A DNA stretch of 49,235 nucleotides from a virus. The stretch is taken from IMG/VR virus record IMGVR_UViG_3300049057_000242, positions 1-49,235 of that record. One strand, 5' to 3'. The notes under the pieces are model-generated. The model was given only the letters and a program-made list of their open reading frames with translations, did no database searches and was not told where the DNA came from. The position numbers and the translations under genes are program-made. Within the stretch, counting starts at the first letter, position 1. Every line of letters begins with the position of its first letter. Positions 1 through 49,235 of the stretch are shown here, one piece after another.

Positions 1-33
1 GTCATATTTCATGTTATTAATTAAAGGTTCCGG

Positions 34-63
34 AAGGGCGGTGGTGTTACTGCCGCCCTTTTT
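34..63 (+). terminator. Rho-independent terminator-like hairpin before the first gene
   Basis: An 8-bp GC-rich stem (34-41 AAGGGCGG pairing with 53-60 CCGCCCTT) is extended by wobble pairs around a short loop and followed by a T-run. It ends only 7 bases before the next start codon, so it probably closes a gene that lies left of the window. No TAnnTTTG box is visible in bases 1-69, so readthrough may feed the portal block. Confidence 0.75.
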
Positions 64-69
64 GGTAAA

Positions 70-690
70 ATGTCCATAATGGAAGAAAAAAACGAAGAGA
101 TAGTATTTTCCCTTGATAATCTTAAATTATTTCAACCAACGTTGAATGATATGCGAATAGATTATCCTGAGTTGATGGAAATAGGCTCTTTTAAAGATTT
201 ACCCCCTAATGATTTAAAGTTTGTTTGGCACGTTTCAAACCGAAGCAGTGATTTGGTCAGAAACAAAACGCTATCCAAGGAGGAGAGATGGAAGGCTGCG
301 GCTAATTTGGTTTATGGTAAAATTTCCATAAATACCCGAAAAGATGTGCAGGAAATTCTTTCAGGAGATCCACCTGAAAGAATAAAAGAGGCCATAAAGG
401 ACATGGTGAAATTCAATCCTACATTACGTTTGCGCGCAAAATTCATGGCAGAATACGCATTGGATCAGGTTCAACAAATGTTGTATGTGCCTGCTGATGA
501 AATGCAGGGAATGGATGGTGACATGAGAGCTAAATATGCCTCTTTCATTTTTAGTTCCAATAAGGAGATTCCAAAATTAATTGAACAACTTGAGAGAGGA
601 TATGGTATATCGCTTAAAAACAAAAGAGGAGATGAAGCGACATATAAATCTATGGCTTCTATACGTGAACTAACAACTGAATTGGAATAA
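70..690 (+). CDS. Portal-adjacent conserved hypothetical protein (206 aa)
   Basis: I do not recognise a family. The product is soluble, charged and mostly helical by composition, with no signal peptide or membrane segment. The gene sits one base before the portal ATG, the place where a terminase or a packaging/head-assembly gene is usual, so a role in packaging or head assembly is a guess from position only. It lacks Walker A and nuclease motifs, so it is not the large terminase; a small-terminase-like role cannot be excluded. Two start codons are possible (70 and 79). Neither has a clear Shine-Dalgarno sequence, as is usual in Bacteroidota. Confidence 0.8.
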   Translation: MSIMEEKNEEIVFSLDNLKLFQPTLNDMRIDYPELMEIGSFKDLPPNDLKFVWHVSNRSSDLVRNKTLSKEERWKAAANLVYGKISINTRKDVQEILSGDPPERIKEAIKDMVKFNPTLRLRAKFMAEYALDQVQQMLYVPADEMQGMDGDMRAKYASFIFSSNKEIPKLIEQLERGYGISLKNKRGDEATYKSMASIRELTTELE

Positions 691-691
691 A

Positions 692-2926
692 ATGTATTTT
701 AATATAAACACAAATCCCGTTCGTCCTAATCAGCTGGAAGCCGTTAAGGACAAACAATATCATAATGATTTCGCCCGATGGACGTTAAACGGAATCAATG
801 ACTTTTATCACAGGGAGTTTATTGTAAAATCATTAGCCAATTGGTCATTTTACAAAGGTGACCAATGGATCTTCGATGAAGATTTGGAAAGCTTCTTCCT
901 GGATGAATCGGGAGATGTAAAAAACAGGCTTAAATGGACGAAAAACTTAATTCGTCCGATGGTTGACCAATATATCGGAAACGCCATTCGTCTTGCCTAT
1001 AATGCCCGTGCCAAAACATTTGGTGATTTCGTTATCAACCGCAGGGAAAAAGAAATGATGAGATTAAAAGGGTTCCAAAAAATAGCCCAATTGATCCCGG
1101 AAGTTAAAGATCTTATTACGGACCGTGTTCCCATCCGCGACACGGAAGCTGAAACAATGGAAGATTTCGATTTGATGTTTGACGATAATTTGGCCGAAAC
1201 GATAAATAATCTTTTGACCTATATCGAAAAAGACATCGACATCATCCAGTTAAAAATCCGAATCTGTAAATTTCTCGCCTTAAATGGTGTGGGAGTTTAT
1301 AAAGGTTTTGAATCGAACATGAAATACGTTGGTGACGCTATCGATCCGATGTATTGGTGGTTTGACCGCAGCGCCCGAAAACCGGATTTATCCGATGCTG
1401 CATATATGGGAGAATGGTATTTTATGGTGACATCATCCATATTCGAAAGATGGCAGGAGATTTCAAAAGACGATCGAATACTTATCGAAAAATCAGCCGT
1501 AAACCAATCCTTTAACTCCAACAACACCGTAAACTCTTATTATTACAGTAATATGCCGGGAGGAAAAATACCGGTTTACGAAACGTATTGGAAAGACACT
1601 GAACAACAGGAATACGCTTACGTCATGGATCCTTACGGATATCCGCTTTGGACCAAAATAAACACGATTGATGGAAAGTACAAAACGAAGGACGTAATAG
1701 ATCCTCCCAAAAATGAAAAGACGGATAAGCTTTTCGATAAAGGAAAAAAGACCGTAAAGATTTATGTCGACACGTTGCGTTTTTGCATTTTCATTCCTTC
1801 GGAACAAATAGGATCTGATCACGATATCATTTTGGAATACGGAGAGGTTCCGTACCAGGAAACATACAAATACGACCCATCCAGCACCCAATTCCCGTAT
1901 AAATGTTATACATGGAACTATGATAAAGGACAAATCATAACTCCGATTGATGATGCGCTCAGTCCGCAACGATTGATCAATCGATTTATTTCGATGGCCG
2001 AGAGTCAGGCGAATAATTCAAATCTTCAAGGAACAATTATTGCCGCTGAGGCCATTAATCCCCGTGATGGAGAAGAAGGAACGAAAAGAGCCATAAATCA
2101 AGGCAAGCCGATAATTGTAGAAACTGTCCGCACCGGCTCGGTGCAGAATTCCGTTGGAACTTATGGATCGAACCTGAATAATAATATTTTCACCATATTC
2201 AGTGCAATGAAGGAATTCCAGATGTCTCTGGGAGATGTTACGGGTGTCAATGATGCCATGACGGGAACGATGGGTGGTGATGACACGTTGGTGGGTGTCG
2301 TGGATGCACAGATACAGCGTGGAAGCATTTTACAGGAACCGTTTTATTATGCGTTGACAAAAATATTGGAACAAGCATACCAACACATGGCTACAGTGGG
2401 GAAAAAGGTTTATTACGATTCTCCACGAAAAATGTCAATGATTGTCGGTGATAAAGGCTATCAGATTTTGACCGTTACACAGGACCACATGCTGGAAGAT
2501 TTCAGGATTGACGTGGAAAGAACCGAGAGCCAATTGACGCTTAAAAACAATGCGAACAGCTTAATATTTACACTTCTTCAGGGAGGATTGTTGGATCCAC
2601 TGAGAGCGTCTATGTTGCTTAACCGAGCTACTCCGGATCAAGTTTCCAAATCATTGCGCGAATATCAGCTCGAACAATATGCTGCTAAAAAAGAGCAGGA
2701 TAATATTAACCAACAACGCATGATTCAAGACAGGAAGGATCAACAACAAATGATGGGCGCTCAAAAGGAGGAAATGGACAAACAACAGGCTCTTTTAATG
2801 GCTCAAGATGAGCTGGATAAGGGACACCAGAAGGATATGGAAATATTGAAGGGAAATCAAAAGCTGACCAACACCATGGTTGCCGGTGAAATAAATAATC
2901 GAAACAATATTGCAAAAGCAGAATAA
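692..2926 (+). CDS. Portal protein (head-tail connector dodecamer)
   Basis: At 744 aa this is the size of podovirus and crAss-like portals. The portal forms the ring at one capsid vertex through which DNA is packaged and ejected. Support comes from the N-terminal layout (an aromatic-rich region with FYKGDQW near residue 55, then NLIRPMVDQYIGNAIR near residues 86-101, a pattern typical of phage portals), the position before scaffold and capsid genes, and a C-terminal tail from about residue 665 that is rich in Gln, Met and charged residues and predicted helical, matching a barrel/crown. No frameshift is seen. A broad structural label is safe; portal is the best fit from pattern and gene order without a database search. 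Confidence 0.85.
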   Translation: MYFNINTNPVRPNQLEAVKDKQYHNDFARWTLNGINDFYHREFIVKSLANWSFYKGDQWIFDEDLESFFLDESGDVKNRLKWTKNLIRPMVDQYIGNAIRLAYNARAKTFGDFVINRREKEMMRLKGFQKIAQLIPEVKDLITDRVPIRDTEAETMEDFDLMFDDNLAETINNLLTYIEKDIDIIQLKIRICKFLALNGVGVYKGFESNMKYVGDAIDPMYWWFDRSARKPDLSDAAYMGEWYFMVTSSIFERWQEISKDDRILIEKSAVNQSFNSNNTVNSYYYSNMPGGKIPVYETYWKDTEQQEYAYVMDPYGYPLWTKINTIDGKYKTKDVIDPPKNEKTDKLFDKGKKTVKIYVDTLRFCIFIPSEQIGSDHDIILEYGEVPYQETYKYDPSSTQFPYKCYTWNYDKGQIITPIDDALSPQRLINRFISMAESQANNSNLQGTIIAAEAINPRDGEEGTKRAINQGKPIIVETVRTGSVQNSVGTYGSNLNNNIFTIFSAMKEFQMSLGDVTGVNDAMTGTMGGDDTLVGVVDAQIQRGSILQEPFYYALTKILEQAYQHMATVGKKVYYDSPRKMSMIVGDKGYQILTVTQDHMLEDFRIDVERTESQLTLKNNANSLIFTLLQGGLLDPLRASMLLNRATPDQVSKSLREYQLEQYAAKKEQDNINQQRMIQDRKDQQQMMGAQKEEMDKQQALLMAQDELDKGHQKDMEILKGNQKLTNTMVAGEINNRNNIAKAE

Positions 2927-2933
2927 AAATTTA

Positions 2934-2941
2934 TAAATTTG
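2934..2941 (+). promoter_or_regulatory. Bacteroidota-type -7 box (TAAATTTG) before scaffold/capsid genes
   Basis: TAAATTTG matches TAnnTTTG. A TTG at 2910-2912 lies 21 bases upstream, a good spacing for the -33 element. The scaffold ATG is at 2957, leaving a short leader. This could give extra transcription of scaffold and capsid relative to portal. Confidence 0.6.
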
Positions 2942-2956
2942 TGAAAACTAACGTTT

Positions 2957-4207
2957 ATGGCAGAACCATCTAAAGAAAAACTTGAAGTAGAAAACCCCCA
3001 AGAAAACCAGGTTAATAATCAGGCACAAAACATAAGTCCTATTAACCTAAATGAACAGTGGGATAGCCTTCAAGGTCTTGCATTAATTAATCCCGGACTA
3101 AAAGAAAGCCCGGATTATAAAGCTCTCGAAACGAAAATGCTCGAAGCTGCAAAGACAAAAGGTCTGATAAAAGAAGGTGGTGGTGCAGGTAATGGCGGAG
3201 CTGCCGCGACAACTACTACCGAAGAAGAAGAGGAAGAAGAAAAGCCGGAGGATAAAAAAGATAAGAAAGATGTAGATACAAAACCGAAAAATGTATTTAA
3301 CATCGGACTTAAAAAAACGGAGAAAAAAGTAAATCCGGTTATTGAAAAGTTGGATGCTGAAACATTGAAAGGAGTTTTGAAGCCTTTCGGAACAGAAGAT
3401 CCAAATAAGTTCTTTGAAGAAATTGTTCCGAAGTGGAGACAAGATTCCCAGGATTTAGCCACTACTCGCGAAGACCTTGAAGCGCTCCAACAGGAATTAG
3501 GCAATATGCCGGATGACATAAAACTGATCATTAACGCTTATGCCGGTGGACATGACTGGAAAGAAGTGATCAATGTCGGAATTCTTAAACCCGACTTTAA
3601 TCAGGCATTCGATAAACTGGATAAAGAAAATGTTGTGAAGTTTTATTATCCGGATAAATATAAGTCTTTGAAGCAGAAATTGGAAGAAAATGACGAATTT
3701 GAAGAGGAAGACTTCAATGAGCATCTTTCTACATTACATGCTGCTGCAAAGCCGCTCTTTGAAAAGGATAAGGGGCTATACGAAAAACAACGTGCTGACA
3801 TTTTTGAATCTTCTGACAAGGCCGATAAGCTTTGGAAGAGTTCTGTCGCCAGTTCCGTTGAGGCTCTAAAAAAAGAATACCCTGACTTCAGTGCTACTGA
3901 ATTACAAAAAGTTCGTAGTTTCTTGGTCAACGGGGAAATTGAAAGCCTTTTAAAGGATAAGAACGGATCCTGTAAACCAACCGCTGCGAAAGTTGTCGCG
4001 CTGGCTTTATTTGGAGAAGATCTTATTAAGGATTTGCTCGAACAGGCTGAGAAAAAAGGTGTGTCTTCTGCCGAGATGGAAATTGCCACTCGTGGAAAGA
4101 AGAGCATTGTAAGTTCTAAGGCTGTTGAAAACGCGAAAGAGAAAGTAATGGAAGCCGCAACTTCCCATCTTAAATTTTCGCAACCGGAAAAGAATCCTTA
4201 TTTATAA
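2957..4207 (+). CDS. Capsid scaffold-like protein
   Basis: A 416-aa highly charged protein directly before the major capsid gene, the normal place for a phage scaffold that templates head assembly and is then removed. The N-terminal third is Asn/Gln-rich and low complexity. Residues about 85-110 hold a Thr run, then a Glu run, then Lys/Asp repeats. The rest is predicted helical with coiled-coil-like heptads. No protease motif is seen, so it is not an obvious scaffold-protease fusion. The C-terminus (KFSQPEKNPYL) is basic to neutral, as in scaffolds that dock to capsid protein. The assignment rests on context and composition, not on sequence motifs. A box at 2934-2941 probably drives it. Confidence 0.75.
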   Translation: MAEPSKEKLEVENPQENQVNNQAQNISPINLNEQWDSLQGLALINPGLKESPDYKALETKMLEAAKTKGLIKEGGGAGNGGAAATTTTEEEEEEEKPEDKKDKKDVDTKPKNVFNIGLKKTEKKVNPVIEKLDAETLKGVLKPFGTEDPNKFFEEIVPKWRQDSQDLATTREDLEALQQELGNMPDDIKLIINAYAGGHDWKEVINVGILKPDFNQAFDKLDKENVVKFYYPDKYKSLKQKLEENDEFEEEDFNEHLSTLHAAAKPLFEKDKGLYEKQRADIFESSDKADKLWKSSVASSVEALKKEYPDFSATELQKVRSFLVNGEIESLLKDKNGSCKPTAAKVVALALFGEDLIKDLLEQAEKKGVSSAEMEIATRGKKSIVSSKAVENAKEKVMEAATSHLKFSQPEKNPYL

Positions 4208-4225
4208 ACTTTAAAAAATTAAAAA

Positions 4226-5467
4226 ATGCTTTACAATCTTCCCAATGAGGCACTAAGTAACGTAAACTTAAACTCACTCGGTTCGGACTATGCACAACAG
4301 TTCGGCCACGACTTATCCCTTTTAGTCGCTAAACAAACAAGAGAGCAGATTTTTGATTCATCACCTAAGCAGTTCTATGACCTTGCTTTGATGAATGCCA
4401 AAGCGCCAAAGTCATGGAACTCTGACGAATTCTTCTACAAAGAAGTAGGATATCAGCGTCAACCTTTGATCGCTACCGGTACAGCTGCAGCTGTTGCTTG
4501 GCCGTCTACCCAAACTTTCACAATTTCCACGCTGGATGATGTGTCGACAGACACAATGATCGCATATCCGAACGGACAAATGGGTAACGTTACCGCGATC
4601 AACAGTTCTACAAGCCAAATCACCGTGACACCAATGACAAACAGTACGCTTCCGGCTGTTGTTATAGGTGACTCATTCGCAAACATCTCTTCTGTTGAAG
4701 CTGATGGTGTGGATGGATTCGCTCAATATTTCCGTCAAAACTCTATCGAGCGTAATGGTTATATCCAGTTATTCTCAAAGGCCATCCATTATGGTCAAGT
4801 GGAGCTTTACAAACTTCAAAAAGGTGCCATCCATAAGGATTGGTTAGCGTCTGAAAGCAGAAACATGATGCGTCAACACAAAATTGACTTGTCGAATGCT
4901 TTCTGGATGGGACGTAAAGGTGAAATCACCACGGCTGCCGGAGATAAGGCAAAACTAACCGATGGTGTGTTCACAATGATGCAGAACGCAGGATCTCCTA
5001 ACGCTACAACCACTACCGCTACATTAGCTGACGCTTTTGAAGACATGGTATTGGCTTCTGAGTACGGAGACTTCGGAGATGTTCGTTTCGCTTACATGAC
5101 GCCTCGTGTTAAAAACGAATTGCGTAAGGCGTACACGACTCAGCTGACTCGTTACACACCGGAAAACCAAAATATCGCGAAGCTTTACTTGGACGAGATT
5201 CGTCTTGGATCAAGCCGTATCGTATTGGTTCCGTTCCAACGTTTCGAATCGCCTGCTGACTTCTATCCTGGATTCGATAGCCGTATCGTTATTCTTGATC
5301 ACATGACAATCGATACTTACGAAATGTGGGGAGCTACCTCTGGTACAACTCCTGACCGTTCACAAGGATTCGCTAAGTCATACAAGGATATGTGGGTAGC
5401 TTGTCAAATGGGTGTTGCGATGAATAACCCACTTGCTTCGGCTTGGGTTGACATCACAGGTCTGTAA
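4226..5467 (+). CDS. Major capsid protein, HK97-fold type
   Basis: 413 aa, 18 bases after the scaffold gene and closed by a strong terminator, as expected for the most abundant virion protein. The N-terminus is a short helical arm. The centre (residues about 85-155) is a Thr/Ser/Val-rich beta insertion, and the second half has mixed alpha/beta segments ending in a beta-rich conserved tail. Slightly shorter than crAss-like capsid proteins, which are commonly near 500 aa. Codons look optimised (GGT, CGT, AAC, TTC), consistent with high expression. Another abundant structural protein is the only serious alternative. Confidence 0.85.
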   Translation: MLYNLPNEALSNVNLNSLGSDYAQQFGHDLSLLVAKQTREQIFDSSPKQFYDLALMNAKAPKSWNSDEFFYKEVGYQRQPLIATGTAAAVAWPSTQTFTISTLDDVSTDTMIAYPNGQMGNVTAINSSTSQITVTPMTNSTLPAVVIGDSFANISSVEADGVDGFAQYFRQNSIERNGYIQLFSKAIHYGQVELYKLQKGAIHKDWLASESRNMMRQHKIDLSNAFWMGRKGEITTAAGDKAKLTDGVFTMMQNAGSPNATTTTATLADAFEDMVLASEYGDFGDVRFAYMTPRVKNELRKAYTTQLTRYTPENQNIAKLYLDEIRLGSSRIVLVPFQRFESPADFYPGFDSRIVILDHMTIDTYEMWGATSGTTPDRSQGFAKSYKDMWVACQMGVAMNNPLASAWVDITGL

Positions 5468-5491
5468 TATTAATCAGTATTAATATAATAT

Positions 5492-5521
5492 CCCTCCCTT
5501 TAATCGGGGAGGGTTATTTTT
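5492..5521 (+). terminator. Rho-independent terminator after the major capsid gene
   Basis: Perfect 7-bp stem CCCTCCC (5492-5498) / GGGAGGG (5507-5513) with an 8-base loop, followed by TTATTTTT. It ends 13 bases before the next ATG, so it would cut down readthrough into the downstream genes and set the capsid mRNA apart. Confidence 0.85.
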
Positions 5522-5534
5522 AAAACCATAAAAA

Positions 5535-6434
5535 ATGAGCGAAAAAAACAATCAAAAAAATCCACCCAAAACAAATAATTCGGGTGATCAGGCTAAAAAC
5601 AACGTAAGCCCTGACAAAAAAGGTAACGAAGAATCTTCTGCTGCCGATACGGCCGCACTTGAAAAAGAGAATGCCGATTTGAAGGCTGAACTTGCAAAGA
5701 TCGCGGACGAACGTAAGGCCAATGAAGAAAAAGCCAAAAAGGAAGCTGAATCGAAAAGCATTGCGGTTGATAAAACAGTGCTTGATCAGATCCTCGAAAT
5801 GCAAAAAAGCCATGAAGAGGAAAATAAATCTCTTCGTGAAGAACTTCGTAAAATCAGACTGGAGAAAGCTAAACCAGCGGAACAAGACAAATCAAGTGTC
5901 GATATCGATACAATCAATGATTACATGGATGTTCCTGTTGTATTTTTCGCATACACCTCTACTCATTCGATCCACAGTTACCAGGTAAAAAAGAAAAACC
6001 TTATTCCTCCGTTCGGAAAAATTCGTTTCAAACCAACTATCCGATATACTTCCGGTACCGGGATGCAGGCTAAAGTTCATGCTATCTGTGAATACAAATC
6101 TCAGAGTAAAAGGGAAGTTGATTTTCTTGAAAGTTCTCCTGATTTTGGCGTTAAGTTTTTCAAAACTATGACGGAGGAGAAAAACTACAATCACGCTTAT
6201 GCCGACCTTTTGAGCAAAGAGTCTCAACGGGTGGCCTCATTAACCGATCACATGGTTATTGCAGCCGTTAATGCAGAAAAGAGATTGGTCGTTAAGCAAG
6301 ACATTAAACAGATGCGAACTGAACTTATCCGATTGAGAGCCGATGATGCTTTACTGAGCCAAAAGGCACGTGAAGATGAGTCTCTTAAAAAGATGATAAA
6401 AGATAGAGAAGATCTTCAAAAGATCGGAAACTAA
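5535..6434 (+). CDS. Coiled-coil head-associated protein (299 aa), function unknown
   Basis: Residues 1-50 are disordered and Asn/Lys/Asp-rich. Residues about 35-120 form a long charged coiled coil. Residues 130-205 look beta-rich (aromatic, alternating hydrophobic), and the C-terminus from about 215 is helical and highly charged. Helical stalk plus beta domain fits a head fibre or auxiliary capsid protein, but this is inference from position between capsid and connector genes. It follows the capsid terminator, so its expression is likely lower or depends on readthrough. No catalytic motif is seen. Confidence 0.75.
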   Translation: MSEKNNQKNPPKTNNSGDQAKNNVSPDKKGNEESSAADTAALEKENADLKAELAKIADERKANEEKAKKEAESKSIAVDKTVLDQILEMQKSHEEENKSLREELRKIRLEKAKPAEQDKSSVDIDTINDYMDVPVVFFAYTSTHSIHSYQVKKKNLIPPFGKIRFKPTIRYTSGTGMQAKVHAICEYKSQSKREVDFLESSPDFGVKFFKTMTEEKNYNHAYADLLSKESQRVASLTDHMVIAAVNAEKRLVVKQDIKQMRTELIRLRADDALLSQKAREDESLKKMIKDREDLQKIGN

Positions 6435-6463
6435 CAAATACCACAGGGCGAATGTAAATTGAT

Positions 6464-6471
6464 TATATTTG
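6464..6471 (+). promoter_or_regulatory. Bacteroidota-type -7 box (TATATTTG) at the connector block
   Basis: TATATTTG ends 3 bases before the ATG at 6475. With a start point expected a few bases downstream of such a box, the mRNA would have almost no leader. No convincing -33 TTTG was found, so this is a motif call rather than a proven promoter. Confidence 0.55.
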
Positions 6472-6474
6472 CCT

Positions 6475-7239
6475 ATGCCGATACTTGCTCAAGATATTGC
6501 CGATGAAATGCGTGCGGCCCTGGATGCTGAAGGGGCCGATTACTATGATGATGTATTGGATATCATTCCCGCCATCAACAACGCTGTCAGATGGGTTGAA
6601 TCTGTCATAAATAAAACTTTAGGACAAAAGAAGCCCGGGGAAGAGATATTGCGCGATATCACCATTGCTTCTGTTTTTAGAACATCTCAAGATAGTAGGT
6701 TATCCCTAAATAACTTTCCTTTCGAAGTATGGACCATACTATCCGTAGAACCATTGCCGATTACCGGGAATACCGGTGCTGCTGTTCCCGCCATGCCAAA
6801 TGACAAACAAAGTTATTCCCGCCCAGATCTATATCACGTTAAAAGCACCAAATCATCCAAGCGTTTAACCGGTGAGGAGTGGACTATCAGTGTAAATGAA
6901 AACCCATTCGCCCCAGGATATGATGGGGGGGCCATTTGTGATGACATAAAGGAATATGCTTATTTGAATCCGGTTACTTACGGCCCATCCAATACCGTTG
7001 TGATTGCTTCTGAAATTGAGATTTCACCGGTTTTGAACAAACAGTTGGTTACTGTTTTTTACGCAAAAAAACCAACAGCCATTGTTGCCTTAACAGGAAA
7101 TATTGAGTTTCCTTCAACCATTTTCCAATTACTGTTATCAAAAAGCCTTCAGTTTATTTCGATAAAACAAGGTGATGGAACGAATCTGTGGACCGTATCA
7201 CAAAATGATGTTAACGTTTTACTTCAATCAATTAACTAA
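6475..7239 (+). CDS. Connector/ring-type head-tail joining protein (254 aa)
   Basis: First of three similar-sized genes between head and nozzle genes. The N-terminal half is acidic and helical (DVLDIIPAINNAVRWVESVI near residues 25-45), as in gp6/gatekeeper-type adaptor proteins. The second half is beta-rich with a Pro/Asn-rich middle. Its probable role is one of the stacked rings below the portal. A TTG codon at 6469 could also start the frame, but it lies inside the promoter box, so ATG 6475 is chosen. It is followed by the next gene after 2 bases. The ring assignment is by gene order and fold impression. Confidence 0.7.
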   Translation: MPILAQDIADEMRAALDAEGADYYDDVLDIIPAINNAVRWVESVINKTLGQKKPGEEILRDITIASVFRTSQDSRLSLNNFPFEVWTILSVEPLPITGNTGAAVPAMPNDKQSYSRPDLYHVKSTKSSKRLTGEEWTISVNENPFAPGYDGGAICDDIKEYAYLNPVTYGPSNTVVIASEIEISPVLNKQLVTVFYAKKPTAIVALTGNIEFPSTIFQLLLSKSLQFISIKQGDGTNLWTVSQNDVNVLLQSIN

Positions 7240-7241
7240 TC

Positions 7242-7967
7242 ATGACGTATAGACATGTGATATTTGATTTTTTAACGAACTTTAAACAGAAGTTTGACGA
7301 TGCCGACATCCGTCCTACCCAAGTGTTGTTTTGGATTCAGGTATTCGTGAACAAGCTCCGCACCGATAGCTATGAAGCTAATAATACCGGCAGTTATATT
7401 TCCACTTATTCATCCGTTACGGTTCTTCGTGACAATAAAGATCGGCCATATTTTGATTTGCCTGTTCAGATATTGGATCTCACAAATGAGCGCGGAATTA
7501 ATTACATCACCTATAACGAAGAGACGTGTTGTTGTGCCGGGCCACCTATGTCGCAGGTGTTTTTTCAGCCAACAAAAGTTTCTGCTCTAAATCGATTGTA
7601 TGGGGACGAATATGAAAAACCATCAACGACCAATCCATATTTCTACCGAATAGGGGACCGACACGATGGTGTGTCCGTAAATCGCGTTTATTTATTGGGT
7701 GTTGAATGTATTGTTTTGAAAGATGTTGAAATAGGAATTCTTTCAGCGCTGGATCCTCGGGATATTTGTAGTTATGATGATGAAGTGCCATTGGCTCCAG
7801 ATTTAATTGAGGTGCTTCAAAAAAGCTTACTTGCCCTCGGAAGATTTGTGATGCTCGTGCCTGACGAAAGAGTTAATGACGGTTCGGATAGCTCCAAGTC
7901 AACAACCGCAGGTGCTCCCGTATCTAATGCCCCACAGAATGTAGAACCACAACAACCTACTGAATAA
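7242..7967 (+). CDS. Connector/ring-type structural protein (241 aa)
   Basis: Second of three connector-like genes. A helical N-terminus (residues 1-40, RHVIFDFLTNFKQKF and LFWIQVFVNKLR) leads into a beta-rich core. It contains a Cys triplet (TCCCAGPP near residue 95). The C-terminal 35 residues are a Ser/Thr/Pro/Gln-rich disordered tail. The stop codon overlaps the next ATG by one base (TAATG), so the two are likely translated together. Its probable place is the neck between portal and nozzle. No enzyme motif is seen. Confidence 0.7.
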   Translation: MTYRHVIFDFLTNFKQKFDDADIRPTQVLFWIQVFVNKLRTDSYEANNTGSYISTYSSVTVLRDNKDRPYFDLPVQILDLTNERGINYITYNEETCCCAGPPMSQVFFQPTKVSALNRLYGDEYEKPSTTNPYFYRIGDRHDGVSVNRVYLLGVECIVLKDVEIGILSALDPRDICSYDDEVPLAPDLIEVLQKSLLALGRFVMLVPDERVNDGSDSSKSTTAGAPVSNAPQNVEPQQPTE

Positions 7968-8746
7968 TGAATACCAATTCCTTTTGTACCATCGAACACA
8001 TATTATCGGAAGTTACGGCCTCCCTTAATGATCGTGAATACCGCAGTGGATTCAGTAAGGGGTGGTATATTTCCCGTATTCAGGATGCATTGCAAGAATT
8101 GTCTTTCGACACTTTTTATCAGGTAGTCACCCGTGATTATGATTTCCCTACCTCAACGTTACAAATGGAAATGCCTTCCAACGCATTTAATTTACGCGAA
8201 ATATATGGGTGGAATGGTGCATGTTGTTCACCCCAATCGTCTGCTATTATTTATCCTAAACGATTATATAATAACAAAGGTGGAAATGGACGCGGTTATA
8301 CAGCCAGGGTAAAAAAAACCGGTGAATCGATCGGAAACGATCCTTTTCATCCGAATTATGCCAATGATGGTAATTTCCGTAACTATCCGGATGCTAAATA
8401 TTTTTACAATATCCAAAACGGATTGATCATGTTCAGTTCAAGCTGCGCTGGATTTTTGAAAGTAAGGCTTATTTTTAATGGTATCGGCATAGATAACGTT
8501 GGAGACGTTCCCATTATTCCTCGTTTTTTCGAGAGAGCTATAAATGATTATGTAGAAGAAAGGTTTTATAATGCAAAAAAAGCAGAAGACCCTCGTAAAT
8601 ACAGAATTCTTTGGGCCGATGCTTATGGACGATTGACTGATTATGTCAATGGGGCGTGGGCCAAAGCTATCAAAAGAGTAAAATATATGGATAAAGCGGA
8701 AGCTGAAGCTTATTCTGATTATCTATCAAATCCTCTTCATAAATGA
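7967..8746 (+). CDS. Conserved connector/tail-adaptor structural protein (259 aa)
   Basis: Third connector-like gene. The N-terminal helical part contains SKGWYISRIQDALQELSFDT (about residues 25-45), a pattern I associate with structural proteins of crAss-like phages at this locus. The middle has beta strands and Gly/Asn-rich loops, and the C-terminus is a long helical bundle. Its last bases are overlapped by the ATG of a homing endonuclease gene (ATGA), which separates it from the nozzle gene that would otherwise follow directly. Confidence 0.75.
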   Translation: MNTNSFCTIEHILSEVTASLNDREYRSGFSKGWYISRIQDALQELSFDTFYQVVTRDYDFPTSTLQMEMPSNAFNLREIYGWNGACCSPQSSAIIYPKRLYNNKGGNGRGYTARVKKTGESIGNDPFHPNYANDGNFRNYPDAKYFYNIQNGLIMFSSSCAGFLKVRLIFNGIGIDNVGDVPIIPRFFERAINDYVEERFYNAKKAEDPRKYRILWADAYGRLTDYVNGAWAKAIKRVKYMDKAEAEAYSDYLSNPLHK

Positions 8747-9516
8747 TTAAGCCTGTTTACATATACACACTCAATTGTCCTAAAACAAGTGATATTAGAT
8801 ATGTTGGAAAAACAAAATTTCCAATTGAAAAACGCCTTGAATTTCACACAAGAGACTTAAGGGGACATTCTTATAAAGTAAAATGGATAAAAAGTTTGAT
8901 ATCCGAAGGATTAAAACCAACTATTCACTGCATTGAAATTGTCAATGAATTAAATTGGGTGGAAAAAGAAATTTTTTGGATTGCAAAAATGAAATCGGAT
9001 GGCCACAATTTGGTAAATAATTCAATAGGAGGGGAAGGCCCTTCTGGAGCTGTTTATTCAGAAGAGTCTCTAAAAAACATTAGAGAGGGTCACGTAAAAA
9101 GGATAATTTTTTGTAAAGAAAATGGCATATCACTTAACCCACTTAAGAATAAAACACCTGAAGAGAGAAGCCTTATTGCATTTAAAAGTGGTCAAAAAAT
9201 GAAAGGAAGAAAACTGAGTACAGAAATAAGAAGAAAAATTAGTAATAAATTAAAAGGCACAAAATGGTCAAACGAAAGAAGATCTGCTTCAAGTGCTTTA
9301 TTTAAAAATAGAGAAATGCCAGAAGCTGCCAAAAAAGCATTTATTGAAAAATGCTCTAAACCCATAACCCAATTAACAAGAGAAGGATTGTTTGTAAATG
9401 AATACCCATCTTTAAAAAGTGCTTCAGAAAAAACAAGTATTAATAAAGGTCATATTGCAAGTTGTGCAAGGGGAGAAAGAAAAACAGCAGGAAATCATGT
9501 TTGGTTTTATAACTAA
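8743..9516 (+). CDS. Free-standing GIY-YIG homing endonuclease
   Basis: 257 aa. The N-terminal GIY-YIG nuclease domain (residues 1-100) shows the paired YIYTL and RYVGKT motifs, the catalytic Glu in WVEKEIFWI (about residue 75) and the closing LVNNSIGGEG. Residues about 140-190 hold NUMOD3-like DNA-contact repeats (GRKLSTEIRRKISNKLKGT). The C-terminus (about 215-257) is a NUMOD1/IENR1-type DNA-binding helix-turn-helix (SLKSASEKTSINKGHIASC). Such enzymes cut an allele that lacks them and so spread their own gene. The gene is visibly more A-rich than its structural neighbours, a sign of transfer. It sits with a 4-base overlap to the gene before and 6 bases before the gene after, so neither is broken. 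Confidence 0.92.
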   Translation: MIKPVYIYTLNCPKTSDIRYVGKTKFPIEKRLEFHTRDLRGHSYKVKWIKSLISEGLKPTIHCIEIVNELNWVEKEIFWIAKMKSDGHNLVNNSIGGEGPSGAVYSEESLKNIREGHVKRIIFCKENGISLNPLKNKTPEERSLIAFKSGQKMKGRKLSTEIRRKISNKLKGTKWSNERRSASSALFKNREMPEAAKKAFIEKCSKPITQLTREGLFVNEYPSLKSASEKTSINKGHIASCARGERKTAGNHVWFYN

Positions 9517-9522
9517 AAAGTA

Positions 9523-12500
9523 ATGCAGAGCCAACACCATCCGTACGATATCAGAACCTTTACGAAGGGTGCCAACCGGGATATTGAAAAAGAACTTCTT
9601 TATCTGGAAGATGGCGCGTATGTAGATGCTTGTAATTTCCGTGTCGTTTCCATGGGTGGTGACTATGCTGCCGCCAAAAAAATAAATGGTGAAGAATTAC
9701 TTTATCCAAATATCGATAATCGATGTAATGTCGGTACCGGTCTTCCGCTCACAACTTCATACGAATGTATTGGTGCCGCAGAAATAAATGATCACATTAT
9801 TGAATTTTGGGCTGATGCCGCAGGAGTAGAACCATCACTTATCCGAATCGATGGACAAATCGTGTTGTATTCTGTGGATTTTCCTATACAGGTAATGTTT
9901 CCACTACAAATTGCTAAAAACGAATCTTGTATTGGTGGGGAAATTTATACAACGGACTTCAATGTTCCCCCGATGATTTTCAATATTGAGGATCTGATGT
10001 CGAATTCCGGAATGCTTCCCGATACAACCTGTACAGATAAATATTTTGATGGGTTCAACATTAATGATCACCAACTGCAGGTTACCAATCCGATCGATCA
10101 TCCGATTTTTATAAAACTTACTTCCAGTGGTGCGGGGTTCAATAAAATATTTGGTTCTGGTGGTTTGCCAGACGGATATTACTCATACCAAACACGCTAC
10201 TCTACTCAGGCTGGTGATAAAACGATATGGAGTGTTCCTACACCGCTTATCCCTGTTGTTTCGAGGCTGACTTCCGGATGCTCTCCAACGTTCCCTTATA
10301 TGCAAACGCACAGTAAGGATCCCGACACGTCTTCTCCTTCCGTTTATGGAATTCATTTAAAGTTCCGTGTAAACAACATCAATAATTTTGATTTCATCGA
10401 AGTAAGGAGAAACAGTTATTATTCCGGAGATCCTTTAGGCGTTGCTCCTGTTTCGGAATTGGTGGGGTTTGTAGATATTGCCAATGGAGATGTTGGTGTC
10501 GTAAATGTTTTGGATAATGGTCCGCAGGCAGAAGAAACGCTTTCTCCTGATGAAGCGGCCGAAGCCATGAACGCAATAAATAAAGCGAAGGCTATCCGTT
10601 ATTTCAATAATAAATTATACTTGATGAATATCGAGTATGCTTCCCGTGACGTAGAGCAGCTGATTACGTTTGTTGATGCAACTCCTACGGGAATGTTCCC
10701 CATTTTGGAGAAAATATATAAATCCGGGCTTAAAGATGTATGGAAATACACGTACAATAAGCCGTATATGGATGGTGAGAAATATGGAATGTCGGTTTTG
10801 ATGTATGACGATAACAATCAGTTTTCTTACGCCATTCCCATTCCAAATTTTACCAATTTCAAAATGCCAAACAGGCGTGACGTGCCGGGTACCGACACCG
10901 TAAATCATAGTTATTTCGGAATGCCAGAAGCAGCCCGCGTAGATGGTACGGTCGGAAATTCCCACGAAATATTTGATCTGGAGGATGCCGTTGCCAAATC
11001 TGACGCATGCTCTTTCTTAAATATTATGGATCTTCCGCTGGAAGGGAAAAGTGCTGGGTTTGACAATTACAACGAAAATCAATTTGGATGTAATGCGCAT
11101 GGTTTTGGTGGAACAGCCGATGCTCACGAAATAGGGTATAAGCCCCTTACACCTACAGGACAAAATGACTCGAGATGCGCAGGTACCGATTATGTGATTA
11201 ATACTTGGATTCGAAATGTAAGTGTAGGATCAAAAATAAAATATAATCCCGAAGGATTTGCTCCGAATTACTATTCCATGGGAATGGCGTTCAAGGGACT
11301 TGCCACATACCCCGATTGGGTTAAGGCGTTTTCCGTTGTCCGTACTCCCCCGGCCAAAAGGGTTGTTGCCCAGGGAATAGGTTATTACAGCTTGAATGCT
11401 GCAGGCGGTGCCTTTGGCTCCAATTTGACAAAAAACCTTAGTGAATTTTGGTTTTATTCTCCCGATACTGATGCAGGCACATCTTTGGACCCGCAGGTGG
11501 TTGATGATATAATCGCCAATCCTTCAAATTATGAAATTGAACTCGTATCACCACTTGGATTTTTTACAGAGGTTTATTCCGCAAATATTGAAGCTGGTAG
11601 CGACAAGGGGGCTGATCTGATTACTTATGCCCGAATTTTAAAAGAAAATTCTTCGAACCCCGAGATGAATCCGGAAGAAGACCCTACACGGGGCCTTGTT
11701 TCAGGTGCCTTTTCTTTTACCTCGTATGGTGCATGGAGATATGCGGCTACCGATGCCGGTAACACGGTTTTCCCTAATGGTGTGGCCACAGGAAACACAA
11801 CCAGAAATATTGTTAATGCTTCTGAAATACAGGACAATAGAGCTGGTTACTTAAAGTTTTTATTGAACTCTGCTGTTTATAATAGCTTCGGTACCGGTGG
11901 GCCTGTTAATGGAGATGATCCCGCGGTTCGAAAATGGCACGAACCACTATATATTGTAAACATTGTTCGAAAATCGGCCGATATCGCGGATTCAAATGTT
12001 CAACAATATATCCATACCGGTCACCTACAAAAAATAGAAAGCCTTATTGGTCTTTCTGATGGATCGAATGGGCAAGTTTTTGAGCTGGTTGATGAAAGAT
12101 GGGAAGACTGCATGCCTTCCATAAATGGAATGGTAACGAACCCTTATTCGGGGTTATTCCGCTTCATACATATTGATAATGGCGATGGCGTAAAAAAGAG
12201 ATGGATCAACGTTTCCAACCTTACTGGCGCACAGTTAACGGCCATTTATACTCAGCTGACGGCTTCGGGCCAAGCTTCCGTTACGGACACTTCCGGAACA
12301 TACATCGTTTATGGTGTGTATAGCCAATCCCAAAGCAGCGATGCCACAGCTCCTATTTATAAAATCATTTTCCAACAGTTAACCGGTACCGTAAGTGCCA
12401 TCTATTTTAACCCGATAGCTGACGCAAAAATTTATGTTCTTTACGATAATCGTATTCCTATACGTTTTTTCGGTGGAGATGTAAGCCAGGCTGAAGCCAC

Positions 12501-14508
12501 GTGCGCCTTCCTGGACAAACAATACGACAAGAACGCCAATCCAAACGGGTCGCAAAATGAGTTTAAATTTAATTTAGGGTTTCCAAACAGTATTTACAAT
12601 ATTAATGACAGATATTTCATTGTAAACAGAACAACCGGAGCGAATAAAATACAAAACGACAACTCTTTTTATTTTGATAAAAATTTTTCTTCTTCTCCAT
12701 CTCGTGTTCGTCAATTACTATGTATGTTCGCATGTAGAAGTAGGGCAGACATTACTTATTCGTTTAATGACGAATCGACAAAACATTCTTCTGATCAATA
12801 TTTCACTTTAAAAAATTATGTTATCCGCCCCTACCGGTGGGATGATGGAGAGTTTGGAAATACCGCTGCGGATGTCTATTCAGACAACAACATGTGGGCC
12901 GAATATGAAGACGATTATGGAGACGAGTTTTTGCTGTGGGGATATGGTGGGTTCCGATTCATTCATAATGTAAACATCGATTTCTCGAAAGATCTGAATG
13001 ACGGCATAAACATCACATCTGTTCCTCAAGTGGGGTTTGAAGAAGAAACACATTTTTGTACTCGCGTTATCTGGTCCCTGTCCAGACCGATTAATTCACA
13101 AAATTCTCCGGGTGTCCGCACGTTTTTGTCACAAAACTCTCGGGATATTTCGGACGATACAGGAGAAATTAAATATGCTTACGATGCCTTAACCGAAAAA
13201 TCTAACAATCTGTATGCCTTCACACAAGATGGATGTTGTCTACTATTAGTTGACAAAAGGCTGGTTCACGAAATATCCGGTGACGAGTTGGCTACCGTTG
13301 GTACCGAAACATCGGGTGTACTTGGTGAAATCTGGATAACGAAGGAAATCGGAATGAATGACGAGTTCTGGAGATCCGCTGGTGAATTCTCAAATACGCT
13401 TTATTTTGGTAATAAGAAATCGGTGTACATCATGCAAGATAACGCCATTGGTGACATTGCCAAAACGAAATATTATTCAAAACTTTATCCTGATTTTTTA
13501 AGGGATTTCCCGGCCGGATATGAAGGAAAATTAACCGGTGTATATAATCTGGAAAACAACGAATACTGGATAAGCTTTGGAAAACGGGACCCGAGTCTGA
13601 TTCCTGGAAGCGGATTTGACGGAGAAGTTATCGAATGGTGCATGCTTGATCAGAATTATAATCTGACCAATATTGCCTACAACCCAAACAACATTCCATT
13701 TGATGATACGTGTTTGACAACCAATCTTGGGTTGAACGAGAACCAAGTATTGAATATTCATACTGAAACATTTTCTGGGGTCGTTTTGGGTGGGCCATCG
13801 GCCACAACACTTGATCATCCGGTTAGAATATGCGTTGATCCATCCAGTACCGGATCAGTTAGTGTTGTTTATTATCTGAATAGTGTCCAAACAGGGGTTC
13901 TTATTTTGGAGCCAGGAGAATGCGCTTGCTTCCTTCCGACACAGATTGGATCAACAAATCAATATTCATGGGCCGTGGGTACCGGATGTGCAGCTGCTGA
14001 ATTTGAGGATTACGATTGTCCCACACAGGCGTATGCGGAAAACAATAAATACTGGAATGGTTCTTTCGATTATAAATTTGATCGATACGTCCGTATAGAT
14101 AACCGGTTATTCGGCATGAGGGGACTTGAAACTTATGAACTTAATAAAGGGTTCAGAATAAACGGAGCTCCGATTATGGGTGTTTTATTGGGCTGCAGCT
14201 CAAATCCTCCATTTGCCGATAAAGAATTTGTGCGCATGCGCGTAAACAGTAATGTGAAACCAGTTGCCGCACAGTTTTTCAACACAATCGAACAAGCTTT
14301 AACGGACGATGTTCAGTGTGAATTGAACGTAAATACCAACCCGTTGCACTTTAAAAACTACAATGGTTATGAACAATATATCCCAAGAAAAACGCTTGCT
14401 CCAAAACACCGTATGCAGGGACGAATCCTGTTTTACAAAATAATTCATAATTTAGAGGAAGATTTCAGAATTGTTGATGTTGGAATTCAGTACAAGAAAT
14501 TAAAATAA
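9523..14508 (+). CDS. Giant tail nozzle/muzzle-type structural protein (1661 aa)
   Basis: The largest beta-rich virion protein here. The N-terminus (TFTKGANRDIEKELLYLEDGAYVDACNFR, shown in the DNA from 9556 on) has the look of nozzle-family starts: T7 gp12-like and crAss-like muzzle/stabilisation proteins begin with a residue stretch that turns into repeated beta blades. The long body is rich in Gly, Asn, Asp, Tyr and Thr, without membrane segments, matching propeller or beta-sandwich domains. Short Thr/Ser/Ala insertions around residues 890-960 and 1420-1500 look like surface domains. It lies between connector genes and ejected-protein genes, the same order as T7 gp11-gp12-gp14. The end of the protein is well ordered (FYKIIHNLEEDFRIVDVGIQ). 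The exact family needs a profile search. Confidence 0.8.
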   Translation: MQSQHHPYDIRTFTKGANRDIEKELLYLEDGAYVDACNFRVVSMGGDYAAAKKINGEELLYPNIDNRCNVGTGLPLTTSYECIGAAEINDHIIEFWADAAGVEPSLIRIDGQIVLYSVDFPIQVMFPLQIAKNESCIGGEIYTTDFNVPPMIFNIEDLMSNSGMLPDTTCTDKYFDGFNINDHQLQVTNPIDHPIFIKLTSSGAGFNKIFGSGGLPDGYYSYQTRYSTQAGDKTIWSVPTPLIPVVSRLTSGCSPTFPYMQTHSKDPDTSSPSVYGIHLKFRVNNINNFDFIEVRRNSYYSGDPLGVAPVSELVGFVDIANGDVGVVNVLDNGPQAEETLSPDEAAEAMNAINKAKAIRYFNNKLYLMNIEYASRDVEQLITFVDATPTGMFPILEKIYKSGLKDVWKYTYNKPYMDGEKYGMSVLMYDDNNQFSYAIPIPNFTNFKMPNRRDVPGTDTVNHSYFGMPEAARVDGTVGNSHEIFDLEDAVAKSDACSFLNIMDLPLEGKSAGFDNYNENQFGCNAHGFGGTADAHEIGYKPLTPTGQNDSRCAGTDYVINTWIRNVSVGSKIKYNPEGFAPNYYSMGMAFKGLATYPDWVKAFSVVRTPPAKRVVAQGIGYYSLNAAGGAFGSNLTKNLSEFWFYSPDTDAGTSLDPQVVDDIIANPSNYEIELVSPLGFFTEVYSANIEAGSDKGADLITYARILKENSSNPEMNPEEDPTRGLVSGAFSFTSYGAWRYAATDAGNTVFPNGVATGNTTRNIVNASEIQDNRAGYLKFLLNSAVYNSFGTGGPVNGDDPAVRKWHEPLYIVNIVRKSADIADSNVQQYIHTGHLQKIESLIGLSDGSNGQVFELVDERWEDCMPSINGMVTNPYSGLFRFIHIDNGDGVKKRWINVSNLTGAQLTAIYTQLTASGQASVTDTSGTYIVYGVYSQSQSSDATAPIYKIIFQQLTGTVSAIYFNPIADAKIYVLYDNRIPIRFFGGDVSQAEATCAFLDKQYDKNANPNGSQNEFKFNLGFPNSIYNINDRYFIVNRTTGANKIQNDNSFYFDKNFSSSPSRVRQLLCMFACRSRADITYSFNDESTKHSSDQYFTLKNYVIRPYRWDDGEFGNTAADVYSDNNMWAEYEDDYGDEFLLWGYGGFRFIHNVNIDFSKDLNDGINITSVPQVGFEEETHFCTRVIWSLSRPINSQNSPGVRTFLSQNSRDISDDTGEIKYAYDALTEKSNNLYAFTQDGCCLLLVDKRLVHEISGDELATVGTETSGVLGEIWITKEIGMNDEFWRSAGEFSNTLYFGNKKSVYIMQDNAIGDIAKTKYYSKLYPDFLRDFPAGYEGKLTGVYNLENNEYWISFGKRDPSLIPGSGFDGEVIEWCMLDQNYNLTNIAYNPNNIPFDDTCLTTNLGLNENQVLNIHTETFSGVVLGGPSATTLDHPVRICVDPSSTGSVSVVYYLNSVQTGVLILEPGECACFLPTQIGSTNQYSWAVGTGCAAAEFEDYDCPTQAYAENNKYWNGSFDYKFDRYVRIDNRLFGMRGLETYELNKGFRINGAPIMGVLLGCSSNPPFADKEFVRMRVNSNVKPVAAQFFNTIEQALTDDVQCELNVNTNPLHFKNYNGYEQYIPRKTLAPKHRMQGRILFYKIIHNLEEDFRIVDVGIQYKKLK

Positions 14509-14514
14509 AACATT

Positions 14515-15264
14515 ATGCCAGGTCCATCCTCTTTTCCCGCATTTAGCGGTTCTATAAGTAAAATTTTATCCAACCCCGTTATTGGTGCTGGGTTAAATTC
14601 AGTTGTTCCGGGTGCAGGTACCGCAGCCAATGCTGCGGGATCCATGATGGCCGGATCGAACAGTGGTGGAGGTGGATTCGGAAGCAAATTGTTGGGCGCC
14701 ATAGGAAGTAATCCTGGTTATGGATTGTCACTCGGCATGGGGGCAGCTAAAAATTTACAAGCCAATATCCAACAAAAGAAGGCCAATGCTATGTTTCCTT
14801 CTGCTGAAGATCCTGAGCTGAGAATGTTGGCAACCGATTTCCGAAGAAGAAAAAGAGCTTTTCAAACCGGTACGGCCATGACTTCCGAATTGGCCAACCA
14901 AAGAGCTTTGGCCAAACAAGGAACCAATGCCGCATTTAATGCCGGTGGCGGACCTGCAGGATTAAACCGCATGCAACAGCTTTTATCTCAAGCAATGCTT
15001 GGGAATAAACAGGCGGGTATGCAGGGCGAAATGTTCTACGCAGGAAAATATGGGGATGTTGTAAATACGCTTGCCCAAACGAGACTACAAAAAGCCATGG
15101 CAAAATATTCGCAGGCACAAGCTGATGCCAAACAAACAAAAACATCCGCCAACCGATTAACGAATCTGGGATTGATGGGGCTGATGAATACGGGTGAAAC
15201 GGCTGATGTTACTACTGACTACATGACTAATCCTACAATGGAAAATCCAGAGGAAAATGGGTAA
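14515..15264 (+). CDS. Small ejected/internal virion protein, T7 gp14-like by position
   Basis: 249 aa. Residues 1-85 are rich in Gly, Ala, Ser and Asn with weakly hydrophobic stretches, a composition seen in phage proteins that insert into the outer membrane during ejection. Residues 95-215 are helical, with many Ala, Gln, Met and Lys. It is the first and smallest of three consecutive internal-protein candidates (249, 842, 2580 aa), like T7 gp14, gp15, gp16. Its end overlaps the next start by 8 bases. There is no recognisable enzyme motif. Function is inferred from order and composition. Confidence 0.7.
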   Translation: MPGPSSFPAFSGSISKILSNPVIGAGLNSVVPGAGTAANAAGSMMAGSNSGGGGFGSKLLGAIGSNPGYGLSLGMGAAKNLQANIQQKKANAMFPSAEDPELRMLATDFRRRKRAFQTGTAMTSELANQRALAKQGTNAAFNAGGGPAGLNRMQQLLSQAMLGNKQAGMQGEMFYAGKYGDVVNTLAQTRLQKAMAKYSQAQADAKQTKTSANRLTNLGLMGLMNTGETADVTTDYMTNPTMENPEENG

Positions 15265-17785
15265 GAAAAATAAAAAATTATTACAAAGATTGGATGCCGA
15301 GGAGGCCGCAGAAACTCAAGCCCGAAAGGACAAGGAAGCTGCTGAAGCTGTGCCTGTGGTTACAAATGAGCCAACAGAAACAGTTCAATCGGTAGAAACA
15401 ACCAGCTTGCCCGGATTTGAGAATTCTAAAATGGTATCTACCCGCCAACGCAAACCGGGGGAATCTCTTTCGGAAGCCTTGAAAGGCACTCCTGGCTTTG
15501 ATACTCAAAAAGATTTTGTAGAGAAAAAAGAAGAGACGAATAAACTTCTTTCGTCCCCTCATTTAGCCAAACAATTGGAGGGGGGCGCTGGATTCAAATT
15601 GAATGATAGCGTTATTTCCAATAGTATCGCTGATTATGAAACAACGATTGCAGATAAGGAAAATGCCGAATTGCAATTGGCCATTGATAATAAAAAACTG
15701 ATCAACGAAGCCGCTCAGGGTGGCGATAGTCAACTGGTCAATGCCTTGAATTCTCAATCGATTCAAGAGTCCGCGGATGCGAGTGCCGTTGGGGAAGAAA
15801 TTTTAAATGATCAAACAAAAACAAATATCGCTCCCCGCATAGAAGAAGCGATAAGAAGCTCTGAAAAAACCGGAAACCCGATAGATATATCCGTTAAGGA
15901 TATTCAGGCATTGCAGGACGATATTGATTATTCGGCTATGTACGGAATGGATCCGGAAACACAAGGGAAAATCAATGTCTTGAATCGATTGATGAACAAT
16001 CCGAAATTAAGGGTTAGAAAAGGCGAACCTGCCATTGAACGAATGGGTCTTGGGGATTATTATCCTGATATCAATCAGCCGTTACAAGTCGGTAGTTATT
16101 CTGGAAGTATAGTGGGCAATATTCCTATTTTCACAGCCAAGGGAGATGTTTTACCAATAGGAGTTTATGATGCCAGAAGAAGAGCCGTACAAGCGGAAGC
16201 TACAAACAAGAAAAAGAAGGCGCAACAGTTTTTGGAATTGGCCAACATTAAAGCTGCTCCACAGTACAAACAAGATTTGGACAATCAGACATTTTCATTG
16301 CTGGACGAATATATCAAAACCACCAATGGCGATGTTGATAAATTAATGGATTTACGGAACCCTGAAGCAAAACAGTTCTGGCAGAAATACAATACGCTTA
16401 AAAACGTAGGCGACCAAACCATGTGGATACAAAAACGTTCCGACAAATTATTGGAATACATGCAGGATCCAAAAGCGTATATTCCGGAACACGTTCAAGG
16501 TCTGATGAAGGATTGGTATGAAGGTGGGTTTGATGTGAACGAAATATCCAATGATCCGAAAAAACTGAAAGAGCTTAATAAGGTTTACAATGGGATGAAG
16601 GATTATGATAACATGACGTATTATGTTTCGCAAAATATAAGTCATCTGGAAAAAGATAAATTGCCGATGGATGTTACATCGAGCATTCAAGGATTACCGG
16701 CTGAACAATATGACGATCTTATTAAAAAGCTGAACATGGGAGATAATGACGCGTTCATTACCTCATACATGAAATATGTTCCTGATGATCGATTAAGCGG
16801 ATTCATAAACGGGATGTATAAGCAACATGATTTCGGTCTTCCAAAAGAAGAGTTTGCCCAATACGTGTGGAGTCATATCGGCAAAGAAGTTGTTCCGAAT
16901 ATTGATTTGAGAAGCAATAAAAACCTCGAATGGTCCAAGTTTAAATATCAAAAAGAAAAAGATCAACAGGATAGAATTTGGGAAAACTTCAAAATAAATT
17001 CAAATAATGTTGACAATAAGAACAAATTATTTGAAGCTGCTCAAAATGGTGAAGAGTCATTGATGACTGCCATGAAAAATACTAATGGCCTTGGGGATGT
17101 GAAAAAGAATGCCAACGGTGTTCTTGTTCAAACCATAGATACCCGTCCATTGCAAGGAAAAAAGGGAACTCAAACGTTTAATGATGCTGATAAAATACTT
17201 ATCGGTGGTCAATGGAAAACCCCTTCCGATATCAAAAACCAATATTCAAAATTTGGTAAATATGTAATTGATGAGGTCGACAAGGATGGAAACAGTACAG
17301 GTAAAAAGGTTTTCGACACATGGAATATGGCTCTTGATGGCGCGAAGGTTCCGGAAAGCCCCGAAGAGCGTGCGTTGATCATGTATGGTGCTCAAACAGG
17401 ATGGAGTGACAATATGCAGTTTGCTACCAAGTTTGAAAAAGCGAACGCATACCAAGCATACAAGGACAAGGACGGTAAAAACATTCCAATGAAATCAGAG
17501 GATTATAAAGATCCTTCCAAGGTTGGTAATGCGCGTCCAATGGCTTCTACATATCAGTCGATCGGTTTTTTCAGTAACGGAAAATTTATCCCTATGGGAA
17601 AATCGGTTAAATTCATTGATGCGACAAACGATGCCGACAGGGCTGGTTTGGATTCATATTATAGCTCGGAAAACACCCAATATAATACTTCCGGGAACAT
17701 TTCCGCAGGAGGAACGACAACGGATGAAGACGTTATATCAAGTGAAGAACCTTCGACCGTTATTGATTTTGGAGGATTAGAATAA
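15257..17785 (+). CDS. Large internal/cargo virion protein, T7 gp15-like by position (842 aa)
   Basis: The N-terminal 120 residues are low complexity and charged (Lys/Glu, then Thr/Val/Pro). From about 120 to 600 the protein is predicted almost all helical with coiled-coil segments. The last 200 residues are mixed and include Gly/Ser-rich stretches, ending in an acidic tail (STVIDFGGLE). Such all-helical proteins pack inside or next to the portal and build the ejection tube in T7-type phages. It is translated just after the gp14-like gene and 4 bases before the giant one. I see no membrane segment and no catalytic motif. It may equally be called a crAss-like cargo protein. Confidence 0.75.
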   Translation: MGKKNKKLLQRLDAEEAAETQARKDKEAAEAVPVVTNEPTETVQSVETTSLPGFENSKMVSTRQRKPGESLSEALKGTPGFDTQKDFVEKKEETNKLLSSPHLAKQLEGGAGFKLNDSVISNSIADYETTIADKENAELQLAIDNKKLINEAAQGGDSQLVNALNSQSIQESADASAVGEEILNDQTKTNIAPRIEEAIRSSEKTGNPIDISVKDIQALQDDIDYSAMYGMDPETQGKINVLNRLMNNPKLRVRKGEPAIERMGLGDYYPDINQPLQVGSYSGSIVGNIPIFTAKGDVLPIGVYDARRRAVQAEATNKKKKAQQFLELANIKAAPQYKQDLDNQTFSLLDEYIKTTNGDVDKLMDLRNPEAKQFWQKYNTLKNVGDQTMWIQKRSDKLLEYMQDPKAYIPEHVQGLMKDWYEGGFDVNEISNDPKKLKELNKVYNGMKDYDNMTYYVSQNISHLEKDKLPMDVTSSIQGLPAEQYDDLIKKLNMGDNDAFITSYMKYVPDDRLSGFINGMYKQHDFGLPKEEFAQYVWSHIGKEVVPNIDLRSNKNLEWSKFKYQKEKDQQDRIWENFKINSNNVDNKNKLFEAAQNGEESLMTAMKNTNGLGDVKKNANGVLVQTIDTRPLQGKKGTQTFNDADKILIGGQWKTPSDIKNQYSKFGKYVIDEVDKDGNSTGKKVFDTWNMALDGAKVPESPEERALIMYGAQTGWSDNMQFATKFEKANAYQAYKDKDGKNIPMKSEDYKDPSKVGNARPMASTYQSIGFFSNGKFIPMGKSVKFIDATNDADRAGLDSYYSSENTQYNTSGNISAGGTTTDEDVISSEEPSTVIDFGGLE

Positions 17786-17789
17786 ACAC

Positions 17790-20700
17790 ATGGAACCAAA
17801 TTTCGAAAACCAAATTGTGAATACTCAAACCGGTGGCGAAACTCCGGTTGCAACAATAAATCCCCCAAAGAATCTCGGGAAGGTTGAAACTCCCGTTGTG
17901 GACAATCAGCAACAAAAAATTTCTACTACTCCATCTACCGTTCAGCCAATTCAACAACAACAGTCCGCTGCTGCTACACCCGAATCTGTTTCTTTTAAAA
18001 TTAATGAAGAAGTTGCCATTCCTCTTTACGAACAAGCAAAAAAATATGCTCAGGATGTACAGAAGGTAAATTTGAATTATGATAAATTCGTAGGAAAATT
18101 TCTTTCTTCTCCGGAAGCCGCCCAGGATTATTATAAGAAGTTGATCCATATTTCGAAAGATTACCCGCTTACAATTAACGTGGGCACGGTGGACCAATTC
18201 ATGCAAAAACTTAATTCGCCTTCACAAAAAGAAACGCAGTTGGCTTCCGTTGCCTCTGGACAGGAAGGTGTCGTTAACCAACAACAAGCCGATATCTCGA
18301 AATTGATATTACCACAGACTCCCGAAAAATCATTGGTGGGTGTGGATTTAAAAGATTTTATAAAACAGGAACCAACTGAAATTGAAAAATCAGAAAAGCC
18401 GCTTATAGAAAAATTGGCTCTTGAGATGAAGGAAGAGGATAAATCAAAAGTTCAAAAGGATATAGCGGTTCAGAAAAAATTGGATGAGCTGACTTTGAAA
18501 AATTGGGATCCAATTTCAGACTCTTCTTTCCCCGCGATGCCGAAAGAAAATCTGCCTCAGTTCGATTTAGACTTCAGTAAGGGGATGTTAAGTGTTGCCA
18601 AAGACAAAAAGGCGTGGGAATATGATATCGCAGCTGCTACACAGTTTACCGATGAGGATAAAGACAAGTACGGGTCGAATCCGATGTATAGTTTTACGAG
18701 GTTGGAAGATGTCATGACTCCCGCTTTCGATTGGGATGCTACACTTGAACCAGGTATGTCTTCCACCGAGTACTGGAATAAAGTGAACAATGAGATTGAA
18801 GATATTCCTTTATCAAAGGTTGATGCTTACGGAGGAATATCTGGCTTGCGCGCAATGCCTGTTTCGGCTCAAAAAATAATGAATGATTATTGGAAACATC
18901 AGGCAACCATGAATCCGGAAGAAACAAAGCTTTGGATGGACGTTGCTGATATCAATAAAGTAAAAACATTCCATGACGGTAAATATCCAGAAACAAAAGA
19001 TTCTTTTGGTGATCGTGTTTTCGGTGAGCTGCTGGATTTATTTACAGGCAATACACAGAAAAAAGATTACAATGCTACAATTGAAACGGCTAAAAAACAC
19101 AATGTCGTTGATCTTAGTCGTACCCTGATTGATATTGAAAATGCATTCGGTCACCAGAAAAAGGTGATACTCGGTGAATATTATAAAAATCTCAAATCCG
19201 GAATTGATACCAGGGAAGAAACTGAAAACGCTTTAAGTGCTTTGATGCAAACCTACAATAAGGTTTACGAAGTTAATCCTCGTTTGAATGAAAGAAAAAG
19301 GAAATTCGAAAAGATGGTTGTGGATCAGGAAAAGACACAGGAAAGAGCTGATATTAAAGAAAAACTGTATCGTGAGAAAAACCCATTTTTAGCTTCTGTT
19401 TATTATGATTTCGGAGGCGCTGGTTTTGAAGAAGGCGGAAAGGCCGTGATAAATGATTTTGCCAATACGGTGGATTTTATCACCCAATCGCCATCTGTTC
19501 TCACTTCAGAAATGAAGGATATCGCAAAACCGGACGTGATGCCGTCTTCTCTTCAAGGAAATATCTGGGATGATGATGGGTTCCACTTTGGGCGCTTAAT
19601 GAATCAATCTACCAATGTCGTTACTCAAATGGGAGGTCTTGTTATTGGATCCAAGGGATTCTCCGGATTGGGTACCGCAACAAAAGCGATAACGGGGATT
19701 AAAAAAGCAGAAGATGTTGTTCCTATGTTTACCGCTTCTTATATTCAGACGTACGATGATTATTATGTTTCCGCATTCAATGAGTTAAAATCGAATGGTT
19801 ATAGTGATCAGGCTGCGGAATTGATGGCTAATTCGTATGCAACCAGGGCAGCCGGCACTACATCGGTATTGGAAAATCTCGTTGGTCTTCCGTATATAAA
19901 TAAAGTAGGATCTAAAATAAAATCCGATTATTCCGCTCTTCTTAAAAGTGGCGATAATGGATTTATGGCAGCAGCCAAAGCTGTATCGAAAAATTTTAAG
20001 GATTTTGGTGCGGAAGTTTTAAAACAGGGTGGTGAAGAGTTGGTTCAGGAGGTCGGAGATAAAATAAATAACTCCATCTTCAATAAGGATGCGGGCATTA
20101 CGATGTTGGATGAAGACCTGACAGCCGAAGGTGTGAGGGACCTGTTGGCCGTTACAGGTGTTTCCACTTTATTGATGGGTGTTGGTACCGGTAATATTTA
20201 TAATTCCCCGCTCAATAAAAAAGCAGCTATATGGCAGGCCACACAAGATCCGGGAGGGTTTAATGAAACTGTTGATACGTGGGTGAAGGCGGGAAAACTT
20301 GACAAGGAACAAGCCACTTCAATGAAGTCTGCCGTTACTGAAGTTAAATCGGCTATGCTTGGACTTCCTTCTGCAAAAAAACTTAACGATAAACAAAAGC
20401 TGGATCTCGGCTTGTTGATTTATGAAAAGAAAAAAATAAAAGAAGAGGCTTCCGCGGGTTATGTGGATGAGGTTTTTAAAGAGCAGAAAGAAAAAGAAAT
20501 TGCAGGTAAAGTAGAAAAGCTGGATGCCAAAATCAAGGAAGTGTATAATCTTTCGCAAAAATCTCAATCGGTTAAAGATGAAATTGCAAAGATCAACAAG
20601 GATAAAGAAGAAGCGGAAAATTATACAGCCCAACAGCTGGCCGATGCCCGATCTCGTGTTTTAAAAAATGTTGAAGATTTGGAATCCGAACAGGATGTTT

Positions 20701-23700
20701 TGAATAAACAGTTCCAACCTACGGGCGAAAAACAAAAATTACCTGAACAAAGAGAACGGGCTGTTACGGAAAATCAACGTTACGATATCGAGGATGGCCA
20801 TCACAGATTCATAGCCTATGGTGAATCAGGGGTTAAGGAAATACCGGCTGTTGATGAAAAAGGAAATGACATTACTGTTCCTATCGAATCATTGCAGCCA
20901 ACCGAAAACCTCGAGGAAAAGGACCGAAAAGTAATTGACGATATAAAAACCTCCATTTCGAAGGGAGATAAAATTGAACCCATCGAAGTAAAAACACCAT
21001 CAAATGAAATCAAAAAGCAACAAGGGGTACAAACTCCTGGTAGCGGCAACGGGGAAACCATCGTCAAAGCCCAACCAGACAAAACCAAGACCGAGGTATC
21101 TGAGCAACGCGATGAAAAAGTAAAACCCGCCACCAAATATGAAAGGAGATTGGCGGATGCTAAAGATAAAATTGCAGATGTCAAAACTCCCCGTACCACT
21201 TTGCAGAATGCAATAAATAAATTGTTTGTTCGGGAATCCAAAACGGGAGTGGGGAATAAAAAAACCACTACATATGTTCCATGGAAAAATGATAAGGCAG
21301 GGGACGGCTTGTTGGGGGTAGTTAAAAAAGAAATGGGTATTGAATTCACCACCGCCGATACACCGCAGAAACTTTATAATGCCGCCATCAAACAAGGTAA
21401 AACGCCCCAACAGTTCATTGAAGCTGTCGATGTGGCTATGGGGAGAAAGATACAAGAAAAAGTTCAGGTTGAAAAAACCAAAACCGTAAAGGAAGAACCC
21501 GTTGTTGTCAAACAACAACCCCCAAGACAAGACGAATATGTCCGCAGTGCCAACGATGAAATTGTCAAACTGGAAAAAGAAAATTCCAAGATAAAAGAAT
21601 CTTCTGACGGGTTAAAGGAAAGGGCTTCAAAAGAAAAAAACACCACATATCAAAAGGCGTTAAAATCCATTGCTGAAGGCATTGCTAACCCGGATTTAAA
21701 AAGCGCAAAGGATTTGAAGATTGATGGGAAATCGTATGGTGCATGGCTACTTGATCAGATGAATGCAGGTAATATTACGAGGGAACAGATGGCGGAATTG
21801 AATAAAATATATTCCGACCAAAAAGACCATATAGGTAAAACGAATCAGAATGCCGATGCCATAAAGAACAAAAGGGAATGGATTAAAAAACGTCTTCAAG
21901 ATATTGCGGCTTTAAAATATATCGGAACCGACACGTTGAACATGGGGTTGTTTGCCGTTCCCGTCAATATGACCATCGCTGTTGCCAAAAGAATGGCCAA
22001 TACGATGTTGAAAGCCATGTCGGTTTATGACAAGGCAATAAATTATGACAAGGTGGGCAATGAGGTTATCCGGGACATGAAAGATACCAAATGGTATAAA
22101 AACCTTTCCTCCCCTGAAAAGAAGGCGATCAATAAATATTTGAACTCTAAAGATCCTTTCGATGCTGTTGTGTCGATCATTGATGATGTGGCCCGCAATA
22201 AACCCGAAATAATAAAAGGAGAAGAAGCTACGGGTAAACGTGTGGGCGAGATAAAAGGACAGCGAAAACAAGCTGCTGCTGAAGAATCAAAGATGGCCAC
22301 AGGTAAAAAGGTGCTTACTGAGAAAACGATAAAAGGCAAAAAGAAGGTTGTTTACGCAGAAGACAAAACCAAGGCAACCGAAACAGCCGCTAAAAATACC
22401 GCGAATAAATTAAGAGACAGGATCAAGACAAGATCAAAATCGGAATTCATTGCCTTGAACGATAAAAAGTCGTTGCAATTATTCCTGACGGTTGATCCGG
22501 ACGCTTTGATGCTTGCTGGTGGCGTGAATGCCATCAATGAATATAATGAATTCGCAAAAGGGGTATTGAGCCAAATAGCCAAGATGGGATTTGTTCCCGG
22601 CACCACTAAATTAAAAAACACCAAACGGGAAATCTCGAACGACCAGATATCGGAGTATGTAAAAAATGCCCAGGAAAAGGCATCCAGTTATGAATTTGAG
22701 AAATTCAAATCGGACAATAAGTCTTTAATCGATGCGATGCTTAAAATAAAGGCGATTGATGCTGATTTTACAAAAGAACAATTGAATGAGATAATCAATG
22801 ATTTTGGATTAATCGATAACGTAACTGAAAAAGTAAATGGCAGTATAGATCCAAACAAGTTGAAAGAAATGCAATTGGCCGTTTCGGATGATCTGTCCAG
22901 ATTAAATGAATCTATTGCGAATAAAGAATTTTCCGATTTGGAAAAAAGGAACCAGGATGTAATAAAAAATGTATCGAAGTTAAATCCATTAGACCTTACG
23001 GCTGCTGAAGCTTTAAAGGCAAATTATATAATCAATAATATAATTACCAATAAGGATATATCGGGTGTGGGGCATATTGAAGCCATTGCCATTGCCCAAC
23101 AGGCTTATGTGGAACTGAAAAAAATAATCGTTGACGGTAAAACGCTCCGCGATATAGAAGAAGGTGCTATTTCAAAAGGTGCACGCACAACCCCGGTACT
23201 GTTGGCTGCCATCGCATCGAATAACGATCTGGCTGCTGGTATTCGTGAAGCCTTAAAAATGCAGGAACTCGGTGCTTCTTATTCGGACATGTCGCAACAG
23301 GTGCAAAAGAACTGGAGTAAAAAGGTTCGGTTGATAACCAAACAATATGGACGGGACATTATCCGGAATCCTGAAAACAGAATTCGTCAAGGCATGTATG
23401 CTCTTATGTTGCAATGGACCGGGACTACTAACAAGGAACAACAAAACTGGTATGACGACAATAAGCAGTTGATCCTTGAGGATATTCAAACCAAGAAAAA
23501 CTCGAAACAGGAGGATTTGATTGAAGAGGCGAAAATTGAAGAGAAAATATTTAAATCAATATTTGAAAATTCCGCCACTATCGAAAGCGCAAAAAGAGCA
23601 ATGAATAAATACCCTGGCGATAAGGCTATGGTGGAATTAGCCCAGGATGTTTATTCAAAAAACATTACCGATTTCCAATGGACATCGAATGTTTATGGTA

Positions 23701-25532
23701 ATAATGATTTTGATCTTTGGAATGGATATACCCACCGTAAATGGAAGAGCAAGGATTCTACCGGCCAATTCGAACAGTTTGATAAAACGGTACAATCCAA
23801 TACGGATGTGGGTGCATTGGTTTGGAACAAACACGTAAACAGAAAAGAATCTACAGCCGCAAAACAAAGGTCTTCGGTTCGTCCTTCCGATACGCGAGTA
23901 TTGAATCTTGATTTTTATTATGTCCAGGACAGGGCGATCAATGAAGCGTATTACCAATCTTCAACTATTGGTACCCGTTATGCTATCCGTGAAATTTTCA
24001 AGAATAAAAACATTGAAGAAATCATCGGAAATAAAAGCATGGCTTCTTTGAGAGAACGGACACTGGACGCCATCAATCACCAAATGGGTGCTACGCAGCT
24101 GGAGGTGGATATGGTTAATAAGGTTGGCAAATTGATCAACTTTGTTATCCGCCACAAAACCGCAGGTGCATTAGGTGGTCCATCTGCCTTCTTCCAACAG
24201 AGCTTACCTGCCGTTATGGGGGTGCTGCTTCGTAATCCTGTAAGTGGATATAAAACATTCAAATACATAATGTATAATCCGGATGAGAACTTATTCATAA
24301 ACTCCAACCTGCGTTCGAGAAAGGCTGCCATTTATGAAGGTAACATTGAAAGTATGAAGAGTGTGAAAAATACTTCATACAAAAGGAATGCTTCAAAGTT
24401 ATTGGCCGGAATTGATGAGTTGCACAAATCGACCATTGAAAACATTGTTTTAAAGCCGCTACAGCTCGGGGATTATCACGCAGCTAAGGGGGCATGGATG
24501 ATGTATTATGAGAAAAAGTGGAGAAAAGACAATAAGGGAAAACCATTCAATTGGAATGAACAATACGAGAATCCGGACAAAAAGGCCAGTGCTTATGCGG
24601 ATCAGATGATTGAGACGACCATGAACGTTAACGATATGAGCAATGCGGGAAAATATTTCAGAAGCCAGGGTTTAAAATCGAAGGTGATAAAAACTATTTT
24701 CTCACCTTTTGCTTCTTTTGCCGTCAATCAAGATTACAGAATAATTAATGCGTTCCGGAACATGATTTCTTTATCACCTAAGAAAGTAGCTGAAGGATCG
24801 CTCGAATTTGCTTCTGTTGTATCAGAACAAATGACATTCCAGTATGTGAGGGCTGCTGTTGGACTGGCGACTGTGTGGACAACCGTTTGGGCCGCCATGT
24901 CATTCGGGGCCGATGACGATGAAGTAAAAGAAATCAAGGACAAGAGATTAAGGGATATATTTACAAAAGAGGAAATGAATCGTATATTGATGAATGTTTC
25001 GTTCGATATCCTTCCCACAGCTGTCATTGCTTCTCCTTATGGAATGAATGCAATGGAGTCCACTTCTAAATATTATTTGAACGAATTCTTTAAGGAGAAT
25101 CTCGGAGATGATTATAAAAATGTTTTCACGATGCCAAGCATCGCATTATATCCGGATCCAAATTTCGAGGTATCTACCGAAACCGCATACAGGCTGAACG
25201 CGTTTGGAATGCTCGGTGAATTCACCAACGACATGATAAGACTTGGAAAGAAGGGGAATGTTTTATTGGGTACCGGTTACGTAGATTCCAAAGGAAATAA
25301 AAAGCAGCTTTCTGCATACCAAAAGAATGTTTTGTGGGGATCCATCGTAAAAGATATGGTGGGGTTGGGAACTGGATTAACGTTTAAAGAATGGAATAAT
25401 GTCATGAAATATAACGAAATCAACATTAAAAACAAGCTCAGAAAAACAGGTAAGGGCAAGCGCTCTAAGTCGGAAGGGCTTGATTTGGGATTAGATATGA
25501 ACATGGATATGAACATGGACATTTCATTTTAA
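17790..25532 (+). CDS. Giant ejected polyvalent-type protein with ParB-like motifs (2580 aa)
   Basis: The longest gene in the window and third of the gp14-gp15-gp16-like trio, so probably packaged in the head and injected with the DNA. Residues 1-560: Gln/Thr/Pro-rich start, then helical. Residues 600-800: Gly/Ala-rich hydrophobic segment with EELVQEVGD (about 752) and a membrane-like stretch near 780-795. Residues 860-980: coiled coil. Residues 1002-1022: DGHHR box of ParB/sulfiredoxin-type nucleases, followed at 1031-1067 by the element that normally precedes it (PIESLQPTE ... EPIEV). Residues 1060-1300: linkers with Lys/Glu repeats. Residues 1370-2300: helical domains of the kind seen in large polyvalent phage proteins. 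A second membrane-like segment lies near 2355-2373. No DxDGD motif is present, so it is not the crAss-like virion RNA polymerase. The enzyme role is unproven. Confidence 0.8.
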   Translation: MEPNFENQIVNTQTGGETPVATINPPKNLGKVETPVVDNQQQKISTTPSTVQPIQQQQSAAATPESVSFKINEEVAIPLYEQAKKYAQDVQKVNLNYDKFVGKFLSSPEAAQDYYKKLIHISKDYPLTINVGTVDQFMQKLNSPSQKETQLASVASGQEGVVNQQQADISKLILPQTPEKSLVGVDLKDFIKQEPTEIEKSEKPLIEKLALEMKEEDKSKVQKDIAVQKKLDELTLKNWDPISDSSFPAMPKENLPQFDLDFSKGMLSVAKDKKAWEYDIAAATQFTDEDKDKYGSNPMYSFTRLEDVMTPAFDWDATLEPGMSSTEYWNKVNNEIEDIPLSKVDAYGGISGLRAMPVSAQKIMNDYWKHQATMNPEETKLWMDVADINKVKTFHDGKYPETKDSFGDRVFGELLDLFTGNTQKKDYNATIETAKKHNVVDLSRTLIDIENAFGHQKKVILGEYYKNLKSGIDTREETENALSALMQTYNKVYEVNPRLNERKRKFEKMVVDQEKTQERADIKEKLYREKNPFLASVYYDFGGAGFEEGGKAVINDFANTVDFITQSPSVLTSEMKDIAKPDVMPSSLQGNIWDDDGFHFGRLMNQSTNVVTQMGGLVIGSKGFSGLGTATKAITGIKKAEDVVPMFTASYIQTYDDYYVSAFNELKSNGYSDQAAELMANSYATRAAGTTSVLENLVGLPYINKVGSKIKSDYSALLKSGDNGFMAAAKAVSKNFKDFGAEVLKQGGEELVQEVGDKINNSIFNKDAGITMLDEDLTAEGVRDLLAVTGVSTLLMGVGTGNIYNSPLNKKAAIWQATQDPGGFNETVDTWVKAGKLDKEQATSMKSAVTEVKSAMLGLPSAKKLNDKQKLDLGLLIYEKKKIKEEASAGYVDEVFKEQKEKEIAGKVEKLDAKIKEVYNLSQKSQSVKDEIAKINKDKEEAENYTAQQLADARSRVLKNVEDLESEQDVLNKQFQPTGEKQKLPEQRERAVTENQRYDIEDGHHRFIAYGESGVKEIPAVDEKGNDITVPIESLQPTENLEEKDRKVIDDIKTSISKGDKIEPIEVKTPSNEIKKQQGVQTPGSGNGETIVKAQPDKTKTEVSEQRDEKVKPATKYERRLADAKDKIADVKTPRTTLQNAINKLFVRESKTGVGNKKTTTYVPWKNDKAGDGLLGVVKKEMGIEFTTADTPQKLYNAAIKQGKTPQQFIEAVDVAMGRKIQEKVQVEKTKTVKEEPVVVKQQPPRQDEYVRSANDEIVKLEKENSKIKESSDGLKERASKEKNTTYQKALKSIAEGIANPDLKSAKDLKIDGKSYGAWLLDQMNAGNITREQMAELNKIYSDQKDHIGKTNQNADAIKNKREWIKKRLQDIAALKYIGTDTLNMGLFAVPVNMTIAVAKRMANTMLKAMSVYDKAINYDKVGNEVIRDMKDTKWYKNLSSPEKKAINKYLNSKDPFDAVVSIIDDVARNKPEIIKGEEATGKRVGEIKGQRKQAAAEESKMATGKKVLTEKTIKGKKKVVYAEDKTKATETAAKNTANKLRDRIKTRSKSEFIALNDKKSLQLFLTVDPDALMLAGGVNAINEYNEFAKGVLSQIAKMGFVPGTTKLKNTKREISNDQISEYVKNAQEKASSYEFEKFKSDNKSLIDAMLKIKAIDADFTKEQLNEIINDFGLIDNVTEKVNGSIDPNKLKEMQLAVSDDLSRLNESIANKEFSDLEKRNQDVIKNVSKLNPLDLTAAEALKANYIINNIITNKDISGVGHIEAIAIAQQAYVELKKIIVDGKTLRDIEEGAISKGARTTPVLLAAIASNNDLAAGIREALKMQELGASYSDMSQQVQKNWSKKVRLITKQYGRDIIRNPENRIRQGMYALMLQWTGTTNKEQQNWYDDNKQLILEDIQTKKNSKQEDLIEEAKIEEKIFKSIFENSATIESAKRAMNKYPGDKAMVELAQDVYSKNITDFQWTSNVYGNNDFDLWNGYTHRKWKSKDSTGQFEQFDKTVQSNTDVGALVWNKHVNRKESTAAKQRSSVRPSDTRVLNLDFYYVQDRAINEAYYQSSTIGTRYAIREIFKNKNIEEIIGNKSMASLRERTLDAINHQMGATQLEVDMVNKVGKLINFVIRHKTAGALGGPSAFFQQSLPAVMGVLLRNPVSGYKTFKYIMYNPDENLFINSNLRSRKAAIYEGNIESMKSVKNTSYKRNASKLLAGIDELHKSTIENIVLKPLQLGDYHAAKGAWMMYYEKKWRKDNKGKPFNWNEQYENPDKKASAYADQMIETTMNVNDMSNAGKYFRSQGLKSKVIKTIFSPFASFAVNQDYRIINAFRNMISLSPKKVAEGSLEFASVVSEQMTFQYVRAAVGLATVWTTVWAAMSFGADDDEVKEIKDKRLRDIFTKEEMNRILMNVSFDILPTAVIASPYGMNAMESTSKYYLNEFFKENLGDDYKNVFTMPSIALYPDPNFEVSTETAYRLNAFGMLGEFTNDMIRLGKKGNVLLGTGYVDSKGNKKQLSAYQKNVLWGSIVKDMVGLGTGLTFKEWNNVMKYNEINIKNKLRKTGKGKRSKSEGLDLGLDMNMDMNMDISF
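25494..25517 (+). repeat. Two tandem 12-bp units at the 3' end of the giant gene
   Basis: GATATGAACATG occurs twice in a row, in frame, and a third partial unit starts at 25518. It encodes the repeat DMNM near the very C-terminus of the 2580-aa protein. Slippage at such a repeat could change tail length without breaking the frame. Confidence 0.8.
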
Positions 25533-25567
25533 TTTAAGAAGAGCGGATAAAGTAAGAGAAAAAAAAT

Positions 25568-25575
25568 TATATTTG
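25568..25575 (+). promoter_or_regulatory. Bacteroidota-type -7 box (TATATTTG) before the tail appendage block
   Basis: Identical to the box at 6464-6471 and likewise very close to its ATG (4 bases, start codon 25580). It lies in a 47-base gap, one of the larger gaps on this strand. No clear -33 element. Probably starts transcription of the tail appendage genes on a leaderless or nearly leaderless mRNA. Confidence 0.55.
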
Positions 25576-25579
25576 CGAT

Positions 25580-26827
25580 ATGGCATTTCAAGCTAACATA
25601 CTCGGATTACAGAGTAACCTCCCCGCAGGTTGTACCTTGGCAGGTATTGATAACACGAATTACGACTTAAATCCTACCCCCCGTTTTAGCCGGTCAAAAT
25701 TCAATAATACTTTCATTTTTATTATCCGGCCCGATTTGTCGGAATATATTTTTGGAAGTTCTGCTTTAAATGCTTTCGATGAGGCTATGGATAGCCCTGC
25801 TGATGTTACGGGTCCACAACAGATAACCTATAACTTCCTGCCCACCGATGTAAATGGCGTTTACACAATTGAATTGGTTACCCTTCCAACTTACGATGCT
25901 TTGGAAAGTTATGAACCAAATGAATTTGTAGTTTTTAATGGCCAGATATGGAAGAACACGCTTGTAACCAACCCATTATCACCATCAGTTCCAAACGGAT
26001 GGACACTGGAGGTTATGGCCAGTTTAAGGTCGACCTCATATACCGTTACCTCTTTAGGCACTGTTACAATTGATTGCCTTCAATCATCTTATTATCAGAC
26101 ATCAATGTATGATGTTGCTACGGATCAAGAGCTTATTGACGTAACAGCTTCGTGCAGCGCTATCGATTTTACCGATAATTCAAATTGGTCAGAAAATAGT
26201 GAAGAGGGGCATGCGTTATCGGATTTTTCCAATTACCGAAGAATAACCTTAACTCGTCCCGATACAGGAACGTATGTGTATTTTACCGTAGCCGGTACCG
26301 GAATTGATGAAGTTATTGCCGCTGCGGCCAGCGGGAACCAAGATTTTACATATCCATTTTTATCTACCGATATTGATGGAAGATACCAGGTTAAGATATG
26401 TGAATATCCGACATGGGGTGATGGATATAATTATTCCGCAGATCGTTTTACTGTTGTGTATTATGATGGGGTTCTTTATAAAGCCATACAGAATAACGTA
26501 GGTTCTCAGCCGGACATTACACCTTCCGATTGGGCGGTTTATGCTCCAACGGCTGAAGAGGAAGAAATAACAAGGTATTGTTATACCGCAAATATTGCTG
26601 TTCTGTGCATCGGGTTAAACAAATGCATGGAAGAAAAGAATCATCAGGCGATATGCGGGATTCAAAAAGATTTTTGTAATAAAGACATTCTTTGTAAGAA
26701 TCCTGATTTTTTAGATTATACGATACTTCGCACTCTTCGTGACGGGGTTGAATATTCGATGAATAGACAGATGTGGAATGAAGTGGATGCAGAATTTAAT
26801 TTAATGCGATTAATTTGTAATTGTTAA
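25580..26827 (+). CDS. Tail appendage protein with two carbohydrate-binding-like repeats
   Basis: 415 aa with an internal tandem duplication. Residues about 85-153 and 258-325 align by eye: both begin TY.FL.TD..G.Y and continue to a Y....F.V...G..(W/Y)K segment that ends in a Trp 16-20 residues later. The second half of each unit resembles the chitin-binding CBM5/12 pattern (aromatic, VVY.G.LYKA, then PS.W). This suggests binding of a cell-surface glycan. The C-terminal 90 residues hold a dense set of Cys residues, ending in CNC. Expressed from the box at 25568. Probably a tail hub or fibre-base protein; the precise role is unknown. Confidence 0.75.
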   Translation: MAFQANILGLQSNLPAGCTLAGIDNTNYDLNPTPRFSRSKFNNTFIFIIRPDLSEYIFGSSALNAFDEAMDSPADVTGPQQITYNFLPTDVNGVYTIELVTLPTYDALESYEPNEFVVFNGQIWKNTLVTNPLSPSVPNGWTLEVMASLRSTSYTVTSLGTVTIDCLQSSYYQTSMYDVATDQELIDVTASCSAIDFTDNSNWSENSEEGHALSDFSNYRRITLTRPDTGTYVYFTVAGTGIDEVIAAAASGNQDFTYPFLSTDIDGRYQVKICEYPTWGDGYNYSADRFTVVYYDGVLYKAIQNNVGSQPDITPSDWAVYAPTAEEEEITRYCYTANIAVLCIGLNKCMEEKNHQAICGIQKDFCNKDILCKNPDFLDYTILRTLRDGVEYSMNRQMWNEVDAEFNLMRLICNC

Positions 26828-26833
26828 GTCATC

Positions 26834-27073
26834 ATGGCAACAAACGCACAAAGGATCAGTTTAGCTCAATCAAAATTAGGATCGGACATTGCTTCGATGG
26901 CTAAGGCTGAGTTATTCGGTTTAAAACCTTGTCGCGTATCATGGTCAAATATTTTGGCAAGACAGTCGATAATTGATGTTTATAATTGCTCGGGGTTTCA
27001 ATATCTGAGTAATGATCAATCGGCTTGTCTTCTGGGAAAAATGACTGAAGACTTAACTACAAATTGTTGCTAA
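26834..27073 (+). CDS. Small Cys-containing tail-region protein (79 aa)
   Basis: No family recognised. Six bases after the previous gene and directly abutting the next (stop codon next to ATG). The first half is helical (SLAQSKLGSDIASMAKAELF); the second half has Cys at 33, 51 and 64 and a C-terminal Cys pair. It lies between two proteins whose facing ends are also Cys-rich, which hints at a shared disulfide or metal-linked assembly. Confidence 0.7.
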   Translation: MATNAQRISLAQSKLGSDIASMAKAELFGLKPCRVSWSNILARQSIIDVYNCSGFQYLSNDQSACLLGKMTEDLTTNCC

Positions 27074-28807
27074 ATGGCCGATTGTTCAAGATCTTTAAAA
27101 GCTGTAGGACTCGATGTGGTTCTCTGCTCTTCCGATATCACGTGTTATGACGGACCTCAGTTCGCATGCATAACTGTTCCCACAAACGCTACACTCAATC
27201 AGGTTTTAGGCGCTCTTGGAAATAAAATATGCGAAGTCGCTGAGTCTATTTCTGCCCCCGTTAACGCTTCCGCTGTTGTTTATTCCGGCACCTTAATATA
27301 TGATTGCTTTACCCTTGTTGGCGCAAACATGGCAGCCGTGTTTGAATCTTTGGCTGAGCAGGTATGTACACTTGCTGATACCATTCCTTCAAATGCTGAT
27401 GGATTGGAAAGAGGCCCGAGTATTGTGTATGACGGAGGTGTTACACCAGGATTAGCCGCAGACCCTATTTCTGGGTTGTTTAATGACATAATGGCCCGCA
27501 TGGGTGTTATGACTACCGATATTACGGGATTGGCCGATGTGGACGATATCGCCCGTGTCGTTGGTTCTTATTTCCGCATGAGTGATTTCGTTTATTTTGG
27601 AGCTGATGCCACTCCTTCGGGATTAAATGTAACGATCGATGATGGCGCGGGAGGTGATTCGACATTCGGAATAAATGGATATGTTTTTGATAAAGTTTCT
27701 ACCATTGTGGCCCTTACGGCTACCGCTGACAATTATGTGGATATTGATGAAGACGGAAACATCGTTGTAATACCGGTAGCTGTTGCGGCTCCCGCACCAC
27801 CGATTGCTACGGACAGCATGCGGTTGTATATGTTCACCACAAACGCTTTGAACGTAACAGTGACGGTGGATTTGAGAAATACTTATCCAATCATTTCGAG
27901 CACAATGCTTGGTGATAGTATTGTTATCACGAGAAATATCGATAATCTCGCAGTTACGGGGGCTAAGATGGAAACCATAGGAGCTGGAGCTACTGTGGGA
28001 GATGCTGATTTATTTATTTTCACATACGATATCAAAGGCCGTGTTACGGCTGCTTCGCATAATTATACCATTGCAGGTGTTGCTGCTGGAGATCTTTTAA
28101 GATATGATGGTGCAACATGGGTAAATTGGGTAAATAACTTTATCGATGGATCGGGATCCGCAGGATTGGTTCCTCGCTTTACCGATGCCAATACCGTTGC
28201 GGATTCTACGATCCGGGATAACGGGACAGTTGCCGCAATTAATGTTGCAATAAATGCCACACGACAATTATATGTAAACGCCACGGCTATTGGAATTGCA
28301 ACTGCTGGATATTTTGCAGTATCGGGTGCTAACGCCACAAATATCGGATTACACGGAGTATCTACCAATGGAACCAGTATTGATGTAGGTGTTTTAGGTA
28401 CAGGGGGCGCTTCCATTGTTTTTCCAAAAGCGACCGGAATTGCAGGGGTGGTCGGTACCGCATATACTGAAGGTGGCAAGGAAGCCTTCGCTGGATTTTT
28501 TGCAACCGATACTGGTGGTGCCGCAACAGATGATACTTTCGGTGTTTATATTGATGCCCAAAACTCAGGAGCTGGCCGCGCATACGGTTTTGTAGTTGAG
28601 AACGGAAAATGTTTAATCGGAGCTGCAGCCAGTACGGCCGATTCGGCTTTATTGGAAATTGTTAGTACAACTAAAGGCGTAAGATTTCCTAACATGACAA
28701 CAGTACAGCGCGATGCTATTGCGGGACCGGTAGCCGGATTGGTGGTTTTCAACACAACAACAGGAGTGCTTAATTTTTACGATGGAGCTGCATGGGCGGC
28801 TGTTTAA
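27074..28807 (+). CDS. Tail fibre protein with C-terminal receptor-type domain (577 aa)
   Basis: Residues 1-110 are Cys-rich (at least eight Cys) and probably the attachment part. Residues 140-350 are Gly/Thr/Val/Asp-rich beta repeats. Residues about 395-510 consist of short Gly-rich strands with variable loops (GLHGVSTNG, GVLGTGG, GIAGVVG, GFFATDTGG), typical of triple-beta fibres. The last 50 residues (KGVRFPNMTTVQRDAI, then FNTTTGVLNFYDGAAW) form a C-terminal motif I know from Bacteroidota phage and bacterial fibre-like proteins. Likely trimeric, facing the host surface. No chaperone cleavage signal is identified. Confidence 0.85.
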   Translation: MADCSRSLKAVGLDVVLCSSDITCYDGPQFACITVPTNATLNQVLGALGNKICEVAESISAPVNASAVVYSGTLIYDCFTLVGANMAAVFESLAEQVCTLADTIPSNADGLERGPSIVYDGGVTPGLAADPISGLFNDIMARMGVMTTDITGLADVDDIARVVGSYFRMSDFVYFGADATPSGLNVTIDDGAGGDSTFGINGYVFDKVSTIVALTATADNYVDIDEDGNIVVIPVAVAAPAPPIATDSMRLYMFTTNALNVTVTVDLRNTYPIISSTMLGDSIVITRNIDNLAVTGAKMETIGAGATVGDADLFIFTYDIKGRVTAASHNYTIAGVAAGDLLRYDGATWVNWVNNFIDGSGSAGLVPRFTDANTVADSTIRDNGTVAAINVAINATRQLYVNATAIGIATAGYFAVSGANATNIGLHGVSTNGTSIDVGVLGTGGASIVFPKATGIAGVVGTAYTEGGKEAFAGFFATDTGGAATDDTFGVYIDAQNSGAGRAYGFVVENGKCLIGAAASTADSALLEIVSTTKGVRFPNMTTVQRDAIAGPVAGLVVFNTTTGVLNFYDGAAWAAV

Positions 28808-28847
28808 AATAAAAACAAATAAAACAATAACTTAAAAAATAGAAATT

Positions 28848-29609
28848 ATGGACGGAAAAAGAAACCCAGCTATGTACGGACAACTCCCAGTGAGATTGTA
28901 TGACGCGATGTATAGTGCGCCAACACTTGCAAATAATGATAATCCCTTCATTACAAGTGCCGACTTAACGGCTGCTATTAATGCGGCTGTAGGATTAAAT
29001 AATGAATTATCAGAAATCCTTGGTAATGGTAATATTACCGATGGTAATGATATCCGCATATCCACAGGTGACAAGATCGCGAGTGTTGTTGAGCTTACGC
29101 TTGAGGCAACAAGTGGAATGGACATGTATTCCATCGCAGGTGATTTTGATATTGAATCAAGGGCTGCTGATGTAAATATTTTGGCCGATGTAAATGTTTC
29201 GATTACGTCCACCACAGGAAATGTCAGCTTGATTGCAACGTTAGGCGCAATTAATATTGATGCTATTGGAAATGTCGGACTAACTACAGACGGAGGGGCG
29301 TTCGGTACTGCTTCTTTATATTTGGATGCCGCTGCAGATACATTTTATCTTTTTGCGGGTACAGTAGGGACAGTTGACGCTCCTGGAGGAATGGTTATTT
29401 CTGCTGCCTCCGGTACGGTTAACATTACCGCCAATGAATTGGCATTAGGACAGGCTTCGACCATTTTGAATTTTGCCAATGCTGATGAATTAGTTTTATC
29501 TGGATTAGGATTATATGCTGATGATGTCGCGGCCGCAGCGGGATTGGTTGCAATCGGAAGTTGTTATGTTAATTCAGGCACAGGTGCCGTTCACAGAAGG
29601 CTTGCTTAA
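28848..29609 (+). CDS. Tail fibre/spike-like beta-repeat protein (253 aa)
   Basis: After a helical start (residues 1-60) the protein is a series of short strands rich in Asn, Ile, Thr, Ser and Gly (DIESRAADVNILADVNVSI, TGNVSLIATLGAINIDAIG), the signature of beta-helix or triple-strand fibre stalks. The C-terminal 40 residues (LYADDVAAAAGLVAIGSCYV) form a small cap. It stands 40 bases after the previous gene; the gap is A-rich with no hairpin. Likely an accessory fibre. Confidence 0.75.
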   Translation: MDGKRNPAMYGQLPVRLYDAMYSAPTLANNDNPFITSADLTAAINAAVGLNNELSEILGNGNITDGNDIRISTGDKIASVVELTLEATSGMDMYSIAGDFDIESRAADVNILADVNVSITSTTGNVSLIATLGAINIDAIGNVGLTTDGGAFGTASLYLDAAADTFYLFAGTVGTVDAPGGMVISAASGTVNITANELALGQASTILNFANADELVLSGLGLYADDVAAAAGLVAIGSCYVNSGTGAVHRRLA

Positions 29610-29628
29610 TCATTTAAAATAAAAAATC

Positions 29629-30450
29629 ATGTCACAACCTGTGTATATAGAAAATGGTACGGATGTTAATGCCGCATGGTATGGATCCATTGCTGTTTCT
29701 TACGATAATGTCAATTGGCAATTAATAAGCAAGGAAGGTTTATCCGTAAAGCCACGATATGTATCGGGTAATATTTCCAATCCTCCCGGTGTTATTGGCC
29801 CAAATGTAAGGACCATGATATCGCTGAGTGATTTTTCAGGTGCTACATTGTTTGAATTCGAGTGCAACGATGTAATCAATCAAGCCACATGGAATGGTAA
29901 AACAAAAGCCGCATTACAAACTGCCGTAGAAGATCTGGGTGTATGGATAGGGGAGTTATATAATTCCACCACCGCTATTGCTGGTAATGTTGGTGGTTTT
30001 ACTTTTCGCCAACAGGTAACGCAAGTGACAAGTGCTGCCGCTATTTATGCTGCCGGAGATTCTGTTGGTGGAAAAATTACATTAACGAATGCTGTTCGTA
30101 TATCTGGTGGAACGGGAATTTTGACGAGTATTGATATCATTGATAAGTCTGCCCAGAATGCACCGGGAAATATTTTAATATTTGATTCCGACCCAACTGC
30201 AGCCACCATTACAGACAATGCTCCGTTTGTTTTCTCTACGGATATTGCCAAACTTATCGCCAATATACCGGTGGTTGTTGGGGATTATTCTACATTTGGA
30301 ACAATATCTACCGCAAACATTGGGGGTCTTGCGCGGGTGGTTAAAGCCTCAGGAAGCGCTAATCTATACGCGTGCTTCGTAACGTCTGGGACTCCAACAT
30401 ATGCTACCACAAGTGATATTTTAATTGGTTTTGGTATATTACAGGATTAA
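29629..30450 (+). CDS. Tail appendage protein (273 aa), function unknown
   Basis: The beginning has aromatic beta strands (PVYIENGTDVNAAWYGSIAV), and the protein is Ile/Thr/Gly/Ala-rich throughout, without membrane segments. Residues about 140-270 look like a beta-sandwich (GGKITLTNAVRISGGTGIL onward), as in virion decoration or fibre-tip proteins. Two bases separate it from the next gene, so it is part of the same tail unit. Assignment by context and composition only. Confidence 0.7.
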   Translation: MSQPVYIENGTDVNAAWYGSIAVSYDNVNWQLISKEGLSVKPRYVSGNISNPPGVIGPNVRTMISLSDFSGATLFEFECNDVINQATWNGKTKAALQTAVEDLGVWIGELYNSTTAIAGNVGGFTFRQQVTQVTSAAAIYAAGDSVGGKITLTNAVRISGGTGILTSIDIIDKSAQNAPGNILIFDSDPTAATITDNAPFVFSTDIAKLIANIPVVVGDYSTFGTISTANIGGLARVVKASGSANLYACFVTSGTPTYATTSDILIGFGILQD

Positions 30451-30452
30451 TC

Positions 30453-31271
30453 GTGCCGAATATTATTATAAATAGAAGATGTGTTTTGTCAAATTTCCCA
30501 TTTGCGTTCACATCTGTTAATGCGGAAAATTTTTGGAATAATTTGATCGCGGAAAATTTTGATCCCGCCATTTATTCAAAGACAGCACAGGAATACAAGA
30601 TGGCTATAAACAGTTTGTTTGTCAACGGTATTGATCCTATAATTTCCAATCTTTTTTATGCCTATATATTCAGGGGGGATAGTAATGATCAAAAATTACT
30701 TGATGCCTCTTTAAATAGCAGGGATGGTTTGGTAGTCGTTCAACCGACCATTGAAAATGCAGGATATGATTTTAATGGCACTACTCAATATATTTCTTCA
30801 CAGATAAATATCGATTCCATTTATCCGACTGACGAAAAAGATTTTTCTTTGGCTGATGTAACTCCTGCGTTAACCGGATTTCATTGCCTTTATGGGTCCA
30901 ATGATAATACCAACAGATCATCCATTCATTTTGAAATAACAGGTAGTGCCGCCACTTATTTCGCGCACGGAGATGGCGTCATACAGGATGCTGAAATGGG
31001 ATCAGGTATTCCGGGAGTTTATTATGGTATTCATAATGGAATTTCAGCCAAAATGTATTACAATAAAATAGAGATAACCAGTCAGGGTATAGGCGGAGTA
31101 CAAGGAAGTATTACTGAATTTGTTGGTTGTGAAAACCATGCCGGGGTTCCAGATAATTTTTTCAAAGGGAAAATGGGATGTATCTTCAGGGGTAATGGAA
31201 ACATTACGGTTAATCAAGCAAATAATTTAACCGATGCGTGGAACACTTTTAAGGTTGAAACAAATGGATAA
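30453..31271 (+). CDS. Lectin-like (concanavalin/LamG-type) tail protein, GTG start
   Basis: 272 aa. From residue about 105 the pattern YDFNGTTQYISS, FSLADV, FHCLYGSNDNTNRSSIHFEI, YYGIHNG, AKMYYNKIEI and FKGKMGCIFRGNG is that of a jelly-roll lectin fold of the LamG/ConA type, often used for glycan binding. The N-terminal 100 residues are helical and may be the anchor. GTG at 30453 is the only suitable start close to the previous stop. The stop overlaps the next ATG by one base (TAATG). A second protein of similar fold is encoded at 33023. Confidence 0.72.
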   Translation: MPNIIINRRCVLSNFPFAFTSVNAENFWNNLIAENFDPAIYSKTAQEYKMAINSLFVNGIDPIISNLFYAYIFRGDSNDQKLLDASLNSRDGLVVVQPTIENAGYDFNGTTQYISSQINIDSIYPTDEKDFSLADVTPALTGFHCLYGSNDNTNRSSIHFEITGSAATYFAHGDGVIQDAEMGSGIPGVYYGIHNGISAKMYYNKIEITSQGIGGVQGSITEFVGCENHAGVPDNFFKGKMGCIFRGNGNITVNQANNLTDAWNTFKVETNG

Positions 31272-32299
31272 TGCCAAATGATAGAAAATATACAAAGTCG
31301 GAACTTGACAGGATAAATTCTAACCGTACAGCTATTTCGGGAAATCTTTATCATGGACTCGATAGGACTGTTTTTATTGGGAATGCTTATCAACAATTAG
31401 ATCCTTATAGTAATTATTCTGCCGTTTGGGGAAACATTACGGGATCTATTTTGGCTCAATCGGATCTCATCGCACTATTTGCAACCAAACAGGATTTACT
31501 TACAAGTGGCATTAATATAAAAACCATAAATGGTATTTCTCTTCTTGGCTCAGGAGATATTTCTATTGCCGTTGGAGGAGTTCAATCGGTAACCGGATTG
31601 AATACCGACAATACTGATCCTTTAAATCCAATTATTCAAATATCTGTTGATGGGGTTACAATTACAGGAGATGGAACTCCTGGTAATCCCTTAATTTCTG
31701 TGGGTGGAGGGGGTGAAAACTTATCCACTACTTTAGCCTTTGGAAACACTACCGGGGCAAACGATATAATCGTTGCCACCGGCCAAAAGATTATCGGGCA
31801 AACCAGCCTTCTTTTAAGTGAGTCAACTCTTAATTCTTTTTATTATGCCAGCGCTGGGTATATTTTCCAACAGTGGTATGACGGTCTTGGCACGGGCAAC
31901 ACTGATTTCTTGTTACAAGGAGGGGGGACGCAGTTATTCTCTCATTTGGCTATGGCCATTCAATGTGATACAGGGTTATACGATTTTTACGAAGGGACAG
32001 CTTTTAATGGCACATTAGATTTTACGAATCTATTAGCCAATAGAAATTATGACTACCCCGATCAGTCGGGTACTATTGCGTTGCTGAGTGATATTACAAC
32101 ATATACCGATGAAATGGCTCAGGATGCTGTTGGCGCTATGATTGACAGTACGTTGGTTTATACAGATGCAACACCATTATTACAACGCGCAGCATTAAGC
32201 GGTGACGCTATTGTTCCATTAGGCAGTAATGTTATTACCTTAGCAGATGAATTTCAATTGGCGATGATTTCAACTTTTCGATTTCTAACTAAAAATTAA
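31271..32299 (+). CDS. Tail fibre protein (342 aa)
   Basis: Contains hallmarks of fibre shafts: KTINGISLLGSGDISI (about residues 79-95), a repeat element common to many tail fibres, then GVTITGDGTPGNPL and a NRNYDYPDQSGTIALLSDI segment (about 257-275) that is also common in fibre proteins. The shaft is preceded by a helical, charged N-terminus of about 60 residues and followed by a 65-residue helical end. No lectin domain is seen, so the neighbouring products may supply the tip. Confidence 0.82.
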   Translation: MPNDRKYTKSELDRINSNRTAISGNLYHGLDRTVFIGNAYQQLDPYSNYSAVWGNITGSILAQSDLIALFATKQDLLTSGINIKTINGISLLGSGDISIAVGGVQSVTGLNTDNTDPLNPIIQISVDGVTITGDGTPGNPLISVGGGGENLSTTLAFGNTTGANDIIVATGQKIIGQTSLLLSESTLNSFYYASAGYIFQQWYDGLGTGNTDFLLQGGGTQLFSHLAMAIQCDTGLYDFYEGTAFNGTLDFTNLLANRNYDYPDQSGTIALLSDITTYTDEMAQDAVGAMIDSTLVYTDATPLLQRAALSGDAIVPLGSNVITLADEFQLAMISTFRFLTKN

Positions 32300-32301
32300 C
32301 T

Positions 32302-32574
32302 ATGAAAAATTTATTGATAATCACAAAAGGTCCAGACAGTTTTGATCGGTTGAAAACTGATGAGAACGGACTTCGTTCAACTGAAACTGAAAAAATGGAA
32401 TTTACAGTAGACCAATTCCTGATTTCAGACGGAAAGAGTTATTGGTTGGTAGATGCCGATTCGATAAAAATAGAAATGGTGAATGAGATTATTTCGGATG
32501 AGGTTCATTATAAAATATATCAATCTGGTCAGATTTTGGAAACTGCCAAAGAGATTAAAAAAGTAAATTTTTAA
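32302..32574 (+). CDS. Small protein of the tail module (90 aa), possible fibre-assembly factor
   Basis: Charged alpha/beta protein without Cys and without membrane segments. Two bases after a fibre gene. Small genes directly behind fibre genes are often assembly chaperones, but nothing in the sequence proves this. No family recognised. Confidence 0.65.
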   Translation: MKNLLIITKGPDSFDRLKTDENGLRSTETEKMEFTVDQFLISDGKSYWLVDADSIKIEMVNEIISDEVHYKIYQSGQILETAKEIKKVNF

Positions 32575-32577
32575 AAT

Positions 32578-33030
32578 ATGGCACTTAATGCGAATCAAAT
32601 ACCGGTTTATGCCATTACACCTAAAACATCGGTAGGAATATTGAATGCCGCTACAGCCGGAACATTAGGTACAACAACTAATGCAGTCACTATTTTAACG
32701 GCATCCGCTTCCGGTAGTGTTGTCGATTCTTTATTTTTTAATAGTGATGATACGGCTGCTGTCAATGTTTTTCTTTTTATTGTTGGGTCTGATGGAACAA
32801 CTGTAAAACCATTGGGAATTATAAATGTTCCTCTTTCTTCCGGTAATGCCGCAAATGTTTTGAATGTTGATGGTTTAAATCCAAATATTTTGAAAGGATT
32901 GTCTTTGGATAATACCGGAAAATATGTTATTCGATTAGGGGCAAGTGAAACCTTACGGATGAGCTGTCTTGCAAATATGACAGCAGCCAAAAAACTTTAT
33001 GCCACAGCCCAGTTTGCTGATTATGTATAA
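32578..33030 (+). CDS. Beta-rich tail/virion surface protein (150 aa)
   Basis: Rich in Ala, Thr, Val, Asn and Gly, with alternating hydrophobic strands (TTTNAVTILTASASGSVVDS, then NVFLFIVGSDG). It looks like a small beta-sandwich that could cover the capsid or form a fibre subunit. It follows the 90-aa gene after 3 bases and overlaps the next gene by 8 bases. No family is certain. Confidence 0.68.
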   Translation: MALNANQIPVYAITPKTSVGILNAATAGTLGTTTNAVTILTASASGSVVDSLFFNSDDTAAVNVFLFIVGSDGTTVKPLGIINVPLSSGNAANVLNVDGLNPNILKGLSLDNTGKYVIRLGASETLRMSCLANMTAAKKLYATAQFADYV

Positions 33031-33901
33031 ATCACTTAATCCTGGAATTTTCAAAGGACTTTTCAATAATGGAAATAATTTTCAAATTCCCGGTCAATTG
33101 GCACAGCCTGTCATTTATATCAATGGGTCTGATCCTAATTTTTTATTAAATACAACGGGTAGTCCTCCTTCTGTGGCAAATGAAAGTTTATCCAATTTCA
33201 AAAGATTTAGTGATGATGGGTTGACATTTTCTGAAACAAGTGCTATCAATAGGGCGGCTTGGGCAAACAATATAGCTCCTCCATATTCAAATATTGCTTG
33301 GTTTGGTCAGTTATTAACAATAGGTGGTGGGTATTCTGGCGGAACAACTTCAACGCTTGGTTTTATGAATGAGTCGGCTAATTGCAGATTTACGGTTTAT
33401 TGGATTTTCAGAAATCGTGTAGGCGAAAACCAAGGAACGACAAAAATGCAATTGGCTACCGGCAGCTCAACTGGTAATCGTGGTGTGCAATTTAGAATTG
33501 TCGGTGGTGCAAATCCAGGGACCAGAACTATTCAGATGGTTATTTTTAACAATACAGCGGGAGTCAATGCTGTTGTTTCATCACCTTATCAATATGAATC
33601 TGACGAAAGTACGGGCTGGAAGCTTTTCAGTTGGCGGGTCGATGCAGTTGGCTCTTCTGTAGGTAAAAAAATCGGAGAAACCTATGTGGATGGCATGTAT
33701 GCCAATGATGTAACGGTATTAAATGCGCTATCTGCAACTGCCAATTCTACTGATATTCCAATGTTTGGTAATCGGGCTTTAGGTGGATTGAGGTACGCTG
33801 CTTATTTGGGTGAATTTATCATTTTCCCGGAAATGCACAATTTGAAGATGCATGAAAATATTTGTAACCATTTGATTAAAAAATGGAATATATACAAGTA
33901 A
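33023..33901 (+). CDS. Second lectin-like (ConA/LamG-type) tail protein (292 aa)
   Basis: The middle and end contain strand patterns of a jelly-roll lectin: CRFTVYWIFRNR, GVQFRIVGG, RTIQMVIFNN, WKLFSWRVDA, ETYVDGMYAND and LRYAAYLGEFIIFPEM, ending in a helix with a Trp (IKKWNIYK). This last pattern is common in LamG-like phage proteins. ATG 33023 is preferred over an upstream ATG at 32999 because it gives the short overlap usual here and a better N-terminus. Last gene of the tail appendage block, 28 bases before the lysis genes. Probable receptor binding. Confidence 0.74.
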   Translation: MYKSLNPGIFKGLFNNGNNFQIPGQLAQPVIYINGSDPNFLLNTTGSPPSVANESLSNFKRFSDDGLTFSETSAINRAAWANNIAPPYSNIAWFGQLLTIGGGYSGGTTSTLGFMNESANCRFTVYWIFRNRVGENQGTTKMQLATGSSTGNRGVQFRIVGGANPGTRTIQMVIFNNTAGVNAVVSSPYQYESDESTGWKLFSWRVDAVGSSVGKKIGETYVDGMYANDVTVLNALSATANSTDIPMFGNRALGGLRYAAYLGEFIIFPEMHNLKMHENICNHLIKKWNIYK

Positions 33902-33906
33902 TTTCA

Positions 33907-33914
33907 TATTTTTG
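33907..33914 (+). promoter_or_regulatory. Bacteroidota-type -7 box (TATTTTTG) before the lysis cassette
   Basis: TATTTTTG fits TAnnTTTG and lies 15 bases before the ATG at 33930, in a 28-base gap. A T-rich region can match by chance, so confidence is limited. Confidence 0.45.
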
Positions 33915-33929
33915 TAAAAACATAACCCT

Positions 33930-34130
33930 ATGAGTCACTACGTTAAGGATTCCATTGAAGAAATGATCACCAATCGCCCCGAGATAGGGTTTGGGGGGAC
34001 AGCAGCAGGTGTAGGTGTTTCGTTTATTGAGTCCATAACAGATGTTGCGCAGATGTGTTCGGCCCTGATAGGTTTATTTATCGGATGCTACACATTGATG
34101 ACAATATGGAAGAAGAATAAAAAAAAATAA
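33930..34130 (+). CDS. Small holin-like membrane protein (66 aa)
   Basis: A polar N-terminus (residues 1-18) is followed by a weakly hydrophobic Gly/Ala segment (20-33), a clear membrane helix (about 39-60, MCSALIGLFIGCYTLMTIW) and a strongly basic tail (KKNKKK). Size, topology and position three bases before an endolysin gene fit a holin or pinholin, the protein that opens the inner membrane at lysis. Another membrane candidate lies at 35525, so which one is the timer is open. Confidence 0.65.
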   Translation: MSHYVKDSIEEMITNRPEIGFGGTAAGVGVSFIESITDVAQMCSALIGLFIGCYTLMTIWKKNKKK

Positions 34131-34133
34131 AAG

Positions 34134-34736
34134 ATGGCATACGTAAGAGGGTCGATAACAGAATTTGCACTAAGCCATGACGGAGAGACGGAAAATCCGC
34201 CATTCAGTAACCGAACTAAATATAACGGTTGGTATTATCAAGAAAAGGATCCTTATCATAAAACATGGAAAGAAGGAGAAAAATACACTTCTTACAAGGA
34301 CGATAAACTTGGGCTTGTATTTGATTTTGGTAATGGAGTTAAATACATTTCTAAAAACTACCCTTATTGCGCCACCGGAGTTTCTTACTGGTATTTTTTC
34401 GGAGGGTTCCCGCTACCGACCATAAATACCGCGGAGGGCTTTGCTTATGTACCTACGTTATATAATTTAGCTAAAAAGAATGGGTGGTTAACAGCCGAAC
34501 CCCTGGAAGACGATATCGTTCTTCACGACTTTAAAGGAGATGGTTTTTATGACCATACAGGCATTTTTATTAAGTGGGAGGTGAAAGGAGTGTCATTCTG
34601 GTGCATGGAGGCCAATACGTCCCCAAATGAAAAAGGGAGCCAAGATAATGGGGGTGGAGACTTTCAAAGGCTTAGATACGTCAATGGGCATGGAATGAAA
34701 TGTGTATTTGTAAATGTAATTGATAACGCAAAATGA
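34134..34736 (+). CDS. CHAP-domain endolysin
   Basis: 200 aa. Residues 75-165 match the CHAP cysteine peptidase/amidase pattern: nucleophile Cys79 in NYPYCATGVSYW, His141 in DHTGIF, and a polar residue at Glu159/Asn161 in MEANTSP. The usual turn before the His is also visible (EDDIVLHDF). Such enzymes cut peptidoglycan peptides or the amide bond to release progeny. No signal peptide is seen, so it needs a holin, in line with membrane proteins on both sides. A virion-associated lysin is less likely given the lysis neighbours. Confidence 0.82.
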   Translation: MAYVRGSITEFALSHDGETENPPFSNRTKYNGWYYQEKDPYHKTWKEGEKYTSYKDDKLGLVFDFGNGVKYISKNYPYCATGVSYWYFFGGFPLPTINTAEGFAYVPTLYNLAKKNGWLTAEPLEDDIVLHDFKGDGFYDHTGIFIKWEVKGVSFWCMEANTSPNEKGSQDNGGGDFQRLRYVNGHGMKCVFVNVIDNAK

Positions 34737-34747
34737 AAAATATTTTA

Positions 34748-34755
34748 TACATTTG
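34748..34755 (+). promoter_or_regulatory. Bacteroidota-type -7 box (TACATTTG)
   Basis: TACATTTG fits TAnnTTTG and lies 28 bases before the ATG at 34784, in a 47-base gap after the endolysin gene. A TTG at 34720-34722 is 25 bases upstream, a little far for -33. The leader is A-rich, as in strong Bacteroidota genes. Confidence 0.55.
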
Positions 34756-34783
34756 AAATCTTTAAATCTAAAACCATATAACT

Positions 34784-35251
34784 ATGAAAATTAAAAACTA
34801 CAACACTCTCCCTCTCATGCAAGCTAACGAAATCATCGTTAGTAACTCCGAATTGAAAAGCTCATTACCAAAAACGTTAATTGTTGTTCATTCAGCGCAA
34901 AAAAATTATAAGACGCTTTTTAAACATCATAATGAATACCAAGCGGATCTTGAAAACCTAAGAAAAGAGGCTGCCAAAAAAGACGAAGATGGAAAACCAA
35001 TTATCATTCCTGATCCTACCCGAAAAGGAATGAATGTGTACGACATACCTGCTGACAAAATGGAAGAGTTCGCGCAGGCCGTAAAATTGATTGATGAAAA
35101 AGAAATAGACATCGAATTAGTCGTTTTTTCTGAAAATTCTCTGGAGGTTATCATCAAATATCTTGATGGTCGTCAATCGGATGTGATGCTCGATTTCCTA
35201 ATGGAAAGGCCGGCTGAAAAAATGGCAATTGCCAAGGACGAAAAGAAGTAA
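34784..35251 (+). CDS. Conserved hypothetical protein (155 aa)
   Basis: Soluble, charged, with a helical middle (HHNEYQADLENLRKEAAKKD, about residues 47-66) and a Lys/Glu-rich end. No family or motif recognised. It has its own promoter-like box and an A-rich leader, suggesting strong expression, so it may be a regulator or abundant accessory protein. Position between endolysin and later lysis genes does not define its role. Confidence 0.7.
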   Translation: MKIKNYNTLPLMQANEIIVSNSELKSSLPKTLIVVHSAQKNYKTLFKHHNEYQADLENLRKEAAKKDEDGKPIIIPDPTRKGMNVYDIPADKMEEFAQAVKLIDEKEIDIELVVFSENSLEVIIKYLDGRQSDVMLDFLMERPAEKMAIAKDEKK

Positions 35252-35270
35252 ATTCTATAAAAAACCACAT

Positions 35271-35528
35271 ATGACCACAAGTAAGTACTCATACATCAGA
35301 CTGGAGCCCTCCGATAACGGGGGCGCCATTCTTTCTTACGATGAAAAACAGGAAGACGCCAAAGGTCCTTATGACAGTTGCGGATCTATTTCTCGTAAAG
35401 AAGTTTACACCAAAGAAAATATTGGTGAAGGCATTAAGAAATTGTTTTCGTTGGTTGCAATCACGGTTGAAATCCACGAGAAGGGTGAAGATGATGGGGA
35501 GGTGGTTAAAATTTCTATTAAGTCGTGA
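35271..35528 (+). CDS. Hypothetical protein (85 aa)
   Basis: Small alpha/beta protein with an acidic middle and alternating strands at the end (AITVEIHEK, EVVKISIKS). ATG 35271 is preferred to an upstream ATG at 35229 that would overlap the previous gene and give a basic extension. The TGA stop overlaps the GTG start of the next gene, so the two are probably coupled. No family known to me. Confidence 0.65.
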   Translation: MTTSKYSYIRLEPSDNGGAILSYDEKQEDAKGPYDSCGSISRKEVYTKENIGEGIKKLFSLVAITVEIHEKGEDDGEVVKISIKS

Positions 35529-35815
35529 GACTGTCACCTCGAATAAGGGAGCTTTGGGATAATCTTGTCAACTCTTTAACGACTGACAAGCCGGGCTTTT
35601 CGTCAAGAAAATTAACCGCTTTCGTTGTAATTTTTTGTGTTATTGCCATTCATTTTGTGTGGTTAAAAAGAGCAATGATGACGGATAATTTTATGTATTT
35701 GGAATCTATCCTCATCGCAGATTACGCGTTTGTTTCCGCACTGCTCGGGATGACAACATATCAAACGATAAAGAAAAAAGAAAACCCACCATCCGCATCA
35801 GATGAAGCTAAGTAA
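35525..35815 (+). CDS. Two-helix membrane protein, holin candidate (96 aa), GTG start
   Basis: The N-terminus is positively charged and amphipathic (residues 1-28), then come two membrane helices (about 30-48 LTAFVVIFCVIAIHFVWL and 60-78), with a Lys-rich disordered C-terminus. This layout is common among Bacteroidota phage holin-like proteins. It directly precedes two spanin-like genes. GTG at 35525 overlaps the previous stop and has no nearby ATG alternative. Either this protein or the 66-residue one at 33930 may act as holin, the other as antiholin. Confidence 0.68.
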   Translation: MRLSPRIRELWDNLVNSLTTDKPGFSSRKLTAFVVIFCVIAIHFVWLKRAMMTDNFMYLESILIADYAFVSALLGMTTYQTIKKKENPPSASDEAK

Positions 35816-36137
35816 ATCGGTTTTGTGGGGAGTCATCTTTGTTTTGTCATTGACGATTGTTTTGTTGCTTACAAAAAAGCCGGTTGAAAAAATAACCTTT
35901 GTTTCCGACAAGGGGAGTGTGGAAGCAATAAAGTTTTTACAATCCCAGAACCGGAAGAAAGATTCTACCATTACGCTGATGTCGGATTCGTTAAAAATAT
36001 CTCGTAAAAAAGAAGACAGCCTGGTGAAAAAAAATACAGAAATTTCAAAACGTTATGATAAAAAATATCGGGATATTACTCATGCTACTCTTCGCGGTAA
36101 AGATTCCATCCTCCGCGCAAATCTTCCTAACCTATAA
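35802..36137 (+). CDS. Inner-membrane spanin-like protein (Rz type, 111 aa)
   Basis: The N-terminal membrane helix (about residues 7-25, SVLWGVIFVLSLTIVLLL) is followed by a periplasmic charged helical part with heptad-like spacing, the form of i-spanins such as lambda Rz. Its 3' 83 bases are overlapped in another frame by the next gene, a classic spanin arrangement. Starts inside the last codons of the holin candidate (14-base overlap). Spanins fuse inner and outer membranes in the last step of lysis. There is no sequence family match that I can name. Confidence 0.62.
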   Translation: MKLSKSVLWGVIFVLSLTIVLLLTKKPVEKITFVSDKGSVEAIKFLQSQNRKKDSTITLMSDSLKISRKKEDSLVKKNTEISKRYDKKYRDITHATLRGKDSILRANLPNL

Positions 36138-36489
36138 AGGAGATACTCTTTCGTGTTATACGGATAAGGAAATGGACATGATCACCAAAAAGGTGGTACT
36201 CTCAAATGAATTACAGGAACGTTTAAGAATTGCCAACGAAAGGTTGTCCGAGTGCAATGATCGGGAAGCTTATCTTCAAGCGCAGATTGCGCAATACGAA
36301 GAGATCCGGACGAATATGGACCAGATACTTGTTCAGAAGGATGTAATGATTGAAAACCGTGATGAGGTTATTGTCGATAAGGATAAGGATATCCAAAAGC
36401 TCGCACGTGAGGTAAAGAAACAGAAGACGCTAAAAATTATAGGAACGTCCATTTTCGCGGCCGCCACCGCATATTTTATTATCCATTGA
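36055..36489 (+). CDS. Secreted coiled-coil protein with C-terminal membrane helix, spanin partner candidate (144 aa)
   Basis: Residues 1-22 form a signal peptide (MIKNIGILLMLLFAVKIPSS, then AQ as a likely cleavage site). Residues 30-122 are a long charged coiled coil. Residues about 125-142 (TLKIIGTSIFAAATAYFII) form a C-terminal membrane helix. It starts in the +1 frame inside the Rz-like gene. Signal peptide plus C-terminal anchor is close to a u-spanin, but no lipobox Cys is present (residue 22 is Gln), so a normal o-spanin lipoprotein is not supported. It may be a partner that stays in the inner membrane. Confidence 0.62.
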   Translation: MIKNIGILLMLLFAVKIPSSAQIFLTYKGDTLSCYTDKEMDMITKKVVLSNELQERLRIANERLSECNDREAYLQAQIAQYEEIRTNMDQILVQKDVMIENRDEVIVDKDKDIQKLAREVKKQKTLKIIGTSIFAAATAYFIIH

Positions 36490-36493
36490 TCAA

Positions 36494-36652
36494 ATGTGCT
36501 GCACCGGAAATAATGCCGTTATAAACAAGGAAAAGCAGGTAGCTGTGCTGAATAGCCAACCCCAAAAATCTTCCGGGGCCGCAATTAAAATCAATACGAA
36601 GAAGAAAAATAATTCTATAAAGCCGGGCGGCTTTGGTTTGACGGTGGGTTAA
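36494..36652 (+). CDS. Small basic protein with N-terminal Cys pair (52 aa)
   Basis: An open frame of 53 codons from ATG 36494 to TAA 36650, four bases after the previous stop. The product starts MCCTGNN and ends in a Gly-rich KPGGFGLTVG; it is basic and without a membrane segment. Codon content looks coding, and it fills an otherwise empty gap exactly. The function is unknown. Its stop shares a TTAA palindrome with the stop of the convergent gene. Confidence 0.55.
   Translation: MCCTGNNAVINKEKQVAVLNSQPQKSSGAAIKINTKKKNNSIKPGGFGLTVG
36619..36634. terminator. Weak hairpin at the convergent transcript ends
   Basis: AAAGCC (36619-36624) pairs with GGCTTT (36629-36634) around a GGGC loop. On the minus strand it lies about 15 bases after the last stop codon and is followed by an A/T-rich tract; on the plus strand it lies inside the 52-aa frame. 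It may end leftward transcription, but it lacks a clean T-run. Confidence 0.35.
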
Positions 36653-36975
36653 TAAGGCAAGAAATCCATCTTATCGTCCGGATCATTCTCTTTTTCCTGT
36701 TCCTGTTTTGCTGTTGCCATTTTGCTGGCCTTATACATTTTCATGGCCGATTCCTGTTCGGATCTCTTCGCAATTGTAATCTTCAATACTTTTTCACCCC
36801 TCTTTTTATCAAAAAATATCCACCCATGAACAAGGTATTCATTACCATCCTCATCGATATGTTTCGAAATCCCTATTAGATCAGGGTGGTTAAAATTTTT
36901 TTTCCGGTGGTTGGGATACATGGTGAATTTAATATAGTTCACCATTTTATCGAAAATGCTTTTATCACCCTCCAT
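36649..36975 (-). CDS. Hypothetical protein, last gene of the leftward operon (108 aa)
   Basis: Charged soluble protein with a basic N-terminal part and a beta-rich middle (NEYLVHGWIFFDKKRGEKVL, about residues 44-63). The C-terminal 25 residues are disordered and acidic, ending DKMDFLPY. The start overlaps the resolvase-like gene by 11 bases. The acidic-aromatic end is loosely like peptides that bind replication proteins, though this is weak. No family recognised. Confidence 0.72.
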   Translation of the reverse strand: MEGDKSIFDKMVNYIKFTMYPNHRKKNFNHPDLIGISKHIDEDGNEYLVHGWIFFDKKRGEKVLKITIAKRSEQESAMKMYKASKMATAKQEQEKENDPDDKMDFLPY

Positions 36976-37438
36976 AGAATTCTTTTTTTAAGTGTAGGAC
37001 AAATGATAACACCTGGCTTTTTGTATATTTCCATACAATCCTGTGATCAATGTATTTTTGATTCAATTGGTAGGAAAGGATTTTATATTTCAAAATGCTC
37101 TCTTCGGTTTCGGCTCCCTTTGTGTCAAAATATATTTTCAGGCCACCAGGTAGAGTTATTAAAAAATCCACATAAAGACTGATCCGTTTTCTCGTAACGC
37201 CTTCCCAATTCACATGGGATGGTTGTATTTCATATTTGTGCTGAAATTCAAAATCGAATCCAAGTTTTGTAAGCATTTCAAAACCGTACTGCTCCAGCTT
37301 AGAGTCAAATTTCTCCCCATATTTTTCGGTTTTTTTGTTGGCGTATTTGCTACCCGCCTTTTTTTTGGATGCGCTCCATCCGCCTCTGGCCGGAATGGTA
37401 ATGGTAGTGGCCACTTCTTCCGTATTATTGCTTTTCAT
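36965..37438 (-). CDS. DUF1064-like PD-(D/E)XK endonuclease, Holliday-junction-resolvase type
   Basis: 157 aa. After a basic N-terminus comes the family-like stretch SKYANKKTEKYGEKFDSKLE (residues 30-49), with Glu49 as the first acidic site. The nuclease core follows: Asp91 in LYVDFLI and Asp105-Thr-Lys107 in YFDTKG, that is D-x13-DxK, with a helix after it (ESILKYKILSYQL). This is the arrangement of PD-(D/E)XK phage nucleases that resolve branched DNA before packaging. The start codon overlaps the previous stop as ATGA. The catalytic residues are all present. Confidence 0.72.
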   Translation of the reverse strand: MKSNNTEEVATTITIPARGGWSASKKKAGSKYANKKTEKYGEKFDSKLEQYGFEMLTKLGFDFEFQHKYEIQPSHVNWEGVTRKRISLYVDFLITLPGGLKIYFDTKGAETEESILKYKILSYQLNQKYIDHRIVWKYTKSQVLSFVLHLKKEFYGG

Positions 37439-37878
37439 TTTTTTGGCTTATTTTTTATTGGAAGTAACCTCGGTTTGGCTACCCGAGGCAAGACGGGTGA
37501 TGAACTTTTGACAAAAGACAGGTCGGGTATGGCCTCATTCAATCGCTCCTGGAAGGATCTCTGGTCCTGAAAAAGAGAGAACCCTTCTGATTCGATATCG
37601 GAAGGGTTGAATGTTTTTTCTTTTTCCGCTTCTGTGGTTTCCGTTAAATAGCCTGTAAATATATTGGGAAGTAATTTCTTTTGAAGGTTCTCATATTCAT
37701 GCATGGGAAGCATTGCTACCTGTTCACTGGTGTTTTTATAAAAAAACGTAATGTAATCGACAATCTTGAACAATGGAATTCCATACATGGCCGATACTTT
37801 CTCCATGGAGAATTGTTCCCGGATGCACCGCTGAACAATCTTTTTTTTATCATACGAGCTTAATGGTTCATAATTCAT
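37435..37878 (-). CDS. Helix-turn-helix protein (147 aa)
   Basis: Residues 10-40 (DKKKIVQRCIREQFSMEKVS, then a turn at MYGIP and a second helix LFKIVDYITFF) read as a helix-turn-helix of the kind used by small DNA-binding proteins. The rest is low complexity with a basic Pro/Lys-rich tail (LPRVAKPRLLPIKNKPKK). The frame is open further upstream, but ATG 37878 is chosen because it forms an ATGA overlap with the 46-aa membrane gene and has a purine-rich GGAGGG 8-13 bases upstream. Possible regulator or terminase-small-like protein; unproven. Confidence 0.68.
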   Translation of the reverse strand: MNYEPLSSYDKKKIVQRCIREQFSMEKVSAMYGIPLFKIVDYITFFYKNTSEQVAMLPMHEYENLQKKLLPNIFTGYLTETTEAEKEKTFNPSDIESEGFSLFQDQRSFQERLNEAIPDLSFVKSSSPVLPRVAKPRLLPIKNKPKK

Positions 37879-38015
37879 TGTCGATCCCTCCGTTCTTTTT
37901 TCATGTAATGATAATCCCATTGTCTGTTTATCCAAATTATTATGGCTCCTACGGTCCAGAAAGACGCGTATGCCCCAAAGATAAAAAGCCACGGAACAAT
38001 TTCATACAGATTCAT
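37875..38015 (-). CDS. Single-span membrane protein (46 aa)
   Basis: An open frame from ATG 38015 to TGA 37875, product MNLYEIVPWLFIFGAYASFW onward: one strong membrane helix (about residues 7-28), then a basic, aromatic tail (WINRQWDYHYMKKERRDRQ). It starts in an ATGA overlap with the gene before and ends in an ATGA overlap with the gene after, which is strong evidence that it is real in spite of its size. Its role is unknown; superinfection exclusion or membrane anchoring are options. Confidence 0.75.
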   Translation of the reverse strand: MNLYEIVPWLFIFGAYASFWTVGAIIIWINRQWDYHYMKKERRDRQ

Positions 38016-38371
38016 AAAAATGATTTAAGACCATTAGAAGCCGCGAGAATCCCCTCAGCCCTTTGATCTAATGAGTTTACTTGGTCAAGAATATCCTGTT
38101 TGTCCCATGAAATAAAATAACCCTTGGAATTCGCCATGATGGGGGCTATTCCTTTTCTCCTGATAAAACTCACCAGCTTACGTAACCGAACACCCGTCAC
38201 TTTCTTTTTTAAACCAAATATTTCGATTTTTTCGTTAAGGGATTTGATGATTGCAGGTTCCTTAATCGGGTTTTGCTTGGTGTACTTTTCCATTCCGCTT
38301 ACCAGGAGGGGTACCAACTTCCTTTCATCGGGGGAAAGTTCTTCGGTCAGTTTTTCGAATCCCGTGATCAT
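38012..38371 (-). CDS. Winged-helix-like DNA-binding protein (119 aa)
   Basis: Residues about 30-90 carry a pattern I associate with a phage winged-helix family: a helix with IIKSLNEKIEIFG, then VTGVRLRKLVSFIRRKGIAP (59-78), then a wing-like strand ending SKGYFISWD. A C-terminal helix from about 88 could mediate dimer contact. Probably binds DNA in replication control. The gene is coupled on both sides by ATGA overlaps. Confidence 0.72.
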   Translation of the reverse strand: MITGFEKLTEELSPDERKLVPLLVSGMEKYTKQNPIKEPAIIKSLNEKIEIFGLKKKVTGVRLRKLVSFIRRKGIAPIMANSKGYFISWDKQDILDQVNSLDQRAEGILAASNGLKSFL

Positions 38372-39273
38372 AAAGGGAAATATTTATATTCGGCACCATC
38401 GAGAAAACTACCAGATTCTTTTTTTCCTAATTTATATACTTCAGAAACATCCCCCATACATTCACCGTTTTTGATTGAAGTACATTTTGAACCAAGTGAA
38501 CATATTAATCGGGATATTTTGTTTTTATTAACTGTTGGCCCCCATTCGCCCCATTGTTTGAAGAAGAAAGGTATAGCCGCTTCTGCGCACTGATTACGTA
38601 ATTCGCGTGCCCATTCGGGATGCATCGGTCTTGAGTTTGGTCCCGATTCACCGCCTACAATTACCCAATTGATTATTTTATCTTTTAATGGGCTAAATCT
38701 TGTTTCATAACCCTCTCCGTGATGATACATTTCTTTTATTAAATTCAAATTACCAAGAAGAGGCTCGCAGGAAATAAATTTAATTTTTGCAGGGATAAGA
38801 GCTAAATATGGAATGCGGATATTTGCTTGTTCTTCATTTTCTACACTGGTTCCTATCCAAACATTTTCCGGCCATTTTTGTAGCCATTCGGAGGGCACAA
38901 GTTTAGATATATTTTCTGGGCGTTTTGTTAGAAGTTGCCAAATTAGGTTTGGAGTATTTATTATTTCGTGAAACAATCTAACCCTGAATCCGAATACGTC
39001 ATTATTATCTTCGAAAATATCAGCCATACTGGCACAGAAAACTTTCTTTATAACGCCTAATTTTTCGGCTTCCAGATTCCATTTAGCTGGTTGTTTCCAA
39101 TACGTATCACTCATGGGTTTACGTTTGGATTTCGGTCCCCAATGCGGATCAACATGATTGTACCGGTTATCCAATGATTCCGCATAACAATTTTTGCAAC
39201 CATCAGAAACTTTCATGCAACCCCACCAAGGATTAAATGTATGGTCCGTCCATTCTATTTTTGAGTTTTCCAT
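38368..39273 (-). CDS. DUF5131 (phage Gp37/Gp68 family) protein
   Basis: 301 aa. The N-terminus IEWTDHTFNPWWGCMKVSDG, followed by CKNCYAE, is the family mark, with Cys19, Cys26 and Cys29 able to bind a metal cluster; radical-SAM-like chemistry has been proposed for this family from its Cys pattern. Further family-like parts are VFCASMADIFED, the QLLTKRPENI segment, WIGTSVEN and KFISCEPLLG, then WVIVGGESGP. The full-length pattern is intact. The substrate is unknown. Neighbours are a MazG-like enzyme and an ASCH protein, compatible with a nucleotide or RNA modification role, which is inference. Context is a phage operon with ATGA coupling downstream. Confidence 0.88.
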   Translation of the reverse strand: MENSKIEWTDHTFNPWWGCMKVSDGCKNCYAESLDNRYNHVDPHWGPKSKRKPMSDTYWKQPAKWNLEAEKLGVIKKVFCASMADIFEDNNDVFGFRVRLFHEIINTPNLIWQLLTKRPENISKLVPSEWLQKWPENVWIGTSVENEEQANIRIPYLALIPAKIKFISCEPLLGNLNLIKEMYHHGEGYETRFSPLKDKIINWVIVGGESGPNSRPMHPEWARELRNQCAEAAIPFFFKQWGEWGPTVNKNKISRLICSLGSKCTSIKNGECMGDVSEVYKLGKKESGSFLDGAEYKYFPL

Positions 39274-39275
39274 AA

Positions 39276-39584
39276 TTAATCTTTGATATGATTAACCACC
39301 CCATTCGCATCTGGAGTACCCCATTTTCGCTTCAGGTTAATCTGATGCTTTTCATCGATACAGTTACAAATATCTTCGTAACTCATTCCGTCACTCGCAG
39401 CAGCTCCGAATAAAAGTAAAAAGCAATCCGCGAATTCCAAACGTCTATCGGGAGCGCTTTCTTTCAAATCATTAATTAATTCAATCAACTCTTCTGCCAG
39501 ATGGCTCATTTTGCTCATCGGGGTTGCCTTACCAAATGTTTCCTGTTGCCATTTAGTAACTGTTTCAAATTGTTCTTTATTCAT
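39276..39584 (-). CDS. MazG-like nucleotide pyrophosphohydrolase
   Basis: 102 aa. The helix-rich core has the metal-binding pattern of MazG-type enzymes: LAEELIELINDL (about residues 28-39), then LEFADCFLLLF (about 49-59), that is, EExxEL and ExxD separated by a turn. These enzymes remove pyrophosphate from (d)NTPs, so it may shape the nucleotide pool or drain stringent-response or modified nucleotides. A relation to dATP/dGTP-cleaving phage enzymes of the 2-aminoadenine pathway cannot be excluded, but no PurZ-like gene is in the window. Two bases before the DUF5131 gene in the same operon. Confidence 0.78.
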   Translation of the reverse strand: MNKEQFETVTKWQQETFGKATPMSKMSHLAEELIELINDLKESAPDRRLEFADCFLLLFGAAASDGMSYEDICNCIDEKHQINLKRKWGTPDANGVVNHIKD

Positions 39585-39593
39585 GGTGTATGG

Positions 39594-40046
39594 TTAAAAT
39601 AAATTAGTTTGTAATTTCGGTTTTTTGATTTTCTCTTTTTTATTCATGTCAAAATACCATATTCCCATTTCTCCCTTACAAGGAATAGGGCTATCGAATT
39701 TCTCAATGTTTTTTAAAAACAGTCCGTATCTATTTGTCGTTTCAATTAATGCGTTTTTGTTTTCATAATTATCTCCACAAAGCCAACCACAGGCACCAAT
39801 ATAAACACTTCCTAAAATAAAACCATTTACCATTTCATCAGGGTTTTCCAACAGCTGCTCTTTGGTTAAATACGGATTGTTTATTGCTGTTTCATCGGTA
39901 GTCATCCCTGCATGAATAAGAATGGTTTTTCCAACTAATGATGAAAACCTATTATGCGTTCTGGTTTCAATTGTTTTCCATTCACGCATTATCCATGTTG
40001 CCCAAGGCTGATACAATGTAATTACGGGGTAAATTTCTGCTTTCAT
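39594..40046 (-). CDS. ASCH-domain (PUA-like fold) protein
   Basis: 150 aa. The N-terminal segment PVITLYQPWATWIMREWKTI, then ETRTH, is the ASCH hallmark (xLxxPWAxxIxxGxKxxExR), followed by a strand GKTILIHAG and GFILGSVYIGAC. ASCH domains bind RNA or modified bases, and several act as nucleosidases or as reader modules. The C-terminus has a beta hairpin with an aromatic GIWYFD, then a basic tail. The catalytic or binding substrate here is unknown. Lies between a small protein and the MazG-like gene. Confidence 0.85.
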   Translation of the reverse strand: MKAEIYPVITLYQPWATWIMREWKTIETRTHNRFSSLVGKTILIHAGMTTDETAINNPYLTKEQLLENPDEMVNGFILGSVYIGACGWLCGDNYENKNALIETTNRYGLFLKNIEKFDSPIPCKGEMGIWYFDMNKKEKIKKPKLQTNLF

Positions 40047-40048
40047 TG

Positions 40049-40255
40049 TTATGGTTTAAAATCTGTTTTGAAAATTTCTTTTTCACCCAATAGAACCGTG
40101 CGCCTGTTAATGAATGGCCTGCCGTCACTATGGTGTGTTAGGACTGCCCGATATTTTCTATATTTCAGGTCAGGTAAATCGGTAATTTTCGCAACGCAAA
40201 GCCTGCCGGAGACAATGGTCTTGATGGTTTCGTCTATGGTGAATTTATTCCCCAT
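40049..40255 (-). CDS. Small hypothetical protein (68 aa)
   Basis: A basic small alpha/beta protein with strands near CVAKITDLPD and RKYRAVLTHH and no membrane segment. Overlaps the FtsK-gamma gene by 11 bases at its start and ends 2 bases before the ASCH gene. No family recognised; real because of tight operon fit. Confidence 0.62.
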   Translation of the reverse strand: MGNKFTIDETIKTIVSGRLCVAKITDLPDLKYRKYRAVLTHHSDGRPFINRRTVLLGEKEIFKTDFKP

Positions 40256-40502
40256 CGTTTAGGAATAAAAAATTCTCCAAACTTTCAATATCTTTAAATA
40301 ACACCTCACGTGGCGTACCCCCATTAAATGGGCCTATAACACCCGCTTGTTCCAATTGGTCGGTTAATCGTCCGGCTCTGTTGTAACCCAATTTCAATTG
40401 TCTTTGTAAAAACGATGGAGATCCGTTTTGGTTTTCAACTACAGTTTTTGCAGCCTCACAAAACAAATCATCCAAATCGTCAATGTCTTTTAATTTTATC
40501 AT
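40245..40502 (-). CDS. Stand-alone FtsK gamma-domain (winged-helix) protein
   Basis: 85 aa. Residues 10-72 match the FtsK gamma domain closely: DLFCEAAKTVVE, then SPSFLQRQLKLGYNRAGRLT, DQLEQAGVIGP, and TPREVLF. In full-length FtsK/SpoIIIE this winged helix reads polar DNA motifs that guide the translocase and also activates the XerD recombinase at dif. Here the motor part is missing, and there is no sign of a truncated larger gene: a start codon in an ATGA overlap, and an acidic C-terminal end. Possible roles are competing with host FtsK, or marking phage DNA for Xer recombination. Confidence 0.85.
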   Translation of the reverse strand: MIKLKDIDDLDDLFCEAAKTVVENQNGSPSFLQRQLKLGYNRAGRLTDQLEQAGVIGPFNGGTPREVLFKDIESLENFLFLNDGE

Positions 40503-40795
40503 ATTGGTCTTAATTTAAAATTATCGATTGCGGATTTAATTTCTTCCCACGTTTTAAAAAATGGTTGGTTGCCGGTTCCTTCTTCTACCATCCAATAGGC
40601 TATTGCTTCCCACTTTTTGTTTACGAATACTGTGACGATGGATATTTTTCTGTTACCGGCCAGGAACTTTTGGTCTGGTGAGAATCCTGTTCCACCCGGC
40701 TTGTCCCATTTGTCCTCAGCCCATAACTGACCTTCGTGGAGTGTATGGTCTGGGATTAGACCTTCGTAACGCATATTGGTGAGGGTTAGAAACAT
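40499..40795 (-). CDS. Hypothetical protein (98 aa)
   Basis: Soluble alpha/beta protein with strands around KISIVTVFVNKKW (about residues 50-62) and a C-terminal helix. Overlaps the HNH gene by 10 bases and the FtsK-gamma gene by 4 (ATGA). No family or catalytic motif identified. Confidence 0.65.
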   Translation of the reverse strand: MFLTLTNMRYEGLIPDHTLHEGQLWAEDKWDKPGGTGFSPDQKFLAGNRKISIVTVFVNKKWEAIAYWMVEEGTGNQPFFKTWEEIKSAIDNFKLRPI

Positions 40796-41385
40796 TTTGT
40801 TTGATCTTTATTTCCAGAATATTTTTTTCTATTGAAATCAGAATTAGTTTTATCTACATGACATTCTTTACATTTCCATTCATAGTTGGATAACCAGCAC
40901 CCACCCCCACCATGTTTGACCGGTATAATGTGATCCAATTCAAGAAATGAAATATTAGAACATTTGATACATTTTTTGTTGCCGTGATACCATGTAATAT
41001 ATTTTTTACCAACTTCATAATAATTATTGATAATTGATAGAACATTTGATGCAAAATCATTACATTCATTATTAAACCATTTCCGTTGCCAAATTCTTTC
41101 TTCTCCTTCTTTTGATCCTTGTGGTTTTTCTCCGCACCCACAGGCACAAATACCTTCCAATTTTGGGAACATTTGTTCCATCTGTATGGATTGATGACGC
41201 TTATTTGGGTCAATTAGGTGACTGATCCGGCTATATAATTCGGTAGGATCAAAAAACATAACTCTTTCGATGACCTGAATTTTCTTGTCATCCTTTTTTT
41301 TACGATGCCATTCCAAATCCAATTCTTTTCTAACTAATGGTTGCCGACAGGAGGCCGGTTGTATTTCAAATAATTTATTATTCAT
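40786..41385 (-). CDS. HNH endonuclease with N-terminal zinc-ribbon-like part (199 aa)
   Basis: The HNH centre is in residues 139-182: Cys139/Cys142 and Cys172/Cys175 as zinc knuckles, Asp151-His152 (LELDHIIPVKHGG), Asn167 and His176 (ECHVDKTN). An earlier Cys group (CACGCGEKPQ, 80-89) resembles a second zinc site. HNH enzymes in phages can be homing endonucleases, packaging nicking enzymes or host-DNA-degrading enzymes. Nothing fixes the choice here. It lies 3 bases after the methyltransferase gene, and the DNA is fairly A/T-rich, so mobility is possible. Confidence 0.82.
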   Translation of the reverse strand: MNNKLFEIQPASCRQPLVRKELDLEWHRKKKDDKKIQVIERVMFFDPTELYSRISHLIDPNKRHQSIQMEQMFPKLEGICACGCGEKPQGSKEGEERIWQRKWFNNECNDFASNVLSIINNYYEVGKKYITWYHGNKKCIKCSNISFLELDHIIPVKHGGGGCWLSNYEWKCKECHVDKTNSDFNRKKYSGNKDQTKCF

Positions 41386-41388
41386 AAA

Positions 41389-41901
41389 TCAAAATGTAAA
41401 CGATTTAAAAATGGTTTCCTTGTCCCACCCTCTTTTCAATTCCAGAATACAAACCTGTACACGACTTCCGGGAAATGTTTTGCGCGGAAGAGCCGTAATG
41501 GATTTAAGCCCAAATTGCTTCAACATAGATAACCTCTTATCCGAATTCGTAACGGTACTCCAAGGCATAAGCGCAATAATATTGTCGGACATTTTCATGC
41601 ACTCAGTCAAGAAATACACCCCGATAGGTATTTTGGGGTCAAGATCCGAAGGTGCATTTCTCGTGTATGCAGATTTTTTTGAGAAGGGAGGATTCATTAC
41701 AATACACTCATACATTTTTGACTGATCCCTTAAAAAAAAATCATATTCATCATGGACCGTAAACCCAAGTTTACACCCCTCCTCCGAAATATTATGTAAT
41801 CCAGGAGTAGGTTCGTAAAAAGAGCCCACGTAATCGGGGATCATTTTTACCATATGAATAGCTACTATGGAGGGTGTTTGGAAGTTTACATCTATTATCA
41901 T
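41389..41901 (-). CDS. Short N6-adenine DNA methyltransferase-like protein (170 aa)
   Basis: The N-terminus FQTPSIVAIHMV fits motif X. EPTPGLHNI (about residues 30-38) stands where the SAM-binding motif I (EPSAGxGN) is expected, with His in place of the second Gly. CIVMNPPFSK (about 66-75) is motif IV, NPPF. MPWST and the strands after it complete the fold. It is short, without a target-recognition domain. ATG 41901 gives a one-base gap to the helicase stop and is preferred to an upstream ATG inside the helicase gene. It might protect phage DNA from restriction; activity is uncertain because of the altered motif I. Confidence 0.78.
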   Translation of the reverse strand: MIIDVNFQTPSIVAIHMVKMIPDYVGSFYEPTPGLHNISEEGCKLGFTVHDEYDFFLRDQSKMYECIVMNPPFSKKSAYTRNAPSDLDPKIPIGVYFLTECMKMSDNIIALMPWSTVTNSDKRLSMLKQFGLKSITALPRKTFPGSRVQVCILELKRGWDKETIFKSFTF

Positions 41902-41902
41902 A

Positions 41903-44503
41903 TTAAAAAGGTATATCATTTGTTGCATCGAAATCTTTATTCGGTTTCATTCCGCCCGACCCGCCTTCATTGCTTTGTGGCGGCATGGTCTGTGGAATTG
42001 TAAAGGCTGCCAGATTGGAAAACGTAACCGTTCGTCCGTTAAACGCAACCTTCGCGTTATCGATGGCCCCGTTCCGATGTTTGGCTATAATAATCTTCGC
42101 TACTCCCAAAAGGCTTTGGCCTGTTTCGTCCTCCGTGATGCCATAATATTCTGGACGGTAAAGGAACTGTACGAGATCCGCATCCTGTTCAATTGAGTTG
42201 TGTACAATTATTCCGTTTGCCGTAAAATTATGCACTTCTGGCACCTCAATATCATAAACAAACTCTATTCCACAATTTTCAATTGATTTTATAGGTACGT
42301 AACATAAAGTTTTATTTTTATTAAAAGATGCTTTTGTCCATCCGGAAGATATGTTTTTCATTTTTTCCCATCCTTTTAACATGATGTCATTTTTTCTTTT
42401 ATTCCAAAAACCAATATTCGATACATAATTATCGATACTTGATTTTCCAGAAACAGTTAGGTTAAACCATTTTTTATCCGCTGTATTTTTATGTTCAGAT
42501 ATTCTGGAATAAATTCCTATTTTACTGAACAATATTTGAATACCATTTATTAATTCTCTGCTTGAAGAAGAGTAGCTTATTGTGAGGCTTTTTCTTCCTA
42601 TTTGTTCACGATAATAAGCCGTCCCATCCCCACTAAATAAAGATTTTAAAAACAAGCATGTTTGCTTGTGAGAAGCAAAAAACAATTGATCTGGAACAAA
42701 TTTGTCTTTCGCCCTTTTGTCCCACAAGCCATGTTTTTTAATTAAATCACCTAAAGGAGATGTTTTTCCATGAGTTAAATGGAATGATGGTTTAAAATAT
42801 ACTGTTCTACTGCTTGATTTTGGGCGAATAGTATCTTTAAATGATGGGCGTAAATTGCCAACCGCATTAAGTGCATGTTTCATAACTATTTTAGACAAAT
42901 CATCATCAAGAATATTACAAGTATATCTTATTGGTTGTCTTGATATGGCAGATCCGTTTGCAATAAAATGGCCTAAAATACATACTTCTGAATCCATTAA
43001 TGCGGAGTCATGGGTTTGTCCATAATTGAATGGAATGGCTATCTTGTCACCCACCCCTAAGTTTTCTAATTGGGTCCATCCTTTTTCTTCAGAAAGGAAT
43101 TTGTGGTTTCCTGTTGCCTTTATTTCCATTCCATTGATGAGTGTTATCTTAAAAACCTCTCTCTCTCCGGTTAACCATGCTTTAGTTGCTCTCATAGACT
43201 TGTTTTTAGTGTAATCCGTTGCAAGTATATGAAATCTTTTTCGGTGTACCAAATCTTTAATACGAACACGTCTTTTGTCGCTGGTTACGTGTATGATAGT
43301 GTCACCACTTAAACAACCAGAATCCCTTAAATCGGAGAGCATTGGCTCTTTAGTTCCCCCCCTTGTTTCCACAGATCTGGAAAGTTGAGATAATGCTATT
43401 ACTGGTACATCAAACTCTTTAGCAATTGCTTTGAGTCCACCGGAAATTTTACCCACCTCCTCGTTTCGGTTGCCCCCCGTGAATCCTTTTACGGTATGGA
43501 GCTGTAAATAATCCGTTAGTATCAAATCGATCTGATATTTGGTTTTGTATTGCTTTACCCGTAATCTCATGTCCTGGATGGCCAGTGCCGGTGTGTCGTC
43601 AATAATAACATTCCAATTCTTGGCCATGTTTTGAAACGCAGAATATTGATCCATCTCCAAATTATTCAATCCCTCCTTCATTAATTTGTCCAAAGGTATG
43701 CCTGTTTCGATGGACGCTAAACGGTAATATAGTTGCTGCCTGCTCATCTCAAGAGAGAAGAATACCACTCCAAAGCCCATTTTAAGGGCTGTGACGGCAT
43801 ATTTCAACGCAAGGGACGTCTTACCCATCCCCGGCCGTGCCGCAAGGATTATGAGGTCGGTTTTCTGCCAGCCCCCCGTAATAATGTCGAGTAACGTAAG
43901 TCCCGAAGGTATGCCGCTGATTCCTTTGGACGAAAGAAGTTTCTCGTTTCTTTCCCGTAACGATTTGTCCAGATCGACCAACCCAATTGGCATATTGATG
44001 GACCTGAAGTTGATCAGATTGTCAAGGGACCGCTGTGTATCTGAATGGATATCGAAAACATCTTCCCCCTCGTCATAACCCTTTATGATCATATCATTAC
44101 CTAATCGGATTACTTCTCTTTTCATGAAGCACTGATATATCAGGGCCGTATGTTCCTCGATGTTGGCCGATGATACTACCCGATTTGTCAGGGTGGCTAT
44201 GTAAAAAGGCCCACCCACCGAATCCAATTCTCCTTTCTTTCTCAATTGAGCTGTAGCGGTAATGATATCGACTTTTTTCTTTTGATCAACCAACTCGGTG
44301 ATGGCGGAATAAATTTTCTGATGCTCATTTTTGTAAAAACAATCAGGTGAAAGCATGTTGATCACAAAATCACACGATTCTATATCCAACAACATGGCGC
44401 CCAGAACACATTCTTCTGCCTCGATGAATTGGGGAGGCAGCTTACCGCCTATCGTTCCATCAAATAGGCTGATTTTATTTTTCCTTACCGAATCCATTGG
44501 CAT
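41903..44503 (-). CDS. dnaB: DnaB-type replicative helicase precursor containing an intein
   Basis: 866 aa as read; 493 aa after removal of the 373-residue intein (397-769). The extein shows the DnaB layout: N-terminal helical domain (GKLPPQFIEAEECVLGAMLL), linker, and RecA-like motor with Walker A ARPGMGKT (222-229), FSLEMSRQQL (249-258), Walker B-type LILTDYLQL (327-335), KAIAKEFDVPVIALSQLSR (358-376) and, past the intein, SIEQDADLVQFLYRPEYYG. The helicase moves 5' to 3' on the lagging strand. The end of the protein, DATNDIPF, resembles the SSB C-terminal peptide. The start overlaps the upstream loader candidate by 29 bases; ATG 44497 is another option. Splicing is needed for function because the insertion splits the motor near its ATP site. 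Confidence 0.93.
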   Translation of the reverse strand: MPMDSVRKNKISLFDGTIGGKLPPQFIEAEECVLGAMLLDIESCDFVINMLSPDCFYKNEHQKIYSAITELVDQKKKVDIITATAQLRKKGELDSVGGPFYIATLTNRVVSSANIEEHTALIYQCFMKREVIRLGNDMIIKGYDEGEDVFDIHSDTQRSLDNLINFRSINMPIGLVDLDKSLRERNEKLLSSKGISGIPSGLTLLDIITGGWQKTDLIILAARPGMGKTSLALKYAVTALKMGFGVVFFSLEMSRQQLYYRLASIETGIPLDKLMKEGLNNLEMDQYSAFQNMAKNWNVIIDDTPALAIQDMRLRVKQYKTKYQIDLILTDYLQLHTVKGFTGGNRNEEVGKISGGLKAIAKEFDVPVIALSQLSRSVETRGGTKEPMLSDLRDSGCLSGDTIIHVTSDKRRVRIKDLVHRKRFHILATDYTKNKSMRATKAWLTGEREVFKITLINGMEIKATGNHKFLSEEKGWTQLENLGVGDKIAIPFNYGQTHDSALMDSEVCILGHFIANGSAISRQPIRYTCNILDDDLSKIVMKHALNAVGNLRPSFKDTIRPKSSSRTVYFKPSFHLTHGKTSPLGDLIKKHGLWDKRAKDKFVPDQLFFASHKQTCLFLKSLFSGDGTAYYREQIGRKSLTISYSSSSRELINGIQILFSKIGIYSRISEHKNTADKKWFNLTVSGKSSIDNYVSNIGFWNKRKNDIMLKGWEKMKNISSGWTKASFNKNKTLCYVPIKSIENCGIEFVYDIEVPEVHNFTANGIIVHNSIEQDADLVQFLYRPEYYGITEDETGQSLLGVAKIIIAKHRNGAIDNAKVAFNGRTVTFSNLAAFTIPQTMPPQSNEGGSGGMKPNKDFDATNDIPF
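42197..43315 (-). other. DnaB intein with LAGLIDADG endonuclease region
   Basis: Starts with Cys397 (CLSGDTIIHV) after DLRDSG and ends with VHN769 before Ser770 of SIEQDAD: a class 1 intein at the same site as cyanobacterial and Rhodothermus DnaB inteins. The N-terminal splicing block is followed by a block with GNHKFL; the end is VYDIEVPEVHNFTANGIIVHN (two halves, 750-769). Two LAGLIDADG-like helices are present, LGHFIANGSA (510-519) and LKSLFSGDGTAY (619-630). The first lacks the acidic catalytic residue (Asn instead of Asp/Glu). DNA is more A/T-rich than the exteins. Confidence 0.9.
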
Positions 44504-44975
44504 CTGATTGAATTGGATTTGTCGTTACTTGTTTTTTATCCTTATCGAAAAAATTACCACCATAAATGGATGGGGTTGGGTTCTGTGCTATTTTTGGCGT
44601 AAAGGCACCGATCTTGTTTTTATCATTAAACCAATTGGTACGGACCTTCTGCTTCCAAATTACCACCGGTGTTCCTTGGCTATCCCGCCACTGCCCCGTA
44701 ACTTCATCCTTCCCCTGCTCATAATGGTTAAAGGCCCTAACAGCCGCATCCTCCGAATACCCATTGTCCTTGAAAAATATCTTCACTTCTTCCAAGGTTG
44801 GGGGCTGTACTACCTTCTTCTCCTTTTTTCGTGGTAACGAATGGGCCTTCTGGATTGACTCGATAACGACCGCATACAGGGAGGGGTGGGATTTTTTGAA
44901 TTCCTCAATTTGCCATTGCACCATTCGGGGGGTGGCAATATTATCTAATAATTTGTGGGCTTGTTCTTCTGTCAT
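44475..44975 (-). CDS. Primosomal/helicase-loader candidate (166 aa)
   Basis: Residues about 57-115 carry a domain common in phage replication initiators: PTLEEVKIFFKDNGYSEDAA, then FNHYEQG, then W plus GTPVVIWKQKVRTNW, in which a helical unit is followed by WKxKVRxxW. The C-terminal 45 residues are disordered with Asn, Gly and Pro. The gene is directly before dnaB and overlaps it, so a loader or initiator role is plausible. ATG 44975 is preferred over 45014, since it lies 11 bases after the upstream stop. No ATPase motif is seen, so it is not a DnaC-like AAA protein. Confidence 0.7.
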   Translation of the reverse strand: MTEEQAHKLLDNIATPRMVQWQIEEFKKSHPSLYAVVIESIQKAHSLPRKKEKKVVQPPTLEEVKIFFKDNGYSEDAAVRAFNHYEQGKDEVTGQWRDSQGTPVVIWKQKVRTNWFNDKNKIGAFTPKIAQNPTPSIYGGNFFDKDKKQVTTNPIQSDANGFGKEK

Positions 44976-44986
44976 AGTTTTTTTTA

Positions 44987-45823
44987 TTAATCTGTACATC
45001 CTCCAGAATCGCACATTGTAAAATCATCTATACCTGTGAAAATATTATCGAATTTCATTTCGAAAATATCATCGTAAGTTGTTCGATCATCTTGCCAAGT
45101 ATTAAAATTACCTTTCTTTTCTTGTAAGGAAAACCACTCCATTATTTCTGGGCGATCAACGTAATTCAATTTTATTATTTCTTTTGGCTTGTGATGACAA
45201 CCCATACAATTAGAATTTTGAGGGAAAATAAATTCTGGATGATTTTCTTGCCAATATTTTTGAATTTGGTAATGAAAAGTTTTACCCAACGGAAATTGCT
45301 TTATTGAATATTCAATGTCCGATCTATTTTGTCTTTTATGTCCAAAATTATTACATGATATTGGGTAGTCTTTAATTATAGAAACAGGATTTTTACTCAT
45401 TCTTTTTAATCGAGAAAATTCATCCAATCTGATTCCTATATTCATTTTCGTGTGTCCGAATCTAAAATAAACATATTCAAAAATTGGCAATATTTTCATT
45501 TGGGTGGTACAAAATCTTCTCGCCCATGTTGGTAAACATCCTGCTTCATCAATTACCTTATCGAAAGATTTACCTCTAACCCAAATTATTTCCTTTCCCA
45601 ATAATTGTTCCAATTGCATCATAACTTTTAAAGTTAAATCACTCTCGGCTGACGCAATAAAATTACCATTCAATTTGTCTTGCGCATATTTTAAAATAGA
45701 TTTATCTTTAGGTTCAGCCTTAGGATAATCAATGCAAACACAAGCAAATATATTTACATCCGATGGATAATGAATCCCCATATAACTACTGCTTTTACCT
45801 CCAGAAAGTGAGTTTACTATCAT
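44987..45823 (-). CDS. PP-loop (PAPS-reductase/adenine nucleotide alpha hydrolase-like) protein
   Basis: 278 aa. The PP-loop SGGKSS lies at residues 7-12, directly after a first beta strand (MIVNSL), the pattern for enzymes that adenylate or handle sulfur groups, such as PAPS reductase and DndC-type proteins. Cys residues cluster later (CTTQ near 105, CMGCHHKP near 206-213, a final C.SGGC near 270), which may hold a metal cluster or act in sulfur transfer. ATG 45823 is used in place of a TTG at 45835, since it gives a 2-base gap and puts the strand at the very start. No DndB/DndD-like partner is in the window. Possible role: sulfur-based DNA or tRNA modification, unproven. Confidence 0.8.
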   Translation of the reverse strand: MIVNSLSGGKSSSYMGIHYPSDVNIFACVCIDYPKAEPKDKSILKYAQDKLNGNFIASAESDLTLKVMMQLEQLLGKEIIWVRGKSFDKVIDEAGCLPTWARRFCTTQMKILPIFEYVYFRFGHTKMNIGIRLDEFSRLKRMSKNPVSIIKDYPISCNNFGHKRQNRSDIEYSIKQFPLGKTFHYQIQKYWQENHPEFIFPQNSNCMGCHHKPKEIIKLNYVDRPEIMEWFSLQEKKGNFNTWQDDRTTYDDIFEMKFDNIFTGIDDFTMCDSGGCTD

Positions 45824-45825
45824 AG

Positions 45826-46059
45826 TTATTTGCAATTATCACATTCTACAGACACCACACATCCCCCGCAGCAAACACTCATTGTTGGGGCATCGCACCG
45901 AACTCTATCTACTTTCCTCGTATTACCACAATCCACACAGTGTCCCAAACTTAACAGACGAATATTAAGGTAAGACAATATCTTATTGTTGACCGACCAA
46001 TCGGGTGTTATGTGGTGGGCATAGATCAAGAGGGGGAGGGGATTATATTTTTTTATCAT
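45826..46059 (-). CDS. Small Cys-rich zinc-ribbon-like protein (77 aa)
   Basis: The second half holds eight Cys residues: 41, 44, 55, 63, 64, 67, 73 and 76, with CVDCG, CCGGC and CDNC pairs that can bind one or two zinc ions. The first half is neutral and aromatic. Overlaps its neighbour upstream by 4 bases (ATGA). Such small knuckle proteins often bind nucleic acid or modify host transcription; no family recognised. Confidence 0.7.
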   Translation of the reverse strand: MIKKYNPLPLLIYAHHITPDWSVNNKILSYLNIRLLSLGHCVDCGNTRKVDRVRCDAPTMSVCCGGCVVSVECDNCK

Positions 46060-46292
46060 AACTTCACCCCCGCCCTGATCACTCCTTTGGCTCGGTTGTA
46101 CATTTCTCCCATCGTGAGAGCGATGTCGGTTGCGTCACTGGCTCCCACTGTTTCATAGAAGTTGAATGGAGTACCACCCGATTCACACCATACCCATACG
46201 CAAGTTCCTTGTGGCTCAAGGCGTGTTACCTTGCAACCGTAATTGCGGGCCGCTTTAAAGATGTTGACAATTGTTGCTTCAGGCTGTTCCAT
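46056..46292 (-). CDS. Hypothetical protein (78 aa)
   Basis: Small soluble alpha/beta protein with two conserved-looking Cys (residues 31 and 36, TCVWVWCESGG). No family known to me. It overlaps the RecB-like gene by 14 bases and the Cys-rich gene by 4. Confidence 0.65.
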   Translation of the reverse strand: MEQPEATIVNIFKAARNYGCKVTRLEPQGTCVWVWCESGGTPFNFYETVGASDATDIALTMGEMYNRAKGVIRAGVKL

Positions 46293-46917
46293 TTGGTTTG
46301 TTTTTTAAATAAAATTCTTCAATCATTTTCGCAACTTTAATTGTATTCCAATACACATTCTTCAGTCTTGTTTCCGATATATCAACCGGAATGATCAATG
46401 GTTTTTCAACCCTCACATAAAGTTCTTCCCCCTTAAACGGGTTGCCGCCTCTACGAATGAAACATACCTGCCCCACTTTGGGAGTAATGCAATATTGCTG
46501 ACGTAATCCGAGAGTATAAAAACATAGCTGAACATAATCACGTTCGCTGTATTGGTGTTCCTTATCCTTGCCGCCAGTTTTATAATCCATTATTGTATTG
46601 AACCCCGCATCCACCGTATCGATGAATCCTTTGAGATAAAACCCATGTTCGTCATATCGTAATTTTATCTCCTTCTCGAAATGATCAAGGCGCGGTACCT
46701 TTTTGAGAACCGTTTGCTCGAAAGGCGCAAAGCCATCATAATTATTTGTTTCAATGGCCTTACCTACCTTCAAGCCGAATTCCGTAAAAGCATTACCCAA
46801 GAATGGTTCGCCCAAAATGTATTGCTTATAATACGCGTTCTGATCCTTCAAAAATAACTTTATTTGAGAGTCACTCAAATAACTTTCACCATTCTCATCT
46901 TTGCGGGGAAGATTCAT
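46279..46917 (-). CDS. RecB/Cas4-like PD-(D/E)XK exonuclease
   Basis: 212 aa. Nuclease core: Gly97-Phe-Ile-Asp100 (LKGFIDTVD), Asp111-Tyr-Lys113 (IMDYKTGG) and the QxxxY motif (Gln130 to Tyr134, VQLCFYT), which together define the RecB/Cas4 type that acts with recombination systems. The N-terminus (LSDSQIKLFLKDQNAYYK) is the helical start typical of these. Its neighbours, NinB-like and SSB-like genes, suggest a phage recombination or end-processing module. No Cys cluster for an iron-sulfur site is obvious, unlike Cas4. Confidence 0.82.
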   Translation of the reverse strand: MNLPRKDENGESYLSDSQIKLFLKDQNAYYKQYILGEPFLGNAFTEFGLKVGKAIETNNYDGFAPFEQTVLKKVPRLDHFEKEIKLRYDEHGFYLKGFIDTVDAGFNTIMDYKTGGKDKEHQYSERDYVQLCFYTLGLRQQYCITPKVGQVCFIRRGGNPFKGEELYVRVEKPLIIPVDISETRLKNVYWNTIKVAKMIEEFYLKNKPNGTA

Positions 46918-47324
46918 AAATCTAATTTTAAATTTTCACCCGGCATCGGTAAAATAATATGTAACTCATCGGCACAATAGATAATTATTTGATCGATAAA
47001 TTTCATCATTTCAGATTTGGATAGTTCGCTTGTTCCTTTGATTCTCTTAAACACTTCGCCCGTCTTTTCATTTACTTCTTCTTCTAATAAATATTTGAAA
47101 CAAAAAATATCATGCACCCTATCCTTATCCATCCCGATTTCATCTCCGATGATGGTGAACAAAACCCACATAAATTTATTTTGTTGGTTAGTCCGATCCT
47201 TTTTAAGGACGTGAGAAAAATTTTCACCCTTATGGAGGGCAAGGAAGGCCCGAATGGAACCTCCCCATGTTTTAATTTCTCCGTCCTCGTTCATCCGTAT
47301 GCCACCACGGAACTGCTGCATCAT
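46914..47324 (-). CDS. NinB/Orf-like recombination mediator candidate (136 aa)
   Basis: The core KKDRTNQQNKFMWVLFTIIG (about residues 41-60) with a following helix is reminiscent of NinB (lambda Orf), where a basic RxxxQNxxxW element starts the fold; the second part ends in LPMPGENLKLDL. Orf-type proteins bind single-stranded DNA and help strand annealing. The match is by pattern only. The frame starts in an ATGA overlap; ATG 47294 is another option. Context between RecB-like nuclease and SSB-like genes agrees. Confidence 0.6.
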   Translation of the reverse strand: MMQQFRGGIRMNEDGEIKTWGGSIRAFLALHKGENFSHVLKKDRTNQQNKFMWVLFTIIGDEIGMDKDRVHDIFCFKYLLEEEVNEKTGEVFKRIKGTSELSKSEMMKFIDQIIIYCADELHIILPMPGENLKLDL

Positions 47325-47737
47325 ACTCCGCCCTTAATTGTTATGGCAATGGATTCTTTGTCGTATGTACATTCGGCCATAGGTATTTCCTCTCCGTTTT
47401 CGTCCGCAATAATGAGGGAATTGTTTTTATACCGGTTCTTAGCCGCATCCTCGATGGTCTTTTTCTTTTTCTCAAACTCATTCCATTGTGGAATATGTTT
47501 AAAAGAAAATCGCGCTGCACCTTCTTTCACCTGTACTTCCGCCCCGAATGCCTGAAAAGATTTTTCACCATAAGTTTTGGCTTCTTTCATCGCATTCTCC
47601 CCTATCTGTTTGGAGGCTGCTTCCAGAACCTTATTGATCTTTTTAAGTTCGATGTATGCTTTTAGCGCGTCAGTATTTCCTTCTTCCACCTCGGTTACGA
47701 GAGCTGATAGTTCGTCAATTATTTGATCTGATTTCAT
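47321..47737 (-). CDS. Coiled-coil recombination-module protein (138 aa), function unknown
   Basis: Residues 1-50 are helical and acidic; residues 55-85 are beta-like (EKSFQAFGAEVQVKEGAARF); the C-terminus has a strand-rich end (SIAITIKGG). I have an impression of a family that accompanies phage SSB and recombination genes, but no name can be given. A host-nuclease inhibitor is one possibility. It follows the SSB-like gene after a 54-base gap with no hairpin and no full promoter box. Confidence 0.65.
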   Translation of the reverse strand: MKSDQIIDELSALVTEVEEGNTDALKAYIELKKINKVLEAASKQIGENAMKEAKTYGEKSFQAFGAEVQVKEGAARFSFKHIPQWNEFEKKKKTIEDAAKNRYKNNSLIIADENGEEIPMAECTYDKESIAITIKGGV

Positions 47738-47791
47738 ATTAAAGTGTTTGTTTAGGTTACATGGTTTAAAATACTATATATCAATTAGTTA

Positions 47792-48421
47792 TCAAAAAGG
47801 AAGATCATCAACTTCTCCAGCGGCCATATTATTTGCCCCGAAGTTATCCAATGGATTGGCGGTCGTTACCGGTGGTTGTACTTGGGCTGTTGCAGGTGGT
47901 TGTTGAACCTGTGATGCTGCTACTGGAGCTGCCACAGGAGGCGGTGTCGATGCCGGAGCTATCGCTTCAGATGGATGTGGTTTGTGAGCCAGAACCATTG
48001 TTTTATCGTAAATAAATTCAGTGGCCTTCCAACAATCCATAATCTTGATTTTCGGATCTCCTTGTGCTTTGGTACAAACGGAAGCGAAGATCGATTGAAT
48101 CGAAATCAATCGGTTTTGCTCAGGGCTTTTTGCGAATCCTCCCTTACCCCCCTTATTAAATGCTCCACCACCTCCGGAACCTGCCGATGCAACGGGGCGG
48201 ATGATGTAATTTTTGTACTGGCCATTCTCCTTAATCTCGATGGTGAATGTCGCTTCCTTGCCCGCCTCAAACTCGGTACATTTAGGGTTTAAGCTGTTAA
48301 AACTCCATGTTTCTGATGATCCATCAAAAAGGATTTCATGCACGTAGAATGTTTTGTCTTTCCCGAAGGTGCGGGTGTTTTCTTTGACCATTAAGATCTT
48401 TGCTGTTTTTTGCTCTGCCAT
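47792..48421 (-). CDS. SSB-like single-stranded DNA-binding protein
   Basis: 209 aa. Residues 1-80 are beta-rich (AKILMVKENTRTFG, KTFYVHEILF, EATFTIEIKENGQYKNYII), as in an OB fold. Residues 83-100 are a Gly/Lys-rich linker, the middle is helical, and residues 145-200 are a Pro/Ala/Gln-rich disordered tail ending VDDLPF. That acidic-hydrophobic tip is the SSB C-terminal peptide by which partner proteins are recruited. The N-terminus is too divergent for a name without a search. Position in the recombination module supports it. Confidence 0.75.
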   Translation of the reverse strand: MAEQKTAKILMVKENTRTFGKDKTFYVHEILFDGSSETWSFNSLNPKCTEFEAGKEATFTIEIKENGQYKNYIIRPVASAGSGGGGAFNKGGKGGFAKSPEQNRLISIQSIFASVCTKAQGDPKIKIMDCWKATEFIYDKTMVLAHKPHPSEAIAPASTPPPVAAPVAASQVQQPPATAQVQPPVTTANPLDNFGANNMAAGEVDDLPF

Positions 48422-48422
48422 T

Positions 48423-48743
48423 TTACTTGAATTTTAAGTTTTCTTTGATTATACTTACAAGGTAGCGCTCATCCGATACGCCCCCAAGGTTTTTTGTTTG
48501 GGCCTTCAGCCAGTCGTGCGTATTATCATACATCACTATAATGGTTTGTGGGCCATCGATTATGCCGGGATAAATGCTTTTAGGCTCCCTCGGCAGAATA
48601 AGCTCCTTAGAAATAAAATTAAGAATAGTCTCATCCTTTCCTCGGCTTTTCCGCTTCTTCACTATACCGGTAATCTTCAGGTTCAGATCAAGAGGAATAC
48701 GGATCCTCCTAACGATAAAATTATTTTCATTGCTGTTGCTCAT
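48423..48743 (-). CDS. Small DNA-binding protein, possibly two ribbon-helix-helix units (106 aa)
   Basis: Two segments look alike: residues 9-50 (VRRIRIPLDL, helix, helix ending ISKELI) and 65-103 (QTIIVMYDNT, helix, helix ending IIKENL), each strand-helix-helix, the order of the Arc/MetJ fold. Rich in Lys/Arg. Early place in the operon fits a regulator. ATG 48743 is preferred to 48782, which would extend deeper into the gene before it. Not confirmed by a family match. Confidence 0.55.
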   Translation of the reverse strand: MSNSNENNFIVRRIRIPLDLNLKITGIVKKRKSRGKDETILNFISKELILPREPKSIYPGIIDGPQTIIVMYDNTHDWLKAQTKNLGGVSDERYLVSIIKENLKFK

Positions 48744-48978
48744 CTGATACTTCTTCCTCTCCAAAATTATCAAATTTACCATTCACCAGATCCGCATGAA
48801 TGTTGTCGGCTTCCTGGAACTTTTCCCAAGCCTTTTCGGTTATTTCCTGTTCCTCCTGGGGGCCGAACAGTTGCTCCGACTTATGGAAGAAATCTTCCAT
48901 TTGCTGTCTTCTCATGATGAGTGCCTCACAAATAAATTTGAAGGTCTTCTCATCGAGTTTTAAAAAATTTGCTGCCAT
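48727..48978 (-). CDS. Acidic helical protein (83 aa)
   Basis: Product starts MAANFLKLDEKTFKFICEAL and is predicted all-helical with Gln/Glu-rich heptads (EEQEITEKAWEKFQEADNI), then an acidic tail ending DEQQQ. No family recognised. An in-frame extension to 49122 is rejected because it would lie across the coding frame of the membrane gene upstream; ATG 48978 gives a 5-base gap. Confidence 0.68.
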   Translation of the reverse strand: MAANFLKLDEKTFKFICEALIMRRQQMEDFFHKSEQLFGPQEEQEITEKAWEKFQEADNIHADLVNGKFDNFGEEEVSDEQQQ

Positions 48979-48983
48979 AGATT

Positions 48984-49202
48984 TTAGATTTCTTTTCTTG
49001 TAATAAACATTATGATTGTTATTGTGATTGCAATTGCGGGAATCACTACCGCTGCCACATACAATAGCATTATGAATGGAGTAATCAGATAAGCTTCGGT
49101 CCACACTGCATCTGCAGGGCAATTATCACCTATAAATTTACACCAGAATAAATAAATGAAAACAGCAATAAGTATCGCTGCCGATATAAGAATTTTTTTC
49201 AT
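48984..49202 (-). CDS. Two-helix membrane protein, first gene of the leftward operon (72 aa)
   Basis: Two membrane helices (about residues 4-21 ILISAAILIAVFIYLFW and 41-66 ITPFIMLLYVAAVVIPAIAI) joined by a short loop with Cys28; the C-terminus is basic. The 26-base leader carries the likely promoter box at the window edge. As first gene of the operon it may be an early function such as superinfection exclusion; this is inference. Confidence 0.75.
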   Translation of the reverse strand: MKKILISAAILIAVFIYLFWCKFIGDNCPADAVWTEAYLITPFIMLLYVAAVVIPAIAITITIIMFITRKEI

Positions 49203-49228
49203 GGAATAAGTTATTAATTAAGGTGAGA

Positions 49229-49235
49229 CAAATGT
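49229..49235 (-). promoter_or_regulatory. Promoter -7 box of the leftward operon, cut by the window edge
   Basis: On the minus strand the last seven bases read ACATTTG, the last seven of the eight positions of TAnnTTTG; the T must lie just outside. It stands 26 bases before the ATG at 49202. No other full box was found on this strand, so it may serve the whole 12.5 kb operon. Confidence 0.45.

Follow-up and report, generated by a model that had tools for sequence, protein, structure and literature searches.

A probable circularly permuted ParB/sulfiredoxin-fold domain with its DGHHR box first in a giant phage protein

Within a giant protein of an uncultivated phage, the two halves of a ParB/sulfiredoxin (ParB/Srx) domain stand in swapped order, the half carrying the DGHHR box (B half; beta3, alpha2, beta4) preceding the half that normally comes first (A half; beta1, alpha1, beta2). 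The best reading of this arrangement is a real and so far unique circularly permuted domain. Taken as a whole, the explanation of a compact permuted ParB/Srx domain, probably an NTP unit of the giant protein, appears quite likely to us, its functional part being the weaker one. On balance, we also lean towards seeing in it the first circular permutation found in nature for the ParB/sulfiredoxin NTP-binding fold, present as a working domain with the DGHHR box first in a giant phage protein. ParB-type domains serve as NTP switches in settings as different as chromosome segregation and phage effectors, and searches for the family presume one order of elements. If the permutation is true, the chain of this fold can be opened between the two halves that make up the active site, and standard profiles miss swapped members; a Pfam scan with the entire 2580-residue protein gave no ParB match. 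The weight of the case is moderate, with one sequence and a putative function, and it suggests seeking swapped-order members of the ParB/sulfiredoxin fold in other large phage proteins.

The source is a single metagenomic IMG/VR record, that of an uncultivated bacterial or archaeal virus, and the window is the whole stretch of DNA analysed, 49,235 nucleotides in length. The giant ORF belongs to a structural gene block and lies 3' of the portal and capsid genes (Table 1). At full length, its product had no relatives in Pfam, PHROG, the PDB, IMG/VR or phage records, and Pfam, NCBIfam and PADLOC gave no other domain that exceeded the cut-off. The permuted domain would sit in the middle of this protein, between charged, low-complexity segments. 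The stretch 2957-4207 of the window, used as a search query, returned no relatives.

Table 1. Positions of the ParB-like domain, its parts and the surrounding features in the window.
Feature	Nucleotides	Strand	Residues (aa)	Basis and remarks
P22-type portal gene	692-2926			Profile match
SU10-type major capsid protein gene	4226-5467			Profile match
Giant ORF, 2580 aa	17790-25532	+		Carries the ParB-like domain
Charged, low-hydrophobicity segment before the domain	20703-20777	+	972-996	Composition; pLDDT low at aa 985-988
B half (beta3, alpha2, beta4)	20778-20855	+	997-1022	RYDIEDGHHRFIAYGESGVKEIPAVD; B-half HMM, ParB_N positions 49-85
DGHHR motif	20793-20807	+	1002-1006
Linker DEKGN, short and new	20853-20867	+	1022-1026	Connects the usual C-terminal end (beta4) with the usual N-terminal end (beta1)
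A half (beta1, alpha1, beta2)	20868-20993	+	1027-1068	DITVPIESLQPTENLEEKDRKVIDDIKTSISKGDKIEPIEVK; A-half HMM, AlphaFold2
Low-complexity, low-hydrophobicity segment after the domain	20994-21119	+	1069-1110	Composition; pLDDT low from about aa 1074

For the identification of the two halves, DGHHR-containing ORFs from IMG/VR that resembled the restored domain were aligned, and one profile was built per half. Since the seeds of this first set had been chosen with the window's own domain, the procedure was repeated with seeds chosen by a domain from another locus, L234. The B-half profile scored 42.0 bits at aa 995-1025 and at most 1.8 bits elsewhere in the protein, and the A-half profile scored 30.1 bits at aa 1026-1073, with a best score of 6.6 elsewhere and a maximum of 13.0 against 1000 shuffles of the same residues. 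A first-pass annotation, made from the letters alone, had proposed that the DGHHR half precedes the normally first half, and these scores bear it out; the span it gave, nucleotides 20778-20990, corresponds exactly to aa 997-1067. RYDIEDGHHR begins at aa 997, PIESLQ begins at aa 1031, the last residue of IEPIEV is aa 1067, and DGHHR occurs once in the 2580 residues. The same annotation had seen no other copy of either element nearby, and the half profiles indeed found none elsewhere in the protein. Specifically, no second A half was found upstream of DGHHR (aa 850-996, A-half profile), where a normally ordered first element before residue 1002 would have spoken against a swap, and no second B half was found downstream (aa 1068-1300, B-half profile). 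Both halves lie far above chance, each is unique within the protein, and their order is swapped.

The conserved motifs of both ParB/sulfiredoxin halves are present, namely G..P..V in the A half and the DG/GxHR box and G..xIP in the B half. The match to beta1 is weaker than that to alpha1-beta2, and the match of the L234-seeded profile starts at about alpha1. Beta1 is backed by the first model set, by PHROG and NCBIfam profiles, and by the A half of the domain in locus L268, whose IPIENLVPSEKLSEKD is closely like VPIESLQPTENLEEKD.

An error of contig assembly, or a chimera, could in principle have placed the halves in the wrong order, and the arrangement does come from a single metagenomic record with no second copy found in our scans. 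Nevertheless, no stop interrupts the frame at any of the three junctions, which lie inside one 7.7-kb ORF, no repeats that could cause misassembly flank the domain, and base composition and codon-position GC run smoothly across the junctions. Given these three features, we consider such an artefact highly improbable. A biological alternative is that the B-A pair consists of two incomplete halves of former tandem ParB-like domains whose outer halves were lost, leaving an unclosed, decayed and non-functional scar. Tandem duplication followed by partial deletion is how a B-A order classically arises, and the arrangement is known from one sequence, but the half profiles detected no outer-half remnants on either side, the key residues are kept in both halves, and the boundaries fall at beta2/beta3 with a linker that is just long enough. 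We regard this scar as unlikely, also in light of the structure prediction given below.

The circularly permuted reading was examined further with a restored construct of 79 residues, in which the halves were put in normal order. Against Pfam ParB_N (PF02195), which has a cut-off of 26.3 bits, the restored order reached 27.2 bits and passed, whereas the native order reached 14.3-19.9 bits and failed. For TIGR00180, the scores were 34.3 bits restored versus 20.6 native. With phrog_1033, the restored construct matched in one stretch at 36.2 bits, compared with 27.8 bits in two separate stretches for the native order, and replacing the A half with shuffled or unrelated stretches gave at most 17.5 bits. 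Altogether, the restored order matched 13 PHROG families, mostly ParB-like. L234-seeded models built without the window scored the restored order at 54.6 bits and the native order at 31.6, with 1000 shuffled first halves reaching at most 47.5 bits. When 56 normal domains were swapped deliberately, their median fell from 80 to 36.5, and the window shows the same behaviour. Searching with the halves in normal order, as the first-pass annotation had proposed, was thus positive with Pfam, PHROGs, NCBIfam and our own HMMs, four model sets independent of one another, and the controls failed. The restored order also aligned end to end with solved chains of SerK, ParB and Noc, across 71 residues in the case of SerK, with weak E-values.

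Structure prediction was performed with AlphaFold2 (AF2) on aa 985-1085 together with 33 natural half-domain rows, each carrying one half. The rows were aligned with MAFFT as half fragments with their natural upstream flanks, as bare fragments had placed A halves on the B half. The resulting model contained a strand at aa 998-1002, a helix at 1004-1013, strands at 1017-1021 and 1027-1031, a helix at 1044-1058 and a strand at 1065-1068, with pLDDT of 83-94 across most of the core (about 90) and a pTM of 0.63. Linker residues 1022-1026 lie between the strands 1017-1021 and 1027-1031, with a local pLDDT of about 90. In place of the normal beta1-alpha1-beta2-beta3-alpha2-beta4, the modelled order E-H-E-E-H-E reads beta3-alpha2-beta4-beta1-alpha1-beta2, and this predicted order is what a circular permutation would produce if the chain were opened between beta2 and beta3, where the family has a loop whose length varies. 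The linker of about five residues is as expected for closure of the fold.

AF2 with the single sequence and no homologues gave a poor model (pLDDT 50.7) without such a fold. Because of this, the structural support rests on the supplied half-domain rows, which, holding one half each, carry no direct information on how halves pair. Foldseek against the PDB and BFVD returned no significant match and suggested no other known fold; because Foldseek aligns in chain order, a ParB match was not expected, and the search gives no positive support either. The closed permuted fold is supported as a prediction and is not independently proven. The structural part of the earlier proposal therefore stands for the element order and the high local confidence obtained with half-domain homologues, and not for the model from the single sequence. 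That poor single-sequence model is also compatible with a tandem remnant, but with homologues AF2 yields one confident core.

Phage ejection proteins can be oligomeric, and if the giant protein assembled in this way, a B half might be completed by the A half of a neighbouring chain. This arrangement, which the first-pass annotation had raised beside permutation, accords with sequence data that cannot tell pairing in cis from pairing in trans. Against it, the five-residue beta4-beta1 linker permits closure within one chain, and the AF2 monomer closes with high local confidence, so that we find pairing between chains very unlikely. The circularly permuted domain is the reading favoured by the restored-order profiles, the failing controls and AF2 with homologues.

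How rare the swapped order is was assessed in several collections. Among 345 sequences with 14972 ORFs, all 68 other domain instances with both halves (some of them redundant) had the normal order, and the sole swapped case was the window together with its own sub-loci. Strict DNA-pattern scans for the swapped order returned 8 stretches in IMG/VR and 67 in GTDB contigs, none of them real and all of them chance or normal-order matches. A relaxed scan of IMG/VR contained no real swapped case among the matches listed (at least 120), and a scan of IMG/VR with a looser box but the PTE ending gave no match. As these patterns fix D as GAT and limit the gap, they leave room for other swapped cases. 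In addition, a native-order search of 395 genomes from the phylum of a Flagellimonas genome found no match at 1e-3 in a set without a positive control. With the arrangement in one sequence, there is no evidence of its conservation or selection. Our literature search turned up no description of a permuted domain of the ParB or sulfiredoxin type.

The closest comparisons are large phage proteins with the same motifs in the order A then B. Of these, the domain of L268, a 1274-aa ORF of IMGVR_UViG_3300001533_003144 (A half IPIENLVPSEKLSEKD...EGKEMPPLIV), matches the restored domain of the window best, and a second such protein, in IMGVR_UViG_3300042334_000305 (L040/L047), occupies the same slot as the window's giant ORF. 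Compared with the ParB-CTPase fold (ParB_N, TIGR00180), the window differs in its circular order, in having DGHHR instead of a GERR-type box and in the absence of a ParA context. ParB-type domains occur in phage fusions and bind CTP, ATP or GTP in many contexts (PMC12704722), and the main text of that survey does not mention permutation or circular order. The DdrB-type ParB-like domains of phage polyvalent proteins likewise represent a ParB/Srx domain within a very large phage protein (PMC5512222), and the 2580-aa protein shares with polyvalent proteins the trait of being encoded among the virion genes of a portal-type phage. Polyvalent proteins combine several effector domains in one chain, among them peptidase, ART and Pol-beta NTase, whereas no DdrB-type or other polyvalent-protein domain was detected in the window's protein. 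Permutation is not mentioned in the main text of that study either.

By sequence profile, sulfiredoxin, SerK and SbnI belong to the same fold family, and the normal-order family profile aligned with ParB, SbnI, SerK and sulfiredoxin; their solved chains are in normal order. The GCHR box of sulfiredoxin holds a catalytic Cys, whereas the window's DGHHR has His at that position, so this sulfiredoxin hallmark is lacking. Unlike the free-serine kinases SerK and SbnI, the window's domain shows no evidence for serine kinase activity. In a published account, ParB/sulfiredoxin appears among superfamilies with a topology outlier and not among the permutation cases (PMC3779223).

Regarding function, DGHHR has been assigned to the active site, predicted to bind metal, of toxin domains of the ParB type (PMC3482391), and a role as NTP-regulated DNases has been proposed for the ParB domains found in phage polyvalent proteins (PMC5512222). 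In our proposed mechanism, residues from about 997 to 1068 would form one compact ParB/sulfiredoxin-fold domain, its chain cut in the beta2-beta3 loop and its old termini, beta4 and beta1, joined by about five residues. With the DGHHR box and the G-x-K-x-x-P-x-x-V element both retained, the swapped halves could together re-form the phosphate/metal-binding pocket of the normal domain. We infer that the domain may be an NTP-binding or hydrolysing module, possibly a nuclease, which would be carried into the host or act in the virion, in line with proposals for the ParB domains of polyvalent proteins. The position and size of the gene suggest that the giant protein may be taken up into the virion and ejected into the host.

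Circular permutations usually arise by duplication followed by partial deletion. The permuted order here would have the same origin, and the loop cut and the five-residue joint fit that route.

Related phages were identified via the portal and a conserved neighbouring protein of 259 aa, both 44-57% identical to those of the window, the other structural genes being less so. Giant ORFs fill the corresponding slot in these phages, as one ORF in some and as two in others. BLAST, HMM and hhalign comparisons detected no similarity between the window's giant ORF and those of the relatives (L004, L005, L043-L050). This dissimilarity, set against the clear kinship of many neighbouring genes, points to extreme divergence or replacement. 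In IMGVR_UViG_3300042334_000305, a normal-order DGHHR ParB domain lies near the start of the second giant ORF (1734 aa), indicating that what sets the window apart is the swapped order and not the presence of a ParB-like domain in this slot; the other relatives checked gave no ParB_N match. Between the giant ORFs at 9479-16207 of L044 and 3458-8182 of L046, identity is about 82% over the first 175 aa and about 42% in a conserved C-terminal part, a pattern reminiscent of mosaic exchange where the second giant ORF begins, in the same place as the normal-order ParB domain of genome G010.

Several further genes of the window were recorded. Directly 3' of the giant ORF, a 415-aa protein (25580-26827, + strand) showed a weak CBM_5_12 match of 16.7 bits, below cut-off, and its C-terminal part is akin to 252-aa ORFs of L004 and L005. 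On the minus strand, a DnaB-like replicative helicase ORF of 866 aa (41903-44503) contains an intein-type insert, in which Intein_splicing spans residues 408-769 and LAGLIDADG_3 matches residues 617-698. Also on the minus strand, the ORF at 44987-45835 encodes a phosphoadenosine phosphosulfate reductase-like protein (phrog_424, 67 bits), which also matched the PADLOC model SspD of DNA phosphorothioation at 38 bits.
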